From Alphaproteobacteria bacterium (GTDB lineage Bacteria > Pseudomonadota > Alphaproteobacteria > UBA8366), in assembly GCA_028281325.1 (NCBI GenBank), contig JANQKC010000035.1:248001-312000 (forward strand): DNA of 64,000 bases. The letters run 5' to 3'. Shown here piece after piece: positions 1-64,000 of this stretch. A model generated the notes under the pieces. It did not search any database, was not told the DNA's origin, and worked only from the letters and a program-made list of their open reading frames with translations. The translations under genes were made by a program, and so were the position numbers. Each line of letters starts with the position of its first letter. Positions within the stretch are counted from its first letter, which is position 1.

Positions 1-283
1 TACCTCCCGTTCGAAGTAACAGGCAGCTTCCGTTGGCCAAAGAAGCCTACCTACAATCCCGTTCGCATGCAGGTAGCTAATGCCGGGGCAAGCACAACTG
101 GTCCGGAATTTTCTTTTATATATGGGCAATTAGTCCGGACAACTGAACTTCCTGCAACCAATAAACTATACAGTCTGGGATTAGGTCCGGGGAGTCAACA
201 CACTCCTCCCCGCCCCGGATCACATGCACAACTTGCTGAACCCGGCGACCGATACAATCGGAGCTTGGATAGAGATTGATCGA
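1..283. other. Left edge, no confident gene
   Basis: This stretch lies downstream of the minus-strand dehydrogenase. One forward frame is open from base 1 to 279, but its translation (rich in T, G, P and N) matches no family I know and its only ATG has no ribosome binding site. The part around 100-180 is AT-richer than its surroundings and could be the promoter region of a gene reading leftwards out of the window. I see no RNA gene here. Confidence 0.4.
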
Positions 284-1249
284 CTACGCAACCCGATCTT
301 CGGGCTCCCGCCCTGCGGCGATCGCTTCGAGATTGTCGATGGCGCGGTTGCCCATGGCGATTCGCGTTTCCACCGTCGCGCTGCCGATATGCGGCAACAG
401 AAACGTATTCGGCTGCGTCCGGTATCGCGGATCGATATCCGGCTCGTTATTGAAAACGTCGAGCCCCGCGGCGGCCAGCTTACCCGACCGCAACGCGTCG
501 ATCAGCGCGTCGTCGTCTACCACCGCACCCCGTGCGGTATTGACCAACACCGCGCCGTCGGGAAGCAGATCAAGCCGCGCGCTGTTGATGAGGCCGCGGC
601 TTTCCGGCGTCGCCGGACAATGGATCGACAGGAATTGCGAAACCTTCAGAAGGGAGTCCAACGTATCGTGGTACACCGCGCCCGCTTCCAAATCGGCGGC
701 GATCCTATTCCGGTTGTGATAGTGAATCTCCATATCGAGCCCGCGCGCACGACGGGCGGCGACCTGACCGACGCGGCCCATACCGATAATGCCCAAACGC
801 TTACCCGTCACTTGGGTGCCGACCATGAATTTCGGGCTCCAATCGCGCCAGCCGCCGGACCGCACCAACTGCTCGCCCTCGCCCGCCCGGCGCGCCGCGC
901 CCAGCATCAACAGGATAGCGATCTCGGCCGTCGCGTCGCTCAACACGTCGGGCGTGTTGGTCACGATCAATCCGCGCCTCTGCGCGGCCGCCAAATCGCA
1001 ATGATCGACGCCGACCGAGAAATTCGCGACCGCCTTTACACTGCCCGGCAGTCGGGCCACCACATCGGCGGAAAAATGCTCGGTATGGCAAGGCAGGATG
1101 GCGAATGCGCCATCCGATAGGCGAACCAGGTCATCGGCCGAATAGAGTTTGTCCTCGGGGTTGAGGATGGGCGCGAACGACCGTTGCAGACGCTCTTCGA
1201 CTTCATCCGGCAGTTTTCGCGTAACCAGAACGACGGGTTTGTCCGGCAT
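284..1249 (-). CDS. D-isomer-specific 2-hydroxyacid dehydrogenase, glyoxylate/hydroxypyruvate reductase-like
   Basis: Predicted cytosolic NAD(P)H-dependent reductase of 2-oxoacids such as glyoxylate or hydroxypyruvate. The 321 residues are full length for the family. The split catalytic domain flanks a Rossmann domain with the nucleotide motif GMGRVG at 156-161. The family's catalytic Arg (NTARG, R240), Glu (E269) and His (LPHIGSAT, H287) are all present. The ATG is preceded by AGGAG at good spacing. It stands alone downstream of the DUF2336 gene on the same strand, 179 bases away. The substrate cannot be read from sequence. GRHPR-type reductases are the closest group I recognise, and (S)-sulfolactate or D-lactate dehydrogenase are alternatives. 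Confidence 0.85.
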   Translation of the reverse strand: MPDKPVVLVTRKLPDEVEERLQRSFAPILNPEDKLYSADDLVRLSDGAFAILPCHTEHFSADVVARLPGSVKAVANFSVGVDHCDLAAAQRRGLIVTNTPDVLSDATAEIAILLMLGAARRAGEGEQLVRSGGWRDWSPKFMVGTQVTGKRLGIIGMGRVGQVAARRARGLDMEIHYHNRNRIAADLEAGAVYHDTLDSLLKVSQFLSIHCPATPESRGLINSARLDLLPDGAVLVNTARGAVVDDDALIDALRSGKLAAAGLDVFNNEPDIDPRYRTQPNTFLLPHIGSATVETRIAMGNRAIDNLEAIAAGREPEDRVA

Positions 1250-1428
1250 GGCTGACTCCTTCGATGCGGAAGGGCAGCATGGTGCCGCGCGGACACCGCC
1301 GATTCAACAGGCGAGACGCCGACGCAACCCGCGCAGCGCGACCAGATTCTTAACTGGAAAGACAAAGCCCCCAAACCAACCGATGGACTCGACCCGTCCG
1401 GAATCGACCGGTCCTGTCCGACGGCGGA

Positions 1429-2592
1429 TCAGATATGTTGGGCGGATCCGCCTTCGACGGTGCGGGCCAGCCGGCCAAGCAGATAATCCACATCCTCGGC
1501 ATCGCAATCGACCGACCCTTCGAACTGGGTCAGCACGCGCTCCATGATCAGGCGCGACCGCCAATCCGGATCGCTGTCGCTGCGTTCGCCTTCGGAAATC
1601 TTCGCAATCTCCAAGGCGCTGAGGAAGGCCGGGAAGAGGCGCTGCGGCAGCGCCGCTTTCTCGTAAAGCGCCCTAAGACCGAGATCGCCGTCATCATGGA
1701 TCAGGACGCGGGCGTTGTGCAGCGCCACGTCGGCTTTGTGGGACAGGGCCGCCTCGAAGAAATTGAGATCGCCCGTACACAAGGCGCGCAGGATGATCGA
1801 CGCCGTCAAGCGGCCATGCTCATCCATTTGCCGAACGAGTTCACCGACATCAGGCTGATCCTCGTCATCGCCGAGCAGCCGCACGACCGCGCGCTCGCGG
1901 CTTTCAAGCAGCAGATCGCTGGCTACTTCCGGCGAAAGTTCATGATGGGTGACGAGATATTCCTTCAAGCTGGACGAGACTTTGGCGACAAGGCGCTCGG
2001 CCACGGTGAGCGGTAACTTCTCACGCTTGACCAACGGTTCCTGAACGCGCTCGTTCTCGCCGAATTTGTCGACAACCTTGCCGAAGGTCGGCTCCGCGAT
2101 ATCGGCGCCGCTGTTGGAAACCAAGGCGACAACGGCGTCCTCGTTTCCTTTGTCGACGATCGCATCCGAAACGGCGGACGATACTTCCTCCCGCTGGGCG
2201 ATGGCCACATGGCGGTTCGGCTTAGCCGTTTCCAAAATGTCGATCAAATCATCGTCGGACAACGCCTTGGAAAACTCCAGAATCGGCATCGCGACGCTGT
2301 CGCTTTTATCCTCGGCGAGGACACGGGCGATGTCGCTGGAAACGTCCGGAATGTCGCGGATGCTTTCCGACAGCGTTTCGCGGACAAGAAGCTCGACGTC
2401 CTTCGCCATGACCCGGAAGATTTCCTGCGCAATCTCGCGCTCACCCGCGGAGAGCGAGCCCATACCGAACTCGCTGGCAACCTTGGCGGCCGTCTCGGCG
2501 CGCATCTCGACCGAAGGGTCGGTCAAGAGACGTTTCACGTCGTCCGCCTTGAGCTGCGATGTTTGCGTATTGCCGGCTTGCTTCGATTCCAT
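1429..2592 (-). CDS. DUF2336 domain-containing protein
   Basis: A 387-residue, all-helical, acidic protein of the DUF2336 family, common in Alphaproteobacteria. The N-terminal part (about 17-260) contains repeated helical pairs resembling HEAT-like repeats, with the family's typical pattern of ...LLTDPSVEMRAETAAKV and VSDAIVDKGNEDAVVALVSN. No signal peptide or membrane segment is visible, so it is probably cytosolic. The family's function is not established; some members sit near signalling genes. It reads divergently from the rhodanese gene across an AT-rich promoter region. The start ATG is the first in frame and follows the AT-rich stretch directly, without a strong ribosome site. Confidence 0.8.
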   Translation of the reverse strand: MESKQAGNTQTSQLKADDVKRLLTDPSVEMRAETAAKVASEFGMGSLSAGEREIAQEIFRVMAKDVELLVRETLSESIRDIPDVSSDIARVLAEDKSDSVAMPILEFSKALSDDDLIDILETAKPNRHVAIAQREEVSSAVSDAIVDKGNEDAVVALVSNSGADIAEPTFGKVVDKFGENERVQEPLVKREKLPLTVAERLVAKVSSSLKEYLVTHHELSPEVASDLLLESRERAVVRLLGDDEDQPDVGELVRQMDEHGRLTASIILRALCTGDLNFFEAALSHKADVALHNARVLIHDDGDLGLRALYEKAALPQRLFPAFLSALEIAKISEGERSDSDPDWRSRLIMERVLTQFEGSVDCDAEDVDYLLGRLARTVEGGSAQHI

Positions 2593-2716
2593 ATCCGTAA
2601 AAACCCGCTCAAATATAAATTAAATTAGGAGAACTTGGTCCCAATTCGCATGTGCGCGTCTTGTTTTACGGCAGTATTCATTGCGATTAGGTTAACAACT
2701 TCTTTTAACGGGAATT

Positions 2717-2748
2717 TGATCGGCCGTTCGTTGATCATGATCGGCCGT
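2717..2748 (+). promoter_or_regulatory. 11-bp direct repeat, 21-bp period, upstream of the rhodanese gene
   Basis: TGATCGGCCGT occurs exactly twice, at 2717-2727 and 2738-2748, with start-to-start spacing of 21 bp, that is two helical turns on the same DNA face. The second copy ends 21 bp before the likely rhodanese ATG at 2770. It may be a tandem activator site. If the rhodanese protein starts further upstream, the repeat would instead be coding. Confidence 0.3.
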
Positions 2749-2769
2749 GGGCCTATCTTGCGCTTTACT

Positions 2770-3270
2770 ATGTTGGGTAGATTCCTTGGTAATTCCTTTA
2801 TCGTCGCGACGATCGTCATTGGCTTGGTCGGGGCCTTGGCCGCGGATCGACTCGCCGCACAGGCGGCCGAAAAGCGCATGTCGGCCATAGAAGCCTACAA
2901 TGGCGTGGTTAACGGTTCGCTGACGTTGATCGATATCCGGTCGCCGGGGGAATGGGAAAAATCCGGTATCCCGAAAGGAGCCGTTCCCATAACGATGCAT
3001 AATCCACGCGGCAAGGAGGCTTTCAAAAAGGCCGTTTTGGCCGCCGTGAACGGCGACAAGGAACGCCCTATCGCCTTGATCTGCGCGGTCGGCGGGCGTT
3101 CCCACTGGGCGCAAGGGTATCTCAAGAAGAACGGGTTCACCCAAGTCGTGGACGTCAGCGAGGGCATGTTCGGCCGTGGCAAGACCATGCCGGGGTGGCT
3201 CACGCGGAATTTACCCGTCGAGCCGTGCGATCCCTGCACGATAACGGCCTCCAAGGCGGTGACGAAATAA
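2770..3270 (+). CDS. Membrane-anchored rhodanese-like protein
   Basis: A 166-residue single rhodanese domain behind an N-terminal hydrophobic segment (residues about 9-25), which should act as an uncleaved anchor or signal peptide and place the domain in the periplasm. The active-site loop CAVGGRS (C105, R110, S111) has the Cys-x4-Arg-Ser form of active persulfide-carrying rhodaneses. I chose the ATG at 2770 because the hydrophobic segment follows it at once. The frame is open back to a TTG at 2635 that follows an AGGAG, so a 45-residue longer form is possible. It ends convergently with the next minus-strand gene, 18 bases apart. Sulfur-transfer partner unknown. Confidence 0.75.
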   Translation: MLGRFLGNSFIVATIVIGLVGALAADRLAAQAAEKRMSAIEAYNGVVNGSLTLIDIRSPGEWEKSGIPKGAVPITMHNPRGKEAFKKAVLAAVNGDKERPIALICAVGGRSHWAQGYLKKNGFTQVVDVSEGMFGRGKTMPGWLTRNLPVEPCDPCTITASKAVTK

Positions 3271-3288
3271 GTCGCCTAGAGCAGCGCG

Positions 3289-4026
3289 TTATTCGCCAAC
3301 CTCGCGGCGGGCAAGCGCCTGCTGCACGCGCACCAATTGGTCGTCGACATCGATCGCCAACTCGCTGGTGACTTCGAGCTCGCGGTCCTCGAAGACATTC
3401 GTGTCTGGATGCTTCTGCCGCCACGCCTCGACCGCGGTATCCCGCGCATAGATCATATGCTTTATCTGCGGCCGGAACAGGATCAGCATATTCGTAATCC
3501 AGATGTTGACCGGCCATGACGGCTGGGTGTGATCGATGTCGAAGCAGTACAGCAGCCGGCAAACGTCCGCCGCCGTATACCAGACCTCGTCCGTGACCCA
3601 CCGGTTGGTGGTAAAGAGCTTGGTGGGGAACCCCTTCGGGTCCATCGATATCGCGACAATGTGGCTGAGCGCGTCATCCGGGTCCTCCGGCGGCTCGTAG
3701 TCGGCGACGGGCGCGGGCGCGATACCGGGCGGCATTCCATCCGGACGCACGAATGTATGAAAATGACCGTGCTCGCCGGGCCGTTCACCAGCGGCATGGG
3801 CATGATAGTAGAACTGCGAATGGGTCACGCCGTCATACACGTCGCCCTCGGGATAGTGATTCCATTCGAAGAAGGTCTCTTCGCCCTTAAGAATTTCACC
3901 CACCACGTTGTCGCCGGTTTTCCCCAAGACCCGATAGCATTCGCGCACCAACTCACCCGCATCGCGCATCTTCTCGAGTTCTTCGGTGGAGAGGGTCGTC
4001 AGATCGACGTTCGGAGGAATGGTCAT
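3289..4026 (-). CDS. Conserved protein of unknown function (DUF6969-like)
   Basis: The 245-residue protein has the look of a conserved alphaproteobacterial family that I associate, from memory and not certainly, with DUF6969. Recognisable features are a central block rich in His, Tyr and Phe (FEWNHYPEGDVYD, then FYYHAHAAGERPGEHGHFHTF) and a C-terminal half with PSWPVNIWITNM. The clustered histidines suggest metal binding, but no known catalytic motif is evident. No signal peptide is seen. The chosen ATG at 4026 begins MTIPPNVDL. An in-frame start 18 codons upstream is possible but adds a low-complexity leader. It is convergent with the rhodanese gene. Confidence 0.6.
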   Translation of the reverse strand: MTIPPNVDLTTLSTEELEKMRDAGELVRECYRVLGKTGDNVVGEILKGEETFFEWNHYPEGDVYDGVTHSQFYYHAHAAGERPGEHGHFHTFVRPDGMPPGIAPAPVADYEPPEDPDDALSHIVAISMDPKGFPTKLFTTNRWVTDEVWYTAADVCRLLYCFDIDHTQPSWPVNIWITNMLILFRPQIKHMIYARDTAVEAWRQKHPDTNVFEDRELEVTSELAIDVDDQLVRVQQALARREVGE

Positions 4027-4096
4027 ACCGTGCACCGACTGTGTTGGCGTTGACTTACCGCGGCACGCCGCCGCGAACAAGCGACTGGATGGGCGC

Positions 4097-4241
4097 TCAC
4101 GGGTCTTCTCGCATCAGACGGAAGCCAACGAGAATGTGTTTCAGGTCATGCGGACCGCTGCGCGACCGACAGCAAGGTCAGAAAGACCGGCGAGCCCGTC
4201 AGGGCTTCGACGCGCACGGACCACTCCTGCGACGCGTTCAT
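4097..4241 (-). pseudogene. Possible frameshifted remnant of a small gene
   Basis: Between the unknown protein gene and the UspA gene the minus strand reads MNASQEWSVRVEALTGSPVF... to a stop at 4146-4148. An overlapping frame from about 4150 to 4097 then reads HDLKHILVGFRLMREDP before a stop. Both pieces have protein-like composition, but neither is an independent gene, as the second lacks a start. Joined by a one-base frameshift they would make a C-terminal domain of an unknown protein. This could be chance in GC-rich DNA. The rest of 4027-4363 shows nothing. Confidence 0.2.
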
Positions 4242-4363
4242 GCCGCGCTTAAAGATGTACCCCGCAGGCGGCGGCGCACAAGCGCCTACCCTACCGCGCT
4301 TGCGCATTCTCGCAGCCTTGTGAACGGCCGTGTGGCCGCACCGGCGGCGGCCAAGGTCCGCGC

Positions 4364-4792
4364 TTAGCCGCGAACCACCTGCACCGAACAATCGGCGTGG
4401 CGGACGACCCGCGCGGCATTGGGACCGATGAGGTAGTCCTTCAACTCCGGCCGATGCGACGCCATCACGATAAGGTCCGGCTTGGTCTCCGCGGCAACCC
4501 TGAGGATTTCTTCATAGACCACCCCATGGCCAACGATATGCCGCACCGTGATCTCGGACGGAATGTGCTGGCCGCAAAAGGCATCCAGTTTCCGCTTCAC
4601 CTCGTCGATCGCTTTCTTCTCATATCCTTCCGGGAAGAAGGAACCGACGATGCTCATGCCGAAATCGGGCACCACCGTCATCACGCTCAGCGTCGCGCCA
4701 TAGGATTTTGCGTACTCGACCGCAATGGGCAACGCCTTGAACCAGGAGCTCTCATGCCCCAGGTCGACCGTCAGCAGGATATTCTTGTACAT
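4364..4792 (-). CDS. UspA-family universal stress protein
   Basis: A 142-residue single-domain UspA fold. It has the typical start MYKNILLTVD, a central HIVGHGVVYEEILRVA stretch, and a C-terminal LIVMASHRPELKDYLIGPNAARVVRHADCSVQVVRG-type end. The G-x2-G-x9-G-S/T ATP loop of ATP-binding members is only partly recognisable (GPNAARVVRH), so ATP binding is uncertain. It is the last gene of the TRAP operon, 17 bases after the permease stop. In Halomonas the UspA protein TeaD is encoded beside and modulates the TeaABC TRAP transporter, so a transporter-linked role is a reasonable inference. Confidence 0.85.
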   Translation of the reverse strand: MYKNILLTVDLGHESSWFKALPIAVEYAKSYGATLSVMTVVPDFGMSIVGSFFPEGYEKKAIDEVKRKLDAFCGQHIPSEITVRHIVGHGVVYEEILRVAAETKPDLIVMASHRPELKDYLIGPNAARVVRHADCSVQVVRG

Positions 4793-4809
4793 CGCTCTTC
4801 ACTCCGAAT

Positions 4810-7416
4810 TCAGGCCAAGGCCGCGGCGGCGGCACCGGCGCGACGACGCTGCACCAAACAGACCACGACCAAGAGCAAGACCGCCGGGATGTAGAAAATC
4901 TCCTTGGCCATGCGGTCGCTCGGCAAATCGATGCTCTTCACGAGCCAGTCCAGGTCGACTTTCGCGTCGGCCGCCGCGCTGTCCGGGATAACATTGTCGA
5001 CCAGCACCTTGCCGTCCTCGACCAGCACTTCGATTCCCCCAACGGCCAAGCGCTCCGCACCGGCTGCCTTGGGACCCAAAGGCATCACCAACGTCGTGGA
5101 TATCAGCTTGCCGTCCAAGTTCTCGCCCTCGAGCTGCAAACGGAGAGTGGCGTTTGCCGGTTTTCCTTCGGCGACCTTGACGATCTGCGTCGGATCGCCA
5201 GCTTCGAACGGCGGATGCACCATGTCGAGCCAGAAGCCGGGCCTGAACAAGGTGAACGCGACCAAAACAAGGGCGATCGATTCCCATAAGCGGCTCCGGG
5301 CCAGAAAGAACCCCTGCGTGCCCGCGGCGAACAGAAGCATGGCGATCGTCGCCACGATGAAGACGAAGATGCCGTCGACCAATCCCACATCGATCAGCAG
5401 CAAGTCGGTGTTGAAGATGAACAGGAATGGCAGGATGACCGTGCGCAATGAATAGAAGAACGCCACGAATCCTGTCTTGATCGGGTCGCCGCCCGATACC
5501 GCCGCGGCGGCAAAGGACGCGAGCCCAACCGGTGGCGTCACGTCCGCCATGATGCCGAAGTAGAACACGAAAAGATGCACGGCGATCAACGGAACGATCA
5601 GGCCGTTCTGCGCACCAAGCTGCACGACGACGCCGGCCATCAGCGACGACACGACGATGTAGTTGGCCGTGGTCGGCAGCCCCATGCCTAGGATCAAACT
5701 GATGACGGCAACGAACACCAACATCAGGATCAGGCTTCCGCCGGAGATGATTTCGACGAATTCCGTCATGACCTGACCGATGCCGGTCAGCGTGACGGTT
5801 CCGACGATGATACCGGCGGCCGCGGTCGCGACACCGATACCGATCATGTTGCGGGCGCCGGCGATCAAGCCGTCCATCAACTCGCCCCAGCCGCGCCGCG
5901 CCGCATGGCCAACGTCGCTTCCTTTTCGGAAGGCCGCCTTCAACGGATGCTGCGTCAGCAGGATGAAGATCATCAAGGCGCTGGCCCAGAACGCCGACAG
6001 GCCCGGCGACTTGCGCTCGACCATCAGGAACCAGACGAGCACGACGATCGGCAACAGATAGTGCAAGCCGGTCTTGGCGGTCGGGGCGAATAACGGCAAT
6101 GAAACGACCGGGGCATTGGGATCGTCGAGTTCCAGGTCCGGCTGTTGAGCCGCGAACCAAACCAAGCCCACATAGATCAGAAGGATCAACGCCGCCAGGA
6201 TCCAGACCGACACATCGCCGAATGCGCCTTGGATCAACGTGACGCCGAAATAGATCACGCCGGCAACGATGAGGATGCTGCAGACCGAGATGCCCCAGCG
6301 GATAAGGCGTTGCTGAATCGTGACCGGGCCGCCCGGTTTCGGCAAGCCCTGCATGTCTTTCTTCAGCGCTTCGAGATGCACGATATAGAGCAACGCGATG
6401 TAGGAGATCAGCGCGGGAAGGAAGGCGTGCTTGATCACGTCGACATACGGAATGCCGACATACTCGACCATCAGGAACGCCGCCGCGCCCATCACCGGCG
6501 GCATGATCTGTCCGTTTACCGAGGAAGCGACCTCGACCGACCCGCCCTGTTCCGGCGAAAATCCGACGCGTTTCATCAGCGGGATCGTGAAGGTGCCCGT
6601 CGTCACCACATTGGCGATGGAGGACCCTGAAATCAAACCTGTCATGGCCGACGCCAGGACGGCCGCCTTGGCCGGGCCGCCGCGCAAATGACCCAGCAGC
6701 GAGAAAGCCACCTTGATGAAGTAATTGCCCGCGCCCGCCTTATCCAACAGCGATCCGAACAGGACGAACAGGAACACGAATCCCGACGACACCCCAAGCG
6801 CGATGCCGAAGACGCCCTCGGTTGTCAGCCACTGATGCGACATCGCCTTGGCGAAGGACGCTCCCTTCCAACGGATGGCTTCCGGCACCACGGCGGAGTC
6901 GCCGAAGAAGACGTACAGCAGAAAGACGATCGCGACGACCATCAACGGCGGCCCGAGCGCACGACGCGTCGCTTCCAGCAACGTCACCAAGCCGATGCCG
7001 GCGACGATCAAGTCACGCTGAATCGGCGCGCCCGGGCGGTCGGAAAGTTCCGCGTAGAACAAGAATAGATAGGCAGCCGAAAATGCGCCCGCGAGCGCCA
7101 GAACCCAGTCGAGGATGGGGATGCGATCGCGCGGCGACCGCTTCAAGGCCGGATAGGCCATAAAGGCCAGGAAGACAGCGAACGCCAGATGAATTGAGCG
7201 GGTTTCCGTATCGTTCAACACCGGAATCGGGTTGCCCGGCAGGAACGGCAGCGGCGATGCGATCCAAAGTTGGAACAGCGACCATAAAAGCGCCAGTCCG
7301 GCCAATGCGGTTCCCACCGGACCGACCGGGCTGCGGGCGCCCGTATCCGATGAAGCTACGAGATCCTGTAGTTCGTCGTCCGACAACTGTGTCGACTGTG
7401 ATTTATCGTCGGTCAT
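4810..7416 (-). CDS. TRAP transporter fused permease (DctQM, TAXI type)
   Basis: An 868-residue inner-membrane protein fusing the small (4TM, DctQ-like) and large (12TM, DctM-like) TRAP subunits, as usual for TAXI-type systems. Hydrophobic segments run through nearly the whole length. Conserved DctM features include GLISGSSIANVVTTGTFTIP, MPPVMGAAAF and MGLPTTANYIV, and the C-terminal region carries a soluble insert of about 90 residues before a last membrane segment. It drives sodium- or proton-coupled uptake of the solute delivered by the TAXI protein. The ATG at 7416 has a strong GGGGGGACAGG upstream; a longer in-frame extension exists but crosses that site. Operon order is binding protein, permease, UspA. 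Confidence 0.92.
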   Translation of the reverse strand: MTDDKSQSTQLSDDELQDLVASSDTGARSPVGPVGTALAGLALLWSLFQLWIASPLPFLPGNPIPVLNDTETRSIHLAFAVFLAFMAYPALKRSPRDRIPILDWVLALAGAFSAAYLFLFYAELSDRPGAPIQRDLIVAGIGLVTLLEATRRALGPPLMVVAIVFLLYVFFGDSAVVPEAIRWKGASFAKAMSHQWLTTEGVFGIALGVSSGFVFLFVLFGSLLDKAGAGNYFIKVAFSLLGHLRGGPAKAAVLASAMTGLISGSSIANVVTTGTFTIPLMKRVGFSPEQGGSVEVASSVNGQIMPPVMGAAAFLMVEYVGIPYVDVIKHAFLPALISYIALLYIVHLEALKKDMQGLPKPGGPVTIQQRLIRWGISVCSILIVAGVIYFGVTLIQGAFGDVSVWILAALILLIYVGLVWFAAQQPDLELDDPNAPVVSLPLFAPTAKTGLHYLLPIVVLVWFLMVERKSPGLSAFWASALMIFILLTQHPLKAAFRKGSDVGHAARRGWGELMDGLIAGARNMIGIGVATAAAGIIVGTVTLTGIGQVMTEFVEIISGGSLILMLVFVAVISLILGMGLPTTANYIVVSSLMAGVVVQLGAQNGLIVPLIAVHLFVFYFGIMADVTPPVGLASFAAAAVSGGDPIKTGFVAFFYSLRTVILPFLFIFNTDLLLIDVGLVDGIFVFIVATIAMLLFAAGTQGFFLARSRLWESIALVLVAFTLFRPGFWLDMVHPPFEAGDPTQIVKVAEGKPANATLRLQLEGENLDGKLISTTLVMPLGPKAAGAERLAVGGIEVLVEDGKVLVDNVIPDSAAADAKVDLDWLVKSIDLPSDRMAKEIFYIPAVLLLVVVCLVQRRRAGAAAAALA

Positions 7417-7512
7417 CCTGTCCCCCCTGGCCGCGCGGAAAATCGAGTCTTTCGCCACCCTCGACCGCGGCACGGACGCTGTGAAACAATTATTTTTTTG
7501 GAAAAAGGAGAC

Positions 7513-7534
7513 GGGGAGACCTTGCGGCCTCCCC
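7513..7534 (-). terminator. Intercistronic hairpin, attenuator or mRNA stabiliser
   Basis: On the minus-strand transcript a 9-bp stem (GGGGAGGCC with GGUCUCCCC, one G-U pair) closes a GCAA tetraloop, 14 bases after the TAXI gene stop. A TTTTT run follows a few bases later. It is well suited to reduce read-through, or protect the 3' end, so that the binding protein is made in excess over the permease. The position is seen directly; the role is inferred. Confidence 0.65.
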
Positions 7535-7548
7535 ACAATGAGCTGGCC

Positions 7549-8526
7549 TTACATCCAACCCTTTTCCTTGTAATACTTCATCGCGCCGTTATGCAGCGGC
7601 GCGGAGAGACCGTCTTTGATCATCTCCTTTTCCTTCAGCCCCTTAAAGGCCGGATGAAGCTTCTTGAAGCGGCCGAAGTTTTCGAACACCGCCTTGACCA
7701 CCTGGTAAACGACCTCGTCCGGAACCTTGGCGGAGGATACGAAGGTCGCGCCGACGCCGAAGGTCGTGACGTCGCGATCCGTGCCGTTATACATGCCGGC
7801 TGGGATCGTAGCGGTCCGATAGAAATCATTGTCCTTCACGAGCTTATCGATGGCCGAGCCTTTGACGTCAACCAGAACGGACGCACAGGAGGTGGTCGCT
7901 TCCTTGATTGACCCCGACGGGTGGCCGACGGTGAAGATCATCGCATCGATCTTGTTGTCGCACAGCGCCTGGCTCTGTTCGGCCGATTTCAACTCGGACG
8001 CCAGCTTGAAATCCTTCGTGGTCCAGCCCAACGCTTTCAGGACGACGTCCATTGTGCCGCGCTGACCGGAACCCGGGTTTCCGATGTTGACCCGCTTACC
8101 CTTCAAGTCTTCGAACGTGGTGATCTTCGCGTCCGCGCGGGCCACGACGGTGAACGGTTCCGGATGGACCGAGAACACGGCCCGCAGATCCTTGAACGCA
8201 CCCGCTTCCTTGAATTTCGACGTGCCGTTAAAGGCGTGATACTGCCAGTCCGACTGGGCCACGCCGAAATCGAGTTCGCCCGCCCGGATCGTGTTGATGT
8301 TGTAGACGGACCCGCCGGTCGATTCGACAGAGCACCGAATGCCATGCGATTTGCGCCCCCTGTTGACGAGGCGGCAAATCGCGCCGCCTGTCGGATAATA
8401 AACGCCCGTCACGCCGCCGGTTCCGATGCTGATGAAACGCTTCTCGGCCGTATGGCCGGGCGCAGGCAGCAACATCGCCACCCCGACGACGGCCGCCGAT
8501 GCAATTAGGATTTTCTTTAAAGACAT
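7549..8526 (-). CDS. TAXI-family TRAP transporter substrate-binding protein
   Basis: A 325-residue periplasmic binding protein. It has a classic signal peptide (MSLKKILI..., cleavage probably after HTA near residue 27) and the TAXI start [25 protein letters not shown], followed by [16 protein letters not shown] and [10 protein letters not shown]. The family binds small organic acids or amino acids such as glutamate or 2-oxoglutarate. The ligand here is not predictable. It is the first gene of the TRAP operon, and a hairpin separates it from the permease gene. Confidence 0.92.
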
Positions 8527-8957
8527 AAAACAGCTCCTCTATGCTGATGTTTGATCACTGGTGTTTGGGAATCCCGATTCCGGGCCCAGAACACGAACAG
8601 AGAGGTCCTGGTACCCGGGTACAAACCACCGCCGTCGCCAACGTCCCAAGCCGGAGGACGACGGTGCATTCCAGATTTTCTTGAATTTCAACGGCTCTAC
8701 CCGTTCGCCGCACGCCGTGGTGCTAACGCCGGGCCATTTCACCATCCAGGCCACCGATCCCTGAGAACCGGCGAGAGGACACGTCCCCAATACTCGCAAG
8801 ACCGCCCCTTACGCGTTGTTCCTGCGTGTTCCTGGCATTTTGGCTCGGTTGACGCCCCAAAATCCTGCCCCGATTTGGCCGCCCGACAACCTATGCCGTC
8901 ATGTGATTGTAACTATGCCTACCGAAAAACCGGCGCGTCAACCGTCGCGGGAATATT
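8527..8957. promoter_or_regulatory. 431-bp intergenic region with a 12-bp palindrome
   Basis: Upstream of the TAXI operon. It holds a perfect palindrome GTACCCGGGTAC at 8611-8622, about 85 bp before the TAXI start, and a nearby GGAATC-CC-GATTCC inverted repeat at about 8568-8581. Either could be an operator for the TRAP operon, but palindromes of GC-rich composition arise often by chance. Frames open across this region have no start site or family resemblance. Nothing else is recognisable. Confidence 0.3.
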
Positions 8958-10292
8958 TCATATGTCGATATCCGATATTGCGGCATTGACCGACTGTTCC
9001 AGCCGATCCGCGATATCTTCAATATTGCCCTCATCGATGATGAAAGGCGGCGCGAGCAACACATGATCGCCCCGTTTCCCGTCGATCGTCCCGCCCCCCG
9101 GATAACAGATCAGGCCGCGATCCATCGCCGCCTGCTTGATATGGGCGTGCAGTTTGTGCGCCGGATCGAACGGCTGCTTGCCGGCGCGGTCTTCCACGAG
9201 TTCGATCGCCTGGAAAAGACCCCGGCCGCGAATGTCGCCGACATGATGATGGTTGCCGAAACGCTCGGTCAGCGCGTCGTTCAATACCGAGCCCATCTTG
9301 CGGACCCGCGGCAGAAGATCTTCCTCCTCGATAACTTTTTGAACCGCGAGGGCTGCGGCGCAGGCCACCGGGTGACCCAGATAGGTATGCCCGTGCTGGA
9401 AAAGGCCCGAGCCATGCCGCATGGCATCATAGATCGCCCCCGTCAGCAAGACCGCGCCAATCGGCTGATAGCCGGCTCCAAGGCCCTTGGCGATACAAAT
9501 CAGGTCCGGCGTGATCCCTTCCTGTTCACAGGCGAACAGCGATCCGGTGCGGCCCATCCCGCACATCACCTCGTCCAAGATCAAGAGGACGCCGTAGCGA
9601 TCGCAGATTTCCCGAATGCGCTTGAAGTACCCGGGCACCGCGGTGATGGCGCCGGCGGTCGCCCCGCCGACCGGTTCGGCGATGAATGCCGCGACCGTGT
9701 CCTCGCCCAGTTCCTTGATCTTCGCTTCGAGTTCGTCGGCGACGCGCAGGCCGTAGGCCTCTTCGGTTTCGTCATCCGCGCGGAAACGATAGGAGAAGCA
9801 CGGCGCGATGTGATGGGTCTCCATCAGCATCGGCGCGAACTGCTCGCGCCGCCAGCGGTTGCCGCCCGCGGCCAACGCGCCCAGGGTGTTGCCGTGATAG
9901 CTCTGCCAGCGCGCGATGACATGCCGGCGCTGGGGTTGGCCGGCTTCCACGAAGTACTGCCGGGCCATCTTCAGGGCCGCCTCCACCGCCTCCGAGCCGC
10001 CGGACACGAAGTAAACGTAGTCCAAGCCGTCGGGCGACGTGGCGACCAAACGATCCGCCAGTTCCTCGCCGACATCCGACGTGAAGAAGGCGGTATGCGC
10101 GAAGGCCATCGTCTCGGCTTGCCGCTTGATCGCCTCGATCACTTTGGGATGACCATGGCCGAGGCAGGACACCGCGGCGCCGCCGGAGGCGTCGAGATAC
10201 CGTTTGCCGTCGGCGTCGATGATGAACACGCCCTCGCCTTTCACGGCGGTCGGCGGCATCCAATCGGTTCGACGATGCAATACATGGGACAT
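8958..10292 (-). CDS. Class III PLP-dependent aminotransferase
   Basis: A 444-residue fold-type I enzyme of the omega-transaminase type. Seen are GGAAVSCLGHGHP near 37-49, the cofactor-binding SGGSEA (97-102), LILDEVMCGMGRTG with the PLP-nitrogen Asp at 240, and the Schiff-base lysine K269 in CIAKGLGAGYQPIGA. It probably moves an amino group between an omega-amino acid or amine and pyruvate/2-oxoglutarate. The ATG at 10292 is chosen because homologues start close to MSHVLHR and a GGAG lies 9 bases upstream. It begins only 2 bases after the lipoprotein gene stop, so it is translationally linked to the Mla-type operon, an unexpected partner. Confidence 0.88.
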   Translation of the reverse strand: MSHVLHRRTDWMPPTAVKGEGVFIIDADGKRYLDASGGAAVSCLGHGHPKVIEAIKRQAETMAFAHTAFFTSDVGEELADRLVATSPDGLDYVYFVSGGSEAVEAALKMARQYFVEAGQPQRRHVIARWQSYHGNTLGALAAGGNRWRREQFAPMLMETHHIAPCFSYRFRADDETEEAYGLRVADELEAKIKELGEDTVAAFIAEPVGGATAGAITAVPGYFKRIREICDRYGVLLILDEVMCGMGRTGSLFACEQEGITPDLICIAKGLGAGYQPIGAVLLTGAIYDAMRHGSGLFQHGHTYLGHPVACAAALAVQKVIEEEDLLPRVRKMGSVLNDALTERFGNHHHVGDIRGRGLFQAIELVEDRAGKQPFDPAHKLHAHIKQAAMDRGLICYPGGGTIDGKRGDHVLLAPPFIIDEGNIEDIADRLEQSVNAAISDIDI

Positions 10293-10294
10293 CG

Positions 10295-10990
10295 CTAACG
10301 TCTCCGCGGTGGTGATTTGTGTTTCTCGCCGGATTTCAGGGTCCACACGACGGCGGACTTCAAGGCCTTTCCAAGCGCATCGTCGAAAGCGGCGATGATA
10401 TCCGTCATCGTGTTCGCCTTGGCGCGCACGCGACGTTCGAACGTTTCCGTCGCGACGATCTCGCGCTGCGGCATTTTGACGAGTTTCAAGTTGATCCGAA
10501 CCCGGGCCCATGGCGGGGAATAGTTGGCCGCCAAGGCCGTGGCGCCCGCGGGAATGGCCTCGTCATATTCGGCCTGAAACTCCCGCAAGTCCGATTTCAA
10601 AAGAAAATCGGACCGAAGGCCAATCTGCTCCCGCCCGACCGAAATGATCCGGCCGGAGTTCTCGAACGATTCAATCATCAGCGATTGCACCATCTTCGGG
10701 CCGAAGTCGGTCCAATTCGCCTGTCGGAAATACCGCAACTCGACCGGGCTGTCCTGCAGGGCGATACGCGCCGTGTTCAATCCAGCCGGTGAATTCGGCG
10801 TTTCCACCAGCAACTGCCACGTCACGGCCGGCATATCTTGCGGGAATGTGCTCTTCGGCGTCAGCACGTAAAGGCGCGGCGGCGCCTCATTTATGCCGGG
10901 TAGCTCAACGCAACTTGCAAGCGTGATGGCCGCGAACGCCACGCACACAAGAGAGAGAAAAGGACGGGCAAAGGACCGCATTCGGGGCAC
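10295..10990 (-). CDS. ABC-type transport auxiliary lipoprotein (PqiC-like)
   Basis: A 231-residue lipoprotein with signal peptide and lipobox LASC (residues 24-27), so Cys27 would be lipidated. The mature part resembles the DUF330/PqiC family (PPRLYVLTPKSTF, ...YFRQANWTDFGPKMVQSLMIESFENSG), which accompanies MCE-type transporters and probably sits in the outer membrane. It is the fourth gene of the operon, 6 bases after mlaD. It can start at GTG 10990 or ATG 10981; the ATG form is equally good. It likely docks the MlaD-like ring or tunnel to the outer membrane. Confidence 0.82.
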   Translation of the reverse strand: MPRMRSFARPFLSLVCVAFAAITLASCVELPGINEAPPRLYVLTPKSTFPQDMPAVTWQLLVETPNSPAGLNTARIALQDSPVELRYFRQANWTDFGPKMVQSLMIESFENSGRIISVGREQIGLRSDFLLKSDLREFQAEYDEAIPAGATALAANYSPPWARVRINLKLVKMPQREIVATETFERRVRAKANTMTDIIAAFDDALGKALKSAVVWTLKSGEKHKSPPRRR

Positions 10991-10996
10991 CGTGCG

Positions 10997-11992
10997 TTAT
11001 TTCACTTCTACACCAGGCTGCGTCTTGCCGAACAGGAACCGTGCGGGATCGCGTTCGATCTGTGATGAAATTCTGGTCAGCGCCCCGACCAGCACCCGCG
11101 TTTCGGATAGCAACTGTGTGAATTCGTAGAGACCGGAAGACGCGAAAGTATCGACCGGTTCACGGTTCGACTCAACGAGATCGGCCAATACGAAGGATGC
11201 GCGCCGGAACTCCTGCGCCGTCTTGCGGACTTCGATCAGCGACTTCTTCGCCTCGTCGCCGACGCCCGACAAGTCCTTGTTCAAGCCATCGGAAAGCGTT
11301 CGGATCGATGCGGCAAGCTTCTGTATATCCTTGATCGTCTGGCCGGTTTCCTTCGCGGCGCCGCGCAACTCCTTCATTGTCATCGTGGCATCGCCGAGGA
11401 ACCCGTCGATATCCGAGGACCGCTCGGCGAGGACGCCGGAGATCGTGCCGACATTCGACAGCGTCTTCGCGACATTCTTGCGATTGTCCTCGTCAAACAA
11501 CAGGTTGGCGCGATTGACGAGGGCCGTGATACGGGACACCAGTTCCGGCGCCGAATCGAACAGTTCCTGAAGTTGCGATGGGCGCGACTGAATGACCGGC
11601 CGGCCGTCACCGGCAGCCTCGCGCAAATCCGGCGCGGCATGGGTCCCACCCAAAAGCTGGACATAGGCCACGCCGGTGATGCCCTGAAATTCCAGCGCCG
11701 CCTCGGTGTCCTGCTTGACCGGCGTGTCTTCGGGAATCTCGATGGTGACGCGGACTTGCTCGACATTCTCCGGGTTGATCGCCATGTCGCTGACCACGCC
11801 AACGGGAATGCCGCGATAGCGAACCGCGTTGCCCGGCTTGAGACCACTGACCGACCCTTCGAAGAAAATGTCGTAATACGCGAAATCCTCATCCAGGTTC
11901 ACGCCGGCCATCCAAACGACCGCCACGACGAAGCCCGCCATGCTCAGCAGGGCGAAAACGCCGACCAGCAGATAACTCGCCCGTGTTTCCAT
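10997..11992 (-). CDS. MlaD-family protein (MCE domain)
   Basis: A 331-residue periplasmic, inner-membrane-anchored protein. It has one N-terminal transmembrane helix (about 8-30, LLVGVFALLSMAGFVVAVVW), a single MCE domain (about 38-120, with FFEGSVSGLKPGNAVRYRGIPVG), and a long helical C-terminal part (about 140-310) that probably assembles into a tube. MCE hexamers carry phospholipids or other hydrophobic molecules between membranes. It is the third gene of the operon, 21 bases after the ATPase. The helical tail makes it longer than E. coli MlaD (about 180 residues) and more like tunnel-forming MCE proteins. Confidence 0.9.
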   Translation of the reverse strand: METRASYLLVGVFALLSMAGFVVAVVWMAGVNLDEDFAYYDIFFEGSVSGLKPGNAVRYRGIPVGVVSDMAINPENVEQVRVTIEIPEDTPVKQDTEAALEFQGITGVAYVQLLGGTHAAPDLREAAGDGRPVIQSRPSQLQELFDSAPELVSRITALVNRANLLFDEDNRKNVAKTLSNVGTISGVLAERSSDIDGFLGDATMTMKELRGAAKETGQTIKDIQKLAASIRTLSDGLNKDLSGVGDEAKKSLIEVRKTAQEFRRASFVLADLVESNREPVDTFASSGLYEFTQLLSETRVLVGALTRISSQIERDPARFLFGKTQPGVEVK

Positions 11993-12013
11993 TTTCCGGA
12001 CCGCTCCTGACGT

Positions 12014-12781
12014 TCAGCCTGCGCCGAGCGCGACGCGCGCCCTTGGGCCGTGAAAATATTCGTGAATCCATGGATGGTCGTCGCGCATATGCTCCTCCAT
12101 GGTGCCGGTTCTAATCTTCTTATCAACCAGAACGGCGATGCGGTCGCAGATCGCGGCGAGGCTGTCAAGGTCATGCGTGACCATGAAGACCGTCAATCCA
12201 AGGCTTTGCTGCAAATCCCGGATCAGATGATCGAAGGCCGCCGCGCCGATCGGGTCGAGACCCGCCGTCGGCTCGTCCAGGAACAGAATCTCCGGATCGA
12301 TCGATAACGCCCGCGCCAGCCCTGCGCGTTTCCGCATGCCCCCCGACAATTCGGCCGGAAACTTAACGCAGGAATCGGGCGGCAACCCCACCATCGCAAT
12401 CTTAAGGGCAGCCAACTCATCCATGAGCGTCTGCGGTATATCCAGATGCTCGCGCATCGGCACTTGCACATTCTCGGCCACCGTCAAGGACGAGAACAGC
12501 GCACCGGCCTGAAACAACACGCCATACCGCGCCTGCAGCGCATGACGCTCGGCCTGGGGCAGAGATTCGACATCTTTTCCCAGTACGTTGATCCCACCTG
12601 CCGCCGGTTCGTTGAGCCCCACGATGGTGCGCAGCAGAACCGACTTGCCGGTCCCCGACCCACCGACCACACCGATGACTTCCCCGCGCTTCACATCGAG
12701 ATCGAGACCGTCATGCACGACCTGCGCGCCGAACTGCGTGCGGAGGCCGCGGACCCGTATAACGATGTCACCGTCCGGCAT
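12014..12781 (-). CDS. MlaF-type ABC transporter ATP-binding protein
   Basis: A 255-residue cytosolic ATPase. Walker A is GGSGTGKS (40-47), the signature LSGGM is at 145-149 and Walker B with catalytic Glu is ILFLDEP (165-171). The FSSLTVAENVQVPMREH segment after the Q-loop is typical of the MlaF/MKL group. It energises the lipid transporter formed with the permease and MCE protein. The ATG at 12781 follows a GAGGA site. It lies 2 bases after the permease stop, a coupled pair. Confidence 0.92.
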   Translation of the reverse strand: MPDGDIVIRVRGLRTQFGAQVVHDGLDLDVKRGEVIGVVGGSGTGKSVLLRTIVGLNEPAAGGINVLGKDVESLPQAERHALQARYGVLFQAGALFSSLTVAENVQVPMREHLDIPQTLMDELAALKIAMVGLPPDSCVKFPAELSGGMRKRAGLARALSIDPEILFLDEPTAGLDPIGAAAFDHLIRDLQQSLGLTVFMVTHDLDSLAAICDRIAVLVDKKIRTGTMEEHMRDDHPWIHEYFHGPRARVALGAG

Positions 12782-12783
12782 CG

Positions 12784-13920
12784 TCAAATCCTCAGCGTCG
12801 AAAAGATGACGGAAAAAATGGCATTCGCGATTATCACGAGAAAAATCGATGTCACCACGGATTTTGTTGTCATTTTACCGACACTTTCGGCGCTGCCGGT
12901 CACGCGCAAACCCTCATAGCAACCAACGATGGCGATAATGTAGGCAAAGACAGGCGCTTTCACCATGCCCACGAAAAAATGGCTCAGCGTCAGGACCGAT
13001 TCCAACTGACGCATGAATTGCCCGAAGGTCACGTCGAGCACCATCGTCGCCATCAACGCCCCCCCAAGCAATCCGGCGGCGTTGGAGAGGAAAGCAAGAA
13101 TCGGCAACGTGATCAGCAGGCCACAGATGCGCGGCAGGACCAGAATGTCCGTCGGACTCAGGCCCAGGGTGCGCATCGCATCCACCTCTTCGTTGACCTG
13201 CATCGTCCCGATCTGCGCGGTGAAGGCCGAGCCGGACCGGCCGGCGACCATGATCGCGGTCAGCAGGACCCCGATTTCACGCAGCATGATGACGCCGAGC
13301 AGGTTTACGGTGAAGATTTCCGCGCCGAACCGTCGCAACTGATCCGCACCGACAAAGGCGATGACGACGCCGATGAGGAAGGAGAGCAAACAAACGATGG
13401 GGATGGCGTTGAGCCCGGTCTGCTCGACCTGATTGGTCAACGCCACCATGCGCAGCTTTCGCGGATTGCGCAGAACGGCGAGGAATCCCATGACTGTCAT
13501 GCCGAAGAAGCTCAGCAACGCGGCGCCTTCGCGATATGCTTCTTCGGTACCGCGGCCGACGCGCACAAGCATGTCGGCCCAGTAGTTGGTCGGCTGTCGA
13601 ACCGTGTCTTCGGCGGCCTTCGTCGCCCGCTCGACCACACGGACCAGCGGGCGATAATCGTCGGCCAGCCCTTTGACCTCGGTCACAATGCCGCCGTCGG
13701 CCAACCGGTGCGCCGTACGGTCCACGAGCCAGGCGCCGGCTGTGTCAAACGCGGTCAATTGCGACAGGTCGAAGACCGCGCTGCGCGCGCCGTCCGACGA
13801 CAATGCGGCCAAATCCCGATCGATGTGGGTGATCCGCTGCACCGTCCATGCGCCGCCCGCCGTCAACGTCAGGCGGCCATCCTCGGTTGACGTCCGCAGC
13901 CACGCGGCATCGCCGTCCAT
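12784..13920 (-). CDS. MlaE-type permease with N-terminal STAS domain
   Basis: A 378-residue inner-membrane permease. Residues about 10-100 form a STAS/MlaB-like domain (VFDLSQLTAFDTAGAWLVDRT). Residues about 120-378 are the MlaE domain with five to six membrane helices and conserved GVVIAFVGADQLRRFGAEIF, LREIGVLLTAIMVAGRSGSAFTAQIGTM and NEEVDAMRTLG. Fusion of MlaB to MlaE makes a separate STAS gene unnecessary. It is the first gene of the operon MlaE-MlaF-MlaD-lipoprotein-aminotransferase and reads divergently from apt. Confidence 0.92.
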   Translation of the reverse strand: MDGDAAWLRTSTEDGRLTLTAGGAWTVQRITHIDRDLAALSSDGARSAVFDLSQLTAFDTAGAWLVDRTAHRLADGGIVTEVKGLADDYRPLVRVVERATKAAEDTVRQPTNYWADMLVRVGRGTEEAYREGAALLSFFGMTVMGFLAVLRNPRKLRMVALTNQVEQTGLNAIPIVCLLSFLIGVVIAFVGADQLRRFGAEIFTVNLLGVIMLREIGVLLTAIMVAGRSGSAFTAQIGTMQVNEEVDAMRTLGLSPTDILVLPRICGLLITLPILAFLSNAAGLLGGALMATMVLDVTFGQFMRQLESVLTLSHFFVGMVKAPVFAYIIAIVGCYEGLRVTGSAESVGKMTTKSVVTSIFLVIIANAIFSVIFSTLRI

Positions 13921-14080
13921 ATGTTCCCGCCTTACGCTCGTTGCATCAGGTCACCGACAGCATCCGATAGCATACCGATCTTGAAGGTCAAGCCGCCAAA
14001 CCAGCGCGACAGCGCCGTTGCGGCGACGCCGGACCGTCGTTACGATCCCGCCGCACTTCATGCTAGGAGAATCCTGTTCC

Positions 14081-14596
14081 ATGAATCTCAAGGACCATAT
14101 CCGCAGCATCCCGGACTTTCCCAAACCCGGCATTCTGTTCTACGACATCTCGACTCTCCTCGCCAATGCGACAGCTTGGCAGCATTGCGTCGACGAATTG
14201 GCGGCGGCGGTCGCCCCGCACGAACCGGAGATGCTGGTGGGGATCGAGTCCCGCGGCTTTCTGACGGCCGCGCCGCTGGCGCTGAAACTCGGTTGCGGAT
14301 TCATGATGGTGCGCAAGAAAGGCAAGCTGCCGGGTGAAACAATCCGGCACACCTACGACCTGGAATACGGCACCGATACGATCGAGATTCAATCCGACGC
14401 GGTTACCAAGGGCCAGCGCTTGGTCGTGCTCGACGATCTGCTGGCAACCGGCGGCACGGCAGCGGCCGCCGTGGAACTGCTTCGAAACAGCGGCGGCGAT
14501 GTGCGAGCGGCGGTCTTTATCGTCGAACTCGATTTCCTGCACGGCCGCAATAAACTGGACCTGCCGATCACATCCCTCGTCAACTACGAGTCCTGA
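14081..14596 (+). CDS. apt: Adenine phosphoribosyltransferase
   Basis: A 171-residue purine salvage enzyme that converts adenine and PRPP to AMP. The N-terminal [22 protein letters not shown] start is typical of Apt, and the PRPP-binding loop [12 protein letters not shown] lies at 116-127. The ATG at 14081 has AGGAGA 10 bases upstream. Its last 13 bases overlap the 3' end of the convergent creatininase gene. Confidence 0.95.
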
Positions 14597-15402
14597 GACG
14601 GTCGCTGCCGCAACCGCGACAAATCGAAAGCATCGACATCATCCAAGACCTCGACCAAGGCTTGGACGGTGCGTTCTATCACCATGCGTCCTTTTTCCGC
14701 GGTCGCAGCCGCCGCATCGCCGACCGCGCCGGACGCATGCAGGTCCTGGGTTTCCCAGCCGAAGGAAACCGGGCCGGTCGGCTTCAGTCGCTTGAAGTCG
14801 CGCGCCATTTCCAATCCCACCGAGTCGAAACGACCGATCCGGTCGGCCCGAACCAAATCCGGCCGAAGGTGCAACATGAGCGACGTTTCGACGGCCCCCG
14901 CGTGAATCCCGTGCGCGAGTTCGTCGGTATCGAACAGGTCGGACACGTCGGGCAACGTGAACCAGTTCACCATGACAGCGAGCATACGGTGGGAAAGCCG
15001 CAGCTTGCGGGCCGTCGTTTTCACGATTTCGGTCTGACCGCCATGGCTGTTGAAGACCACCAGTTTTCGGAAGCCCATTGCGGCGACACTGTCCGCGATG
15101 TTCCGCCAAGCGTCGGCCAGCGTCTCCGGCTCGATCGACAACGTGCCCGCGAAGCCGCCATGTTCGTCGCTCCATCCGACGGTTTGTTGCGGCAAGACAA
15201 AGACAGACCGTCCCTCGGGGAGCGCGACAAGGGTGGCTTCGATCAGCCCCTCATTGATGTCGGCGTCGACACTGAGCGGCAAATGCGGGCCATGTTGCTC
15301 CACCGCCGCCACCGGTAGAATCAGGATCGTTTTTTCGCGATCGAGTCCGTCGACGTCCTCCGTCGTCAGATCGCGCCAATAGCCCGGTTGCCGTGTCGCC
15401 AT
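14584..15402 (-). CDS. Creatininase-family protein
   Basis: A 272-residue metal-dependent amidohydrolase fold. Hallmarks are [19 protein letters not shown] near residues 28-46 and the metal-site region [13 protein letters not shown] about 110-122, supplying His, Asp and Glu ligands. The family includes creatininase, 3-dehydro-scyllo-inosose hydrolase and MftE-like proteins, so a cyclic amide or lactam substrate is possible but unproven. ATG at 15402 with GGAG just upstream. It is divergent from the D-aminoacylase-like gene and might share its promoter region and an amide-degrading role. Confidence 0.85.
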
Positions 15403-15529
15403 TATCTCCGCCTTGCTTCCCGTCCGTTGCTGACGCCGTTGCACGCCGGATATATAACGATGCCTGGACGCCAGCCGTCAAAGGGCGGCGCATTTTCCGC
15501 GTACCACAGCTTATCGGACACGGACGACC

Positions 15530-16993
15530 ATGCAATCGAAGCAATCAGAGCGATACGACCTCATCATCCGCAATGGCACTGTTATCGACGGCACCGGCGC
15601 AGCCCGCAAACAGGCGGACGTAGCGGTCCGTGGCGACCGGATCGCCGATATCGGCGACTTGGCAACCGCCAGCGCAGCGACCGAGATCGACGCCGCAGGC
15701 CGCATCGTCGCGCCCGGCTTCATCGACGTGCATACCCATGACGACAATTCACTGATCGACAAGCCGGATATGTTCTACAAGACGAGCCAGGGCGTCACGT
15801 CGGTGGTGGTCGGCAACTGCGGCATCAGCCTCGCGCCCTACACCTTGACGGGCGACCGGGCGCGGCCGCCGCAGGATCTGCTTGGCTCGCGTTTCGAGTA
15901 TCCGCGGATGAGCGACTTTTTTGACCGCCTTAAGTCATCCCCCTCGGCGACGAATGCCGCGATGCTGTGCGGCCACACGACCCTGCGGCTCGGCGCGATG
16001 GACCGGGTGGACCGCCCAGCGTCCGACGACGAAATCGCCGTGATGCGGGAGGGTCTCGCCGAGGCGCTCGACGCCGGCGTCGTGGGATTGTCGACAGGGC
16101 TCGCCTACGAGCCGGCGCAAGCGGCCCCGACCTCCGAAGTGGTTGCCTTGGCCGAACTGCTCGGCCCGGCGGGCGGCATCTACACGACCCATCTGCGGAA
16201 CGAAGAGGAAAAGATCGAAGACGCCATGGAGGAAGCCTTCCTGATCGGCCGCGAAAGCGACGCCGCGGTCGTTCTGTCGCATCACAAGGTGTCCGGCGAA
16301 GAGAATTTCGGTCGAACGAAAAAGACGCTGCCGATGATCGAAGAAATCCGCAAGACGCAGCGGGTCGACCTGGACGTCTATCCCTATCATGCGTCGTCGA
16401 CGGTGATCACGGCGGCGCGCGTGGCGCTCTGCCGCAAGGTCCTGATCACGTGGTCGGTCCCGCATCCAGAACATGCCGGCCGCGAACTGTCGGAAATCGC
16501 CGCGGACATGGGATGCTCGCCGGAGGAAGCGGCGGAACGGCTAAAGCCCGGCGGCGCGATCTATTTCGCAATGGACGAAGAGGACGTGCGGCGTGTCATC
16601 GAATTCCCGCACAGCATGATCGCGTCGGACGGCCTGCCGAATGACGGACACCCGCATCCGCGTCTGTGGGGAACTTTCCCGCGGGTGCTGGGCCGGTACA
16701 GCCGGGATATCGGCCTCATCACGCTGGAAGACGCCGTCCATAAAATGACCGGCCGCCCGGCGGCCGTGTTCGGGCTGACCGACCGAGGCACTTTGCAGGA
16801 AGGCAACCACGCCGACATCGTGGTCTTCGATCCGGACACCGTCATTGATCGGGCGGATTTCGAGCATCCGACCCAAGCGGCGGCGGGGATCGACGCCGTC
16901 TACGTCAACGGCACCGCGGTCATGCGCGATGGCGAAGCGACCGGGAACCGTCCGGGCAAGGCGCTTCGACGGCAAGACATGCAGACAAACTGA
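15530..16993 (+). CDS. N-acyl-D-amino-acid deacylase family amidohydrolase
   Basis: A 487-residue member of the amidohydrolase superfamily, D-aminoacylase group. It shows the N-terminal LIIRNGTVIDGTGA, the metal motif HTHDDNS near 71-77, VVVGNCGISLAPY, and C-terminal HADIVVFDP. It would remove the acyl group from N-acyl-D-amino acids, or hydrolyse a related amide, in the cytosol. No signal peptide. It is convergent with the GntR gene, 18 bases apart. Confidence 0.85.
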   Translation: MQSKQSERYDLIIRNGTVIDGTGAARKQADVAVRGDRIADIGDLATASAATEIDAAGRIVAPGFIDVHTHDDNSLIDKPDMFYKTSQGVTSVVVGNCGISLAPYTLTGDRARPPQDLLGSRFEYPRMSDFFDRLKSSPSATNAAMLCGHTTLRLGAMDRVDRPASDDEIAVMREGLAEALDAGVVGLSTGLAYEPAQAAPTSEVVALAELLGPAGGIYTTHLRNEEEKIEDAMEEAFLIGRESDAAVVLSHHKVSGEENFGRTKKTLPMIEEIRKTQRVDLDVYPYHASSTVITAARVALCRKVLITWSVPHPEHAGRELSEIAADMGCSPEEAAERLKPGGAIYFAMDEEDVRRVIEFPHSMIASDGLPNDGHPHPRLWGTFPRVLGRYSRDIGLITLEDAVHKMTGRPAAVFGLTDRGTLQEGNHADIVVFDPDTVIDRADFEHPTQAAAGIDAVYVNGTAVMRDGEATGNRPGKALRRQDMQTN

Positions 16994-17011
16994 CCGGCGC
17001 CAGCCCGGACG

Positions 17012-17752
17012 CTAGACGAGTTCGGCCAGATAGCGATGATGACGCGTATCGCACAGGCTGACACGCCACTCTGCCGCGCGTCCATCCAATGCAAAGGCGA
17101 TCCGGTCGATCTCCAGGATCGGCTGACCCACGTCGAGGCCCAGTAGCTTGGCGACATCCGGCCCTGCTTCGATCGCGGCCAACCGTTCCTCCGCCCGCGA
17201 AATCGTTACGCCGAAATTACGTTCATAAAGCTCGTAGATCGTATTCGGCAGATCGCTTACACCGGACAAACCGGGAAACAGGTCGCAGGGCACGCTAATG
17301 TCCTCGAGGATCGCCGGCGCTCCATCGAGATCGCGAACGCGACGGATTCGGGTCACCGCCGCGCCGCGATCGATGCGGAGCCGTGCCGCCTCCTCCTTGT
17401 TGGCCTTACCGTCACGGCAACTCAGAACCGTACCGCCGGGCAGCCGCCGTTCGCCATTGCGTCCGACGAGATGAAAGAAGTGAAACAGCGCCCGATCTTC
17501 GTCATGTTCCGCGACGAAGGTGCCCCGCCCCTGTCGGCGTATGACCAGGTTTTCCGCAGCGAGCGCGTCCAGCGCCTTCCGAACCGTGCCCTGACTGACG
17601 CCGAATTCCTCGGCAAGCTGGAACTCGCTCGGCAAGACGGCACCCGGCTTCCAAACGCCCTCGATCATGCGGCCGAGCATGAGTTCCTTGACCTGGGCAT
17701 AGAGCGGTTTGGCTTCGGGGACGAGACCCGATGAAGGTATGATACGGTTCAT
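17012..17752 (-). CDS. GntR-family regulator, HutC/UTRA type
   Basis: A 246-residue repressor-type protein. The winged helix lies at about 15-80 (LYAQVKELMLGRMIEGVWKPGAVLPSE, FGVSQGTVRKALDALAAENLVIRRQGRGTFV), followed by a UTRA ligand domain (about 100-240). The ATG at 17752 is chosen because the domain starts right after it; the longer open frame upstream crosses the operator. It is divergent from the SAF/UxaA-type lyase genes, with a perfect palindrome between them, so it most likely controls itself and that operon in response to a hydroxyacid or sugar acid. Confidence 0.88.
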   Translation of the reverse strand: MNRIIPSSGLVPEAKPLYAQVKELMLGRMIEGVWKPGAVLPSEFQLAEEFGVSQGTVRKALDALAAENLVIRRQGRGTFVAEHDEDRALFHFFHLVGRNGERRLPGGTVLSCRDGKANKEEAARLRIDRGAAVTRIRRVRDLDGAPAILEDISVPCDLFPGLSGVSDLPNTIYELYERNFGVTISRAEERLAAIEAGPDVAKLLGLDVGQPILEIDRIAFALDGRAAEWRVSLCDTRHHRYLAELV

Positions 17753-17794
17753 GGCGATGGTCCGAATCCACCGCTTGACGACGATAAAGTCAAG

Positions 17795-17810
17795 TGTCTT
17801 ATATAAGACA
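17795..17810. promoter_or_regulatory. Perfect 16-bp palindrome, likely GntR operator
   Basis: TGTCTTATATAAGACA is its own reverse complement and sits 43 bp before the GntR start and 105 bp before the lyase operon start. AT-centred palindromes with GTCT/AGAC arms are the kind of site HutC-type GntR proteins bind. The adjacent regulator gene makes autoregulation likely. Binding itself is inference. Confidence 0.7.
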
Positions 17811-17915
17811 TAACACTCGGCAATGCGGCACAGTCGTCGCGCGAGGGAGAAACGCCTCGCAAACCGACCGGCGCCGGACCGGTGGTCCCGAAGACAAATC
17901 AATCCAGGAGGAGCA

Positions 17916-18203
17916 ATGAGCGCCCCCCATTTCGTAGTGCACGACAATTCCGACTCCGTCGGCGTCGTCGTCGTTGAGACCGTGGAACCCCAGACCGAAA
18001 TGACGGGATGGAACATGGAAACCGACGAAACGATCCACATCACGGCATTGGATGCCATTCCGATCGGCCACAAGGTCGCCCTCGGCGATATCGGCAACGG
18101 CGACACGATCCTAAAATACGGCCATTCGATCGGCAAAGCCGTCGAAGACATCGGCAAGGGGCATCACGTCCACGTCCATAACCTCAAAACGACGAAGTGG
18201 TAG
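17916..18203 (+). CDS. SAF-domain small subunit of a UxaA-family lyase (SuyA-like)
   Basis: A 95-residue protein consisting of one SAF domain ([40 protein letters not shown], and the ending [12 protein letters not shown]). In altronate and galactarate dehydratases this domain is fused to the large one. A split small/large pair is the arrangement of (2R)-sulfolactate sulfo-lyase SuyA/SuyB, which these sequences resemble from memory. The ATG at 17916 follows AGGAGGAG, a very strong ribosome site. The large subunit starts 5 bases after its stop. Confidence 0.82.
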
Positions 18204-18208
18204 AAGCA

Positions 18209-19381
18209 ATGGCAATTCCCAAGAAGTTCATGGGCTACCGGCGCCAGAACGGACGCGTCGGCATCCGCAACCATGTCATCATCCTGCCGCTGGACGATCT
18301 GTCGAACGCGGCCTGCGAAAAGGTCGCCAACAACGTCAAAGGCACGTTGGCGATCCCGCATCACTACGGCCGCCTGCAGTTCGGCGAGGATTTGGAGCTT
18401 CATTTCCGGACGCTGATCGGCTCCGGCTGCAACCCGAATGTCGCCGCGGTCGTGGTCATCGGCATCGAGCCGGGCTGGACCGGACGGGTCGTCGACGGCA
18501 TCGCCAAGACCGGCAAGCCGGTCGAAGGGTTTGCACTGGAGCGTAATGGCGAGCACAAGACCGTAATGAACGCGAGCTGGGCCGCGCAGAAATTCGTGCA
18601 GGACGCCTCGGAAATTCATCGCGAGGAATGCGACCTCTCGGACCTTTGGGTCTCGGTGAAGTGCGGCGAGTCCGACACGACATCGGGCATCGGCTCGAAC
18701 CCGACGGTCGGCAACCTTATCGACAAGCTCGACCCGCTCGGCGTGACGAGTTGCTTCGGCGAAACATCGGAAATCACCGGCGCCGAGGAAGTCTGCCGCG
18801 AACGCGGCAAGACGCCGGAAGTCGGGAAGAAGTTCTATGACACCTGGCAAGCCTATATGGACGAGGTCATCGAGCCGAACAAGACCAACGACCTGTCCGA
18901 GAGCCAGCCGACCAAGGGCAACATTGAGGGCGGCTTGACGACGATCGAAGAGAAGGCCTTCGGCAACCTCGAGAAAATCGGCAAGAAGACGTCCTATATC
19001 GACGTGCTCGGCCCGGCCGAGGAACCCGAGAAGGGTCCCGGCCTGTACTTCATGGATACGTCGTCCGCCGCTGCCGAATGCGTGACGCTGCAGGCTGCGG
19101 CCGGCTTCGCCGTGCATCTTTTCCCGACGGGCCAGGGCAACGTGATCGGCAACCCGATCGAGCCGGTCATCAAGCTGACCGCGAACCCGCGGACCGCCCG
19201 TGAGATGAGCGAACATGTCGACCTCGACGTGTCCGGCATTCTGCGGCGCGAGATGAATTACGATCAGGCGGGCGACGCCCTGATCGACATCATGATGCGG
19301 ACCTGCAACGGACGCTTGACCTGTGCCGAGGCCCTCGGCCATCAAGAATTCGTCATGACGAAATTGTACCGAAGCGCCTAA
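18209..19381 (+). CDS. UxaA-family hydrolase large subunit (SuyB-like)
   Basis: A 390-residue catalytic subunit. Conserved features are [16 protein letters not shown] at the start, [10 protein letters not shown] about 150-160, [21 protein letters not shown] about 230-250, and [14 protein letters not shown]-type text near 310. The family eliminates water from aldonic or aldaric acids, or sulfite from sulfolactate, using a metal centre. The split form with a separate SAF subunit argues for the SuyB branch, giving pyruvate and sulfite from (R)-sulfolactate, but altronate/galactarate-type dehydration is not excluded. An in-frame GTG at 18197 overlaps the small subunit gene; I prefer the ATG at 18209. 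Confidence 0.82.
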
Positions 19382-19387
19382 ACCAGC

Positions 19388-19425
19388 GGGCGGGGCGTGC
19401 TATAATGTTTATAGTGGCCCCGCCC
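19388..19425 (+). terminator. Composite hairpin after the lyase genes
   Basis: Seven bases after the large-subunit stop, GGGCGGGGC (19388-19396) pairs with GCCCCGCCC (19417-19425). The loop contains a second short stem, CTATAA with TTATAG (19400-19414). No T run follows, so it may be a Rho-assisted terminator or a 3' end stabiliser rather than a classic intrinsic terminator. The loop also contains TATAAT, probably by coincidence. Confidence 0.5.
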
Positions 19426-19486
19426 CGGCGGCGGGCCGATCCGGTTTGGCGCCGGCACCGTTCCATTTAGGTTAGCGGACATACGC

Positions 19487-20461
19487 ATGATGACGAGGGT
19501 TGCCGGACTTTTCCTTTGCTTGGCTGTCTGCGTCATAGCCGCGCCGGCCGCGTTGCTCGCGGAAGATCGAAAACCAGGCTACCCGGAAAAACCCGTCTCC
19601 TACCTTATCCCGTTCGGCGCCGGCGGCGAGTCAAGCATTGCGGCACGGCTGCAGCAGTCCTTCTTCAAACAACTGACCGGGCAGGATCTGGTCATTTCGT
19701 ATCGGCCCGGCGGCGGCGGCGCCGTCATGTGGGACGAAATCAACAACCTTCCCGGCGACGGTCACTCGATTGTCGGCATCAACTTGCCGCATATCGTGCT
19801 GCAACCCTTGCTCGGCGCAAAGTACAAGACGCGCGACATTACCCCGGTGTTTATCTTTCACTACACGCCGGACGCGGTCGTGGTGGCCGACGACAGCCCC
19901 TTCGACACACTGGACGACCTTATAGAATTCGCCCGTGAGAATCCGGGCAAGCTGGTATTCTCGGGGTCCGGCCGAGGATCGGCGAACCATCTGGCGCAAA
20001 TCCGCTTCGACAAGCTGGCCGGCATCCAAACCACCTACAGCCCTTATAAAGGGACCGCCGCCTCTATCTCGGCCCTCCTGCAAGGCAAGGCGGATGCGAG
20101 TTGGGGATACACCACGGTCGGCATGACCTATCCCGACGATGTCCGCCTGCTGGCCGTCGCGACAGAAGAACGGCATCCACGTTTTCCGGACGTGCCGACG
20201 GTCAGGGAAAAAGGGTTCGAGATCATAGACGGCGCTTATCGCGGTATTGCCGTCCCCAAATCGACGCCGAAGAAAACGCGTTTGGCATTGTCAAACTTGT
20301 TTGAAAAGATCAATAAAGACCCGGCCATGCGCCAGGAAATGGAAGATCGCGGCTTCGCGCCTGTTGACATTCCCTACGCAAAGGTAGCGGAATTCATCAA
20401 GGCGAGGACGGTTGAGTATCTGACCCATGCAAAACAGGTAGGATTGGGACCGAAAAAGTAG
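19487..20461 (+). CDS. Bug/TctC-family periplasmic binding protein
   Basis: A 324-residue tripartite tricarboxylate transporter receptor. A signal peptide (about residues 1-25, ending AALLAED) precedes the family start YPEKPVSYLIPFGAGGESS, with RPGGGGAVMWDEI and KLVFSGSGRGSANHLAQIRF later. Bug proteins bind carboxylates such as citrate, tartrate or sulfolactate. The membrane subunits TctA/TctB are not in this window, so it must work with a distant permease. Its place between the lyase and the enolase-superfamily gene links it to uptake of their substrate. Confidence 0.9.
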   Translation: MMTRVAGLFLCLAVCVIAAPAALLAEDRKPGYPEKPVSYLIPFGAGGESSIAARLQQSFFKQLTGQDLVISYRPGGGGAVMWDEINNLPGDGHSIVGINLPHIVLQPLLGAKYKTRDITPVFIFHYTPDAVVVADDSPFDTLDDLIEFARENPGKLVFSGSGRGSANHLAQIRFDKLAGIQTTYSPYKGTAASISALLQGKADASWGYTTVGMTYPDDVRLLAVATEERHPRFPDVPTVREKGFEIIDGAYRGIAVPKSTPKKTRLALSNLFEKINKDPAMRQEMEDRGFAPVDIPYAKVAEFIKARTVEYLTHAKQVGLGPKK

Positions 20462-20494
20462 CCTCCGCAAGAATAACAATGACGAAGGAGCGCC

Positions 20495-21664
20495 ATGAAA
20501 ATATTGGATATCCGCGAGACAACGGCAAAGCTGCAGTCGAATATGCGCAACGCCGTTATCGACTTCTCGCGCATGACGGTCGGCATCGTCGCGATCGTGA
20601 CCGATGTGATGCGCGACGGCAAACCCGTGATCGGCTACGGCTGCGGATCGAACGGGCGATATGCGCAAGGCGGCATCCTGCGGGAACGCTTGATTCCGCG
20701 TCTCCTCGACGCCGAGCCCGATACGCTGCTCGACGATAATCACGAAAACTTCGATCCTTTCCGCGTCCAGGCCTGCATGATGCAGAACGAAAAGCCGGGC
20801 GGTCATGGCGACCGGGCGGTTGCCGCCGCCGGCGTCGACATGGCGGTTTGGGATGCTGTCGCAAAGATCGAAGGAAAGCCGCTTTGGCAGGTGTTCGCCG
20901 ACCGTTTCAACGGCGGCCGATACAAGGCGTCGGTGCCAGTCTATCCCGGTGGAGGCTATTACTATCCCGGCCGCGAAATCGAGCAGCTTCAAGACGAGAT
21001 GCGGTCCTACCAGGCGCAAGGCTATCGTCTGTGCAAAATGAAGATCGGCGGCGCGGATCTCGAGACGGACCGCCGCCGCATCGAAGCCGCACTTGAGATC
21101 GTCGGGTCCGGCGAGAATCTTGCCGTGGACGCCAATGGTCGCTTCGACCTGGAGACCGCCTTGGCTTTCGGCGAGGCGATAGAACCGTATCGCCTTGCCT
21201 GGTTCGAGGAACCCGGCGATCCTCTGGACTTCGCACTGAATGCCCAACTCACCCAACATTACGGGCAATCGGTGGCCACCGGCGAAAACCTTTTCTCCGT
21301 CCAGGACGCCAAGAATCTTGCGCTCTACGGCGGCCTGCGCCCTGACCTCGATTGGATCCAACTTGACCCGGCACTGGCCTACGGCGCCACGGAGTTCATC
21401 AAAGCGGTGGATGCGCTGCGCCCCCTGGGCTGGGCGCCGGAACGGCATGTACCGCATGGCGGCCATCTTCTGGGGCTTCATTTGGCCGCCGGTCTGGAGT
21501 TGGGCGGAACCGAATCCTATCCGCTGGTCTTCCAGCCGTATGGCGGTTTCACCGATGACGCGGTCATCGACAACGGCGCAACCACGGCCCCAGAGGCGCC
21601 CGGGCTCGGGGTCGAACAGAAATCGGATCTTTACGAGATCCTCAAACCGTTGGGCGAGGCGTAA
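20495..21664 (+). CDS. Mandelate racemase/enolase superfamily dehydratase, D-tartrate dehydratase-like
   Basis: The 389 residues equal the length of Bradyrhizobium D-tartrate dehydratase as I remember it. Catalytic features fall at matching places: KMK (K181, K183), metal ligands D212 (DANG), E238 (WFEEPGD) and E264 (ATGENLF), and the His of PHGGH (H321). The C-terminal SYPLVFQPYGGFTDD and APGLGVEQKSD are also characteristic. The enzyme would dehydrate D-tartrate (or a close aldaric/hydroxy acid) to oxaloacetate. GAAGGAG stands just before the ATG. Substrate identity rests on memory of the family and needs testing. Confidence 0.82.
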   Translation: MKILDIRETTAKLQSNMRNAVIDFSRMTVGIVAIVTDVMRDGKPVIGYGCGSNGRYAQGGILRERLIPRLLDAEPDTLLDDNHENFDPFRVQACMMQNEKPGGHGDRAVAAAGVDMAVWDAVAKIEGKPLWQVFADRFNGGRYKASVPVYPGGGYYYPGREIEQLQDEMRSYQAQGYRLCKMKIGGADLETDRRRIEAALEIVGSGENLAVDANGRFDLETALAFGEAIEPYRLAWFEEPGDPLDFALNAQLTQHYGQSVATGENLFSVQDAKNLALYGGLRPDLDWIQLDPALAYGATEFIKAVDALRPLGWAPERHVPHGGHLLGLHLAAGLELGGTESYPLVFQPYGGFTDDAVIDNGATTAPEAPGLGVEQKSDLYEILKPLGEA

Positions 21665-21879
21665 GGGATGACCGGTTCAGCAGTCATCGAAACGCGGCGA
21701 GGCAGAGCAATACCGACCGCACCCTCACCGTATGGGAGGTTTTGAAACAACTGGGATGGCGGCATCCGCCGGCGCGCCCCCCCTGTAAACACAAACATCG
21801 CCGGCAGCACGAACGAAGCAAATGAACGGACAAGCGGCGCTGCCGCCGCGAATGTCCGCAACGTCTGGGACAAAAAACT

Positions 21880-22884
21880 ATGAGCACGATTAATCTATCG
21901 CTGCAGGCATTGAACGATCTGGCAAAGGAAATACTCGTTGCGCACAACACCAGCAACATCAATGCCGAGCAGGTCGCAAACGCCCTCACCGCCGCGGAGG
22001 CCGATGGGCAAAAGGGGCATGGCGCATCGCGCATTCCGTCTTACGCGGCGCAATCCAAAAGCGGCAAGGTCAACGGTCACGCCGCGCCAAACCTGACAAA
22101 GGTCGCCGCGGCGGCCTTACGGGTCGACGCCCGCAGCGGTTTTGCCTATCCGGCCATCAATCTGGCGATCGAAGCCGTCTCCGAATTGGTCAGCGAGACC
22201 GGCATCGCCGCGGTATCCATCGCGAATTCGCACCATTCCGGCGTCGCCGGCCATCAGGTCGAAGTCTTGGCGCAGAAAGGCCTGATCGGGTTGAGCTTCG
22301 CGAACGGCCCGCAAGGCATCGCGCCCTGGGGTGGCAACAAGGGACTGTTCGGCACAAATCCCATCGCCTTTGCCGCGCCGCGGAACAAACATAAGCCGCT
22401 CGTCATCGATATGAGCATGAGCAAGGTCGCGCGCGGCAAGATCAACGTCGCGGCCCAGAAAGGCGAGTCCATTCCGGAAGGGTGGGCCGTCGACAAAGAC
22501 GGCAATCCGACGACCGATCCGCAAGCCGCACTCGACGGCACCATGCTGCCCATGGGCGACGCCAAGGGGGCGCAACTCGTCCTCATGGTCGAAATCCTGG
22601 CCGCCGCGCTGTCCGGCTCGCAGTTCGGTTACGAAGCGAGTTCCTTTTTCACCGGCGAAGGCGCCGCGCCCAACGTGGGGCAACTCATCATCGCGATCGA
22701 CCCGGGACCGCACTCCCGCCGCACCTTTGCGCAGCGGATGGAGCATTTGATGCGCGCGATCCTCGACCAGCCGGGCACTCGGCTTCCCGGCGCGCGGCGC
22801 TTCGAGCTTCGGGAAACAGCCGAAAAGGATGGTGTCGATCTGCCGCAAGCCCTGTACGACGAACTGCAAACGCTGCGCAACTGA
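21880..22884 (+). CDS. Ldh-family (malate/L-lactate/L-sulfolactate) dehydrogenase
   Basis: A 334-residue NAD(P)-dependent oxidoreductase of the non-Rossmann Ldh2/YlbC/ComC family. Recognisable are the catalytic EADGQKGHGASRI region (about 47-60), ANSHHSGVAGHQVE (about 108-121) with the key His pair, and NPIAFAAPR. Members act on malate, lactate, sulfolactate (ComC), ureidoglycolate or piperideine carboxylate. Together with a SuyAB-like lyase and a TctC-type binding protein, a sulfolactate dehydrogenase role is an attractive inference. The 215 bp upstream show no terminator or gene, so it may have its own promoter. Confidence 0.85.
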   Translation: MSTINLSLQALNDLAKEILVAHNTSNINAEQVANALTAAEADGQKGHGASRIPSYAAQSKSGKVNGHAAPNLTKVAAAALRVDARSGFAYPAINLAIEAVSELVSETGIAAVSIANSHHSGVAGHQVEVLAQKGLIGLSFANGPQGIAPWGGNKGLFGTNPIAFAAPRNKHKPLVIDMSMSKVARGKINVAAQKGESIPEGWAVDKDGNPTTDPQAALDGTMLPMGDAKGAQLVLMVEILAAALSGSQFGYEASSFFTGEGAAPNVGQLIIAIDPGPHSRRTFAQRMEHLMRAILDQPGTRLPGARRFELRETAEKDGVDLPQALYDELQTLRN

Positions 22885-22897
22885 CCCGGCGCCGGGT

Positions 22898-23764
22898 TCA
22901 GGTTTCGGCGACGATCGGATTGCTCAGCAACCCGATCTGCTCGATCTCGACCTCGCAGGTGTCGCCCGGCTTCATCCAGACCGGCGGCGTGCGCGCGAAG
23001 CCGACGCCGGAAGGCGTGCCGGAGACGATGACGTCTCCCGGCTGCAGCGTCATGACCTCCGAGATCGTCTCGATCAACTCCGGCACGTCGAACATCATGT
23101 CGTCGGTATTGGCGTCCTGCAGTATCTCGCCGTTCAACAGCGTCCGTATCCGCAACCCCTTGCCGCCGGGCGGCACGTCATCGGCGGTCACCAGATCCGG
23201 TCCGAACCCGCCGGTCCCGTCGAAATTCTTACCCGATGTCCAGGTCTGCGACTTGAACTGATAGTCACGGACCGAGCCCTCGTTGAACACGGAGTAGGCC
23301 GCGATATGGTCGAGCGCGTTGGCCCGGCCGATATGGCGGCCCGCCTTGCCGATGACCAGAACCATCTCCGCCTCATAGTCGAACTGCTCGGAACAGGACG
23401 GCGCGATCAGTGGCTGCTCGTGGCCGACCAGCGTTGTCGCCACGCGAAGGAACAGCACGGGATAGTCGGGTTTCTCAAGGCTCGCCTCGGCGGCGTGATC
23501 GGCATAATTGAGACCGACGCAAACGATCTTGCCGGGATTCCAGACCGGCGGATGGTAGACGAGACCGGACGACGGCAGCACGGCGCCGGACGCCGGATTT
23601 TCGGCAGCGGCGCGCACGGCATCCATGGCCTCCGCCCCCGCGGCCAACAGCCCCGGCATGTCCGACGGCAATGTGGCATTCGCAGCGGACAGGTCCACCA
23701 CCTCGTCCCCCCGGCGAACGCCCAACGCCGGTTTTCCAGACTTATCAAAAGCAAGCAGCCGCAC
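22898..23764 (-). CDS. Fumarylacetoacetate hydrolase family protein
   Basis: A 288-residue FAH-fold enzyme. It shows the conserved metal-binding EAEMVLVIGKAGRHI, the KNFDGTGGFGPDLV stretch, and the C-terminal GDVIVSGTPSGVGFAR block. The family includes acylpyruvases, 2-keto-3-deoxy-acid hydrolases/dehydratases and oxaloacetate decarboxylases, so it may process the keto product of the neighbouring dehydratases. The start is a GTG at 23764 with GGGAGG five bases upstream; a longer frame reaching 23884 lacks such a site. Convergent with the Ldh gene. Confidence 0.87.
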   Translation of the reverse strand: MRLLAFDKSGKPALGVRRGDEVVDLSAANATLPSDMPGLLAAGAEAMDAVRAAAENPASGAVLPSSGLVYHPPVWNPGKIVCVGLNYADHAAEASLEKPDYPVLFLRVATTLVGHEQPLIAPSCSEQFDYEAEMVLVIGKAGRHIGRANALDHIAAYSVFNEGSVRDYQFKSQTWTSGKNFDGTGGFGPDLVTADDVPPGGKGLRIRTLLNGEILQDANTDDMMFDVPELIETISEVMTLQPGDVIVSGTPSGVGFARTPPVWMKPGDTCEVEIEQIGLLSNPIVAET

Positions 23765-23835
23765 TGCATCCTCCCATTCATTCTTCGGCGCCCAGCATAG
23801 CGCTATTGCGTATATGCGTGTGTATACTCGACCGC

Positions 23836-24024
23836 ATGCATGCCGGGGAAATTGACGGCTACCAATATGCCGTAATCGAATCAACGGGATTGATCGCCGT
23901 TCGCCGGCCCGACGGAACCATCCGCATGCTTCCCGGTGCGGCAGACGCTGAAGCCGCCGTTCGCGCCTTCATCCTCCGTGATACCGCGGGATCGAATGAG
24001 GCAGGCCCCGAAGAGGCCGGATAG
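23836..24024 (+). CDS. Small hypothetical protein
   Basis: A 62-residue open frame starting MHAGEIDGYQYAVIEST, with third-position composition like the real genes around it. It is acidic, Ala/Gly rich near the end, and I recognise no family. There is no clear ribosome binding site, and it occupies the gap between the divergent FAH gene and the methyltransferase. It could be a genuine small gene or chance. Confidence 0.4.
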   Translation: MHAGEIDGYQYAVIESTGLIAVRRPDGTIRMLPGAADAEAAVRAFILRDTAGSNEAGPEEAG

Positions 24025-24100
24025 CGGCGCGGACGGATGCCCACAAACCTTCCTGCGATATCCGCTATACCGTTTGATTGAAAAAGGATATCGTCATTCC

Positions 24101-24865
24101 ATGCATGGCGTATTCGTCACGGCCCTGTGTTTTCTGCTCGTCCTTCCCGCTTGCGGGACGGCCGAAATCGATCGGCGTGAACGCAGCGTTTATCTGGGCG
24201 ATCACGCGGCCATGCACATGCTCCTGCTCGAGTCCATTCGGGAACACACCAAAGCGACCGCCCCCCGAACCGGCATTCCGACGATCGACGATAAGGTTAT
24301 GAAAGCGCTGGCCAAAATTCCCCGGCACGAATTCGTTCCGGAGCCTTTGCGCGCGCTGGCCTATCTCGACATCCCGTTGCCGTTAGGGCATCAGCAGAAG
24401 ATTTCCCAGCCTTTCCTGATCGCTTTGATGACCCACATCGCCCAAGTCAAAAAAACCGATGTCGTCTTCGAAACCGGCACCGGCGCCGGCTATCAGGCCG
24501 CGATCCTCGCCGAACTGGCGGCGTCGGTATATAGCGTGGAAGTCGTCGCCCCCCTCGCCCGGTCCGCCGCCGAGCGCCTTGAGAAGCTCGGATTCGACCA
24601 AGTGCAGGTGAAAACAGGCGACGGATACTACGGTTGGGCGGAAAAAGGGCCCTATGACGTGATTATCGTCAAGGAAGCGGTCCATCATATTCCACCCCCC
24701 TTGCTGAACCAGTTGAAACCGGGTGGCCGCATGGTGGCCCCGGTCGGGCCGCTGGATCAGGGGCAAATGCTGAAACTTGTGACCAAAGACCAGAATGGCG
24801 TCATTTCACAAAAAGATATCTTGCCGGTCCGCTTCGCGCCGCTCCAGGGCGGCGAGCGGATTTAG
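24101..24865 (+). CDS. pcm: Lipobox-bearing protein-L-isoaspartate O-methyltransferase
   Basis: A 254-residue Pcm-like enzyme that methylates isoaspartyl residues to allow their repair. The SAM-binding motif ETGTGAGYQA is at 124-133, and the substrate region LGHQQKISQPFLIALM at about 95-110 matches Pcm. Unusually, the N-terminus is a hydrophobic stretch ending in LPAC (residues 15-18), a good lipobox, so it may be an exported lipoprotein. The N-region lacks a positive charge from the ATG at 24101. A TTG 9 codons upstream would add Lys and Arg and improve the signal. AAAAAGGA lies upstream. Confidence 0.85.
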   Translation: MHGVFVTALCFLLVLPACGTAEIDRRERSVYLGDHAAMHMLLLESIREHTKATAPRTGIPTIDDKVMKALAKIPRHEFVPEPLRALAYLDIPLPLGHQQKISQPFLIALMTHIAQVKKTDVVFETGTGAGYQAAILAELAASVYSVEVVAPLARSAAERLEKLGFDQVQVKTGDGYYGWAEKGPYDVIIVKEAVHHIPPPLLNQLKPGGRMVAPVGPLDQGQMLKLVTKDQNGVISQKDILPVRFAPLQGGERI

Positions 24866-25100
24866 CGGCCTGCCGCGGGAACACAGGAATTCCCCGCAAC
24901 ATCTTAACGCCGGTTTAACGGGCGCCATGGCACCTTCGCCCGACGCTCAAACCATCGGAAGCGCCGGTGTTCGCCAAGAATGCCCTGCCCCAGTCAAATT
25001 TCAGCCGCATCGATTTTTCAGTGTCCGCCCTTGTAAATAAACATCGTTCAATTTATATAACAGTACAGTCGAATTCAGCCCACCGGATAACCCCCAACGT

Positions 25101-25724
25101 ATGGCACGAAGATCGGATCATAGCCGCGAAGAACTCTATGCAATGGTGATTGACGCGGCCCGCGACATCGTCGAACGGGAAGGACTGCGCAGCCTGACCG
25201 CGCGCAACATCGCGACGGCCATCGGGTATTCGCCCGGCACGCTCTATAATCTCTTCGAGAATCTCGACGAATTAGCGCTGCACATCAACGCGTCAACGCT
25301 CGACGCATTGCATGTCGCGGTTTCCGAACATCCGCGAACCGGCGATCCGGAACAGGATTTGCGGGCGATGATGCATCAGTATCTTGCCTTCCTGAATGAA
25401 AACCCCGGCCTATGGGCCGCGATCTTCGATTTCAGGCTGCCGCCGCAGAGTCAGTTGCCCGACTGGTATCTGCGTCGGGTCCAATCGTTGATGCAACAAG
25501 TAGAGGACGCCCTGGCGCCGCTTTTCGCCGACGGCGAGGAACACGACCTAAGCCAGGCGGCCGGCGTCTTGTGGTCGAGCCTGCATGGCATCTGCACCCT
25601 GGCGCGGGACGGTCGGCTTTCGCTCATCAGCGCGCAATCGGTCCCGGAAATGGCCGAATCCCTGATCTCGAATTACCTGTCCGGCCTGCGAACCAAGGCC
25701 GGAAAGCGATCCGCCAATGCGTAA
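25101..25724 (+). CDS. TetR/AcrR-family regulator
   Basis: A 207-residue regulator with an N-terminal helix-turn-helix (about 10-60: LRSLTARNIATAIGYSPGTLYNLFENLDEL) and a C-terminal helical ligand domain of the TetR_C_33-like type. The upstream 235 bp contain an AT-rich segment (about 25030-25075) suited to a promoter. It is followed, with an 8-base overlap, by an alpha/beta hydrolase and then the lipid acyltransferase fusion. It probably senses an acyl-chain-type ligand and controls that operon. Confidence 0.85.
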   Translation: MARRSDHSREELYAMVIDAARDIVEREGLRSLTARNIATAIGYSPGTLYNLFENLDELALHINASTLDALHVAVSEHPRTGDPEQDLRAMMHQYLAFLNENPGLWAAIFDFRLPPQSQLPDWYLRRVQSLMQQVEDALAPLFADGEEHDLSQAAGVLWSSLHGICTLARDGRLSLISAQSVPEMAESLISNYLSGLRTKAGKRSANA

Positions 25725-26706
25725 GCGCAAACTGGCCGAAATCGCCACGCAATCGTCCCGCCCCTTGCTGCAACGATTTGCGATCCGGCCGCGGACGCGT
25801 GATCGGGTCGCCGCATTTCCGGCCGATACCGCCGAAGCGCCGATCAATGTGCCGTTCCCGACATTCGGCGGCAAACAGATTTGGGCCGATCAGTTCGTCT
25901 GCGCCGGCTGGCGCATCCAACGCAACCATTATACCGGCCATCATCGGCTGCTCGATCCGAATAACGTGCGACGCGCCTGGGGTCACTACGACCATTGCCG
26001 CGCTTTCTTCGACCGCTACCGGAAGCGCAAGGCCATCCGCCCGCGCAACGGGCACCTGATCATCCTCGTTCACGGTCTCGGACGATCCGCCGGCGCCTTC
26101 CGCGAGATGGAGAACGCGCTGCGGGATGAAGGCTACGAAACCGCCAGCATCAATTATCCGAGCACGCGCCAAAGCGTCTCCGAACACGCAGACAGCCTGG
26201 AGAATATCGTCTCCTCGCTGGATCAGATCGAGACGATCTCCTTTGTGACGCACAGCATGGGCGCGTTAGTCGTTCGGGAGTTGATGTCGCGCGACGGGCC
26301 GTGGCGCGACCGCATGACCATCCAGCGGATCGTCATGATCGCACCGCCGAACCAAGGGTCGCGCTTGGCGGCGCGTCTATCGGGATTGCCGGCCTACCGG
26401 TGGCTCACGGGACAGTCCGGACAAAACCTCAGTCCCGACGGCGCCGCCCGCCTGCCGGTCCCCGACGTCGAATTCGGCATCATCGCGGGCGGCCGCGGCA
26501 ACGATATCGGATTCAACCCTCTTCTCCCGGGCGATGACGATGGTTTTGTGGCGGTCGATGAAACCCGCCTGGACGGCGCGCGCGATTTCCTCTTGGTGCG
26601 GACGACGCACGGCCTGATGGACGACCACCCGCAGACGATCGACGCCACGATCAGCTTCTTACGCGATGGATGCTTTCTGAATAGGGCAGACCTGGACCAG
26701 CGCTAG
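25717..26706 (+). CDS. Alpha/beta-hydrolase, lipase/esterase-like
   Basis: A 329-residue alpha/beta-hydrolase. The oxyanion-side motif is HGLG (119-122) and the nucleophile elbow THSMG (S180), with a C-terminal His in THGLMDDHPQT (about 305-315). The basic N-terminus (about 100 residues) has no recognisable signal peptide. A lipase or phospholipase-type esterase acting on membrane lipids fits its place between a TetR regulator and a membrane acyltransferase/acyl-ligase fusion. It overlaps the tetR stop by 8 bases and precedes the fusion gene by 15. Confidence 0.8.
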   Translation: MRKRKLAEIATQSSRPLLQRFAIRPRTRDRVAAFPADTAEAPINVPFPTFGGKQIWADQFVCAGWRIQRNHYTGHHRLLDPNNVRRAWGHYDHCRAFFDRYRKRKAIRPRNGHLIILVHGLGRSAGAFREMENALRDEGYETASINYPSTRQSVSEHADSLENIVSSLDQIETISFVTHSMGALVVRELMSRDGPWRDRMTIQRIVMIAPPNQGSRLAARLSGLPAYRWLTGQSGQNLSPDGAARLPVPDVEFGIIAGGRGNDIGFNPLLPGDDDGFVAVDETRLDGARDFLLVRTTHGLMDDHPQTIDATISFLRDGCFLNRADLDQR

Positions 26707-26721
26707 ACGCCGGGAGGCGAG

Positions 26722-29700
26722 ATGACCCAGGATCGGAAAAGCACGGGCCTATTGCGACGCCGGCGGTTTCTGCCGTTGTTCCTTACGCAGTTTCTCGGCG
26801 CGACAAATGACAGCCTGTTCAAGCAGGCATTGTTCATTCTGATCACCTTCCGCCTCGCGCAGGAACAAGGGCTGGACGGCGCGCTGCTCGTCGCCGCGGG
26901 CGGCGGCGTGTTCATTCTGCCGTTTTTTCTGTTTTCCGCGACCGCAGGACAGCTTGCCGACAAGTTCGACAAATCCCGGCTGATCCGCATCATCAAGACG
27001 GGCGAGATCGCGATCATGCTGCTCGCCGCGGTGGGTTTCTATTACGACCACGTCGGTTTTCTGATGACGGTGCTGTTCCTGATGGGGGCGCAGTCTTCCT
27101 TCTTCGGCCCTGTGAAGTTCAGCATTCTGCCGGACCATCTCCCGTCGGAGGATCTTGTCCTCGGCAACGCCTATATCGAAGCCGGCACCTTCCTGGCCAT
27201 CCTGATCGGCACCATCGCCGGCGGATTGCTGATTTTGCCGGAACATGGCGGTGTCATCGTGTCGACGACGGTCATCATCCTCGCCGTCGTCGGCCTGATC
27301 ACCAGCCTCGCAATTCCAAGCGCGCCGCCGCCGGTCCCGGGGCTGCGAATCAACCCGAATGTCGGCGCGGAAACCTGGGCGACGATGAAACACGCGTTCG
27401 AGCACCGGGATATCCGGCTCTCGATCCTCGGCATTTCCTGGTTCTGGCTGTTCGGCGCGACCTACCTGACGCAACTGGCGCCATTCGCGCGAGAGTATCT
27501 CTACGCCGACGAACAGGTCGTCACCTTTTTCATGACGCTTTTCTCGATTGGAATCGGCGTGGGGTCGATGCTGTGCCACCGGCTGCTCAAGGGTGAGATC
27601 AGCGCGCGTTTCGTGCCGTTCGGCGCGGTCGGCATGGCGGTCTTCTCGCTCGATCTATATTTCGCCGGCCAGTCCAGCGTCGTGGGAACGGGCGAGCTTG
27701 CCAACCTGGCCGCTTTTCTCGCCCAACCCTGGAATTGGCGGATTGTCGCCGATTTGCTGCTGATCGCCATCTGCGGCGGCGTTTACATCGTGCCGCTCTA
27801 CACGATCATGCAAACGCGGGGCGACCCTAGCCACCGGTCCCGCACCGTCGCGGCGAACAATATTCTGAATGCCTTTTTCATGGTGATCGGCGCCGTTGCG
27901 GTCTCCGCGATGCTGCTGTCCGGCTTCACGATTCCGCAAATCTTCCTCGCCATCGCCGGCCTCACCATGATCGTCGCCGTCTACATCTGCGGGCTGCTGC
28001 CGCATGAGATAGTGAAGGTCGGCGCGGCGTCGGTGCTCCGTGCGCTCTATCGCGTCGAGGTCAAAGGCCTCGAACATTACAAAGCGGCCGGCGACCGCGC
28101 CGTCATCGTGGTCAACCATGTGTCCTTGCTCGACGGCATCCTGCTTGCGGCCTTCCTGCCGGGCACGGCTACCTTCGCCGTCAACACGCATATCGCCCGG
28201 CAATGGTGGGCCAAACCTTTCCTCGCGATGGTCGACGCCTTTCCGATGGACCCGACCAAGCCGATGGCGGCCAAATCCCTGATCAAGGCGGTGCAATCGG
28301 GCAAACGCTGCGTGGTCTTTCCCGAAGGGCGGATCACCGTGACCGGCGCGCTGATGAAGGTCTATGAGGGGCCGGGCGTGATCGCCGACAAGGCGGACGC
28401 GCCGATCGTGCCGATACGGCTGGACGGCGCGCAATTCACGCCTTTCTCGCGGATCCGCGACAAGGTGCGGACCCGCCTCTTTCCGAAGATCACGATCACG
28501 GTACTGGAACCGCGCGACTTCGACATTCCCGGCGATATCAAAGGTCGTACCCGCCGCCATCTGGCGGGCACCCGGCTACACGATGTGATGTCGGAGATGA
28601 TCTTCACGACCTGCGACACGGATAAAACACTGTTCGGCGCGTTGCTCGATGCGCGGCGCGCGCATGGCCGCAAGCATGCGGTCGTCGAGGACGTTCAGCG
28701 CCGCCCGCTCAACTACCGCCGTATCGTGATCGGCAGCCTGGTATTGGGCCGTCGCTTTGCCCAGCAGACTGCACGTAGCGATTTCGTCGGCATGCTGCTG
28801 CCCAATTCGGCGGGCGCCGCGGTAAGCTTCTTCGCCTTGCAAGCGTATGGCCGCGTCCCCGCGATGCTGAACTACTCGGTCGGGGTCGGCAACATGGTCT
28901 CCGCCTGCAAGATCGCGAAAATCGATACGATCATCACGTCGCGGCTTTTCGTGCGCGTCGCCAAGCTGACCGATGCGATCGCGACACTGTCCGAATATGC
29001 AACAATCGTCTACCTGGAAGATCTGCGGAAATCGCTGAGCCTGTCCGATAAGGCGCTGGGCGTGGTTAGCGCAGCTTTCGCGCGCGCGGTTCATGGCCGA
29101 CGCGACGCAACCGCCGACGATCCGGCCGTCGTCCTTTTCACCTCGGGGTCGGAAGGCACGCCGAAGGGCGTCGTCCTGAGTCACCGCAACCTTTTGTCGA
29201 ATCTGCATCAGCTCGGCGCGAAGGTCGACTTCAACCCGACGGACATCGTGTTCAACGCGTTACCTGTATTCCATTCCTTCGGAATGACCGGCGGCATGTT
29301 GTTGCCGATCCTGTCCGGCATCAAGACATTCCTGTACCCGTCGCCGCTGCATTACCGGATCGTTCCGGAGCTCGTGTACGACACCAACGCCACGATCATG
29401 TTCGGCACCGATACCTTCCTGATGGGCTATGCCCGCATGGCGCATTCATACGATTTTTACAGCGTCCGATATATCTTCGCTGGCGCGGAGAAAGTGAAAG
29501 ACGACACGCGGCAAGTTTGGGCGCAGAAGTTCGGCATCCGCATCTTCGAAGGATACGGCGCGACCGAGACATCGCCGGTGCTCGCCACCAACACGCCGAT
29601 GCATTACCGGGCCGGCACGGTCGGACGGTTCCTGCCGGGCATCCGCTGCAAGTTGGAGGACGTCCCAGGGATCGAAAAAGGCGGACGTTTGATGGTCTCC

Positions 29701-30177
29701 GGCCCCAACATAATGCTCGGCTATCTCCGCGCCGAAGCGCCCGGCGTCATCGAGCCGCCGGAAGACGGCTGGTACGACACCGGCGATATCGTTGAGATCG
29801 ATCTGGAGGGGTTCGTCACCATCGCCGGCCGGGCAAAGCGCTTCGCCAAGATTGCGGGCGAGATGGTCTCGCTCACGGCGGCGGAAAGCCACGCCGCCGA
29901 CTTGTGGCCCGAGTACCAGCACGCCGTAATCAGCGTTCCGGACGACCGAAAGGGCGAGGCCTTGGTGTTGATCACCGATAACCCGGACGCCACCCGCGAC
30001 GATTTGTTGAAGGCCGCCCAAGCGAAAGGGATCGCCGAACTGATGGTCCCCAAATCGGTCCATGTCACGGACACCGTACCGCTGCTCGGCACCGGCAAGA
30101 TCGACTATGTCGGCGTCCAGTCCCTGGCCGAAGCGCTACTCTCGGACTCCGTCCGCGCGGCCGCTTCCGCGGACTAG
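26722..30177 (+). CDS. MFS - acyltransferase - acyl-ACP/CoA ligase fusion (LplT/Aas type)
   Basis: A 1151-residue three-module protein. Residues about 10-425 are an MFS carrier resembling lysophospholipid flippase LplT. Residues about 440-640 are a PlsC-type acyltransferase with NHVSLLDG (H-x4-D, near 465) and FPEGRITVTG (near 533). Residues about 660-1150 are an AMP-forming acyl ligase with LFTSGSEGTPKG (near 806) and YGATETSP. Together it would flip lysophospholipids inward and reacylate them using an activated fatty acid, doing the work of E. coli LplT plus Aas. Upstream GGGAGG supports the ATG. It is the third gene of the tetR operon. Confidence 0.9.
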   Translation: MTQDRKSTGLLRRRRFLPLFLTQFLGATNDSLFKQALFILITFRLAQEQGLDGALLVAAGGGVFILPFFLFSATAGQLADKFDKSRLIRIIKTGEIAIMLLAAVGFYYDHVGFLMTVLFLMGAQSSFFGPVKFSILPDHLPSEDLVLGNAYIEAGTFLAILIGTIAGGLLILPEHGGVIVSTTVIILAVVGLITSLAIPSAPPPVPGLRINPNVGAETWATMKHAFEHRDIRLSILGISWFWLFGATYLTQLAPFAREYLYADEQVVTFFMTLFSIGIGVGSMLCHRLLKGEISARFVPFGAVGMAVFSLDLYFAGQSSVVGTGELANLAAFLAQPWNWRIVADLLLIAICGGVYIVPLYTIMQTRGDPSHRSRTVAANNILNAFFMVIGAVAVSAMLLSGFTIPQIFLAIAGLTMIVAVYICGLLPHEIVKVGAASVLRALYRVEVKGLEHYKAAGDRAVIVVNHVSLLDGILLAAFLPGTATFAVNTHIARQWWAKPFLAMVDAFPMDPTKPMAAKSLIKAVQSGKRCVVFPEGRITVTGALMKVYEGPGVIADKADAPIVPIRLDGAQFTPFSRIRDKVRTRLFPKITITVLEPRDFDIPGDIKGRTRRHLAGTRLHDVMSEMIFTTCDTDKTLFGALLDARRAHGRKHAVVEDVQRRPLNYRRIVIGSLVLGRRFAQQTARSDFVGMLLPNSAGAAVSFFALQAYGRVPAMLNYSVGVGNMVSACKIAKIDTIITSRLFVRVAKLTDAIATLSEYATIVYLEDLRKSLSLSDKALGVVSAAFARAVHGRRDATADDPAVVLFTSGSEGTPKGVVLSHRNLLSNLHQLGAKVDFNPTDIVFNALPVFHSFGMTGGMLLPILSGIKTFLYPSPLHYRIVPELVYDTNATIMFGTDTFLMGYARMAHSYDFYSVRYIFAGAEKVKDDTRQVWAQKFGIRIFEGYGATETSPVLATNTPMHYRAGTVGRFLPGIRCKLEDVPGIEKGGRLMVSGPNIMLGYLRAEAPGVIEPPEDGWYDTGDIVEIDLEGFVTIAGRAKRFAKIAGEMVSLTAAESHAADLWPEYQHAVISVPDDRKGEALVLITDNPDATRDDLLKAAQAKGIAELMVPKSVHVTDTVPLLGTGKIDYVGVQSLAEALLSDSVRAAASAD

Positions 30178-30178
30178 A

Positions 30179-31369
30179 TCAACGCGTCGACGGCGCGGCG
30201 TTACCGCCATGCGCGAGATAGTCGAGCGCCGCGGCGACGCCTTTCTTCTCATGCGGCACGCCGGCGAGCCCAAGCCCCATTTCGACGCCGCACAACGTAC
30301 CGGCCAGCATCAATTCGTTGAAGTCGCCGAGATGGCCGATCCGAAACACCTTGCCCGCGACCTTGCCAAGTCCGTTGCCGAGCGACATGTCGAAATTCTC
30401 GAGCACGACCTTGCGGAAGGCGTCGGCGTCATGGCCTTCCGGCATCAGCACGGCGGTCAAGGAACTGGAATACTCGCGCTCGTCCTGGCACAGGATTTCC
30501 AACCCCCAGCCCCGCACGGCGCGGCGGGTCGCCTCGGCGAAGCGATCATGCCGGGCAAAAACATTCTCCAGTCCCTCTTCGTTCAGCATGTCGATCGCTT
30601 CCTTGAGACCGTAGAGCAGATTCGTCGCCGGGGTCGACGGGAAATACCCCGTCGCATTAGGGCCGCGCATCGCCTCCCAAGACCAATAGGACTTCGCCAT
30701 GCCGGACGTCTCGGCCGCGCGGCGCGCCTTCTCGCTCACGGCATTGAATCCGAGCCCCGGCGGCAGCATCAGCCCCTTCTGCGAACCGCCGATCGTGACA
30801 TCCACCCCCCATTCGTCATGCCGGTAATCGATCGACGCCAGCGACGAGATCGTATCCACCAGTAACAACGCAGGATGCTTGGCCGCGTCGATCGCCTTTC
30901 GGACATCGGCGATGCGTGACGTGGCGCCGGTCGAGGTCTCGTTGTGGACGACGCACACCGCCTTGATCGCGTGATCCTTGTCCTCGGCCAAATGGCTCTC
31001 CAGCGCATCGGGGTCCACGCCATGCCGCCAATCGCCCCCGATGAAGACCGGGTCCAGTTGCAGGCGCTCGGCAAGCTCATGCCACAAGGTCGCAAACTGG
31101 CCCGTCTCATACATCAGGACCTTGTCGCCCGGCGACAGCGTGTTGACCAATGCAGCCTCCCAGGCGCCGGTGCCGGAGGACGGCAGAATGAACACCTCGC
31201 TCTCCGTCTTGAAGACGCCCTTCATGCCTTGCAACACCTCAAGGCCCAGACGCCCGAAATCGGGACCGCGGTGGTCGATGGTGGGATGGTCCATGGCGCG
31301 CAACACCCGGTCCGGCACATTCGTGGGACCCGGGATCTGTAGGAAATGCCGGCCGCTTCGATGAGGCAT
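30179..31369 (-). CDS. Alanine/serine-glyoxylate aminotransferase family protein
   Basis: A 396-residue class V PLP aminotransferase. It begins HFLQIPGPTNVPDRVLRAMDHPTIDHRGPDF, typical of SgaA-type enzymes, and carries the cofactor lysine in GGSQKGLMLPPGLG (about 190-203). It moves an amino group from serine or alanine to glyoxylate, making glycine. The ATG at 31369 has GGAG 9 bases upstream. It is divergent from the YdiJ-like dehydrogenase, with two palindromes between them, so glycolate or another hydroxyacid may be oxidised by one and its glyoxylate aminated by the other. Confidence 0.92.
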   Translation of the reverse strand: MPHRSGRHFLQIPGPTNVPDRVLRAMDHPTIDHRGPDFGRLGLEVLQGMKGVFKTESEVFILPSSGTGAWEAALVNTLSPGDKVLMYETGQFATLWHELAERLQLDPVFIGGDWRHGVDPDALESHLAEDKDHAIKAVCVVHNETSTGATSRIADVRKAIDAAKHPALLLVDTISSLASIDYRHDEWGVDVTIGGSQKGLMLPPGLGFNAVSEKARRAAETSGMAKSYWSWEAMRGPNATGYFPSTPATNLLYGLKEAIDMLNEEGLENVFARHDRFAEATRRAVRGWGLEILCQDEREYSSSLTAVLMPEGHDADAFRKVVLENFDMSLGNGLGKVAGKVFRIGHLGDFNELMLAGTLCGVEMGLGLAGVPHEKKGVAAALDYLAHGGNAAPSTR

Positions 31370-31387
31370 CGTTTTATACTCCAAAAT

Positions 31388-31397
31388 TTGCATGCAA
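31388..31397. promoter_or_regulatory. Palindrome TTGCATGCAA, operator half of a pair
   Basis: A perfect 10-bp palindrome 18 bp before the aminotransferase start. The same 10-mer recurs at 31493-31502, centre to centre 105 bp away, about ten helical turns, in an AT-rich divergent promoter. The GntR/FCD gene at 34488 is the natural candidate to bind both. Confidence 0.65.
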
Positions 31398-31488
31398 TTT
31401 ATACAAACCGATCAGCCTTTCTCCAAACGATTTTTTAAATTGTTTATTTTCATATATTTACTAACAATTCCAAAAAACCTAGGTGTTG

Positions 31489-31506
31489 CATTTTGCATGC
31501 AAAATG
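31489..31506. promoter_or_regulatory. Perfect 18-bp palindrome, operator half of a pair
   Basis: CATTTTGCATGCAAAATG is self-complementary over 18 bp and contains the TTGCATGCAA core found at 31388-31397. It lies 38 bp before the dehydrogenase start. Such sites are typical for FCD-type GntR dimers; looping between the pair is possible. Confidence 0.7.
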
Positions 31507-31544
31507 GTATTTTGCTTAGAGCTTCAGCGCAATCAGAGATGCCA

Positions 31545-34469
31545 ATGACGAAAAATCCGCTTATCGGCGACAGCGCCCTCGCCGCGACCCTGCGCCGGGA
31601 AATCGAAGGCGATGTGCTGTTCGATGCTTTCAGCCGCGGGCGCTACAGCACCGATGCATCGCATTACCAGATCGAACCGATCGGCGTGGTCGTGCCCAAA
31701 TCCGAGGCGGATATCCGGCGGTCGATCGAAATCGCCGCGGACAGGGGTATCCCGGTCCTGCCGCGCGGCGGCGGCACCTCCCAGTGCGGACAGACCGTCG
31801 GCGAAGCGCTGGTCATCGACGTCAGCAAGCATCTCAACAACATCGTCGAATTCGATCCCGATGCCGAACGGATTACCGTACAGCCGGGCGTGGCGCTCGA
31901 TCAGCTGAACGGCGTCCTTAACCGCCATGGCCTCATGTTCATGGTGGACGTGTCGACCTCCAGTCGGGCGACCATCGGCGGCATGACCGGCAACAACAGT
32001 TGCGGCGCGCGCTCGATCGAGTACGGCACGATGCGCGACAACGTGCACGGCATCGACGCGATCCTGGCGGACGGCAGCCGCCATCACTTCGGCGCGATCA
32101 AGATGGACGCGGATGCGCCGGAGACATCCGCCGAGTTCCGTCAACTCAGCAAGAAGCTGGTCGACCTGGGCGCGCGCGAGGCCGATGAAATCCGAGACAA
32201 GTTCCCGCCCCTGATGCGGCGGGTCGGCGGCTATAACATCGACGCCTTGGTCCCCGGCCATTCGAACCGGCCGGGTGCCGCGGACGTCAACCTCGCGCAT
32301 CTTCTGGTCGGGTCCGAAGGCACCCTCGCGTTTTCGACCGCCATCGACCTGAAGCTGCACCGCCTCCCCAAACATAAGGTCTTGGGCATCTGCCACTTCC
32401 CGACCTTCTACAAGGCTATGGAGTCGACGCAGCATATCGTGAAGCTGGGCCCGACCGCGGTCGAACTGGTCGACCGCACGATGATGGACCTGGCCCGTGA
32501 CATTCCGATTTTCCGCCCGACCATCGAACGCTTCGTGCAGGGCGAGCCCGATGCCTTGCTGCTGGTGGAATTCGCAGGCGACAGCGAAGAGGAACAACTC
32601 GCCAAACTGCATCAGCTCGACGAGTTGATGGGCGATATGGGTTTCCCCAACGCGGTGGTGAAGGCGGTGAGCGCGGCGGATCAAAAGGAATTCTGGGAAG
32701 TCCGGAAGTCTGGCCTCAACATCATGATGTCGATGAAGGGCGACGGGAAACCGATTTCCTTCATCGAGGATTGCGCCGTTCCACTGGAAGATCTGGCGGA
32801 ATACACCGATCGCCTGACCCGGGTCTTCGAGAAGTACGACACCAAAGGCACGTGGTATGCGCACGCCTCGGTCGGCTGCCTGCATGTCCGGCCGATCGTC
32901 AATCTGAAGGAAGAGGAAGGCGCGAAGAAAATGCGCGCCATCGCCGAGGAAGCCTTCGCCATGGTGCGGGAGTACAAGGGCTCCCACTCGGGCGAGCATG
33001 GCGACGGTTTGGTTCGCTCGGAGTTTCACGAAGCGATGTTCGGACCGCGCATGACCCGATCCTTCGAGGAAGTGAAGGACCTGTTCGACCCCAAGGGCCT
33101 GTTGAATCCGGGAAAGATCGTACGGCCGCCAAAGATGGACGACCGGTCGCTGTTCCGTTTCAAACCCGGCTATACGGTCCAGCCGATCGATACGGTTCTC
33201 GATTGGTCGGACTGGGGCGGATTAGGCGGCGCGGTCGAGATGTGCAACAACAACGGCGCCTGCCGGAAGTTCGACGCCAACGTCATGTGCCCTTCCTTCC
33301 GCGCGACCGGCGAAGAGCAGCACCTCACCCGCGGACGCGCCAACACGCTGCGCCTCGCGTTGTCGGGCCAGCTTGGCGACGGTGCTTTCACCTCAGACGA
33401 AATGCACGACACCATGAAGCTTTGCGTCGGCTGCAAGGGCTGCAAGCGCGAATGCCCGACGGGCGTGGACATGGCCCGCATGAAGATCGAGTTCCTGCAC
33501 CACTACCGCCAGAAGAACGGCCTGACGCTGCAGGACCGACTGGTCGGCTATCTGCCGCGCTATGCGCCATGGGCGACCCGCCTGAGCGGCCTTGCGAATT
33601 TACGCGACCGTATCCCCGGCTTCGCCTGGCTGTCGGAAAAGGTCGCCGGGTTCAGCCGGAGGCGCAAGCTGCCACGCTGGCGGCGGGATTATTTCCGACC
33701 CACCGGACCGGCGTCGTTCTCGGCGGATGGCAAAGACGTCGTCCTGCTCGCCGACACGTTCAACACCTATTTCGAGCCGGAGAACGCGCGCGCCGCGTCG
33801 CGGGTGCTGCAAGCCGCCGGCTATGCCGTCCACACGCCGAAAGCCGACGACGGCGACCGGCCCTTGTGCTGCGGGCGTACCTTCCTGGCGGTCGGCCTCG
33901 TCGACGAAGCCAAACGCGAAGCGCAACGCACGCTGAAGGCGCTCAAGCCTTTCGTCGAGCGCGGCGTGCCGATCGTGGGCCTCGAACCCTCCTGCCTCTT
34001 CACCCTGCGGGACGAGTTCACGGCCATGCTGCCCGGCGACGACACCGATGCGTTGGCCGGCCAAGCGAAACTGCTGGAAGAGTTCCTTGCCGAGCGGGCC
34101 GCGGAGAACGACCTTACCCTTCCCTTGAAACCACTCGATGCAAAGGAAGCCGTGCTGCACGGACACTGCCATCAAAAGGCGTTCGCCGCCATGGGCGCGG
34201 TGGAAACGGTGTTGCGCCTGGTTCCCGGCTTGAACGTGCGCACGATCCCGTCGAGCTGTTGCGGCATGGCCGGCGCGTTCGGATACGACGCGGAGAATTA
34301 CGATATCTCCATGAAGATGGCGGAACTATCGCTGCTCCCGGCGGTGCGCGAAACGCCGGACGAGACCTTGGTCGTCGCCGACGGAACGAGTTGCCGCCAT
34401 CAAATCGCCGACGGCGCGGATCGGAATGCAATTCATGTCGCCCGCGTCCTGGAAGCCGCGTTACCCTAG
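31545..34469 (+). CDS. FAD-binding and Fe-S oxidoreductase, YdiJ/D-2-hydroxyacid dehydrogenase-like
   Basis: A 974-residue fusion of a GlcD/Dld-type FAD enzyme with an Fe-S reductase. The N-terminal PCMH FAD domain (LPRGGGTSQCGQTVG, MTGNNSCGARSIEYGT) is followed by the FAD-oxidase C domain (ending GEHGDGLVRSEF, DPKGLLNPGKIV). A ferredoxin-like part follows, with CVGCKGCKRECP near 625-640, and two CCG domains (CCGRTFLAVG, SSCCGMAGAFGYD). It resembles E. coli YdiJ, a D-2-hydroxyglutarate dehydrogenase, but D-lactate or glycolate are possible. The frame is open to 31392, but AGAG before the ATG at 31545 and the operator position favour this start. Confidence 0.88.
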   Translation: MTKNPLIGDSALAATLRREIEGDVLFDAFSRGRYSTDASHYQIEPIGVVVPKSEADIRRSIEIAADRGIPVLPRGGGTSQCGQTVGEALVIDVSKHLNNIVEFDPDAERITVQPGVALDQLNGVLNRHGLMFMVDVSTSSRATIGGMTGNNSCGARSIEYGTMRDNVHGIDAILADGSRHHFGAIKMDADAPETSAEFRQLSKKLVDLGAREADEIRDKFPPLMRRVGGYNIDALVPGHSNRPGAADVNLAHLLVGSEGTLAFSTAIDLKLHRLPKHKVLGICHFPTFYKAMESTQHIVKLGPTAVELVDRTMMDLARDIPIFRPTIERFVQGEPDALLLVEFAGDSEEEQLAKLHQLDELMGDMGFPNAVVKAVSAADQKEFWEVRKSGLNIMMSMKGDGKPISFIEDCAVPLEDLAEYTDRLTRVFEKYDTKGTWYAHASVGCLHVRPIVNLKEEEGAKKMRAIAEEAFAMVREYKGSHSGEHGDGLVRSEFHEAMFGPRMTRSFEEVKDLFDPKGLLNPGKIVRPPKMDDRSLFRFKPGYTVQPIDTVLDWSDWGGLGGAVEMCNNNGACRKFDANVMCPSFRATGEEQHLTRGRANTLRLALSGQLGDGAFTSDEMHDTMKLCVGCKGCKRECPTGVDMARMKIEFLHHYRQKNGLTLQDRLVGYLPRYAPWATRLSGLANLRDRIPGFAWLSEKVAGFSRRRKLPRWRRDYFRPTGPASFSADGKDVVLLADTFNTYFEPENARAASRVLQAAGYAVHTPKADDGDRPLCCGRTFLAVGLVDEAKREAQRTLKALKPFVERGVPIVGLEPSCLFTLRDEFTAMLPGDDTDALAGQAKLLEEFLAERAAENDLTLPLKPLDAKEAVLHGHCHQKAFAAMGAVETVLRLVPGLNVRTIPSSCCGMAGAFGYDAENYDISMKMAELSLLPAVRETPDETLVVADGTSCRHQIADGADRNAIHVARVLEAALP

Positions 34470-34487
34470 AAGGACACAAGGAATCAA

Positions 34488-35189
34488 GTGACCGCGACCG
34501 AAGACGAAACAGCCAAACCATCGGGCAAGCCGCGCTATGACGATGTGGTCTCGGGAATCCGTGATCTGATCGTCGAAGGCGAACTCGCCCCCGGGTCGCA
34601 TATTGCGGAACGCGTGCTCTGCGAGCGCTTCGGCGTCTCCCGAACGCCGCTGCGCGAGGCCTTAAAGGTCCTCGCGTCGGAAGGACTGATCGAACTCGCG
34701 CCCAATCGCGGCGCCCATGTTCTGCAACTCACCGAAGCGGACGTGGAAGAGATGTTCGAAGTGATGGGCACGCTCGAGGCGCTGGCCGGCGAACTTGCGG
34801 CCAAGCGCATCACCGGCGAGCAATTGGCCGAGGTCAAGGCCCTGCACTACCAAATGGCGCTCCACTTCACGCGGGGCGAATTGATGCCCTATTTCCGATT
34901 GAACCAGGAAATCCACGGCAAGATCTTCGAGGTCGCCGGCAACCGAACGCTCATGTCCGTCTACCGCGGTATCGCCGGCCGAATCCGCCGAGCCCGGTAC
35001 GTCGCCAACAATTCGAAGTCGCGCTGGGCCGAAGCGCTCGACGAGCACGAACAAATCCTCACCGCGTTGGAAACGCGCGACGGCGACGCGCTCGGCACGA
35101 TCCTGAAAGACCATCTGCGCAAAACCTGCGAGACGGTCAAGCAGGCGCTCCGCGAGGACAAAACGGCAGGGTCGGCCGCCGCCGAATAA
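34488..35189 (+). CDS. GntR-family regulator, FCD type
   Basis: A 233-residue regulator with an N-terminal winged helix (about 15-80: ERFGVSRTPLREALKVLASEGLIELAPNRGAHV) and an all-helical FCD ligand domain (about 90-220). FCD proteins commonly respond to small organic acids, often using a metal site of Asp/His residues. It starts with GTG 18 bases after the dehydrogenase stop, with AAGGA upstream, so it is cotranscribed with it. Likely targets are the twin TTGCATGCAA sites before the dehydrogenase and the aminotransferase. Confidence 0.9.
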   Translation: MTATEDETAKPSGKPRYDDVVSGIRDLIVEGELAPGSHIAERVLCERFGVSRTPLREALKVLASEGLIELAPNRGAHVLQLTEADVEEMFEVMGTLEALAGELAAKRITGEQLAEVKALHYQMALHFTRGELMPYFRLNQEIHGKIFEVAGNRTLMSVYRGIAGRIRRARYVANNSKSRWAEALDEHEQILTALETRDGDALGTILKDHLRKTCETVKQALREDKTAGSAAAE

Positions 35190-36623
35190 CTAGGCCGCCA
35201 GCGCCTTGATGTCCGGCAACGGCCGGGCGAGGTCGGCATTCTCCGCAAACAACGCTTCCAACGCCTTCGCGACGCCGAGCACGAAACGGTCGTTATAGTG
35301 TTTGCCGCAAATCTGGATGCCGAAGGGCGCGCCGCTTGGTTCCAGGCCGCAAGGCAACGCGGTGACCGGATTGCCGGGAATGGTCAGTCCCCATGTCATG
35401 GCCAACCACTCGAAGTAATTATCGAGTTTGATGCCATTGACCTCGTCGCAGTAGAGCTGCTCGACCGGGAACGGCGGAATGGCGACAGCCGGGCAAATCA
35501 GGATGTCCACGTCGTCGAAGAAACGCTGCGTCGCGCGGAACAAGTTTGTCTGTTCCGCCAGCGCCCAGGTGGTTTCCTCGCCGGTGAGCTGAAGCGCCAT
35601 TTCATAGTTCGCGACCACATTCGGTCCCAACTGATCGCGTTTGTTCGTGTAATGATCGCGGTGCCGGGTCAGGAATTGCATTGCCCGCAGCACATGGTTC
35701 GTGCGCCGCACGGTTTTCAAGTCCGGCGCGCCGACGCTGCATTCCGCGAAGACCGATTTGAACAGCTCGACCCGATCCTTGAAGGTTTGCCGGATGCTGT
35801 TGTCCACATGGGCGAAACCCAGATCTTCCGATACCGCGACGCGAAGCTTGCTGAGGTCGACCTCGGGCACCGCGGCAAATTCCGCGCCGTCGACCGGCGC
35901 GGACAGAGGATCCCGCCCGTCGTAGCGCGCCATGACGGACAGCATCAAGGCGGTGTCGTCGACGGTGCGGGCCATCGGCCCCTGAACGCCGAATGTCGTA
36001 TATCCGATTCCATGCTTTTCCGTCGGCACCAGCCCGGGCGTGCCGCGATGGGCGACAACGCCGCAGAAAGAGGCCGGGATGCGCAGGCTGCCGCCTGAAT
36101 CCGAGCCCGTGCACAGCGGCACCATGTCGGTCGCCAACGCCACGGCCGAACCGCCGGACGAGCCGCCGCAGATGCGCGAGGTGTCGAACGGGTTGCCGGT
36201 CGCCCCGTAAACGGGATTCTTCGTATTCGCACCGGCGCCGAATTCCGGCGTATTGGTCTTGCCGATGACAATCGCCCCCGCATTGCGCAGCGCGGCGACC
36301 ATGCTTTCGTCCTTATCCGGAACGTTATCCTGATAGATCGGCGATCCGTAGGAGGTCACCAGCCCGGCAGTGTCATTGAGGTCCTTCACGCCGAGCGGCA
36401 ACCCGTGCAACGGCGGCAAGGGGTCGCCCCGCATCACCGCATCCGTCGCGGCGCGGGCTTCGTCGCGTGCCCGCTCGTAGCAGGTGGCCACGACGGCATT
36501 GACGGACGCGTTCACCATCTCGATGCGCGCGATGCAAGATTCCAGCAATTCGATCGGGGAGAGCCGTTTGCGGCCGATCAAGCGCCGCGCTTCAACAGCA
36601 GTAAGCTCGCAAGGTTCGGTCAT
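35190..36623 (-). CDS. Amidase signature family protein
   Basis: A 477-residue amidase. The catalytic Ser-cisSer-Lys triad is in place: Lys in LPLGVKDLND (about 78-85), cis-Ser in GSSGGSAVALA (about 155-165) and the nucleophile region GSDSGGSLRIPASFCG (about 175-190). The substrate (aryl or aliphatic amide, carbamate) cannot be told. It could also be an A subunit of GatA type, but gatB/gatC are absent. ATG at 36623 with CGGAG upstream. Its stop directly abuts the convergent GntR gene. Confidence 0.9.
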   Translation of the reverse strand: MTEPCELTAVEARRLIGRKRLSPIELLESCIARIEMVNASVNAVVATCYERARDEARAATDAVMRGDPLPPLHGLPLGVKDLNDTAGLVTSYGSPIYQDNVPDKDESMVAALRNAGAIVIGKTNTPEFGAGANTKNPVYGATGNPFDTSRICGGSSGGSAVALATDMVPLCTGSDSGGSLRIPASFCGVVAHRGTPGLVPTEKHGIGYTTFGVQGPMARTVDDTALMLSVMARYDGRDPLSAPVDGAEFAAVPEVDLSKLRVAVSEDLGFAHVDNSIRQTFKDRVELFKSVFAECSVGAPDLKTVRRTNHVLRAMQFLTRHRDHYTNKRDQLGPNVVANYEMALQLTGEETTWALAEQTNLFRATQRFFDDVDILICPAVAIPPFPVEQLYCDEVNGIKLDNYFEWLAMTWGLTIPGNPVTALPCGLEPSGAPFGIQICGKHYNDRFVLGVAKALEALFAENADLARPLPDIKALAA

Positions 36624-36703
36624 GGGGATGCTCCGGGAACAGATCACGGCAGGGTCGCCGATCCACTTGTTCCTTCATAGCACGCCGTCTTATGGCCGCA
36701 CCA

Positions 36704-37900
36704 CTACCAACGAACGCGTTGTCGGACAAGCAACTCAGCCTTTTCCTGCGGCACGGGACGCGCCAGCAGGAACCCCTGCCCGCAATCGCAGCCAAGATCG
36801 CGGAGCACCTGGATTTCGGATTTGTCCTCAATGCCTTCGGCAACGATCGACATGCCGAGTTCCTTGGCGAGATCGATGATCGTTCGGACGATTTTCCGGC
36901 TTCGCGGATCGCCGACCATGCTGGTAATGAACATCCGGTCGATCTTGAGGATGTCCAACGGGAAACGATGCAGAAACGCCAGATTGGCGTAGCCCGTCCC
37001 GAAGTCGTCCGCGGCGATGCGGATCCCCTGGCCCTGAAACTTGCGCATGGCGTCGAGGACATGATCCGGGTCTTCGATCAGCAGCGTTTCGGTAATCTCG
37101 AATACGACGCTCTCGGAGGCGACGCCGGACTCGCCGACGATTTGCATTAGGTCGTCGACCTCCTCGCTGGTGAAGAGCTGCCGGTTGGAAATATTGACGC
37201 TGATCCCGATAGGCCTGGAGTCGCCGTCGAGACTGTCGACAACCGCCTGCAACTGTTTTTGCCCTTCGAGAGCGCGTCGCAGCATCCATCGGCCCATTGG
37301 AACGATCATGCCCGTCTCTTCGGCCAGCTTGATAAAGCTGGATGGCACGACGGTGCCGTGCTCGGGATGGTCCCACCGCACCAATGCTTCGAAGCCCGTG
37401 ACACGCCCGTTCGAGAGGTCGACGATCGGCTGATAGTGCAAGCTCAGCGAATCGCCGTCGATGGCGGCCTGCAGGTCGGCTTCGAGCTTGCCACGATCCC
37501 GCACATGCTCCGCCCGGCATTTACTTCCCAGTGCCTGGGCGCTGCTATCGAGCATGACCCGTTGGGTTGTCCGCAGCCGGTCCAGCGTCATCCGCACGAG
37601 GAGTTGAATCAGCGGGTCGGCTTGGTTGACGCGCTCTTGCAGATCGTCGCGTTCGATGACGATGACCTGAGTCTCTTCGGTGGCCACGGCCGTCGCGCTG
37701 CGCGGCGATCCGTCGACCAAAGCCATCTCCCCCAACAACTCGCCATCGCCCAACCGAGCCAACACGACCTTACGGCCTTTGCTCAGCTGCGACACCTCGA
37801 TCGTGCCCTGCTCAATCGCATAGGCGAAGTGACCTTCGTCCCCTTCGGCGAAAATCTTAGCGCCGGCGGGGAAAATCTGCCGGGGCAACAAATCCGTCAT
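36704..37900 (-). CDS. Cyclic-nucleotide-binding / EAL domain protein, c-di-GMP phosphodiesterase
   Basis: A 398-residue soluble protein. The N-terminal CNB domain (about 8-110) has a recognisable phosphate cassette GELLGEMALVDGSPRSATAVA-like (53-73). The EAL domain spans about 138-395 with FEALVRW (EAL at 171-173), the catalytic-site DDFGTGYANL, KIDRMFI, an EGIED and QGFLLARP, so phosphodiesterase activity is expected. cAMP or cGMP, or only a CNB fold without ligand, may regulate c-di-GMP breakdown. Single gene between the amidase and the VOC gene. Confidence 0.9.
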   Translation of the reverse strand: MTDLLPRQIFPAGAKIFAEGDEGHFAYAIEQGTIEVSQLSKGRKVVLARLGDGELLGEMALVDGSPRSATAVATEETQVIVIERDDLQERVNQADPLIQLLVRMTLDRLRTTQRVMLDSSAQALGSKCRAEHVRDRGKLEADLQAAIDGDSLSLHYQPIVDLSNGRVTGFEALVRWDHPEHGTVVPSSFIKLAEETGMIVPMGRWMLRRALEGQKQLQAVVDSLDGDSRPIGISVNISNRQLFTSEEVDDLMQIVGESGVASESVVFEITETLLIEDPDHVLDAMRKFQGQGIRIAADDFGTGYANLAFLHRFPLDILKIDRMFITSMVGDPRSRKIVRTIIDLAKELGMSIVAEGIEDKSEIQVLRDLGCDCGQGFLLARPVPQEKAELLVRQRVRW

Positions 37901-37924
37901 GCGTTTGTCCTATGACCGTCCGCT

Positions 37925-38842
37925 TCATTGTCCCCACGGCAGAGCATATTCTTTGCTGGTAAACAGCAATATGCCACCCAACGCCGGCGGACAAACGACC
38001 GCTACCACGTCGTTTGTTAATTCTCTGTAAAGAATTTCCTTAGACTTTAAGTAATTGATCGTGCCTGATAAATCACGACACCGGAGCGTGTATCCGGCGA
38101 TGTACGGCAACCCCGGAATCGCGAAATCGGCAACAAGCCCGGTTAGCATCGCAGGCGTCAGCAAGGCGACCCGTCCCCGCTCGACGGCAATTAACCAACC
38201 GTCGCCAATCTTTTCCGCCTTCCGGTCGAGATACCGCTCATAACGCCCTACCGCCTCGTCGGGGTTGTCCACGCATATGAAGAGTTCGGTCAGGCGCTCG
38301 GCGCCATTCGCATGCCCCATCCAACGTTCCTGCCACAGCAGGTCCGGCGTGTGATGGGTCAGGAACTGAATGCGCCCTTCGGCCATCGTGCCGGGAACCG
38401 GACGAATCACCGTGAACTGAAGAGTACCGGTGTCTCCGTTTTCGTCGTCGACCTCGCGCCGCAGATCGACCACAGGGCGTTGGTCGAACCCTTCGCCGAT
38501 CAGCCGTTCGCGCTGCGCCGGCGAGTCGGCGCACCCGAAGGCCGCAAGATGAACACCGACATACCGGTCGATCCCGGCACTGACTTCCCGACCGACCGCC
38601 GTGTCCGCTGTCGGCGTCAAGATTTCAAGATACCCTTCCCGCAACATGATGCACTGGTTCGCACTGCCGGCCGGCACGATCGGTTCGCCCGGCGCCGTAG
38701 AGTTCGTGTGTTCGGTGTACGGCGTCAGGATGAAGCCGAGGTTTTCCAGCGCATCGGCCGCCGGCTCCATATCCGGCACCCAGTGGGCGATATGGTCCAA
38801 AAAGATTTCTTTCCCATGCGCTGTTTGTCTGAATTCCGTCAT
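37925..38842 (-). CDS. VOC-family (glyoxalase-like) protein
   Basis: A 305-residue protein of the vicinal oxygen chelate superfamily, resembling the Glyoxalase_3 group. It begins IFLDHIAHWVPDMEPAADAL (metal His near 17-20) and has paired beta-alpha-beta modules, the second around 185-295. Lyases, isomerases and dioxygenases share the fold, so the reaction is open. It follows the ThDP enzyme gene by only 9 bases and probably acts on the same small keto or carboxylic compound. Confidence 0.75.
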   Translation of the reverse strand: MTEFRQTAHGKEIFLDHIAHWVPDMEPAADALENLGFILTPYTEHTNSTAPGEPIVPAGSANQCIMLREGYLEILTPTADTAVGREVSAGIDRYVGVHLAAFGCADSPAQRERLIGEGFDQRPVVDLRREVDDENGDTGTLQFTVIRPVPGTMAEGRIQFLTHHTPDLLWQERWMGHANGAERLTELFICVDNPDEAVGRYERYLDRKAEKIGDGWLIAVERGRVALLTPAMLTGLVADFAIPGLPYIAGYTLRCRDLSGTINYLKSKEILYRELTNDVVAVVCPPALGGILLFTSKEYALPWGQ

Positions 38843-38851
38843 TTCCCGCTC

Positions 38852-40546
38852 CTACGCTACCCATTCACTGACCGGTGCTCGTGCTTCCTGCAGCGGCTGG
38901 CAGATCACGTCGACCAACGCCGGCCCGCCGCATTCGGTCGCCGCCCGGAACGCCTTCTGCAGATCGGCCGGGTCTTCGACGGTCCAGGTCTTTAGACCGA
39001 AGGCCGCGGCGACCTTCGCATGATCCGTGCGCGAGAAGTCGACCGAATAATACCGCTCATCATAGCCGCTTTTCTGACCGGCCTTGATCCAGCCGAACAC
39101 GCTGTTCGAGATGACGACAATGGTGATCGGCAGGTTGAAGCGCACGATCGTCTCAAGCTCGCCGACCGACATGCCGAAACTGCCGTCGCCCGTGACCGCC
39201 ACGACCCGGCGGTCCGGCCGGCCGTAATGCGCGCCGATCGCGCCGGCGATCGAAAATCCGAGGGCGCCATGCGCCCGGTTCGAAATGAACTGCCGACCGG
39301 TCGTGGTCTGCCGATAGAAGGCCGAAAAATAGGGACAGGGCGTCCCCGGATCGGCGACCGTGATCGCATCCTCCGGCAACACGGCTTGCAAATCGGCGAT
39401 CACACGTTCCGGCTTGATGGGCCTGTCATTCGAATCGGCCAAGGCTTGGAACGCATCGAACTTCGCCTTTTTCATCGTGGCGATCCGATCTCGGATTGCG
39501 CCAGCGTCACCGCCTTTCACGCCGCGGCCGGAAATCTCGGCCGCCAATGCTCCAAGCGCTTCGCGGGCATCGCCAACGACAGCAGCGTCCGTTTCATAGC
39601 TCGCGCCGATCACGCCCGGGTCGACATCGACATGGACGATCTTCGCCGCTCCCGGCGCGGGATGACGCCACCGTTCCGTCGTCACCGAGCCCGCGCGGCA
39701 ACTGACGAAGACGACGACATCCGCCGCATCGACGATGTCACGGGTCTCCGGCGTGCCGCCGTTACTGCCGACCACGCCGACCGCGAGCGGATGAGCGTCG
39801 GAGATGCTGCCCTGCCCGCTGACCGTGGTCGCGACCGGCGCGTCCAACAACTCCGCCAGGGTCTGGAGTTCTGCCTCCCCGCCGGAAATAACCACGCCGC
39901 CGCCGCAGATGAAGATCGGCTGCTTCCCGGCCAGGATCACGTCCGCCGCGCGGCCGATGGACTCCTCATCCGGCCCGGTGCGCCAGGCGGGGAATCGGCC
40001 AAGGCTTTCGTCCGCCCAAACGTCCGCTTCGTCGACCGGCTGATTCTGGACGTCGTAGGGCAACCCGATATGCGCGGCCCCGGGCTTGCCCGTCGTCATC
40101 TCGCGAAAGGCGCGGCGCACCATCTTCGGCAGCTCCGCACCGGTATCGAGCACGCAATTCCATTTCGTCAATGGGCGGTACAAGGCGTCCTGGTCCAGTT
40201 CGGTCAAGGTATAGCGGCCGCGGCCGGTCACCGAGATATCCGTCGTGACCGCCAGGATCGGGATCGACGACTCGTTCGCTTCGACGACGCCCGGCAGAAT
40301 GTAGGTTGCGCCGCCGCCGCTCGGCCCTTCGCAAACGCCGACCTTCCCGGTGACGCGCGCGTAACAATCGGCCATATACGCCGCATGCCGCTCGTCCCGA
40401 GTAAGCACATGGGTCATATCCTGACCGGTTCGATAGAGCGCATCGTAAAATGGCAGGCTGGTGTCACCACACAGGCCAAAGATCGTATCGACACCATGCA
40501 GCCGAAGCATTTTCACGAGGGCTTCGGCGCTCGTCAACTGGTTCAT
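38852..40546 (-). CDS. Thiamine-diphosphate-dependent enzyme, acetolactate-synthase-like
   Basis: A 564-residue ThDP enzyme with the three classic domains: PYR with catalytic Glu (E52 in TRDERHAAYMADCYARVTG), a central regulatory-like domain (about 190-330), and the PP domain with the GDG...N motif (VTGDGSFGMSVGELET...VISNSVFGW, about 455-485). No small regulatory subunit (ilvH) is nearby, and it lacks the branched-chain operon setting, so a catabolic decarboxylase, carboligase or sulfoacetaldehyde-acetyltransferase-type role is more likely than IlvB. Paired with a VOC gene. Confidence 0.85.
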   Translation of the reverse strand: MNQLTSAEALVKMLRLHGVDTIFGLCGDTSLPFYDALYRTGQDMTHVLTRDERHAAYMADCYARVTGKVGVCEGPSGGGATYILPGVVEANESSIPILAVTTDISVTGRGRYTLTELDQDALYRPLTKWNCVLDTGAELPKMVRRAFREMTTGKPGAAHIGLPYDVQNQPVDEADVWADESLGRFPAWRTGPDEESIGRAADVILAGKQPIFICGGGVVISGGEAELQTLAELLDAPVATTVSGQGSISDAHPLAVGVVGSNGGTPETRDIVDAADVVVFVSCRAGSVTTERWRHPAPGAAKIVHVDVDPGVIGASYETDAAVVGDAREALGALAAEISGRGVKGGDAGAIRDRIATMKKAKFDAFQALADSNDRPIKPERVIADLQAVLPEDAITVADPGTPCPYFSAFYRQTTTGRQFISNRAHGALGFSIAGAIGAHYGRPDRRVVAVTGDGSFGMSVGELETIVRFNLPITIVVISNSVFGWIKAGQKSGYDERYYSVDFSRTDHAKVAAAFGLKTWTVEDPADLQKAFRAATECGGPALVDVICQPLQEARAPVSEWVA

Positions 40547-40622
40547 TCCGGTCGCTCCGCAGTCATCATTGAGAGGGCAATAAACTCACGCCGACGGGCG
40601 ATTTGCAAGCCGTGCCCAAGCC

Positions 40623-43190
40623 TTACGTCGGCGACCCGACCAATCCACCGGTGAGTGTCCGTTCGCCGCCAAGGATCGCGAAGACATCCTCGAAGATGCC
40701 GCTGCTCGGTTCGCGCAAGACACGTTCCATCGGCCAGTCTTCGAGAACCGACTGCCAGAACCGGCCATGCGGCCAAGGAAAAGGCTTGGCCGCGGTGCTA
40801 ATCATCAGGTCGACAAAGCACCAGGCAAGATCGATTTGCTGCTCGGTCAGCGCGGTGCCGTCGGGATCGTCGAGAGCGAGACGGATCAAGCGAAAGAAAT
40901 CCTCCATCGTCTCGGCTTGCCGCGTAACCCCAATCTCACCGAAGAAGGGCCGGGCCGGCGTGACGCCCTGGATACCGAGAACCGCCATGTCCAGACCGAT
41001 GCGATCAGTATAGTACAGCCCAAGTTGGGCGGTCTCGAGAAGCCGGTACGCGTTGACCGGGTCCGCCGAGGGGATGATCCGTATATTCTCCGGCAATTCG
41101 ACCCATCGGCGGCGGAACAGGTTGGAAGCTTCCGCGGCGTCTTCCGCCGTATCGTCCGGATGCAATCGGATTACCAACTGCCATTCGCGGTGAGCCTCGA
41201 AATACTCCGCCGTTCCGATCAACCAATCATCGATTTTCGGGAAGGCCGCGCTCCGGCCGCGCACGGCCAAGGCGGCGGCGTTTTCCGCGAACAGAACGAC
41301 GACCGGCTTCGTTTCATCCAATTGCAGGTCCTTCAAGAGCGTCCGTGCCCGGCTGCCCGGTTCATGCCGTCCCCGTGGCTCGATCTCTTGATGATCGCCG
41401 CCTTCCTTTGCCGACAACCACGCCATAACCCGTTCGCGCCGCTCGGAGGTCATCGAATGCGGCGCGTCTTCCGCCCATAACGCCGCGATGTCATGCTGCG
41501 CCGGCGCGCCGTTCGCCGTAACCAAGACAGCGCCCGGAACGTCCGCGCTGGTCTGCCAGGTCAGCCGCGCGACGTTCTGATGGCGCGCGGCTTCGACAGC
41601 GGCGGCGGATTCCCCGGCCATCCCTTCGAACACGACCAATTGATCCGGCCCTTGCGCCGTTACGTAGGTTTGCATCCGCAGCAGCACATCGAGGTTTCGC
41701 AGCATCCGCCAACGCCATTGCCCGCGTACGGGCTGAACCGTCAAATCAACATCGGTGGTGCCCGCATGGCGAAAAATATCCGCACGCGCCAGGTCATCGG
41801 CGACGTTCTTCAACGCGGGGTCCGCCGGCGCCTGTGCGATCGTGCGCAAATCGACCAAGGTCAGGCCATCCGGCAGTCCCTTTTCGGCGAGGGTGGCGAG
41901 TTCGCGGGCCAGCAATTCCTCGTCCCACCGAAGCGCGTCGACATCCATCTCGTCCGACGCATGGAAGCGGATCGACGGGGACCATACGACGTCGACCCGG
42001 TGCCCACGGGCAAACAGGACGCAGGCAATTGCGAAACAGGCTTGGATTTCCTGCGGGCCGGCGCCAAACAACGCGATATGCCGTCGCCGCGCGGCGCCGC
42101 GCCAATGGTCCTGCGCCAATGCGGCCCATTCGGCCGCGTGCCGGCCGAAATCCCAGCGCGTGACCGGATAGTGCGCCGGCAGCAAGGGCCGCTCCGCATA
42201 TTCCTGCACCACGTCGCGAATCGCGGAGATGGACTCGCCGCCTCGACCCACCGCCACGCCCAACCATGCATGCGACTTGTCCCACGGGTCGCCGCGAACA
42301 CGCAACGCTTCCTCCATGTGATAAATCGCGCCGCCGATCGACCCTTGTTTTTCCTGCAACAAGGCCATCTCGTGATGGCAATGCGAGAAGGCAAACGCAA
42401 CGGCCTCGAAGGCGCGGCGCAGGCCATCCAACGACGCCGCATGTCCCGCCGCCTCTTCCAACGTGCGCAAGCAAACCCGGTAGGTCGCAACCGCCTGGTC
42501 GGGGCTATCTTCCCGCTCCAGGAATTTCGCAAGCCCGACGCCCGACACCGCAAAAACCAATAACGATTGAACCCATGCAGCACGATCCAGTTGCCCCGCC
42601 CGCGGCGACGCCGTGGCATTCGGCGTTCGGATCTTGGTGTATTCCTCGGTGATCCGGCGATGGGCGCGACGCAGCGTCTCCCGTCGAAGGGCGGCCGCCT
42701 CTTTCAGCTGCCCGTCGTCCCCCAAGGCGACCGCCAGAAGCTCGCGGGAGTCGAGATCGTCGGGATCGTTCACCACCGCAACCCGCAAATGATATATCGC
42801 ATCGGATCGCCGGCCCGCATCCGAATGGATTTCGGCCAATCCCAAATGGGCGGCCGTCCAGCACGGATCGCGCGACAACGCCGTATGATAGGCGTCCCGC
42901 GCGCCGTCCGGGTCGCCGCAGCGCCGGCGAACCCGCGCGGCATCACAGATGATCTCGGGATCTTCGGGTTCGGTCAGCAACGCACGGTCGACAAAATCGA
43001 GCGCGCGCGCCGTCTCCTGGCTGTCACGGCTGATCGCGGCGGCCATCAGCAACGGACGGGGCGCATCGGGCATGCGCCGGATCAACATCTGACAAGCCGC
43101 CATCGCTTCGGCAAGACCGCCCCGCCGCCGCAGGTCCTCGACCGCCGCCAACTGCAGAGTGCCGCTATCCGCCTCTTCCTTGACCGGCAA
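40623..43190 (-). CDS. TPR protein with C-terminal glycosyltransferase-like domain
   Basis: An 855-residue protein. Residues about 10-170 form tetratricopeptide repeats (RDAYHTALSRDPCWTAAHLGLAEIHSDAGRRSDAIYHLR), and a further helical section follows. The C-terminal 220 residues (KPVVVLFAEN, QLVIRLHPDD, LLETAQLGLYYTDRIGLDMAVLGIQGVTPARPFFGEIG) resemble the end of GT-B transferases of the capsule KpsC/KpsS kind. I infer a polysaccharide-related transferase, not proven. The start is uncertain: I take TTG 43190 (GAGG 11 bases before). The frame continues to a TTG at 43310 through a hydrophobic stretch. The expected region between would hold the promoter. Confidence 0.6.
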   Translation of the reverse strand: MPVKEEADSGTLQLAAVEDLRRRGGLAEAMAACQMLIRRMPDAPRPLLMAAAISRDSQETARALDFVDRALLTEPEDPEIICDAARVRRRCGDPDGARDAYHTALSRDPCWTAAHLGLAEIHSDAGRRSDAIYHLRVAVVNDPDDLDSRELLAVALGDDGQLKEAAALRRETLRRAHRRITEEYTKIRTPNATASPRAGQLDRAAWVQSLLVFAVSGVGLAKFLEREDSPDQAVATYRVCLRTLEEAAGHAASLDGLRRAFEAVAFAFSHCHHEMALLQEKQGSIGGAIYHMEEALRVRGDPWDKSHAWLGVAVGRGGESISAIRDVVQEYAERPLLPAHYPVTRWDFGRHAAEWAALAQDHWRGAARRRHIALFGAGPQEIQACFAIACVLFARGHRVDVVWSPSIRFHASDEMDVDALRWDEELLARELATLAEKGLPDGLTLVDLRTIAQAPADPALKNVADDLARADIFRHAGTTDVDLTVQPVRGQWRWRMLRNLDVLLRMQTYVTAQGPDQLVVFEGMAGESAAAVEAARHQNVARLTWQTSADVPGAVLVTANGAPAQHDIAALWAEDAPHSMTSERRERVMAWLSAKEGGDHQEIEPRGRHEPGSRARTLLKDLQLDETKPVVVLFAENAAALAVRGRSAAFPKIDDWLIGTAEYFEAHREWQLVIRLHPDDTAEDAAEASNLFRRRWVELPENIRIIPSADPVNAYRLLETAQLGLYYTDRIGLDMAVLGIQGVTPARPFFGEIGVTRQAETMEDFFRLIRLALDDPDGTALTEQQIDLAWCFVDLMISTAAKPFPWPHGRFWQSVLEDWPMERVLREPSSGIFEDVFAILGGERTLTGGLVGSPT

Positions 43191-43420
43191 TGTGTGATCA
43201 GCCTCTTTGCTTATTGGCGAACGAAACCTGTAGTATGCCGCGAAAATTCCGCAACAGAACAGGAACAGTCTCACCCGCGAAGAATAGAGCCCACAAGGTC
43301 CACAGGCCAATACCGCGATACGTCTCTATTCCATCGTACGGGCAAGTATGATCCTTAAAACGGATCAGGCGACGATCAGTCCTTCAATCCAAAACCATAC
43401 ACGGTAGTTCGACCAGCAGC

Positions 43421-45517
43421 ATGTCCGAAACCAATCTCGCCGACGCTCTCTTCACACCACGCTCCATCGCGCTCATCGGCGCCTCGGATAAACCGGGGGC
43501 GAATAACTCCCGAACGCAGGTCTATCTGGAAAAACACGGCTATCAGGGTACGGTCTACCCAGTTCATCCAACGCGCGAGACGGTCTATGGCGTCAAATGC
43601 TATCCGTCGGTGACGGACATTCCCGACCAAGTCGACCACGCCTTCATCACCACACCGCCGAAGACCGTCCCGAAGATCATCCGCGAGTGCGGTGACGCGA
43701 ACGTTCCCGTGGCCACCGTCTTCACCTCGGACTTTGCGGAAGCCGGCGGCGACGGCGTCCGGCTGCAGGAAGAGCTTATCGAGGCGGCCAAAACGGCCGG
43801 GGTCCGGTTGATCGGACCGAACTGCATGGGCGTCTACAATACCGACCCGCCCGCGACGATCGCGCCGAATACGGTGTTGCAACTGCCGACGCTGAACAAA
43901 GGCAATCTTGGCGTCATCTCCCACAGCGGCAGCCTTACGGGCACCTTCATATCGCGCGGTCAGGCGCGCGGGCTCGGCTTTTCCAAGATCGTATCGATCG
44001 GAAACGAGAGCGACGTTTCCGTCGCCGAGGTCGGCGAGATCCTCGTGGACGATCCGAAGACCGAAGCGATCCTTCTATTCCTGGAGACGATACGGTCCGC
44101 CGATGCCTTCGCCGCCATGGCGCGGCGCGCCTACGACGCCGGAAAACCCATCATCGTCTACAAACTCGGCCGGTCGGAAGCGGCCCAACAATTCACCGCG
44201 TCCCACACCGGCGCAATCGCGGGCACCGACGCGGCCGTCGATGCCTTCTTCCGGCACCACGGCATCATCCGGGTCGACCTGTTCGAAACCCTCTTCGAGC
44301 TGCCGCTGTTGCTCCTGGGGCGCAAGCCGAAACCGGGCAAGACCGTGTCCGTGCTCAGCACCACGGGCGGCGGCGGCGGCATGGTGGTCGACAGCCTCGG
44401 CCGCCAAGGGATCGACGCCGTCGGCATTCCCGATGCAAAGGCACGCGCATTATTGGACCAAGGGGCGGTTTTTTCGAACGGCCCGCTGATCGACCTGACG
44501 TTCAACGGGACGAACCCGAAGAACACATCGTTGTTGCTCAACGAACTGCTGGCCATGCCCGAAAATGACGGCGTGATCATGGTCGTCGGCTCGTCGGCGC
44601 AGTTCAATCCGGAGAATGCGGTCAAACCGTTCCTGGACCTGGCGGATTCGGAAAAACCGATCGGGGCCTTCCTGGTGCCGACCGCCGAGAAATCGAACCA
44701 GATGCTGACCAACGCAGGCATCGCTGCCTTCCGGACACCCGAGGGCTGCGCGGATGCTTTTCGTTGCTGTTTGAGTTGGCAACCGCCCATCCCGGTGCCG
44801 GAAGCACCCTCCTTCGATGATGACAGAATGGCCGCGTTGGTCGACGACTTGCCGGCCGGCACCGCCGACGAGGAAAGAGCCCGCACCGTTTTCGGCACGC
44901 TCGGCGTGCCACAGGTCGCGGCCGCCACAGCGCGGAACGCGGACGCGGGCCTCGCAATTGCCGAGTCCGTCGGTTTTCCCATGGTCGCCAAGATCCTTTC
45001 CCCTGACATCGCCCATAAGACCGAAGCCGGCGGCGTCGAATTGAACATTACCGACACGGACGCGCTGGCCAACGCCCTCGCCATCATTCAAGAACGTGTC
45101 GCCAGCCACAATCCGTCGGCCGAATTGAACGGATTCCTGCTGCAACGCATGGAGCGCGGCCTCGCCGAAGTGTTGCTCGGCTATCGCGTGGACTCGCTCG
45201 TCGGCCCAACCGTGGTCCTCGGCGCCGGCGGCGTCCTGTCGGAGATTTACGGCGACATCGCCATCCGCATCGCACCGGTTTCGGTGGAAACCGCACGGGA
45301 GATGATCGAGGAAGTAGACGGCCTCGCGCCGATCCGCGGCTATCGGGGGATGCCCAAGGGCGACCTGGACGCGCTGGCCGACGCCATCGTCGCCGTTTCC
45401 AACCTGGCCCGGCTGAACGGCGCGCGCATAACGGAAGCGGAGATCAACCCGCTTCTGGTCAAGCCGGAAGGCAACGGCGTCGTCGCGGTCGACGGCCTGA
45501 TCGTCGCCAAGGCCTAG
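43421..45517 (+). CDS. NDP-forming acyl-CoA synthetase (acetate-CoA ligase family)
   Basis: A 698-residue fused alpha/beta ADP-forming acyl-CoA synthetase. The CoA-binding domain is at about 1-135 and the ligase CoA domains at about 150-450, with the phospho-His in SHTGAIAGTD (H262). An ATP-grasp domain is at about 480-698 (FPMVAKILSPDIAHKTEAGGV, VLGAGGVLSEIY, ending ITEAEINPLLV). It converts a carboxylate, CoA and ATP to acyl-CoA and ADP. Divergent from the TPR gene. A second, truncated copy of its last 48 codons lies at 46434-46571. Confidence 0.92.
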   Translation: MSETNLADALFTPRSIALIGASDKPGANNSRTQVYLEKHGYQGTVYPVHPTRETVYGVKCYPSVTDIPDQVDHAFITTPPKTVPKIIRECGDANVPVATVFTSDFAEAGGDGVRLQEELIEAAKTAGVRLIGPNCMGVYNTDPPATIAPNTVLQLPTLNKGNLGVISHSGSLTGTFISRGQARGLGFSKIVSIGNESDVSVAEVGEILVDDPKTEAILLFLETIRSADAFAAMARRAYDAGKPIIVYKLGRSEAAQQFTASHTGAIAGTDAAVDAFFRHHGIIRVDLFETLFELPLLLLGRKPKPGKTVSVLSTTGGGGGMVVDSLGRQGIDAVGIPDAKARALLDQGAVFSNGPLIDLTFNGTNPKNTSLLLNELLAMPENDGVIMVVGSSAQFNPENAVKPFLDLADSEKPIGAFLVPTAEKSNQMLTNAGIAAFRTPEGCADAFRCCLSWQPPIPVPEAPSFDDDRMAALVDDLPAGTADEERARTVFGTLGVPQVAAATARNADAGLAIAESVGFPMVAKILSPDIAHKTEAGGVELNITDTDALANALAIIQERVASHNPSAELNGFLLQRMERGLAEVLLGYRVDSLVGPTVVLGAGGVLSEIYGDIAIRIAPVSVETAREMIEEVDGLAPIRGYRGMPKGDLDALADAIVAVSNLARLNGARITEAEINPLLVKPEGNGVVAVDGLIVAKA

Positions 45518-46433
45518 TCCATGAAGTCACCTAGCTGATTCTTGAACCGACCGAGGCACAAATCAACTTTATCTAGCCGATCGATGAAAACCATTTTGCT
45601 CCAATTCGGCATATTCACTTTTATTTCGATGTCTCGAAAAAGCGCTTCAGTTGATCAATATGCTCAATCCACTCAGGCAAAAAATCGACTAAGTCAACAT
45701 CGTTGACATCGATGTATTGTTTTGGATCCTTGAGCGAATTTCCGAGTTCAATCAGAAAGTTAACCCGGTAATTGAAGTGCGTCGAAAACATCTTGCGCAC
45801 CAATTCGCGATCAACTAATCCCGTATCGATTAACACCCAGAGCTGAGACCAAAAACCAATAAAAATTGAAACTGATTCGTACGGAGTGATCGTGTCGTGA
45901 GAAGGCAAATGTTGGTATATATTCTCTTCAAAATCGTCTAATCGAAATCCTTTCTCATCTCGGAAAAATCTGTTTAACGCAATCTGCTCGGAACGATGCA
46001 GCCATCCATAAATGAATTGCTCTACAAATCGTTTCTTCCGATCCCCCTCAATAGACTCCCAAAGAAGCTGGAACCGCCAAACCGGACTGCTTACCTTCGA
46101 ATAGAAATCAGCGCTGTTGTAGATTCGAAAGAGTTCTACCGCTTCCTTCGTTGAACGTTCTTTGCGCGCATGCCTTTGCGATAGAAATGAGGAAAAAAAG
46201 TAGGCGGCTGTCACCACCGAGCCAACGATAGTGATCAAAAGCGAGAGTTTTTGGAATTCACTCAAGACGCGCCCCCTGCCTAGCCCACCTGCGTATTATC
46301 TTTGACCAAGTGGTGGTTGACAATTCACCGGGCAGTCAAATCGCAAGATGAATTCTTAATAGAAATCAATGCGATTTATACATTCAAACTGTTGAGAAAA
46401 CGCGATTCGAAGAATCAATCTGATCGATTTCCA
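45518..46433. mobile_element. AT-rich genomic islet bounded by two synthetase 3' ends
   Basis: The base composition changes abruptly just after the synthetase stop and returns at 46434, where a second copy of the synthetase 3' end begins. The islet holds one minus-strand gene and about 100 and 170 bp of flanking non-coding DNA without tRNA, integrase, transposase or inverted terminal repeats that I can find. Its foreign origin is an inference from composition. Whether it inserted or replaced a deleted paralogue is open. Confidence 0.55.
45621..46265 (-). CDS. Membrane-anchored hypothetical protein in AT-rich islet
   Basis: A 214-residue protein I do not recognise. It has one N-terminal membrane helix (about 8-28, LLITIVGSVVTAAYFFSSFL) followed by a basic stop-transfer (RHARKERS) and a mostly helical domain rich in aromatic, charged residues (WRFQLLWESI, FVEQFIYGWLHRSEQIALNRFF). 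The topology resembles DUF4760-type small proteins, without certainty. The start is TTG at 46265, supported by an AGGGGG 6 bases upstream. Codon use (AT-rich third positions, many Lys, Phe, Ile, Asn) is unlike all neighbours, so recent horizontal transfer is likely. Confidence 0.75.
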   Translation of the reverse strand: MSEFQKLSLLITIVGSVVTAAYFFSSFLSQRHARKERSTKEAVELFRIYNSADFYSKVSSPVWRFQLLWESIEGDRKKRFVEQFIYGWLHRSEQIALNRFFRDEKGFRLDDFEENIYQHLPSHDTITPYESVSIFIGFWSQLWVLIDTGLVDRELVRKMFSTHFNYRVNFLIELGNSLKDPKQYIDVNDVDLVDFLPEWIEHIDQLKRFFETSK

Positions 46434-46571
46434 TTGGCCGACGCCATCGACGCCGTTTCCAACCTCGCCCGGCTAGACGGCTCCCGCGTCTCGGAAGCCG
46501 AGACCAACCCGCTTTTGATCAAGCCGGAAGGTGTCGTCGCGGTCGACGGCCTGATCGTCGCCGAGGCCTAA
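46434..46571 (+). pseudogene. Truncated second copy of the acyl-CoA synthetase 3' end
   Basis: This segment matches the last 48 codons of the synthetase gene at 45374-45517: by my base-by-base alignment 121 of 138 aligned bases are identical, plus a 6-base in-frame gap. The frame is intact to its own stop (VAVDGLIVAEA) but there is no start or upstream ATP-grasp domain, so it is a remnant of a tandem paralogue or a duplication made with the islet. Its last four bases overlap the end of leuD on the other strand. Confidence 0.8.
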
Positions 46572-47197
46572 GCCGACGGTTCAGGCCGGAAAAGCCAACT
46601 CGCTTCCTTCTTGTATTGTTCCTCGAAAGCGTCGAAATCCGCATCGTATTGCTCGGTCAGCCCGATGTGATCGAGGCCTTCCATCATGCAGTGTTTCTGA
46701 AACGGGTCGATCTCGAACCCGTAGGTGGAACCGTCCGGACCGGTCACCGTTTGCGCACCCAGTTCGACGGTGATCGCCGCCCCCGCATTGTCATGCAGCA
46801 ACCGGCGCAACGCCGCGCAATCTTCCTTCGGCAAACGGATAGGCAGCATGCCGTTCTTCATGCCGTTGTTGTAGTGAATGTCGCCGAAGCTGGGCGCGAT
46901 CACGCAGCGGAAGTTGTTGGCGAGCAAGGTCCAGACCGCCGCTTCGCGCGACGAGCCGCAGCCCCAGTTATCGTCCGCAACGATGATCTGTGCGTCCTTA
47001 TACGGTTCCTGGTTCAGGATGAAATCGTCGCGCTGGCTGCCGTCCTTGTTCCGGCGCAAATCATGGAAGAAGAAAGTGTCGTACTCGGGGTCGGTCCGCA
47101 CGCGCTTGAGGAACCGGGCGGGAATGATCTGATCCGTGTCGACATTGACCATGTCGAGCGGCACGGCCGTAGCGGTCAAGGTGGTGAAGGCTTCCAT
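46568..47197 (-). CDS. leuD: 3-isopropylmalate dehydratase small subunit
   Basis: A 209-residue swivel subunit with NVDTDQIIPARFLKRV near 18-34, DDNWGCGSSREAAVWTL (about 75-91) and the C-terminal EEQYKKE region, as in LeuD. With LeuC it isomerises 2- to 3-isopropylmalate in leucine synthesis. Members of this family also act on citramalate or other methylmalates. ATG at 47197, one base after the leuC stop. Truncated-synthetase DNA abuts its 3' end. Confidence 0.92.
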   Translation of the reverse strand: MEAFTTLTATAVPLDMVNVDTDQIIPARFLKRVRTDPEYDTFFFHDLRRNKDGSQRDDFILNQEPYKDAQIIVADDNWGCGSSREAAVWTLLANNFRCVIAPSFGDIHYNNGMKNGMLPIRLPKEDCAALRRLLHDNAGAAITVELGAQTVTGPDGSTYGFEIDPFQKHCMMEGLDHIGLTEQYDADFDAFEEQYKKEASWLFRPEPSA

Positions 47198-47198
47198 C

Positions 47199-48608
47199 CT
47201 ACTTCTCCTCCATCAATTGCCGCACATCGGTGAATTTTCCGGTAACGGCGGCGGCTGCGGCCATGGCCGGGCTGACGAGATGCGTTCGGCTGCCCGGTCC
47301 TTGCCGCCCCCGAAAGTTACGGTTGCTGGTGGACGCGGTGCGGATACCCGGGTCGACGGAATCGCCGTTCAAGCCGACACACATGGAACAGGCGGAGTGA
47401 CGCCACTCGAACCCGGCGTCGGTGAATATCCTGTCCAGTCCTTCCCGTTCCGCCGCCGCCTTCACCTGCATCGATCCGGGCGAGATCATCGACGGCACAA
47501 CCGCGCGGCGACCTTTCACCACATCGGCGGCGAGGCGCAGATCCTCGATCCGGCTGTTGGTGCAGGATCCGATGAACACGCGATCCACCGCGACATCCGT
47601 CATCGGCATGCCCGCCTTCAGGTCCATATAGTCGAGCGCGTCGAGCATCGATTGGCGCCGCTCGGCATTCGATTCCCGCGACGGATCCGGCACCACGTCG
47701 GTTACCTGCACCACGTTCTCCGGACTGTTGCCCCAGGTCACCATTGGGGCGATGGCGTCGCCATCCACCGTGACTTCGCGATCGAACCGCGCGCCCTCGT
47801 CGGTCGGCAGCGTCTTCCAATAGGCCAGCGCCTTGTCCCATTCGGCCCCCTTCGGCGCATAGGGCCGCCCTTCCAAATAGTCGTAAGTCTTCTGGTCCGG
47901 GGCGATAAGGCCCATGCGGCAGCCGGCCTCGATCGACATGTTGCTGACCGTCAGGCGTCCTTCCATGGAAAGCTGTTCGATCCCCGACCCGGCATATTCG
48001 ATCGCATACCCGGCCCCACCGGCCGCGCTGATCTGGCCGATGATCGCCAGGATCACGTCCTTGCCGGTCACGCCGAAACCCAAGGTGCCAGTCACCGTAA
48101 TGCGCATGGTCTTCGGCTTGCTCTGCCAAAGACACTGCGTGGCCAGCACATGGGCAACTTCCGACGCGCCAATGCCGCAGGCGATCGCCCCCATCGCGCC
48201 ATGGGTGGAGGTATGCGAGTCGCCGCAGACGAGGAAGATGCCGGGCTGGGTGATCCCCAATTCAGGGCCGATGACATGCACGATCCCCATACGCTCGTCG
48301 TCGATGCCGAAATGCGGCACACCGAATTCCTTGGCGTTCTCGTCGAGGATGGCGACCTTCTCGCGCAGTTCGTCATTCTCGATCGCCTCGATGGTGCGGA
48401 CATCGGTCGGGCTATAATGATCGGGCGTCGCGAAGACCTGCTGCGGACGCTTCACCGACCGGCCGTCCTGGCGCAACATACTGAAGGCATGGAACGATCC
48501 GTCATGCGCCAGATGCCGGTCGACATAAAGCAGGCATTGCCCGTCGTCCCGCTGCACGATCACGTGGCGGTTCCAAATCTTGTCGAACATGGTCTGCGGA
48601 CCGGCCAT
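47199..48608 (-). CDS. leuC: 3-isopropylmalate dehydratase large subunit
   Basis: A 469-residue aconitase-fold subunit with the three 4Fe-4S cysteines: GSCTNSRIEDL (about 342) and CSMCVGLN (about 400-405). It contains GDSHTSTHGAMGAI and GRQGPGSRTHLVSPAMAAAAAVTGKF. The N-terminal substrate-side motif reads ATPDHYSPTD, where classical LeuC has DHNVPT or similar, so it may be a divergent paralogue with altered substrate. Forms an operon with leuD; leuA and leuB are not in this window. Confidence 0.9.
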   Translation of the reverse strand: MAGPQTMFDKIWNRHVIVQRDDGQCLLYVDRHLAHDGSFHAFSMLRQDGRSVKRPQQVFATPDHYSPTDVRTIEAIENDELREKVAILDENAKEFGVPHFGIDDERMGIVHVIGPELGITQPGIFLVCGDSHTSTHGAMGAIACGIGASEVAHVLATQCLWQSKPKTMRITVTGTLGFGVTGKDVILAIIGQISAAGGAGYAIEYAGSGIEQLSMEGRLTVSNMSIEAGCRMGLIAPDQKTYDYLEGRPYAPKGAEWDKALAYWKTLPTDEGARFDREVTVDGDAIAPMVTWGNSPENVVQVTDVVPDPSRESNAERRQSMLDALDYMDLKAGMPMTDVAVDRVFIGSCTNSRIEDLRLAADVVKGRRAVVPSMISPGSMQVKAAAEREGLDRIFTDAGFEWRHSACSMCVGLNGDSVDPGIRTASTSNRNFRGRQGPGSRTHLVSPAMAAAAAVTGKFTDVRQLMEEK

Positions 48609-48708
48609 GAGCCCCTCCCTTGGCGTCGTTATGGTCGAACGTCGTAAAGATACCCAAAGCGTCGAGCCTGGGCGAATCCCCGATCATATCGGTGGTATCG
48701 AGACGTGA

Positions 48709-49620
48709 TTACATCATGTTTCCAGAGACAACGCGCGCCGAACGGCGACGATGCACGACGATCTCGCGATGTAAGATATAAAGCCCGCTCAACACGACAA
48801 GGGACGTGCCGCCGATCATCCATCCATCCGGAATGTCCCCCCAAACCAAGAAGCCGATCAAAATGGCCCAGACGATGCTGAGATACTTGAACGGCGACAC
48901 GAGCGCCGTCTCGGCATGACGAAAAGTATCGATCATGAAGTAATGCCCGGCCGTCACGAGGATACCGGACGCGACGATCACCCCCATGTCGAACAGGGTC
49001 GGCATCCGCCAGCCGAACGGCAGGGTCATCAACCCGGCCCACATTAAAGCCAACGTCGTCGTGAGCAAGATGGCCATCGATGATTCGTTGTTCGTCATCC
49101 GGCGCGTCACCACATCCCGGATCGCCGCCCCGAAGGCCGCGCCCAACGGCAGGAGGGCCGCCAGTTGAACCGCCTCCCCCGCCGGGCGCGTGATCAGCAA
49201 TATGCCGCTGAAGCCGACGATGACGGCCATCCAGCGCCGCCACCCGACACTCTCGCCCAAGAACGGTCCCGCCATCGCGGTTACGAACAGCGGGCCGGCG
49301 AAGGTGATGGCGGTGGTTTCCCCGAGCGGCAGATAGCGCAGGCCGAGGATGAAACAGAATGTCGAGAAAACCATGCAGCCTGCGCGGACCAGGTGGCCTG
49401 AAATCCGATTGACCCGTAGGCTGTTCAGGCCGCCTGTGAATCGGATGAGAACCAGGATCGACAAGATCGTGAAAATACCGCGCAGGAACAGCACCTCGCC
49501 CGGCGGATACCCCGACACCCATTTGAGCATGGCATTGTTCACCGCCATGAACACGCCGCCCAATATCATGTAAACGATGCCGCGGACCGGCGCCGACGAA
49601 GAGGAGGTCGATACCGTCAT
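48709..49620 (-). CDS. DMT-family transporter (EamA), second of a tandem pair
   Basis: A 303-residue inner-membrane carrier with ten predicted helices in two EamA repeats (MILGGVFMAVNNAMLKWV, FILGLRYLPLGETTAITFAGPLFV, MIDTFRHAETALVSPFKYLSIVWA). The ATG overlaps the stop of the upstream paralogue as ATGA, so the two are translationally coupled. By eye about half its residues match the neighbour. Substrate unknown; the family exports amino acids and other metabolites. The pair could function as a heterodimer. Confidence 0.9.
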   Translation of the reverse strand: MTVSTSSSSAPVRGIVYMILGGVFMAVNNAMLKWVSGYPPGEVLFLRGIFTILSILVLIRFTGGLNSLRVNRISGHLVRAGCMVFSTFCFILGLRYLPLGETTAITFAGPLFVTAMAGPFLGESVGWRRWMAVIVGFSGILLITRPAGEAVQLAALLPLGAAFGAAIRDVVTRRMTNNESSMAILLTTTLALMWAGLMTLPFGWRMPTLFDMGVIVASGILVTAGHYFMIDTFRHAETALVSPFKYLSIVWAILIGFLVWGDIPDGWMIGGTSLVVLSGLYILHREIVVHRRRSARVVSGNMM

Positions 49621-50513
49621 TCGTTCTGCGCCGCCGCGCGCCGACGCACGATTTCCCGATGGAAGATGTACAGGCCGCTGAGAATGACAAGCACGATCCC
49701 TGCGATCACGTAGGCGTCGGGCAAGTCGCCCCAAATGAAATACCCCAGCAGGATCGCCCATACGATCATGAGGTATCGGAACGGAGAGACCATGACGGCC
49801 TCGGCATGGCGAAAGGCCTCGATCATGAAGTGATGGCCGAAGCCGGCAAACAACCCTGCAATCGCCATCAAGGCGAAGTCCGGCCCGGTCGGCATCTTCC
49901 AGCCGAAGGGAAAAGTCAGAAGACCCGCGACCATCACCATCGCGGTGGTGGTGCAGAGAATACCGTTGGAAGAATCCGTGGTCGTCATTCGCCGGGTCAC
50001 CATGTCGCGAATGCCAGCCCAGAAAGCGGAGCCAAGCGGCAAGAGGACGGCAAGCTGAAGCGCATCGCCGGTCGGCCGCGTGACGATGATGATGCCGATG
50101 AACCCGACGGCGACGGCGGACCACCGCCGCCAACCGACCACCTCGCCCAGCAGGAATGGCGCCAACGCGGTCACGAACAACGGCGTCGAGAAGCTGATCG
50201 CCGTCATGTCCGCCAGCGGCAGGTAGCGCAGGCCTGTTATATACATAAAGGCGGAGCCGACCACGCAGGCCCCGCGAATGAAATGAAAATGCGGCCGCTG
50301 GATGATGATCGTCCGGGGACCGCCGGCGCGCGCGATCAGGATCGCGATCGGCAACCAAATGAAAATGCCACGAATGAACATGATCTCGCCCGGCGGATAA
50401 CCGCTCGTGACCCATTTCAACATGGCGTTGTTGCCCGACATCAAGATGCCGGCGAATAGCATGCAGAGAATGCCGAGGACGGGTGATGAAACGTTCTTAG
50501 ACTGGTTCATCAC
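49617..50513 (-). CDS. DMT-family transporter (EamA), first of a tandem pair
   Basis: A 298-residue ten-helix carrier with the same EamA landmarks as its downstream copy (MLFAGILMSGNNAMLKWVTSG, YITGLRYLPLADMTAISFSTPLFV, MIEAFRHAEAVMVSPFRYLMIVWA). It begins the two-gene operon. Upstream lies a 424-bp region without recognised genes, shared with the divergent acyl-CoA operon. Probably an exporter of small metabolites. Confidence 0.9.
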   Translation of the reverse strand: MMNQSKNVSSPVLGILCMLFAGILMSGNNAMLKWVTSGYPPGEIMFIRGIFIWLPIAILIARAGGPRTIIIQRPHFHFIRGACVVGSAFMYITGLRYLPLADMTAISFSTPLFVTALAPFLLGEVVGWRRWSAVAVGFIGIIIVTRPTGDALQLAVLLPLGSAFWAGIRDMVTRRMTTTDSSNGILCTTTAMVMVAGLLTFPFGWKMPTGPDFALMAIAGLFAGFGHHFMIEAFRHAEAVMVSPFRYLMIVWAILLGYFIWGDLPDAYVIAGIVLVILSGLYIFHREIVRRRAAAQNE

Positions 50514-50937
50514 GACACGGCGTCAGCGGCGACAATCGACGACCGAACGGAACGACGACAAACCGTCGTATTGCAGACAAGCCAATCACTCGGCTGCCTG
50601 GGCATCATGCGTCTGCATAGGGGGATATTCCTTGGGAATGAAAGCCGCACTCGGCATGCGAATCATAACAGCGCCTCCCGCCATCGACAATCCATCGCCG
50701 GGTGAAGACCCTCGGCCGTTCGCCGCTGCGACCTTTGACGCCGCAGGATGATGCGGAAAGGGCGCCCGGGTTCATTGGCGGTTCTCGATGCGCCGGATTG
50801 CCGCCGCCGATTGACTCGCCCGAGGCGCCGATTTAGTTAATCTCACAGGTGGAATTGGTCCGGACAAAAATTCCGGCCGCTCACGGTATAATTGTCCTTG
50901 AGGCAATGATTTCCGTTCCAAACAAGGGAGTTACGCC
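50514..50937. promoter_or_regulatory. Divergent intergenic region, promoter of the acyl-CoA operon
   Basis: Contains a TATAAT at 50887-50892, 46 bp before the first lyase gene, and AAGGGAG 7 bases before its ATG. Just upstream, GGAATT (50851-50856) and AATTCC (50869-50874) flank a near-palindromic TTGGTCCGGACAA, a plausible operator overlapping the -35 region. The remaining 300 bp show no gene or repeat that I can support. Confidence 0.45.
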
Positions 50938-51912
50938 ATGCGCGACGGCAATGACGTTCATGTCTGCGAAGTGGGCCTGCGGGACGGGCTGCAGAACGTC
51001 CAGACATTCTTCCCGACCGATCAGAAAATCGCCTGGATCGAGGCCGAGGCCGCGGCGGGCATGCCCGAGATCGAAGTCTGTTCCTTCGTGCCGCCGAAAC
51101 TGCTGCCGCAATTCGCGGACGCGAAAGAGGTCTGCGCCGCCGCATTGCCCATCGCCGAAAAACACGAAGGCCTGGTGGTCTCGGCCCTGATGCCGAATCT
51201 GAAGGGGGCGGAGAACGGCCTCGCCGCCGGGGTCCACAAGCTGAACTACGTGACATCGGTCAGCGTGAAGCACAACCTCGCCAATGTCCGTATGACACCG
51301 GACGAGTCCGTCGACGCCTTCAAGAAGATCGTTGCGTTGCGCGACGAGAAGGCGAAGGAGACCGGCCGCCGCGTCCGCCTGTTCGTCGGCTTGTCCACGG
51401 CTCTCGGCTGCACCATCGAAGGCCAAGTCGATCCCGACGCCGTGGTCCGACTGGCGGAGAAATTTCTGGACGCTGGCGCGGACGAACTCGCCATCGCCGA
51501 TACCGTTGGCTACGCCAACCCGTCACAGGTCAAAAGCCTGTTCAAGCTCATGTACGGCACCTTCGGCGAGAAGCTGCCGTTGACCGTGCATCTGCACGAC
51601 ACAAGGGGGCTCGGCATCGCGAATGCGTTGGCCGCGCTCGAAACCGGCGTCCGCCGTTTCGACGCATCGTTGGCCGGCCTGGGCGGATGCCCGTATGCGC
51701 CGGGAGCGACCGGCAACATCGTGATGGACGACCTGGTCTTCATGCTGGAAGGCATGGGGATGAAAACCGGCGTAAACCTGGACAAGCTGGTCGCGGTCCG
51801 CGAGATCGTCGCGCGCAACCTGCCGGACGAAACGCTGAGCGGCGGCCTCGCGAAGTCGGGTCCGCCGAAGGGATTCGTTCCCGCCTCGTCCTTCGCCGCC
51901 GCCGCGGAATAG
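50938..51912 (+). CDS. Hydroxymethylglutaryl-CoA lyase family protein
   Basis: A 324-residue TIM-barrel lyase. It shows the family start VCEVGLRDGLQN, the metal-binding HLHDTRGLG and the active-site Cys in GGCPYAPGATGN. HMG-CoA lyase splits HMG-CoA into acetyl-CoA and acetoacetate in leucine breakdown; close relatives split (R)-citramalyl-CoA. It starts the seven-gene acyl-CoA operon, 12 bases before the first dehydrogenase. With a CitE-like lyase also present, the substrate may be a branched C5-C6 3-hydroxyacyl-CoA. Confidence 0.88.
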   Translation: MRDGNDVHVCEVGLRDGLQNVQTFFPTDQKIAWIEAEAAAGMPEIEVCSFVPPKLLPQFADAKEVCAAALPIAEKHEGLVVSALMPNLKGAENGLAAGVHKLNYVTSVSVKHNLANVRMTPDESVDAFKKIVALRDEKAKETGRRVRLFVGLSTALGCTIEGQVDPDAVVRLAEKFLDAGADELAIADTVGYANPSQVKSLFKLMYGTFGEKLPLTVHLHDTRGLGIANALAALETGVRRFDASLAGLGGCPYAPGATGNIVMDDLVFMLEGMGMKTGVNLDKLVAVREIVARNLPDETLSGGLAKSGPPKGFVPASSFAAAAE

Positions 51913-51924
51913 GCGCGTTTCGGC

Positions 51925-53112
51925 ATGTCGGATATCGACGCATCGGTCCCGTGCGGACAGGACTATCCGGAAATCCGCGAGTCCGTCATGAAACTCTGCG
52001 CCGATTTTCCGGCGGAGTATTGGCGCGACCTGGAGAACCAGCCGCCGTCGGGCAGCTATCCGACGGATTTCGTCCAAGCGCTGACCGATGCGGGATATCT
52101 CGCCGCCTTGATCCCGGAAGAATACGGCGGCGCCGGCCTGCCGATCCGCGCCGGTGCGGTAATCCTGGAGACGATCAATACGGCCGGATGCAGCGCGTCG
52201 GCCTGCCATGCCCAGATGTACACCATGGGCACGGTCCTGCGGCACGGCACCCCCGACCAAAAGAACGAGTATCTGCCGAAGATCGCCGCCGGCGAGTTGC
52301 GGCTGCAGGCTTTCGCCATCACCGAGCCGACCACCGGGTCGGACACGACGCAACTCAAGACACGGGCCGAGAAGGACGGCAACGGGTATCGGATCAACGG
52401 GCAGAAGGTCTGGATCAGCCGAGCCGCCCATTCGGACCTGATGCTCCTGCTGGCGCGCACGACACCGCCCGAGGAGTCGAAACGGCGGACCGACGGCATT
52501 TCGACCTTCCTGGTCGACATGCGGGAAGCCAAGGGCAACGGCCTGGAGATCCGGCCCATCGACGCCATGGTGAACCACAACACGACCGAGGTGTTCTTCG
52601 ACGACCTCAAGATTCCCGCGAGCAGCCTGATCGGCGAGGAAGGCAAAGGATTCCGTTATATCCTCGACGGCATGAACGCGGAGCGCTGCCTGGTGTCGAG
52701 CGAGGCCATCGGTAACGGCCGCTACTTCGTGAAGAAGGCGGTCGACTACGCGAACGAACGGGTGGTGTTCGGCCGCCCGATCGGCCAGAACCAAGGCATC
52801 CAGTTCCCGATCGCCAGCGCCTACGCCCAGTTGGAAGCCGCCGACCTCATGGTTCAGAAGGCGACCGCCATGTTCGACGCGGGCGTGCCTTGCGGCGCGG
52901 AAGCGAATATCGGCAAGTTCCTGTCGGGCGACGCGGCCTGGGCCTGCGCCGAAGCCTGCTTCACGACCTTCGGCGGATTCGCCTTCGCCCGGGAATACGA
53001 CGTGGAACGCAAATGGCGGGAATGCCGGTTGTCGCGGAACGCGCCGGTCGCCCCGAACATGATCATGAATTTCATCGGCCAGCATGTCCTCGGCATGCCG
53101 CGGTCCTACTGA
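51925..53112 (+). CDS. Acyl-CoA dehydrogenase, tandem copy 1
   Basis: A 395-residue FAD-dependent acyl-CoA dehydrogenase with QAFAITEPTTGSDTTQLKT and ERVVFGRPIGQNQGIQFPI. The usual C-terminal catalytic Glu (EGTNE motif) is absent: the matching place reads VAPNMIM. Instead a Glu stands in DGMNAER, where isovaleryl-CoA and long-chain dehydrogenases carry theirs, implying branched or unusual substrates. About three quarters identical by eye to the next gene, 20 bases downstream. Confidence 0.88.
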   Translation: MSDIDASVPCGQDYPEIRESVMKLCADFPAEYWRDLENQPPSGSYPTDFVQALTDAGYLAALIPEEYGGAGLPIRAGAVILETINTAGCSASACHAQMYTMGTVLRHGTPDQKNEYLPKIAAGELRLQAFAITEPTTGSDTTQLKTRAEKDGNGYRINGQKVWISRAAHSDLMLLLARTTPPEESKRRTDGISTFLVDMREAKGNGLEIRPIDAMVNHNTTEVFFDDLKIPASSLIGEEGKGFRYILDGMNAERCLVSSEAIGNGRYFVKKAVDYANERVVFGRPIGQNQGIQFPIASAYAQLEAADLMVQKATAMFDAGVPCGAEANIGKFLSGDAAWACAEACFTTFGGFAFAREYDVERKWRECRLSRNAPVAPNMIMNFIGQHVLGMPRSY

Positions 53113-53132
53113 TACGAGCCATAAGGAAGACC

Positions 53133-54320
53133 ATGAGCGATACCGAAACCGTCATTGCGATCGGCGAGGATTATCCGGAACTCCGGGATGCGGTGAAGAA
53201 GCTCTGCGCCGATTTCCCGGGCGAATACTGGCGCGGCCTGGAAGACCAGGATGTCGAGGGCAACTATCCAACCGAATTCGTCAAGACACTGACCGAGTCC
53301 GGCTTCCTGGGCGCGTTGATTCCGGAGGAATACGGCGGTGCGGGTCTGCCCCTCCGCGCGGGCGCGGTGATCCTGGAAACGATCCACGAGAGCGGCTGCA
53401 GCGCGGGCGCCGTGCATGCCCAGATGTACACGATGGGCACGGTGCTGCGGCACGGCAGCAAGGAACAGAAGCAGGAATACCTGCCGAAGATCGCCTCCGG
53501 CGAGCTGCGCCTGCAGGCCTTCGGCGTGACCGAACCAACGACCGGCTCGGACACCACGCAGCTCAAGACGCGGGCGGACAAGGACGGTAACGGCTATCGC
53601 ATCAACGGGCAGAAGGTCTGGACCAGCCGGGCACTGCATTCCGACCTGATGCTGTTGCTCGCGCGCACGACGCCGGCGGACCAGACCAAGAAGCGCAGCG
53701 ACGGGCTGTCCTGCTTCCTGGTCGACCTGCGCGACGCCCGCGGCAACGGCTGCGACATCCAGCCGCTCGACGCGATGATCAATCACAACACCACCGAGGT
53801 GTTCTTCGACAATCTGTGGATCCCGTCGTCCAGCCTGATCGGCGAGGAAGGCAAAGGGTTCCGCTATATCCTGGACGGCATGAACGCCGAACGGATTTTG
53901 ATTTCGGCCGAGGCGCTGGGAGACTGCAAATTCTTCGTCGAGAAAGCGGTCGAGTATTCCAAGGAACGCGTCGTCTTCGGCAATCCGATCGGCCAGTATC
54001 AGGGCATCCAGTTCCCCATCGCCAAGGCCTATGCCGAATATCAGGGCGCCGACATGATGGCGCGCAAGGCCGCCGCCCTGTTCGATGCCGGCGAAGCATG
54101 CGGCGCCGAAGCCAACATGGCCAAGCATCTTTCCGGCGAGGCCGCCTGGGCCTGCGGCGAGGCCTGCTTCACAACCCATGGCGGGTTCGCCTTCGCCCGG
54201 GAATACGACGTGGAACGGAAATGGCGCGAGGCGCGTATCTTCCGGACCGCGCCGATTTCGACCAACATGATCCTGGCCTATATCGGCCAACACATCCTGG
54301 GCATGCCGCGATCCTACTGA
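53133..54320 (+). CDS. Acyl-CoA dehydrogenase, tandem copy 2
   Basis: A 395-residue paralogue of the preceding dehydrogenase, with identical ending LGMPRSY and the same absence of the C-terminal EGTNE Glu. The Glu in DGMNAER is kept. AAGGAAGA precedes the ATG at 53133; the frame is open further upstream inside the previous gene but the family start (MSDTETV..) fits here. The duplication may allow two chain types or a heteromeric enzyme. Confidence 0.88.
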   Translation: MSDTETVIAIGEDYPELRDAVKKLCADFPGEYWRGLEDQDVEGNYPTEFVKTLTESGFLGALIPEEYGGAGLPLRAGAVILETIHESGCSAGAVHAQMYTMGTVLRHGSKEQKQEYLPKIASGELRLQAFGVTEPTTGSDTTQLKTRADKDGNGYRINGQKVWTSRALHSDLMLLLARTTPADQTKKRSDGLSCFLVDLRDARGNGCDIQPLDAMINHNTTEVFFDNLWIPSSSLIGEEGKGFRYILDGMNAERILISAEALGDCKFFVEKAVEYSKERVVFGNPIGQYQGIQFPIAKAYAEYQGADMMARKAAALFDAGEACGAEANMAKHLSGEAAWACGEACFTTHGGFAFAREYDVERKWREARIFRTAPISTNMILAYIGQHILGMPRSY

Positions 54321-54351
54321 CCGGCAGTCTCAACGGAGAAAAGCACACCGC

Positions 54352-55194
54352 ATGACCGACCCGGTTGTCCTGCGACGAAGCCTGTTGATGACATCGGCGC
54401 TCAGCCCCGATGCCTTCCACGCCTTATTGGCGAGCGGCGCGGACATGGTGTGCGCCGATCTGGAGGACGGCACCGCGGTGGACCGCAAGGCCGAGGGGCG
54501 CACCGCCGTCTTCGACATGTTCACCGGCAGCGCGGCATGCCGCCGTCTGCTGCGGGTGAACCCTCCCCGTACGGCGGAGGGGATGCGCGACATCTTAGCC
54601 GTGATCGACACGCCCACGCCGCCGGACGGCATCATTCTGCCGAAAGTGACCTGCCCCGAGGACGTTGCGCAGGTTGCCGACGTGCTGCGCCCGACCCGGC
54701 CCGAGATCGAAATCCTCGCACTGATCGAAAGTCCCGAAGGCCTGCGCCGTGTCGACGACATTGCCGCGGCCGCGCCTGCGCTAACCTGTTTGATTTTCGG
54801 CACGGCGGATTACAGCGCCGAAATCGGCAGCAACCGGAAATGGGATGCGCTGATCTACGGGCGCAGCCGGATCGTCAACGCCGCCAAAGAGGCCGGAATC
54901 GACGCGATGGACGGAGCATGGTTTGATCCGCATGACGAGGCCGGTTTTCTAGAGGAATTAAATCGGGTCGTCGGCATGGGCTTTACCGGCAAGATCTCCT
55001 ACGAGGCCGCGCATGTCGCGCCGATCCATGCCGCGCTGACGCCGACGGCGGATGAGATCGAGCAAGCAAAGGCGATCATCGCAACGGCCGAGGCGGATAC
55101 CGTCGGGATTGCCCGGCTGGACGGCCATATGGTGAATGAATCGATCGTCCGGTCGGCCCGCCGTGTCTTGGCCGCAGCGGCACTGAGCACATAA
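54352..55194 (+). CDS. CoA ester lyase, HpcH/HpaI/CitE family
   Basis: A 280-residue lyase resembling malyl-CoA, citramalyl-CoA or citryl-CoA lyase. Recognisable are CADLEDGTAVDRKAEGR (about 34-50), RVNPPR, LIESPEG (Mg-binding Glu) and FGTADYSAEIG (Mg-binding Asp). It would cleave a 3-hydroxyacyl-CoA (for example citramalyl-CoA to acetyl-CoA and pyruvate). It sits between acyl-CoA dehydrogenases and a MaoC hydratase, the order seen in mesaconate/itaconate-type pathways. Confidence 0.88.
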   Translation: MTDPVVLRRSLLMTSALSPDAFHALLASGADMVCADLEDGTAVDRKAEGRTAVFDMFTGSAACRRLLRVNPPRTAEGMRDILAVIDTPTPPDGIILPKVTCPEDVAQVADVLRPTRPEIEILALIESPEGLRRVDDIAAAAPALTCLIFGTADYSAEIGSNRKWDALIYGRSRIVNAAKEAGIDAMDGAWFDPHDEAGFLEELNRVVGMGFTGKISYEAAHVAPIHAALTPTADEIEQAKAIIATAEADTVGIARLDGHMVNESIVRSARRVLAAAALST

Positions 55195-55206
55195 GGGAGA
55201 GAGTCC

Positions 55207-55731
55207 ATGGGGTATGGCAGCAAGGAAGTCGGAGCGAACCGGTACCGCGAGGAGATCGGACGGTATTTCGAGGATTTCGAGGTGGGAGACGTCTACGAGC
55301 ATCGCCCCGGCCGGACGATCAGCGAGGCGGACAACACCTGGTTCACCCTATTGACGATGAACACGCACCCGGTCCATTTCGACGCCAACTACGCGGCGAA
55401 GAGCGAGTTCGGCCAGTTGCTGGTGAACAGCGCGCTAACGCTGTCGATCGTCGCGGGCATGAGCGTCAGTGACACGAGCCAGAAGGCGATCGCCAACCTG
55501 GGCTGGAACGACATCAAGCTGACGGCACCAGTCTTCGTCGGCGATACGATCTACGCCGAGAGCGAAGTCCTGGACAAACGCGAATCGAAATCACGCCCGA
55601 CGCAAGGCATCGTCAGCATCAAGACGATCGGCAAGAAGGCCGACGGCACCGTCTTCATGACCTATGACCGCACCATGCTGATCCCGAAACGCGGGCACGG
55701 CGTCGACGACTTAATGGAGCAATCAGGATGA
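55207..55731 (+). CDS. MaoC-family dehydratase
   Basis: A 174-residue hot-dog-fold hydratase, with GRYFEDFEVGDVYEHRPGRTISEADNTWF and catalytic-region MNTHPVHFDANYA (Asp/His pair). It would hydrate an enoyl-CoA such as mesaconyl-CoA. Its stop overlaps the start of the third acyl-CoA dehydrogenase (ATGA), so the two are coupled. Paired with the CitE-like lyase, a hydration-then-cleavage sequence is likely. Confidence 0.88.
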   Translation: MGYGSKEVGANRYREEIGRYFEDFEVGDVYEHRPGRTISEADNTWFTLLTMNTHPVHFDANYAAKSEFGQLLVNSALTLSIVAGMSVSDTSQKAIANLGWNDIKLTAPVFVGDTIYAESEVLDKRESKSRPTQGIVSIKTIGKKADGTVFMTYDRTMLIPKRGHGVDDLMEQSG

Positions 55732-56888
55732 CCGCACAGTCGGAGCAGGACGAACAGGAAACCTTGATCCTCGAGGCGGTCGACCGCTTCCTCGATCGCG
55801 ACGTCAAACCCTACGCGATGGAGTTGGAGCATAACGACACCTATCCCGAGGAAATCGTCGAGAAGATGAAGGAATTGGGGCTGTTCGGCGCCATCATCGA
55901 GGAGGAATACGGCGGGCTTGGTCTTTCCTGCATGACCTACGCGAAGATCGTCGAACGCGTTTCCACGGTTTGGATGTCGCTGTCCGGCATCTTCAACTCG
56001 CACCTCATCATGGCGTCCGCGGTGCAACGGGCCGGCACCGAGGAGCAGAAGCAGAAGTGGCTGCCGAAATTCGCCAGCGGCGAGATACGCGGCGGCCTTG
56101 CCTTGACCGAACCGAATTGCGGAACCGACTTGCAAGCGATCCGCACCCGCGCGACGAAGCAAGGCAACGGCTATGTGGTGAACGGCACAAAGACGTGGAT
56201 ATCCAATGGCATCCACGGCACCTGTTTCGCGGTCATGGTGAAGACCGATCCGGATGCCGAACCGCGCCACAAGGGCATCAGCCTGTTCCTGATCGAAAAG
56301 GGAGAAGGATTCGATGTGTCGCGGAAGCTGGAGAAGCTCGGCTACAAGGGGATCGACTCCGCCGAACTGGTGTTCGACGACTGCCACGTGCCGCACGAGA
56401 ACCTAATCGGCGGCGTCGAAGGCCAAGGCTTCAAGCATGTGATGGGCGGGTTGGAACTGGGGAGGATCAACGTCGCCGCGCGGGGCGTCGGCGTGGCCCA
56501 GGCGGCGCTGGACGAAGCGGTGAAATACTCGCAACAGCGGCAGACCTTCGGCAAGCCGATCTGCGAACACCAAGCGATACAGATCAACATGGCCGACATG
56601 GCGACCCGAACCGAGGCCGCCCGGCTGTTGGTTCACCAAGCCGCCAGCGCTTTCGACAAGGGCGAACGCTGCGATATGGAAGCCGGCATGGCGAAACTCT
56701 TCGCGACCGAAGCCGCCGTCACCAATTCGATGGACTCCATGCGGGTGCATGGCGGGTACGGATATTCCAAGGAGTTTCCCGTCGAGCGCTTCTATCGCGA
56801 CGCACCGCTGCTGACCATCGGCGAAGGCACCAACGAGTTGCAGCGCATCATCATCGCGCGGCAACTGATCCAACGAAATCCAATCTAG
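55728..56888 (+). CDS. Acyl-CoA dehydrogenase, canonical catalytic site
   Basis: A 386-residue acyl-CoA dehydrogenase with GGLALTEPNCGTDLQAIRT and QRQTFGKPICEHQAIQ. Unlike the two upstream copies it has the usual C-terminal base in TIGEGTNELQR, and Gly at the alternative position (LELGR). It therefore belongs to a different branch and likely handles another step, such as oxidising a methylsuccinyl- or glutaryl-type CoA ester. ATG overlaps the MaoC stop by 4 bases. Confidence 0.9.
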   Translation: MTAQSEQDEQETLILEAVDRFLDRDVKPYAMELEHNDTYPEEIVEKMKELGLFGAIIEEEYGGLGLSCMTYAKIVERVSTVWMSLSGIFNSHLIMASAVQRAGTEEQKQKWLPKFASGEIRGGLALTEPNCGTDLQAIRTRATKQGNGYVVNGTKTWISNGIHGTCFAVMVKTDPDAEPRHKGISLFLIEKGEGFDVSRKLEKLGYKGIDSAELVFDDCHVPHENLIGGVEGQGFKHVMGGLELGRINVAARGVGVAQAALDEAVKYSQQRQTFGKPICEHQAIQINMADMATRTEAARLLVHQAASAFDKGERCDMEAGMAKLFATEAAVTNSMDSMRVHGGYGYSKEFPVERFYRDAPLLTIGEGTNELQRIIIARQLIQRNPI

Positions 56889-56903
56889 GCGGAGACCATA
56901 TCG

Positions 56904-58103
56904 ATGCTGCCCTTAGACGGCGTCCGCGTACTGGCCGTCGAACAATACGGCGCCGGCCCCTGGGGAACCCAATACCTGGCCGATATCGGCGCAGAGGTCA
57001 TTAAGATTGAGAACCCGAAGGACGGCGGCGACATGGGGCGCGGGGTCGGCCCGTTCTTCATCGACGACGATTCCTCGAACACCAGCGCTAGCATGTTTTT
57101 TCAAAGCATCAACCGCAATAAGCGGAGCCTGACACTCGACCTCTCGTCGCCGGACGGCCGAGCGGTTTTCCATGACCTGGTGAAGACCGCGGATGCGGTG
57201 ACCTGCAACCTACGCGGCGACGTGCCGGAGAAACTCGGCTTGACCTACGAGACGCTCGGCAAACTCAACCCGAAAATCGTCTGCTCCTTCCTGACCGCCT
57301 ATGGCCGAAACGGCCCCCGCGCCACGTGGCCGGGTTACGACTATCTGATGCAAGCGGAAGCCGGCTATTTCTCCTTGACCGGCGAACCGGACACGCCACC
57401 GACCCGTTTCGGCCTGTCGATCGTCGACCTAATGACTGGCCTGGCGATGGCCTATGCCACCGTCTCCGCCATCCTCGCCGCCCGCGCCACCGGCACCGGC
57501 CAAAACATCGACACGAACCTGTTCGATCTGGCGCTGACCAATGTGTCCTATCCGGCGACCTGGTATCTCAACACGGGTCACGTGCAGGGCCGCGAACCAC
57601 GCTCCGGCCATCCGTCGCTAACGCCCTGCGCGCAGTACAAGACCAAGGACGGATGGATCTTCATCATGTGCAACAAGGAGAAGTTCTGGCCGATTCTGTG
57701 CAATATGATCGATCATCCGGAATGGGGCGAGGACGAGCGGTTCCTGCGCTTCAAGGACCGCTTGGAGAACCGGGCGCTGATCCAGGACATGCTCGACGAG
57801 GCCTTGTCGGCCCGAACCACCGACGAATGGCTGGATCATTTCGCGGGCCAGGTCCCGGCCGCACCGATCTACGATGTCAAGCAGGCGATGGAGAATCCCT
57901 TCGTGACCGAGAACGGCAAGATTCAGGATTTGGTTCATCAGAACGGCACGCCGTTTCGGGTATTGGATTGTCCTTTCGACATGGGCGACCCGACCCCGAG
58001 CCGGCCCGCCCCCGAACTCGGCGAGGATACCGATGATCTACTCGCCGAACTCGGTTACGACACCACGCGGATTGCGCAGTTGCGGGAAAAGGGAGCGGTG
58101 TAA
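56904..58103 (+). CDS. CaiB/BaiF-family CoA transferase
   Basis: A 399-residue class III CoA transferase with the N-terminal LDGVRVLAVEQYGAGPWGTQYLADIGAEVIKIE, and the region containing the expected catalytic Asp (LSIVDLMTGLAMA, near 175). It would load or exchange CoA on a carboxylate, feeding the pathway encoded by the operon. It is the last of seven genes and ends 17 bases from convergent egtD. Confidence 0.9.
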   Translation: MLPLDGVRVLAVEQYGAGPWGTQYLADIGAEVIKIENPKDGGDMGRGVGPFFIDDDSSNTSASMFFQSINRNKRSLTLDLSSPDGRAVFHDLVKTADAVTCNLRGDVPEKLGLTYETLGKLNPKIVCSFLTAYGRNGPRATWPGYDYLMQAEAGYFSLTGEPDTPPTRFGLSIVDLMTGLAMAYATVSAILAARATGTGQNIDTNLFDLALTNVSYPATWYLNTGHVQGREPRSGHPSLTPCAQYKTKDGWIFIMCNKEKFWPILCNMIDHPEWGEDERFLRFKDRLENRALIQDMLDEALSARTTDEWLDHFAGQVPAAPIYDVKQAMENPFVTENGKIQDLVHQNGTPFRVLDCPFDMGDPTPSRPAPELGEDTDDLLAELGYDTTRIAQLREKGAV

Positions 58104-58120
58104 CGGCCCAACGCCGACGG

Positions 58121-59095
58121 TCACGGCACCGTCAGGAAATGCACGCTGAACAATTTGTCTTCATCGGTCCAGACGCGCTGCGGTTCGAAGCCCGCGTCGC
58201 GCGCCATCGCCTGGAACTGTTCGATATCGAATTTGTGTGAATTCTCGGTGTGAATGGTTTCACCTTCACGAAACTCGACGACATTTCCGTCGACCGTCAC
58301 CTGTTGATCGCGCAGGCTGCGAAGATGCATCTCAACCCGGCCCAACTCCGCGTTATAGCGAACATGATGCTCGAACTGATCGAGGTCGAAATCCGCGCCT
58401 AGCTCGTTATTGATCCGATCCAGCAAGTTCATATTGAACGCCGCCGTCACGCCGGCCGCGTCGTCATATGCAGCCTCCAAAATCGCGACATCCTTCTTCA
58501 AATCGATCCCGATCAACATGCCGCCGCCCGACCCTAAAAGTTTGGCCGCGCTGGCCAGCAGGGTTCGGGCCGCTTCCGGCGCGAAGTTGCCCAAGGTCGA
58601 CCCCGGGAAAAACCCGACCCGGCGCGCTTCGGGATAGGCGGCCGGCGGCGTCACCTCGAACGGCTGCACGAAGTCGGCGCAGACCGCATGGACCTCAAGA
58701 TCCGGATAATCGGACGCCAGCATGCCCGCGGCCGCCAACAGGTGTTCCTTGGAGATATCGACGGCGACATAAGACACCGGCCGATCCAGGGCATCCACGA
58801 CCGGGCGGATTTTTTTGACCGAACCGCAGCCATACTCGACGATCTGCGCGTGCGGACCGATGCATTCGGCAACTTCGTCACCGATTCTTTCCAATAGGGC
58901 CGTCTCGGTCCGCGTTGGATAATACTCCGGCAGATCACAGATGCTGTCGAACAGCTTCGATCCTTTTTCATCGTAAAAGAATTTGCACGGCAACGTTTTG
59001 GGAGTCGATTGCAACCCGCTCAACACCTCGGACAAAAAATCGTCCGTCTCGGGTTCCAAATCGTCAAATGATTCTAACAATGCTTGTGAGCTCAT
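58121..59095 (-). CDS. egtD: L-histidine N-alpha-methyltransferase
   Basis: A 324-residue SAM-dependent methyltransferase. It has the start of EgtD proteins (LPCKFFYDEKGSKLFDSICDLPEYYPTRTE), a SAM site EYGCGSVKKI, FFPGSTLGNF, and a C-terminal EGETIHTENSHKF. It makes hercynine, the first step in ergothioneine synthesis. The partner egtB sulfoxide synthase is not next to it; it must lie elsewhere or be missing. A 20-bp inverted repeat stands just upstream of its start. Confidence 0.9.
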   Translation of the reverse strand: MSSQALLESFDDLEPETDDFLSEVLSGLQSTPKTLPCKFFYDEKGSKLFDSICDLPEYYPTRTETALLERIGDEVAECIGPHAQIVEYGCGSVKKIRPVVDALDRPVSYVAVDISKEHLLAAAGMLASDYPDLEVHAVCADFVQPFEVTPPAAYPEARRVGFFPGSTLGNFAPEAARTLLASAAKLLGSGGGMLIGIDLKKDVAILEAAYDDAAGVTAAFNMNLLDRINNELGADFDLDQFEHHVRYNAELGRVEMHLRSLRDQQVTVDGNVVEFREGETIHTENSHKFDIEQFQAMARDAGFEPQRVWTDEDKLFSVHFLTVP

Positions 59096-59103
59096 CGCTC
59101 CTC

Positions 59104-59123
59104 AACATTTTGTTTTAAATGTT
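59104..59123. promoter_or_regulatory. Inverted repeat upstream of egtD
   Basis: AACATTT (59104-59110) and AAATGTT (59117-59123) are perfect complements with a six-base TGTTTT spacer, 9 bases before the egtD start. The AT-rich setting in GC-rich DNA suggests an operator or a leader hairpin over the ribosome binding site. Role inferred. Confidence 0.45.
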
Positions 59124-59219
59124 TGGGGTGAGCGGCGCACCCTAGACCACCCGCCCTTGCCACGCAAACCCGAAGCCAACTTTACTTTTATTACTGTTTT
59201 GTGACGTAATGCGGCATCG

Positions 59220-60425
59220 ATGGCACGGCAAAAATCTAAACTCACACTCTCCACCTGTTGCGGCGTGCATGTTCTGCATGACGGATTGGTGGATATGCTC
59301 TATGCCCTCCTGCCCATTCTCCGCGAAGCATTCGGCCTGTCATACGCCGAAGTCGGATTGATCCGGGCGGCCAACAAAGCCGCAACGGCGATGCTGCAGA
59401 TTCCCGCCGGGTTATGGGCCGAGCGTGCGGGCGAACGAAACCTGCTCGCGCTCGGTACCGCCGCCGCCGGCGCGGGCTTTATCGGCCTTGGCTTTTCGAC
59501 CGGCTTCATCTCGCTACTCGTCTTTATCTTTCTCGCCGGGCTCGGCGCCGCCTTCCAGCATCCTTTGGCTTCGTCCTTGATTACCGGCGCTTACCCGGAC
59601 GTCGGCCGACGGGCCGCGCTCGGCACTTATAACTCGTTCGGCGACGTGGGCAAGTTCATGTTCATGGGGTTGACTATCCTCGCCACCGGCATCGGCATGC
59701 CCTGGCAAGCGCCGGTGATCGGATACGGCGTCACCGCGGTTATCGTCGCGGGCGCATGTTTGGTGTTGCTTCGACTTGCCGGTAGCGGCGGCAAGCCGAC
59801 CATGGAACAAAAGGAAAGCGCCGCAAACGGACCGAAAGGTTGGGGCATCCGACATCGCGGCGGGTTCGTATCGCTGGGCATGATCGCGGCGCTCGACAAC
59901 ACGACGCGCAACGGCTTTTTGACCTTCGTCGCCTTCCTGATGATCGAGAAAGGCGTCCCCACCGGATGGGCCGCGTCGGCCGTGCTGATCACACTGCTCG
60001 GCGGCATGCTCGGCAAGTTCGCTTGCGGCATTTTGGCGGAGCGTGCCGGGATCGCACGCACCATCGCGATCACCGAAATCGGCACCGGCGCCGGCATCCT
60101 GCTCATTCTCGCAATGCCCCCGCTCTACGCCTTCTTTCTTCTACCGATTCTCGGCGTCTTCCTGAACGGCACATCGTCGGCGGTCTATGGTTCCGTCGGT
60201 GAGCTGATCGAGGACGACAAACATTCACGGGCGTTCGGGCTCATGTATACGCTTGGGTCGACCTGCGGTCTCATCGCCCCGCTCGCCTATGGGTTCCTCG
60301 CCGATATCGCCGGCATCGAGACGACGATGATGGTCATTTCGATCGTCGTGCTATTGACGCTGCCGTTGTGCTTGATCCTCGGCCCGGCATTGGCGACCAC
60401 CGAAGCGGCCCGGCCTGCCGAATAG
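59220..60425 (+). CDS. MFS transporter, Fsr-like
   Basis: A 401-residue twelve-helix carrier of the major facilitator superfamily. The N-terminal HVLHDGLVDMLYALLPILREAFGLSYAEVGLIRA and LGAAFQHPLASSLI resemble the fosmidomycin-resistance (Fsr) group. It probably exports a drug or metabolite. Divergent from egtD and convergent with the quinone-reductase pair, it appears to be a single transcription unit. Confidence 0.87.
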   Translation: MARQKSKLTLSTCCGVHVLHDGLVDMLYALLPILREAFGLSYAEVGLIRAANKAATAMLQIPAGLWAERAGERNLLALGTAAAGAGFIGLGFSTGFISLLVFIFLAGLGAAFQHPLASSLITGAYPDVGRRAALGTYNSFGDVGKFMFMGLTILATGIGMPWQAPVIGYGVTAVIVAGACLVLLRLAGSGGKPTMEQKESAANGPKGWGIRHRGGFVSLGMIAALDNTTRNGFLTFVAFLMIEKGVPTGWAASAVLITLLGGMLGKFACGILAERAGIARTIAITEIGTGAGILLILAMPPLYAFFLLPILGVFLNGTSSAVYGSVGELIEDDKHSRAFGLMYTLGSTCGLIAPLAYGFLADIAGIETTMMVISIVVLLTLPLCLILGPALATTEAARPAE

Positions 60426-60434
60426 ACCGGGGCG

Positions 60435-61427
60435 CTAAGGATGGACAACGACGCGGCCGATGTTGCGCCGCCCGGTGATCTCCGCCGCCGCATCGGCGAT
60501 GCGTTCCAGCGGATATGCTTTGTGTATGCGCGGCGCGATTTTGCCGTCGCGCCACATCCGCACCAGACGCGCGATTTGCGGTCGGACCCGTGGCGCAAAA
60601 ACCTCGCGTCCGTGATCCGGTCCCCACCCCATATAGGTCCCCCAACTGAAACCCATGACGCCGATATTCTTCAGCAACAGGAGATTGACCCCGATCTGCG
60701 GTATGTCCCCGGCCGCATAGCCGATCGTCAGCAGACGCCCGCCGATATCGAGACAGCGCAACGCGTCATGGAACATGTCGCCGCCGATCGGGTCGAACAC
60801 GACATTCACGCCGCGACCGTCAGTCAGCGATCGCACACGCGGACGGAAGTCTTTCGGTTCAATCACCGCATCCGCCCCATGCGCCAGGGCCACATCGCGT
60901 TTCTCCGACGTGCTCGCCACCGCGATAACCCGCGCGCCGAGCGCGTTGGCGACGTCGACTGCCGCCAAACCGACACCACCGCCGGCCCCTAACACCAACA
61001 AGGTCTGTCCTGCCGACAAGCCGCCGCGCCAGGTCAGCGAACACAACGCCGTGGCATAGGAGCTGGGTAAGGTCGACGCCGCGTCCATTGGCAATCCATC
61101 TCCCACGGGATAGACGGTCTCGACAGGATGCACGACCTGCTCGGCCCAACCGCCGCTGTCCACGAAGGCGCAGACGCGATCGCCCGGTGCAATCCCGTCG
61201 ACATCCGAAGCGACCTCCAGAACCTCACCGGAAACATCCGTGCCGGGAACGAAGGGCAAATCCGGCCGGCGTTGATACTTGCTCTCCACCATCAAGATGT
61301 TGGCAAAGGCCACACCCGCATAGCGGATGCCGATACGAACACAGCCCGGCCGTATCGCCGGGACCGGTACGTCATCGACGCACAAACCGGCAATGCCGTC
61401 CCATCCCGCGCATCGAACCGCCCGCAT
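60435..61427 (-). CDS. NADPH:quinone oxidoreductase family protein, tandem copy 2
   Basis: A 330-residue zinc-free MDR-type oxidoreductase with VPGTDVSGEVLE, the NADPH motif LGAGGGVGLAAVDVA, and IGYAAGDIPQIGVN. The zinc-ligand cysteines of alcohol dehydrogenases are missing. It would reduce quinones or 2-enoyl compounds, or act as an acryloyl-type reductase. The ATG at 61427 is chosen since homologues start MRAV; a longer frame reaches into the upstream gene. About 45% like the upstream copy by eye. Confidence 0.88.
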   Translation of the reverse strand: MRAVRCAGWDGIAGLCVDDVPVPAIRPGCVRIGIRYAGVAFANILMVESKYQRRPDLPFVPGTDVSGEVLEVASDVDGIAPGDRVCAFVDSGGWAEQVVHPVETVYPVGDGLPMDAASTLPSSYATALCSLTWRGGLSAGQTLLVLGAGGGVGLAAVDVANALGARVIAVASTSEKRDVALAHGADAVIEPKDFRPRVRSLTDGRGVNVVFDPIGGDMFHDALRCLDIGGRLLTIGYAAGDIPQIGVNLLLLKNIGVMGFSWGTYMGWGPDHGREVFAPRVRPQIARLVRMWRDGKIAPRIHKAYPLERIADAAAEITGRRNIGRVVVHP

Positions 61428-61438
61428 GGTGGACTCGC

Positions 61439-62431
61439 TCACGGGGTCAAGACGACGCGGCCGATGGCCTTTCGTCCCCGCACCTCGCGCATCGCGTCGC
61501 GGAAGTCGGCCAAATCGAAAGACGCATGCACCGTCGGCCTGATCTTGCCGTCCCGCCACCAGCCGAACAGCGTTTGCATCATCTCGGCCACCTCATCGGC
61601 ATATCGATCGCGGCGGTCCACCGGGCTCCATCCGACATATTCGCCCCAATTGAATCCCATGACGCTGACGTTCTTCACGAGCAGAACATTGAACCCGATC
61701 GACGGAATCTCGCCCGCCGCGTAGCCGATCGTCACCAGCCGTCCGCCGGGTCGCAGGCAACTGATCGACGGCCGCGATACCGGTCCGCCGACCGGGTCGT
61801 AGACGACATCCAACCCGTCACCGCCGGTTATGCTTTCCACATTTTCGCGGAACCCATCGGTCGCGATCACGTGCTCCACGCCGCGGTCCCGCAAGATCGC
61901 TTGCTTCTCGTCGCCATTGGCGACGGCGATCACACGCGCGCCGACGGCCTGGGCAATTTCGACGGCGGCGAGACCAACGCCACCGGCCGCGCCATGAACC
62001 AACACGGTCTCGCCCTCGGCAAGGTTGGCCCGCCAGCACAACCCCCCGAACGATGTGGGATAGGAAATACACAACGCCACCGCCGCATCGAGCGGCAACC
62101 CGTCCGGCACGACATGCACGTTCGCTTCGCGGGCGACCATCTGCTCGGCATAGCCGCCCCAATCGACCACCGCCAAAACGCGATCGCCCGGTTTGCAGCG
62201 GGTAACACCATCACCGCATTCGAGGACAGTGCCGGCAACCTCGGTTCCCGGAACAAAGGGCAATGGCGGTTTCCGCTGATACTTGCCGGCAACCACCAAT
62301 GTCGTGGCGAAACTGACACCCGCATACTCGATGCGGATACGCACGCCGCCGGGCACCAAATCGGGGACCGGCGCCTCGCCGATAGTCAGATCGTCATAGT
62401 CACACCAGTCTTCACAGACGACCGCGCGCAT
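61439..62431 (-). CDS. NADPH:quinone oxidoreductase family protein, tandem copy 1
   Basis: A 330-residue MDR protein, first of the pair, with VPGTEVAGTVLE, VHGAAGGVGLAAVEIA and IGYAAGEIPSIGFN. It is 25 bases downstream of the dioxygenase gene and 11 bases before its paralogue, so the three likely form one transcript. The conserved closing motif GRKAIGRVVL is shared by both. Substrate unknown. Confidence 0.88.
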   Translation of the reverse strand: MRAVVCEDWCDYDDLTIGEAPVPDLVPGGVRIRIEYAGVSFATTLVVAGKYQRKPPLPFVPGTEVAGTVLECGDGVTRCKPGDRVLAVVDWGGYAEQMVAREANVHVVPDGLPLDAAVALCISYPTSFGGLCWRANLAEGETVLVHGAAGGVGLAAVEIAQAVGARVIAVANGDEKQAILRDRGVEHVIATDGFRENVESITGGDGLDVVYDPVGGPVSRPSISCLRPGGRLVTIGYAAGEIPSIGFNVLLVKNVSVMGFNWGEYVGWSPVDRRDRYADEVAEMMQTLFGWWRDGKIRPTVHASFDLADFRDAMREVRGRKAIGRVVLTP

Positions 62432-62456
62432 TGCTCTCTCCTAAGACTTTCGAAGG

Positions 62457-63323
62457 TTAAACCGGGCGATCGCCCGCAAGCTGAGTTCGATGCATGACCC
62501 GCCGACGGGAATCATCGAAAGCTTCCCGCCGATGCATCACGCAGCGATTATCCCACATCAAGACGTCGCCAACCGCCCATTTGTGTTCCCAGACGAACTT
62601 CGGCTGCAAGACATGCGCCCAAATCGCATCAAGCAATTCCTCGTTCTCTTCGAGGGACAGGTCCTCGACATAACCATTCATCCGCCGGCCAAGATACAGC
62701 GCCTTGCGTCCGGTTTCCGGGTGGGTCCGAACCGCTGGATGCCATGGCCCGGGCGCCTCGCGGACATCTTCGACGATATCGTAGCCCGCGCGTCGGTCCC
62801 CGGCGCTGGTATAGGTCTGATCGTGCTTGAGTCGCTTGCCCTCGATGCGACGCCGCAGATCGTCCGGCAGTGTTTCGTAAGCCGCAATCATATTGAGAAA
62901 GGATGTATTGCCGCCCGATGGCGGCACTTCGAGCGCGTGCAGAATGCTGGCGGCCGGCGGCACTTCCACGAAAGCGCTGTCCGTATGCCAAGCCGCCTCG
63001 CTCGCTCCCAATTGCCCGATCGGCTCGCCATTCTCCTTCACATTGGAGATCACATTGATTTCCGGCGGAACCTTGGGACCGTTGCGTGGTCCCTCTGCGA
63101 GATTGAGGAGTTTGCTCGGCGGGAACTCGAGGTCTCCGAAGCCAAGCGTGAAGTCGATCAGATTCCGGTCGGTCAACAGCGCGCCGCGAAACAAGAGAAC
63201 GAGGTGTTCGAGCCATGCCGCGCGAATTTCGCTTGTGACGGCCTTATCCGGGCGTTTGCGAAGGTCCACGCCGCGTATTTCCGCGCCCAGCGATTCGCCC
63301 AATGGAACAATCTCGATACCCAT
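62457..63323 (-). CDS. TauD/TfdA-family dioxygenase
   Basis: A 288-residue Fe(II)/2-oxoglutarate-dependent oxygenase. It has the 2-His-1-Asp triad beginning AWHTDSAFVE (H-x-D near 110) and a C-terminal DVLMWDNRCVMHRREAFDDSRRRVMHRTQ that supplies His and the 2-oxoglutarate Arg. ATG at 63323 with AAAGG upstream; a GTG 4 codons earlier is possible. It heads the quinone-reductase operon. Targets of this family are taurine, phenoxyacids and other small acids. Confidence 0.88.
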   Translation of the reverse strand: MGIEIVPLGESLGAEIRGVDLRKRPDKAVTSEIRAAWLEHLVLLFRGALLTDRNLIDFTLGFGDLEFPPSKLLNLAEGPRNGPKVPPEINVISNVKENGEPIGQLGASEAAWHTDSAFVEVPPAASILHALEVPPSGGNTSFLNMIAAYETLPDDLRRRIEGKRLKHDQTYTSAGDRRAGYDIVEDVREAPGPWHPAVRTHPETGRKALYLGRRMNGYVEDLSLEENEELLDAIWAHVLQPKFVWEHKWAVGDVLMWDNRCVMHRREAFDDSRRRVMHRTQLAGDRPV

Positions 63324-63467
63324 GATCCCTTTCACAGCCGGTTGGCGCCGCGACCATAACTACATCATGGATCGGCGAAACACGGCAAATGGAACAGTCG
63401 ACCGTTTGACGTCGAGTTCAAACTTTCGCAGGTTACCGATGGCATACCGCCAGAAAGGACGGGAAAG

Positions 63468-64000
63468 ATGCAAACGGTCGGTATCTCCCCGGAAAACACG
63501 ACGATTCCACAGGAAAAGTATGAACTCGGGAAAATCACGGTGGTCCCGCTGTCGCCGGCGATCGGTGCGGAAGTTGTCGGTGTCGACATCTCCGAACCGC
63601 TGCCGGCCGACATCATCGTTGCGATCAAGCAGGCTTGGCACGCCCATTTGGTCTTGCTGTTTCGCGACCAAACCCTGACGCCGGAGCAGCATATCTACTT
63701 CTCCTCGTATTTCGGCACGCCGCAAAGCCCCAACCGGACGTCGTTCACCCCGATGACGGAAAAGTATCCGGAAATCATCGAGGTGATGAATGTGGGCATG
63801 GAGAAAGCGCGGCTCGACCGTAGCCTCGGCAATGCGGAAGCCTTCTGGCACACGGATATGTCCTATAAGGACATCCCACCCGCCGCGAGCGCGCTCTATG
63901 CGCTGGAAATTCCGCCGGAAGGCGGCAACACCTGCTTCTGCAACATGTATCGGGCATATGACGACCTGCCGCCGGATTTGCTGGCGATGGCCCAAGACCG
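63468..64000 (+). CDS. TauD/TfdA-family dioxygenase, partial at window end
   Basis: The first 177 residues of a second 2-oxoglutarate dioxygenase, running off the right edge. It begins MQTVGISPENTT and shows GAEVVGVDIS, LVLLFRDQTLTPEQ and the Fe(II) motif FWHTDMSY (near 128). AAAGGACGGGAAAG precedes the ATG at 63468. It is divergent from the first dioxygenase across 144 bp, so the two homologues may share regulation while differing in substrate. The C-terminal His and Arg lie outside the window. Confidence 0.85.
   Translation, partial: MQTVGISPENTTIPQEKYELGKITVVPLSPAIGAEVVGVDISEPLPADIIVAIKQAWHAHLVLLFRDQTLTPEQHIYFSSYFGTPQSPNRTSFTPMTEKYPEIIEVMNVGMEKARLDRSLGNAEAFWHTDMSYKDIPPAASALYALEIPPEGGNTCFCNMYRAYDDLPPDLLAMAQD

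Follow-up and report, generated by a model that had tools for sequence, protein, structure and literature searches.

A single-gene AT-rich islet inside the duplicated 3' end of an acyl-CoA synthetase gene, a probable leftover of phage or island cargo

Introduction

How does a single AT-rich gene come to stand between two chromosomal genes when no integrase or transposase accompanies it? The question is raised by a locus in 64,000 nucleotides of alphaproteobacterial DNA, the whole stretch that was analysed and is called the window here. An earlier note on this DNA had described a foreign one-gene islet wedged after an acyl-CoA synthetase (ACS) gene and had guessed that its gene is defence or toxin-like cargo. 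Here we ask by which route the islet entered, what its gene may encode and whether it could still move. The features on which the argument is built are the following:

43421-45517, plus strand: host gene for a 698-aa ADP-forming ACS (acetate-CoA ligase type; PF13549, PF13607, PF13380)
45375-45517, plus strand: copy 1, the ACS 3' end in use by the gene (on the attL side, if integration occurred as proposed), direct repeat with 46435-46571
45518-46434, no strand: AT-rich islet, apparently inserted, 42.7% GC, missing in the congener G001
45621-46265, minus strand: orphan gene, 214 aa, TTG start, rare unnamed family (open reading frame; weak DUF4760 similarity)
46266-46434, minus strand: AT-rich leader of the orphan gene, holding the promoter-like TTGTCA-17-GATAAT at 46323-46295
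46435-46449, plus strand: 15-bp stretch TGGCCGACGCCATCG, left edge of copy 2, identical to 45375-45389
46435-46571, plus strand: copy 2, apparently what is left of the displaced original ACS 3' end (on the attR side); severed from the rest of the gene and missing 6 nt by an in-frame deletion
46568-47197, minus strand: leuD-type gene, directly after ACS in the empty site (open reading frame; comparison with G001)

Results

The sharp drop in base composition over about 0.9 kb that had been noticed earlier is borne out: the other non-overlapping 917-bp intervals of the window have a mean GC content of 61.7% (sd 2.2, minimum 55.0%). The orphan gene and its two islet flanks have nearly equal GC (42.6, 43.2 and 42.7%), so that the whole segment up to the right border at 46434 looks like one insert. 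The orphan gene is the sole gene of the islet and has the length and start codon that the earlier note gave it; the list of open reading frames likewise holds no integrase or transposase within the islet, as had been claimed. The promoter-like sequence in the leader occurs at chance level (one found, 1.0 expected). An Rfam search gave no match, and further copies of islet DNA of any note were found neither in the own genome nor in close relatives.

The clue to the entry route is a duplication that the earlier note does not mention. The islet does not merely follow the ACS gene: it lies within the ACS 3' end, of which a copy is present on either side. Copy 1 supplies the last 47 codons of the ACS, whose length equals that of the ACS in G001. 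Without gaps, the two copies share 92 of 111 positions, against 58 of 111 for the runner-up match of this length within the window; in a gapped alignment they are 88% identical and the deletion in copy 2 becomes visible. Homology ends exactly at the stop codons and does not extend into the neighbouring gene on the minus strand, which we take to be leuD-type from its sequence and not from a family search. An end precisely at the stop codon points to restoration of the reading frame as the role of copy 1. The stretch TGGCCGACGCCATCG is likely to be the crossover core.

Which of the two copies is the original one? Copy 2 holds the native position, since it abuts leuD like the sole ACS copy of G001. 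It also has more changes unique to it, 11 and the deletion against 4 in copy 1, a difference that is not statistically firm. Position, unique changes and deletion together suggest, from small numbers, that copy 2 is the displaced and unused end. Per bin, identity to G001 is 84–85% in copy 1 and 74–92% in the upstream ACS; by this measure copy 1 does not stand out as foreign against the upstream part of the gene.

G001, the sole sampled congener and our one source of evidence for an empty site, is colinear with the window on both sides of the islet: its ACS is followed immediately by leuD and the islet is missing. The same 130 bp of G001 align to both ACS-end copies. Together with the flanking repeat, the empty site indicates that the islet integrated inside the ACS 3' end and restored that end. 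The orphan gene is also missing from 143 other relatives. The earlier view of a foreign insert is upheld by the empty site, by this absence and by the occurrence of related genes in mobile DNA; vertical inheritance of gene and islet across relatives, named beforehand as the contrary finding, was not seen.

Several other observations concern the same comparison. Elsewhere in the alignment, the large length differences reflect extra DNA in G001 and not in the window, as at 24864-24904 (~6.7 kb) and 50698-50783 (~1.7 kb). At 51959-53112 and 53167-54320, cross-matches of 75–77% with G001 suggest that each of the two genomes has two related genes in tandem. Two tandem ACS paralogues are present at the locus in the same-family relatives G002, G004, G006 and G008 (L033-L036), and one ACS in the genus of the window. 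ARAGORN reports a 95-nt tRNA-Ile (GAT) at 48973-49067 on the minus strand; it lies within a long coding frame and is probably a false positive.

Could the islet still move? XerD and XerC genes usually neighbour accA-type and DUF484-type genes, respectively. The own assembly (98.9% complete) encodes only two tyrosine recombinases, and by gene neighbourhood they are XerC- and XerD-like, with an accA-like gene beside one and a DUF484-like gene beside the other (the neighbours were identified by eye). The assembly had no match to PF00239 (serine recombinases), and neither a dedicated integrase, an excisase nor a complete sister element was found. Since there is no integrase in the islet and no dedicated integrase or helper elsewhere in the assembly, the islet is probably grounded now.

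The orphan protein has one N-terminal hydrophobic helix (Kyte-Doolittle peak at residues 7–25) followed by a basic stretch, and the remainder is helical. The TTG start is supported by a remote relative in L059 (G366) that aligns from the first residue. By the positive-inside rule, the basic stretch would place the remainder of the protein in the cytoplasm, with the helix in the inner membrane. Scans against Pfam, NCBIfam, PADLOC and PHROGs gave nothing above cut-off, and no PADLOC model matched at E values up to 5. DUF4760 (PF15956) scores 17.4 bits (E 0.0053) with the window protein and 16.4 bits (E 0.011) with the relative in L075 (G844), over overlapping parts of the profile, where the Pfam gathering threshold is 25 bits; a profile-profile comparison by hhalign gave a probability of only 38%. 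A distant tie to DUF4760 is thus possible, at scores below those of a member. Structure models, built from only 2–4 sequences, have a mean pLDDT of 77–78 and a pTM of 0.69–0.73, and fold searches with them identified no known fold. The best PDB matches (Z 5.5–5.7) are unrelated helical repeats, and the best viral match, the unnamed protein A0A3G8F6F1, has an E value of 0.11 and a TM score of about 0.4; we trust neither.

Four remote relatives of the protein were found, in G366, G844, G825 and, truncated, in G900; one of the four lies at a contig edge. In an alignment of four members of the family, few residues are invariant and no catalytic motif can be recognised. The gene in G844 (L075) is convergent with an adjacent tyrosine integrase gene (PF00589/DUF6538). 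That in G825 (L077) is a 33%-GC insert of a prophage, between genes for a terminase small subunit and an HNH protein; the cluster also includes a portal gene. Transposase genes (rve and IS1595) are found a few kilobases from the one in G366 (L059). The members in G844 and G900, which belong to one genus, have different neighbours. These settings associate the family with mobile DNA. Around the relatives in L060 and in L078, which starts at a contig end, no duplicated gene end was found. Searches by tblastn of 50,697 phage and 72,556 plasmid records gave no relatives, nor did pattern scans of genome contigs and viral contigs. Weak class-level matches were inspected and rejected, as most looked unrelated, with sequences resembling permeases and acyl-CoA dehydrogenases. 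Two short frames on the minus strand beside the relative in G366 (L059:799-1398) resemble pieces of one broken membrane-protein gene. In L077 (2535-2738), the prophage-borne relative is followed on the same strand by an AT-rich gene for 67 aa, a possible partner not seen elsewhere.

Discussion

Our results make it very probable that the islet was inserted and that the ACS gene end was replaced in the process. We propose that an integrative element (a prophage, satellite or island) or a mini-version of one recombined site-specifically into the ACS 3' end. It would have carried its own in-frame ACS 3' end, now copy 1, so that the host enzyme stayed whole, and the original end, copy 2, would have been displaced 1.06 kb downstream, where it decays. 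What remains would be an immobile remnant with one kept gene, encoding a helical protein anchored in the inner membrane. An origin from an integrative element or prophage is well supported, and the setting of the few relatives, within a prophage or next to enzymes of mobile DNA, indicates that the islet is probably a leftover of phage or island cargo. It is the architecture of the locus that points to site-specific recombination, for which a tyrosine recombinase would be the plausible agent. The full account, with site-specific integration and a grounded scar of the e14 type that retains one cargo gene, is in our opinion somewhat more probable than its negation.

Two other histories could lead to a second ACS end. 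The ancestor may have had two tandem ACS genes, and the islet took the place of most of the second one, whose 3' end stayed before leuD. The ACS pairs of the four same-family relatives do occupy this position, and in G004 and G008 the upstream paralogue lacks the two residues that are also missing from copy 2. However, in the congener a lone ACS stands directly before leuD, and the 88% identity of the two copies contrasts with the only 61% and 56% protein identity of the G004 paralogues to the window ACS. This history would call for a fresh duplication and for the deletion of over 90% of the second gene, and we consider it highly improbable. Alternatively, no site-specific recombinase took part, and a non-replicating circle integrated by Campbell-type homologous recombination or the cell was transformed with DNA of a relative bearing an ACS-end fragment. 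Either event yields the topology seen here, and RecA could act on copies as similar as these. Still, a random fragment would not be expected to lose homology exactly at the stop codon, as a frame-restoring attP does, and among the relatives of the orphan gene one adjoins an integrase gene and another lies in a prophage. Homologous integration is on balance rather unlikely.

It may be that the orphan protein shields its carrier from other phages through the cytoplasmic domain, by superinfection exclusion or abortive infection; we put this forward tentatively, by analogy, as a minority possibility. The suggestion of defence or toxin-like cargo in the earlier note finds circumstantial support in the one relative in a prophage cargo position, and none in the PADLOC models. 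A membrane protein that is neutral or metabolic and has no part in defence would also fit the integration model. This agrees with the missing PADLOC match, the lack of a known fold and the few invariant residues without a catalytic motif, and we find it quite possible, at a little under even chances. On the other hand, a rare, AT-rich and scattered gene that is kept in cargo positions of prophages and islands would be unusual for metabolism. Another conceivable identity is one member of a toxin-antitoxin or bacteriocin-type pair, the other having been lost. The protein is small, membrane-anchored and encoded in mobile DNA, and the 67-aa neighbour in L077 could be a partner; with no conserved partner beside the other relatives and the gene alone in the window, we regard such a pair as very improbable. 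The most far-reaching proposal, that the orphan represents an undescribed single-gene, membrane-anchored anti-phage family of prophages and integrative elements, kept here as the sole survivor of a target-repairing element, appears doubtful at present.

If the islet arose as we propose, it illustrates a way for one foreign gene to settle in a genome while the gene that it hits stays unharmed. It also suggests that, where an AT-rich islet holds one gene and no integrase, a look for duplication at the end of the neighbouring gene can reveal integration as its source, and such a check could recover many grounded cargo islets. The orphan protein is a member of a very rare and unnamed mobile-DNA family and a small, testable candidate for phage exclusion.

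Known systems resemble the islet and its gene in part. Members of DUF4760 show weak similarity to the C-terminal helical part of the orphan protein and of its relative in L075, and several of them have a similar N-terminal hydrophobic helix. PdpSau is a prophage protein anchored in the membrane by a single helix and has abortive-infection activity (PMC10127798). The orphan protein shares with PdpSau and AbiP a single N-terminal membrane helix, a cytoplasmic C-terminal domain and the status of accessory cargo (PMC10127798), a functional analogy only; PdpSau has an OB-fold-like region, whereas the orphan protein is all-helical in its model. In P2 and P4, cargo loci of prophages and satellites near packaging signals, the hotspots beside cos, hold anti-phage systems (PMC9122126). 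Both PdpSau and these hotspots may be regarded as analogies to the orphan.

As for the islet, cis-mobilizable elements (CIMEs) keep att sites and cargo and have lost their recombination genes (PMC7563491). Similarly, the islet has att-like flanks at a gene 3' end, provided that its repeats are att sites, and cargo without recombination or conjugation genes. It is smaller, 0.9 kb compared to 1.2–13 kb. CIMEs derive from an ICE or IME and are mobilised by accretion with one; no tandem ICE or IME is seen in the window and there is no sign of descent from either, a prophage origin being equally possible.

Phage 21 integrates into icd of E. coli in the same way as prophage e14. On integration, e14 splits a 163-bp end off icd and brings replacement codons (PMC6379469). 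In both e14 and the islet, the insert lies in the 3' end of a protein-coding gene of metabolism, codons of the element restore that end, and the old gene end is left as a relic on the other side (163 bp in e14, 137 bp here). Differently from e14 and phage 21, the islet has one cargo gene only, without phage genes or an integrase, and its target is the ACS gene and not icd. From the hallmarks of such elements, an element-encoded integrase was not found at the locus; the duplicated gene end and, in one congener, the empty site were. It is likely that the islet works like, or derives from, an element that targets gene 3' ends, without being a complete one.
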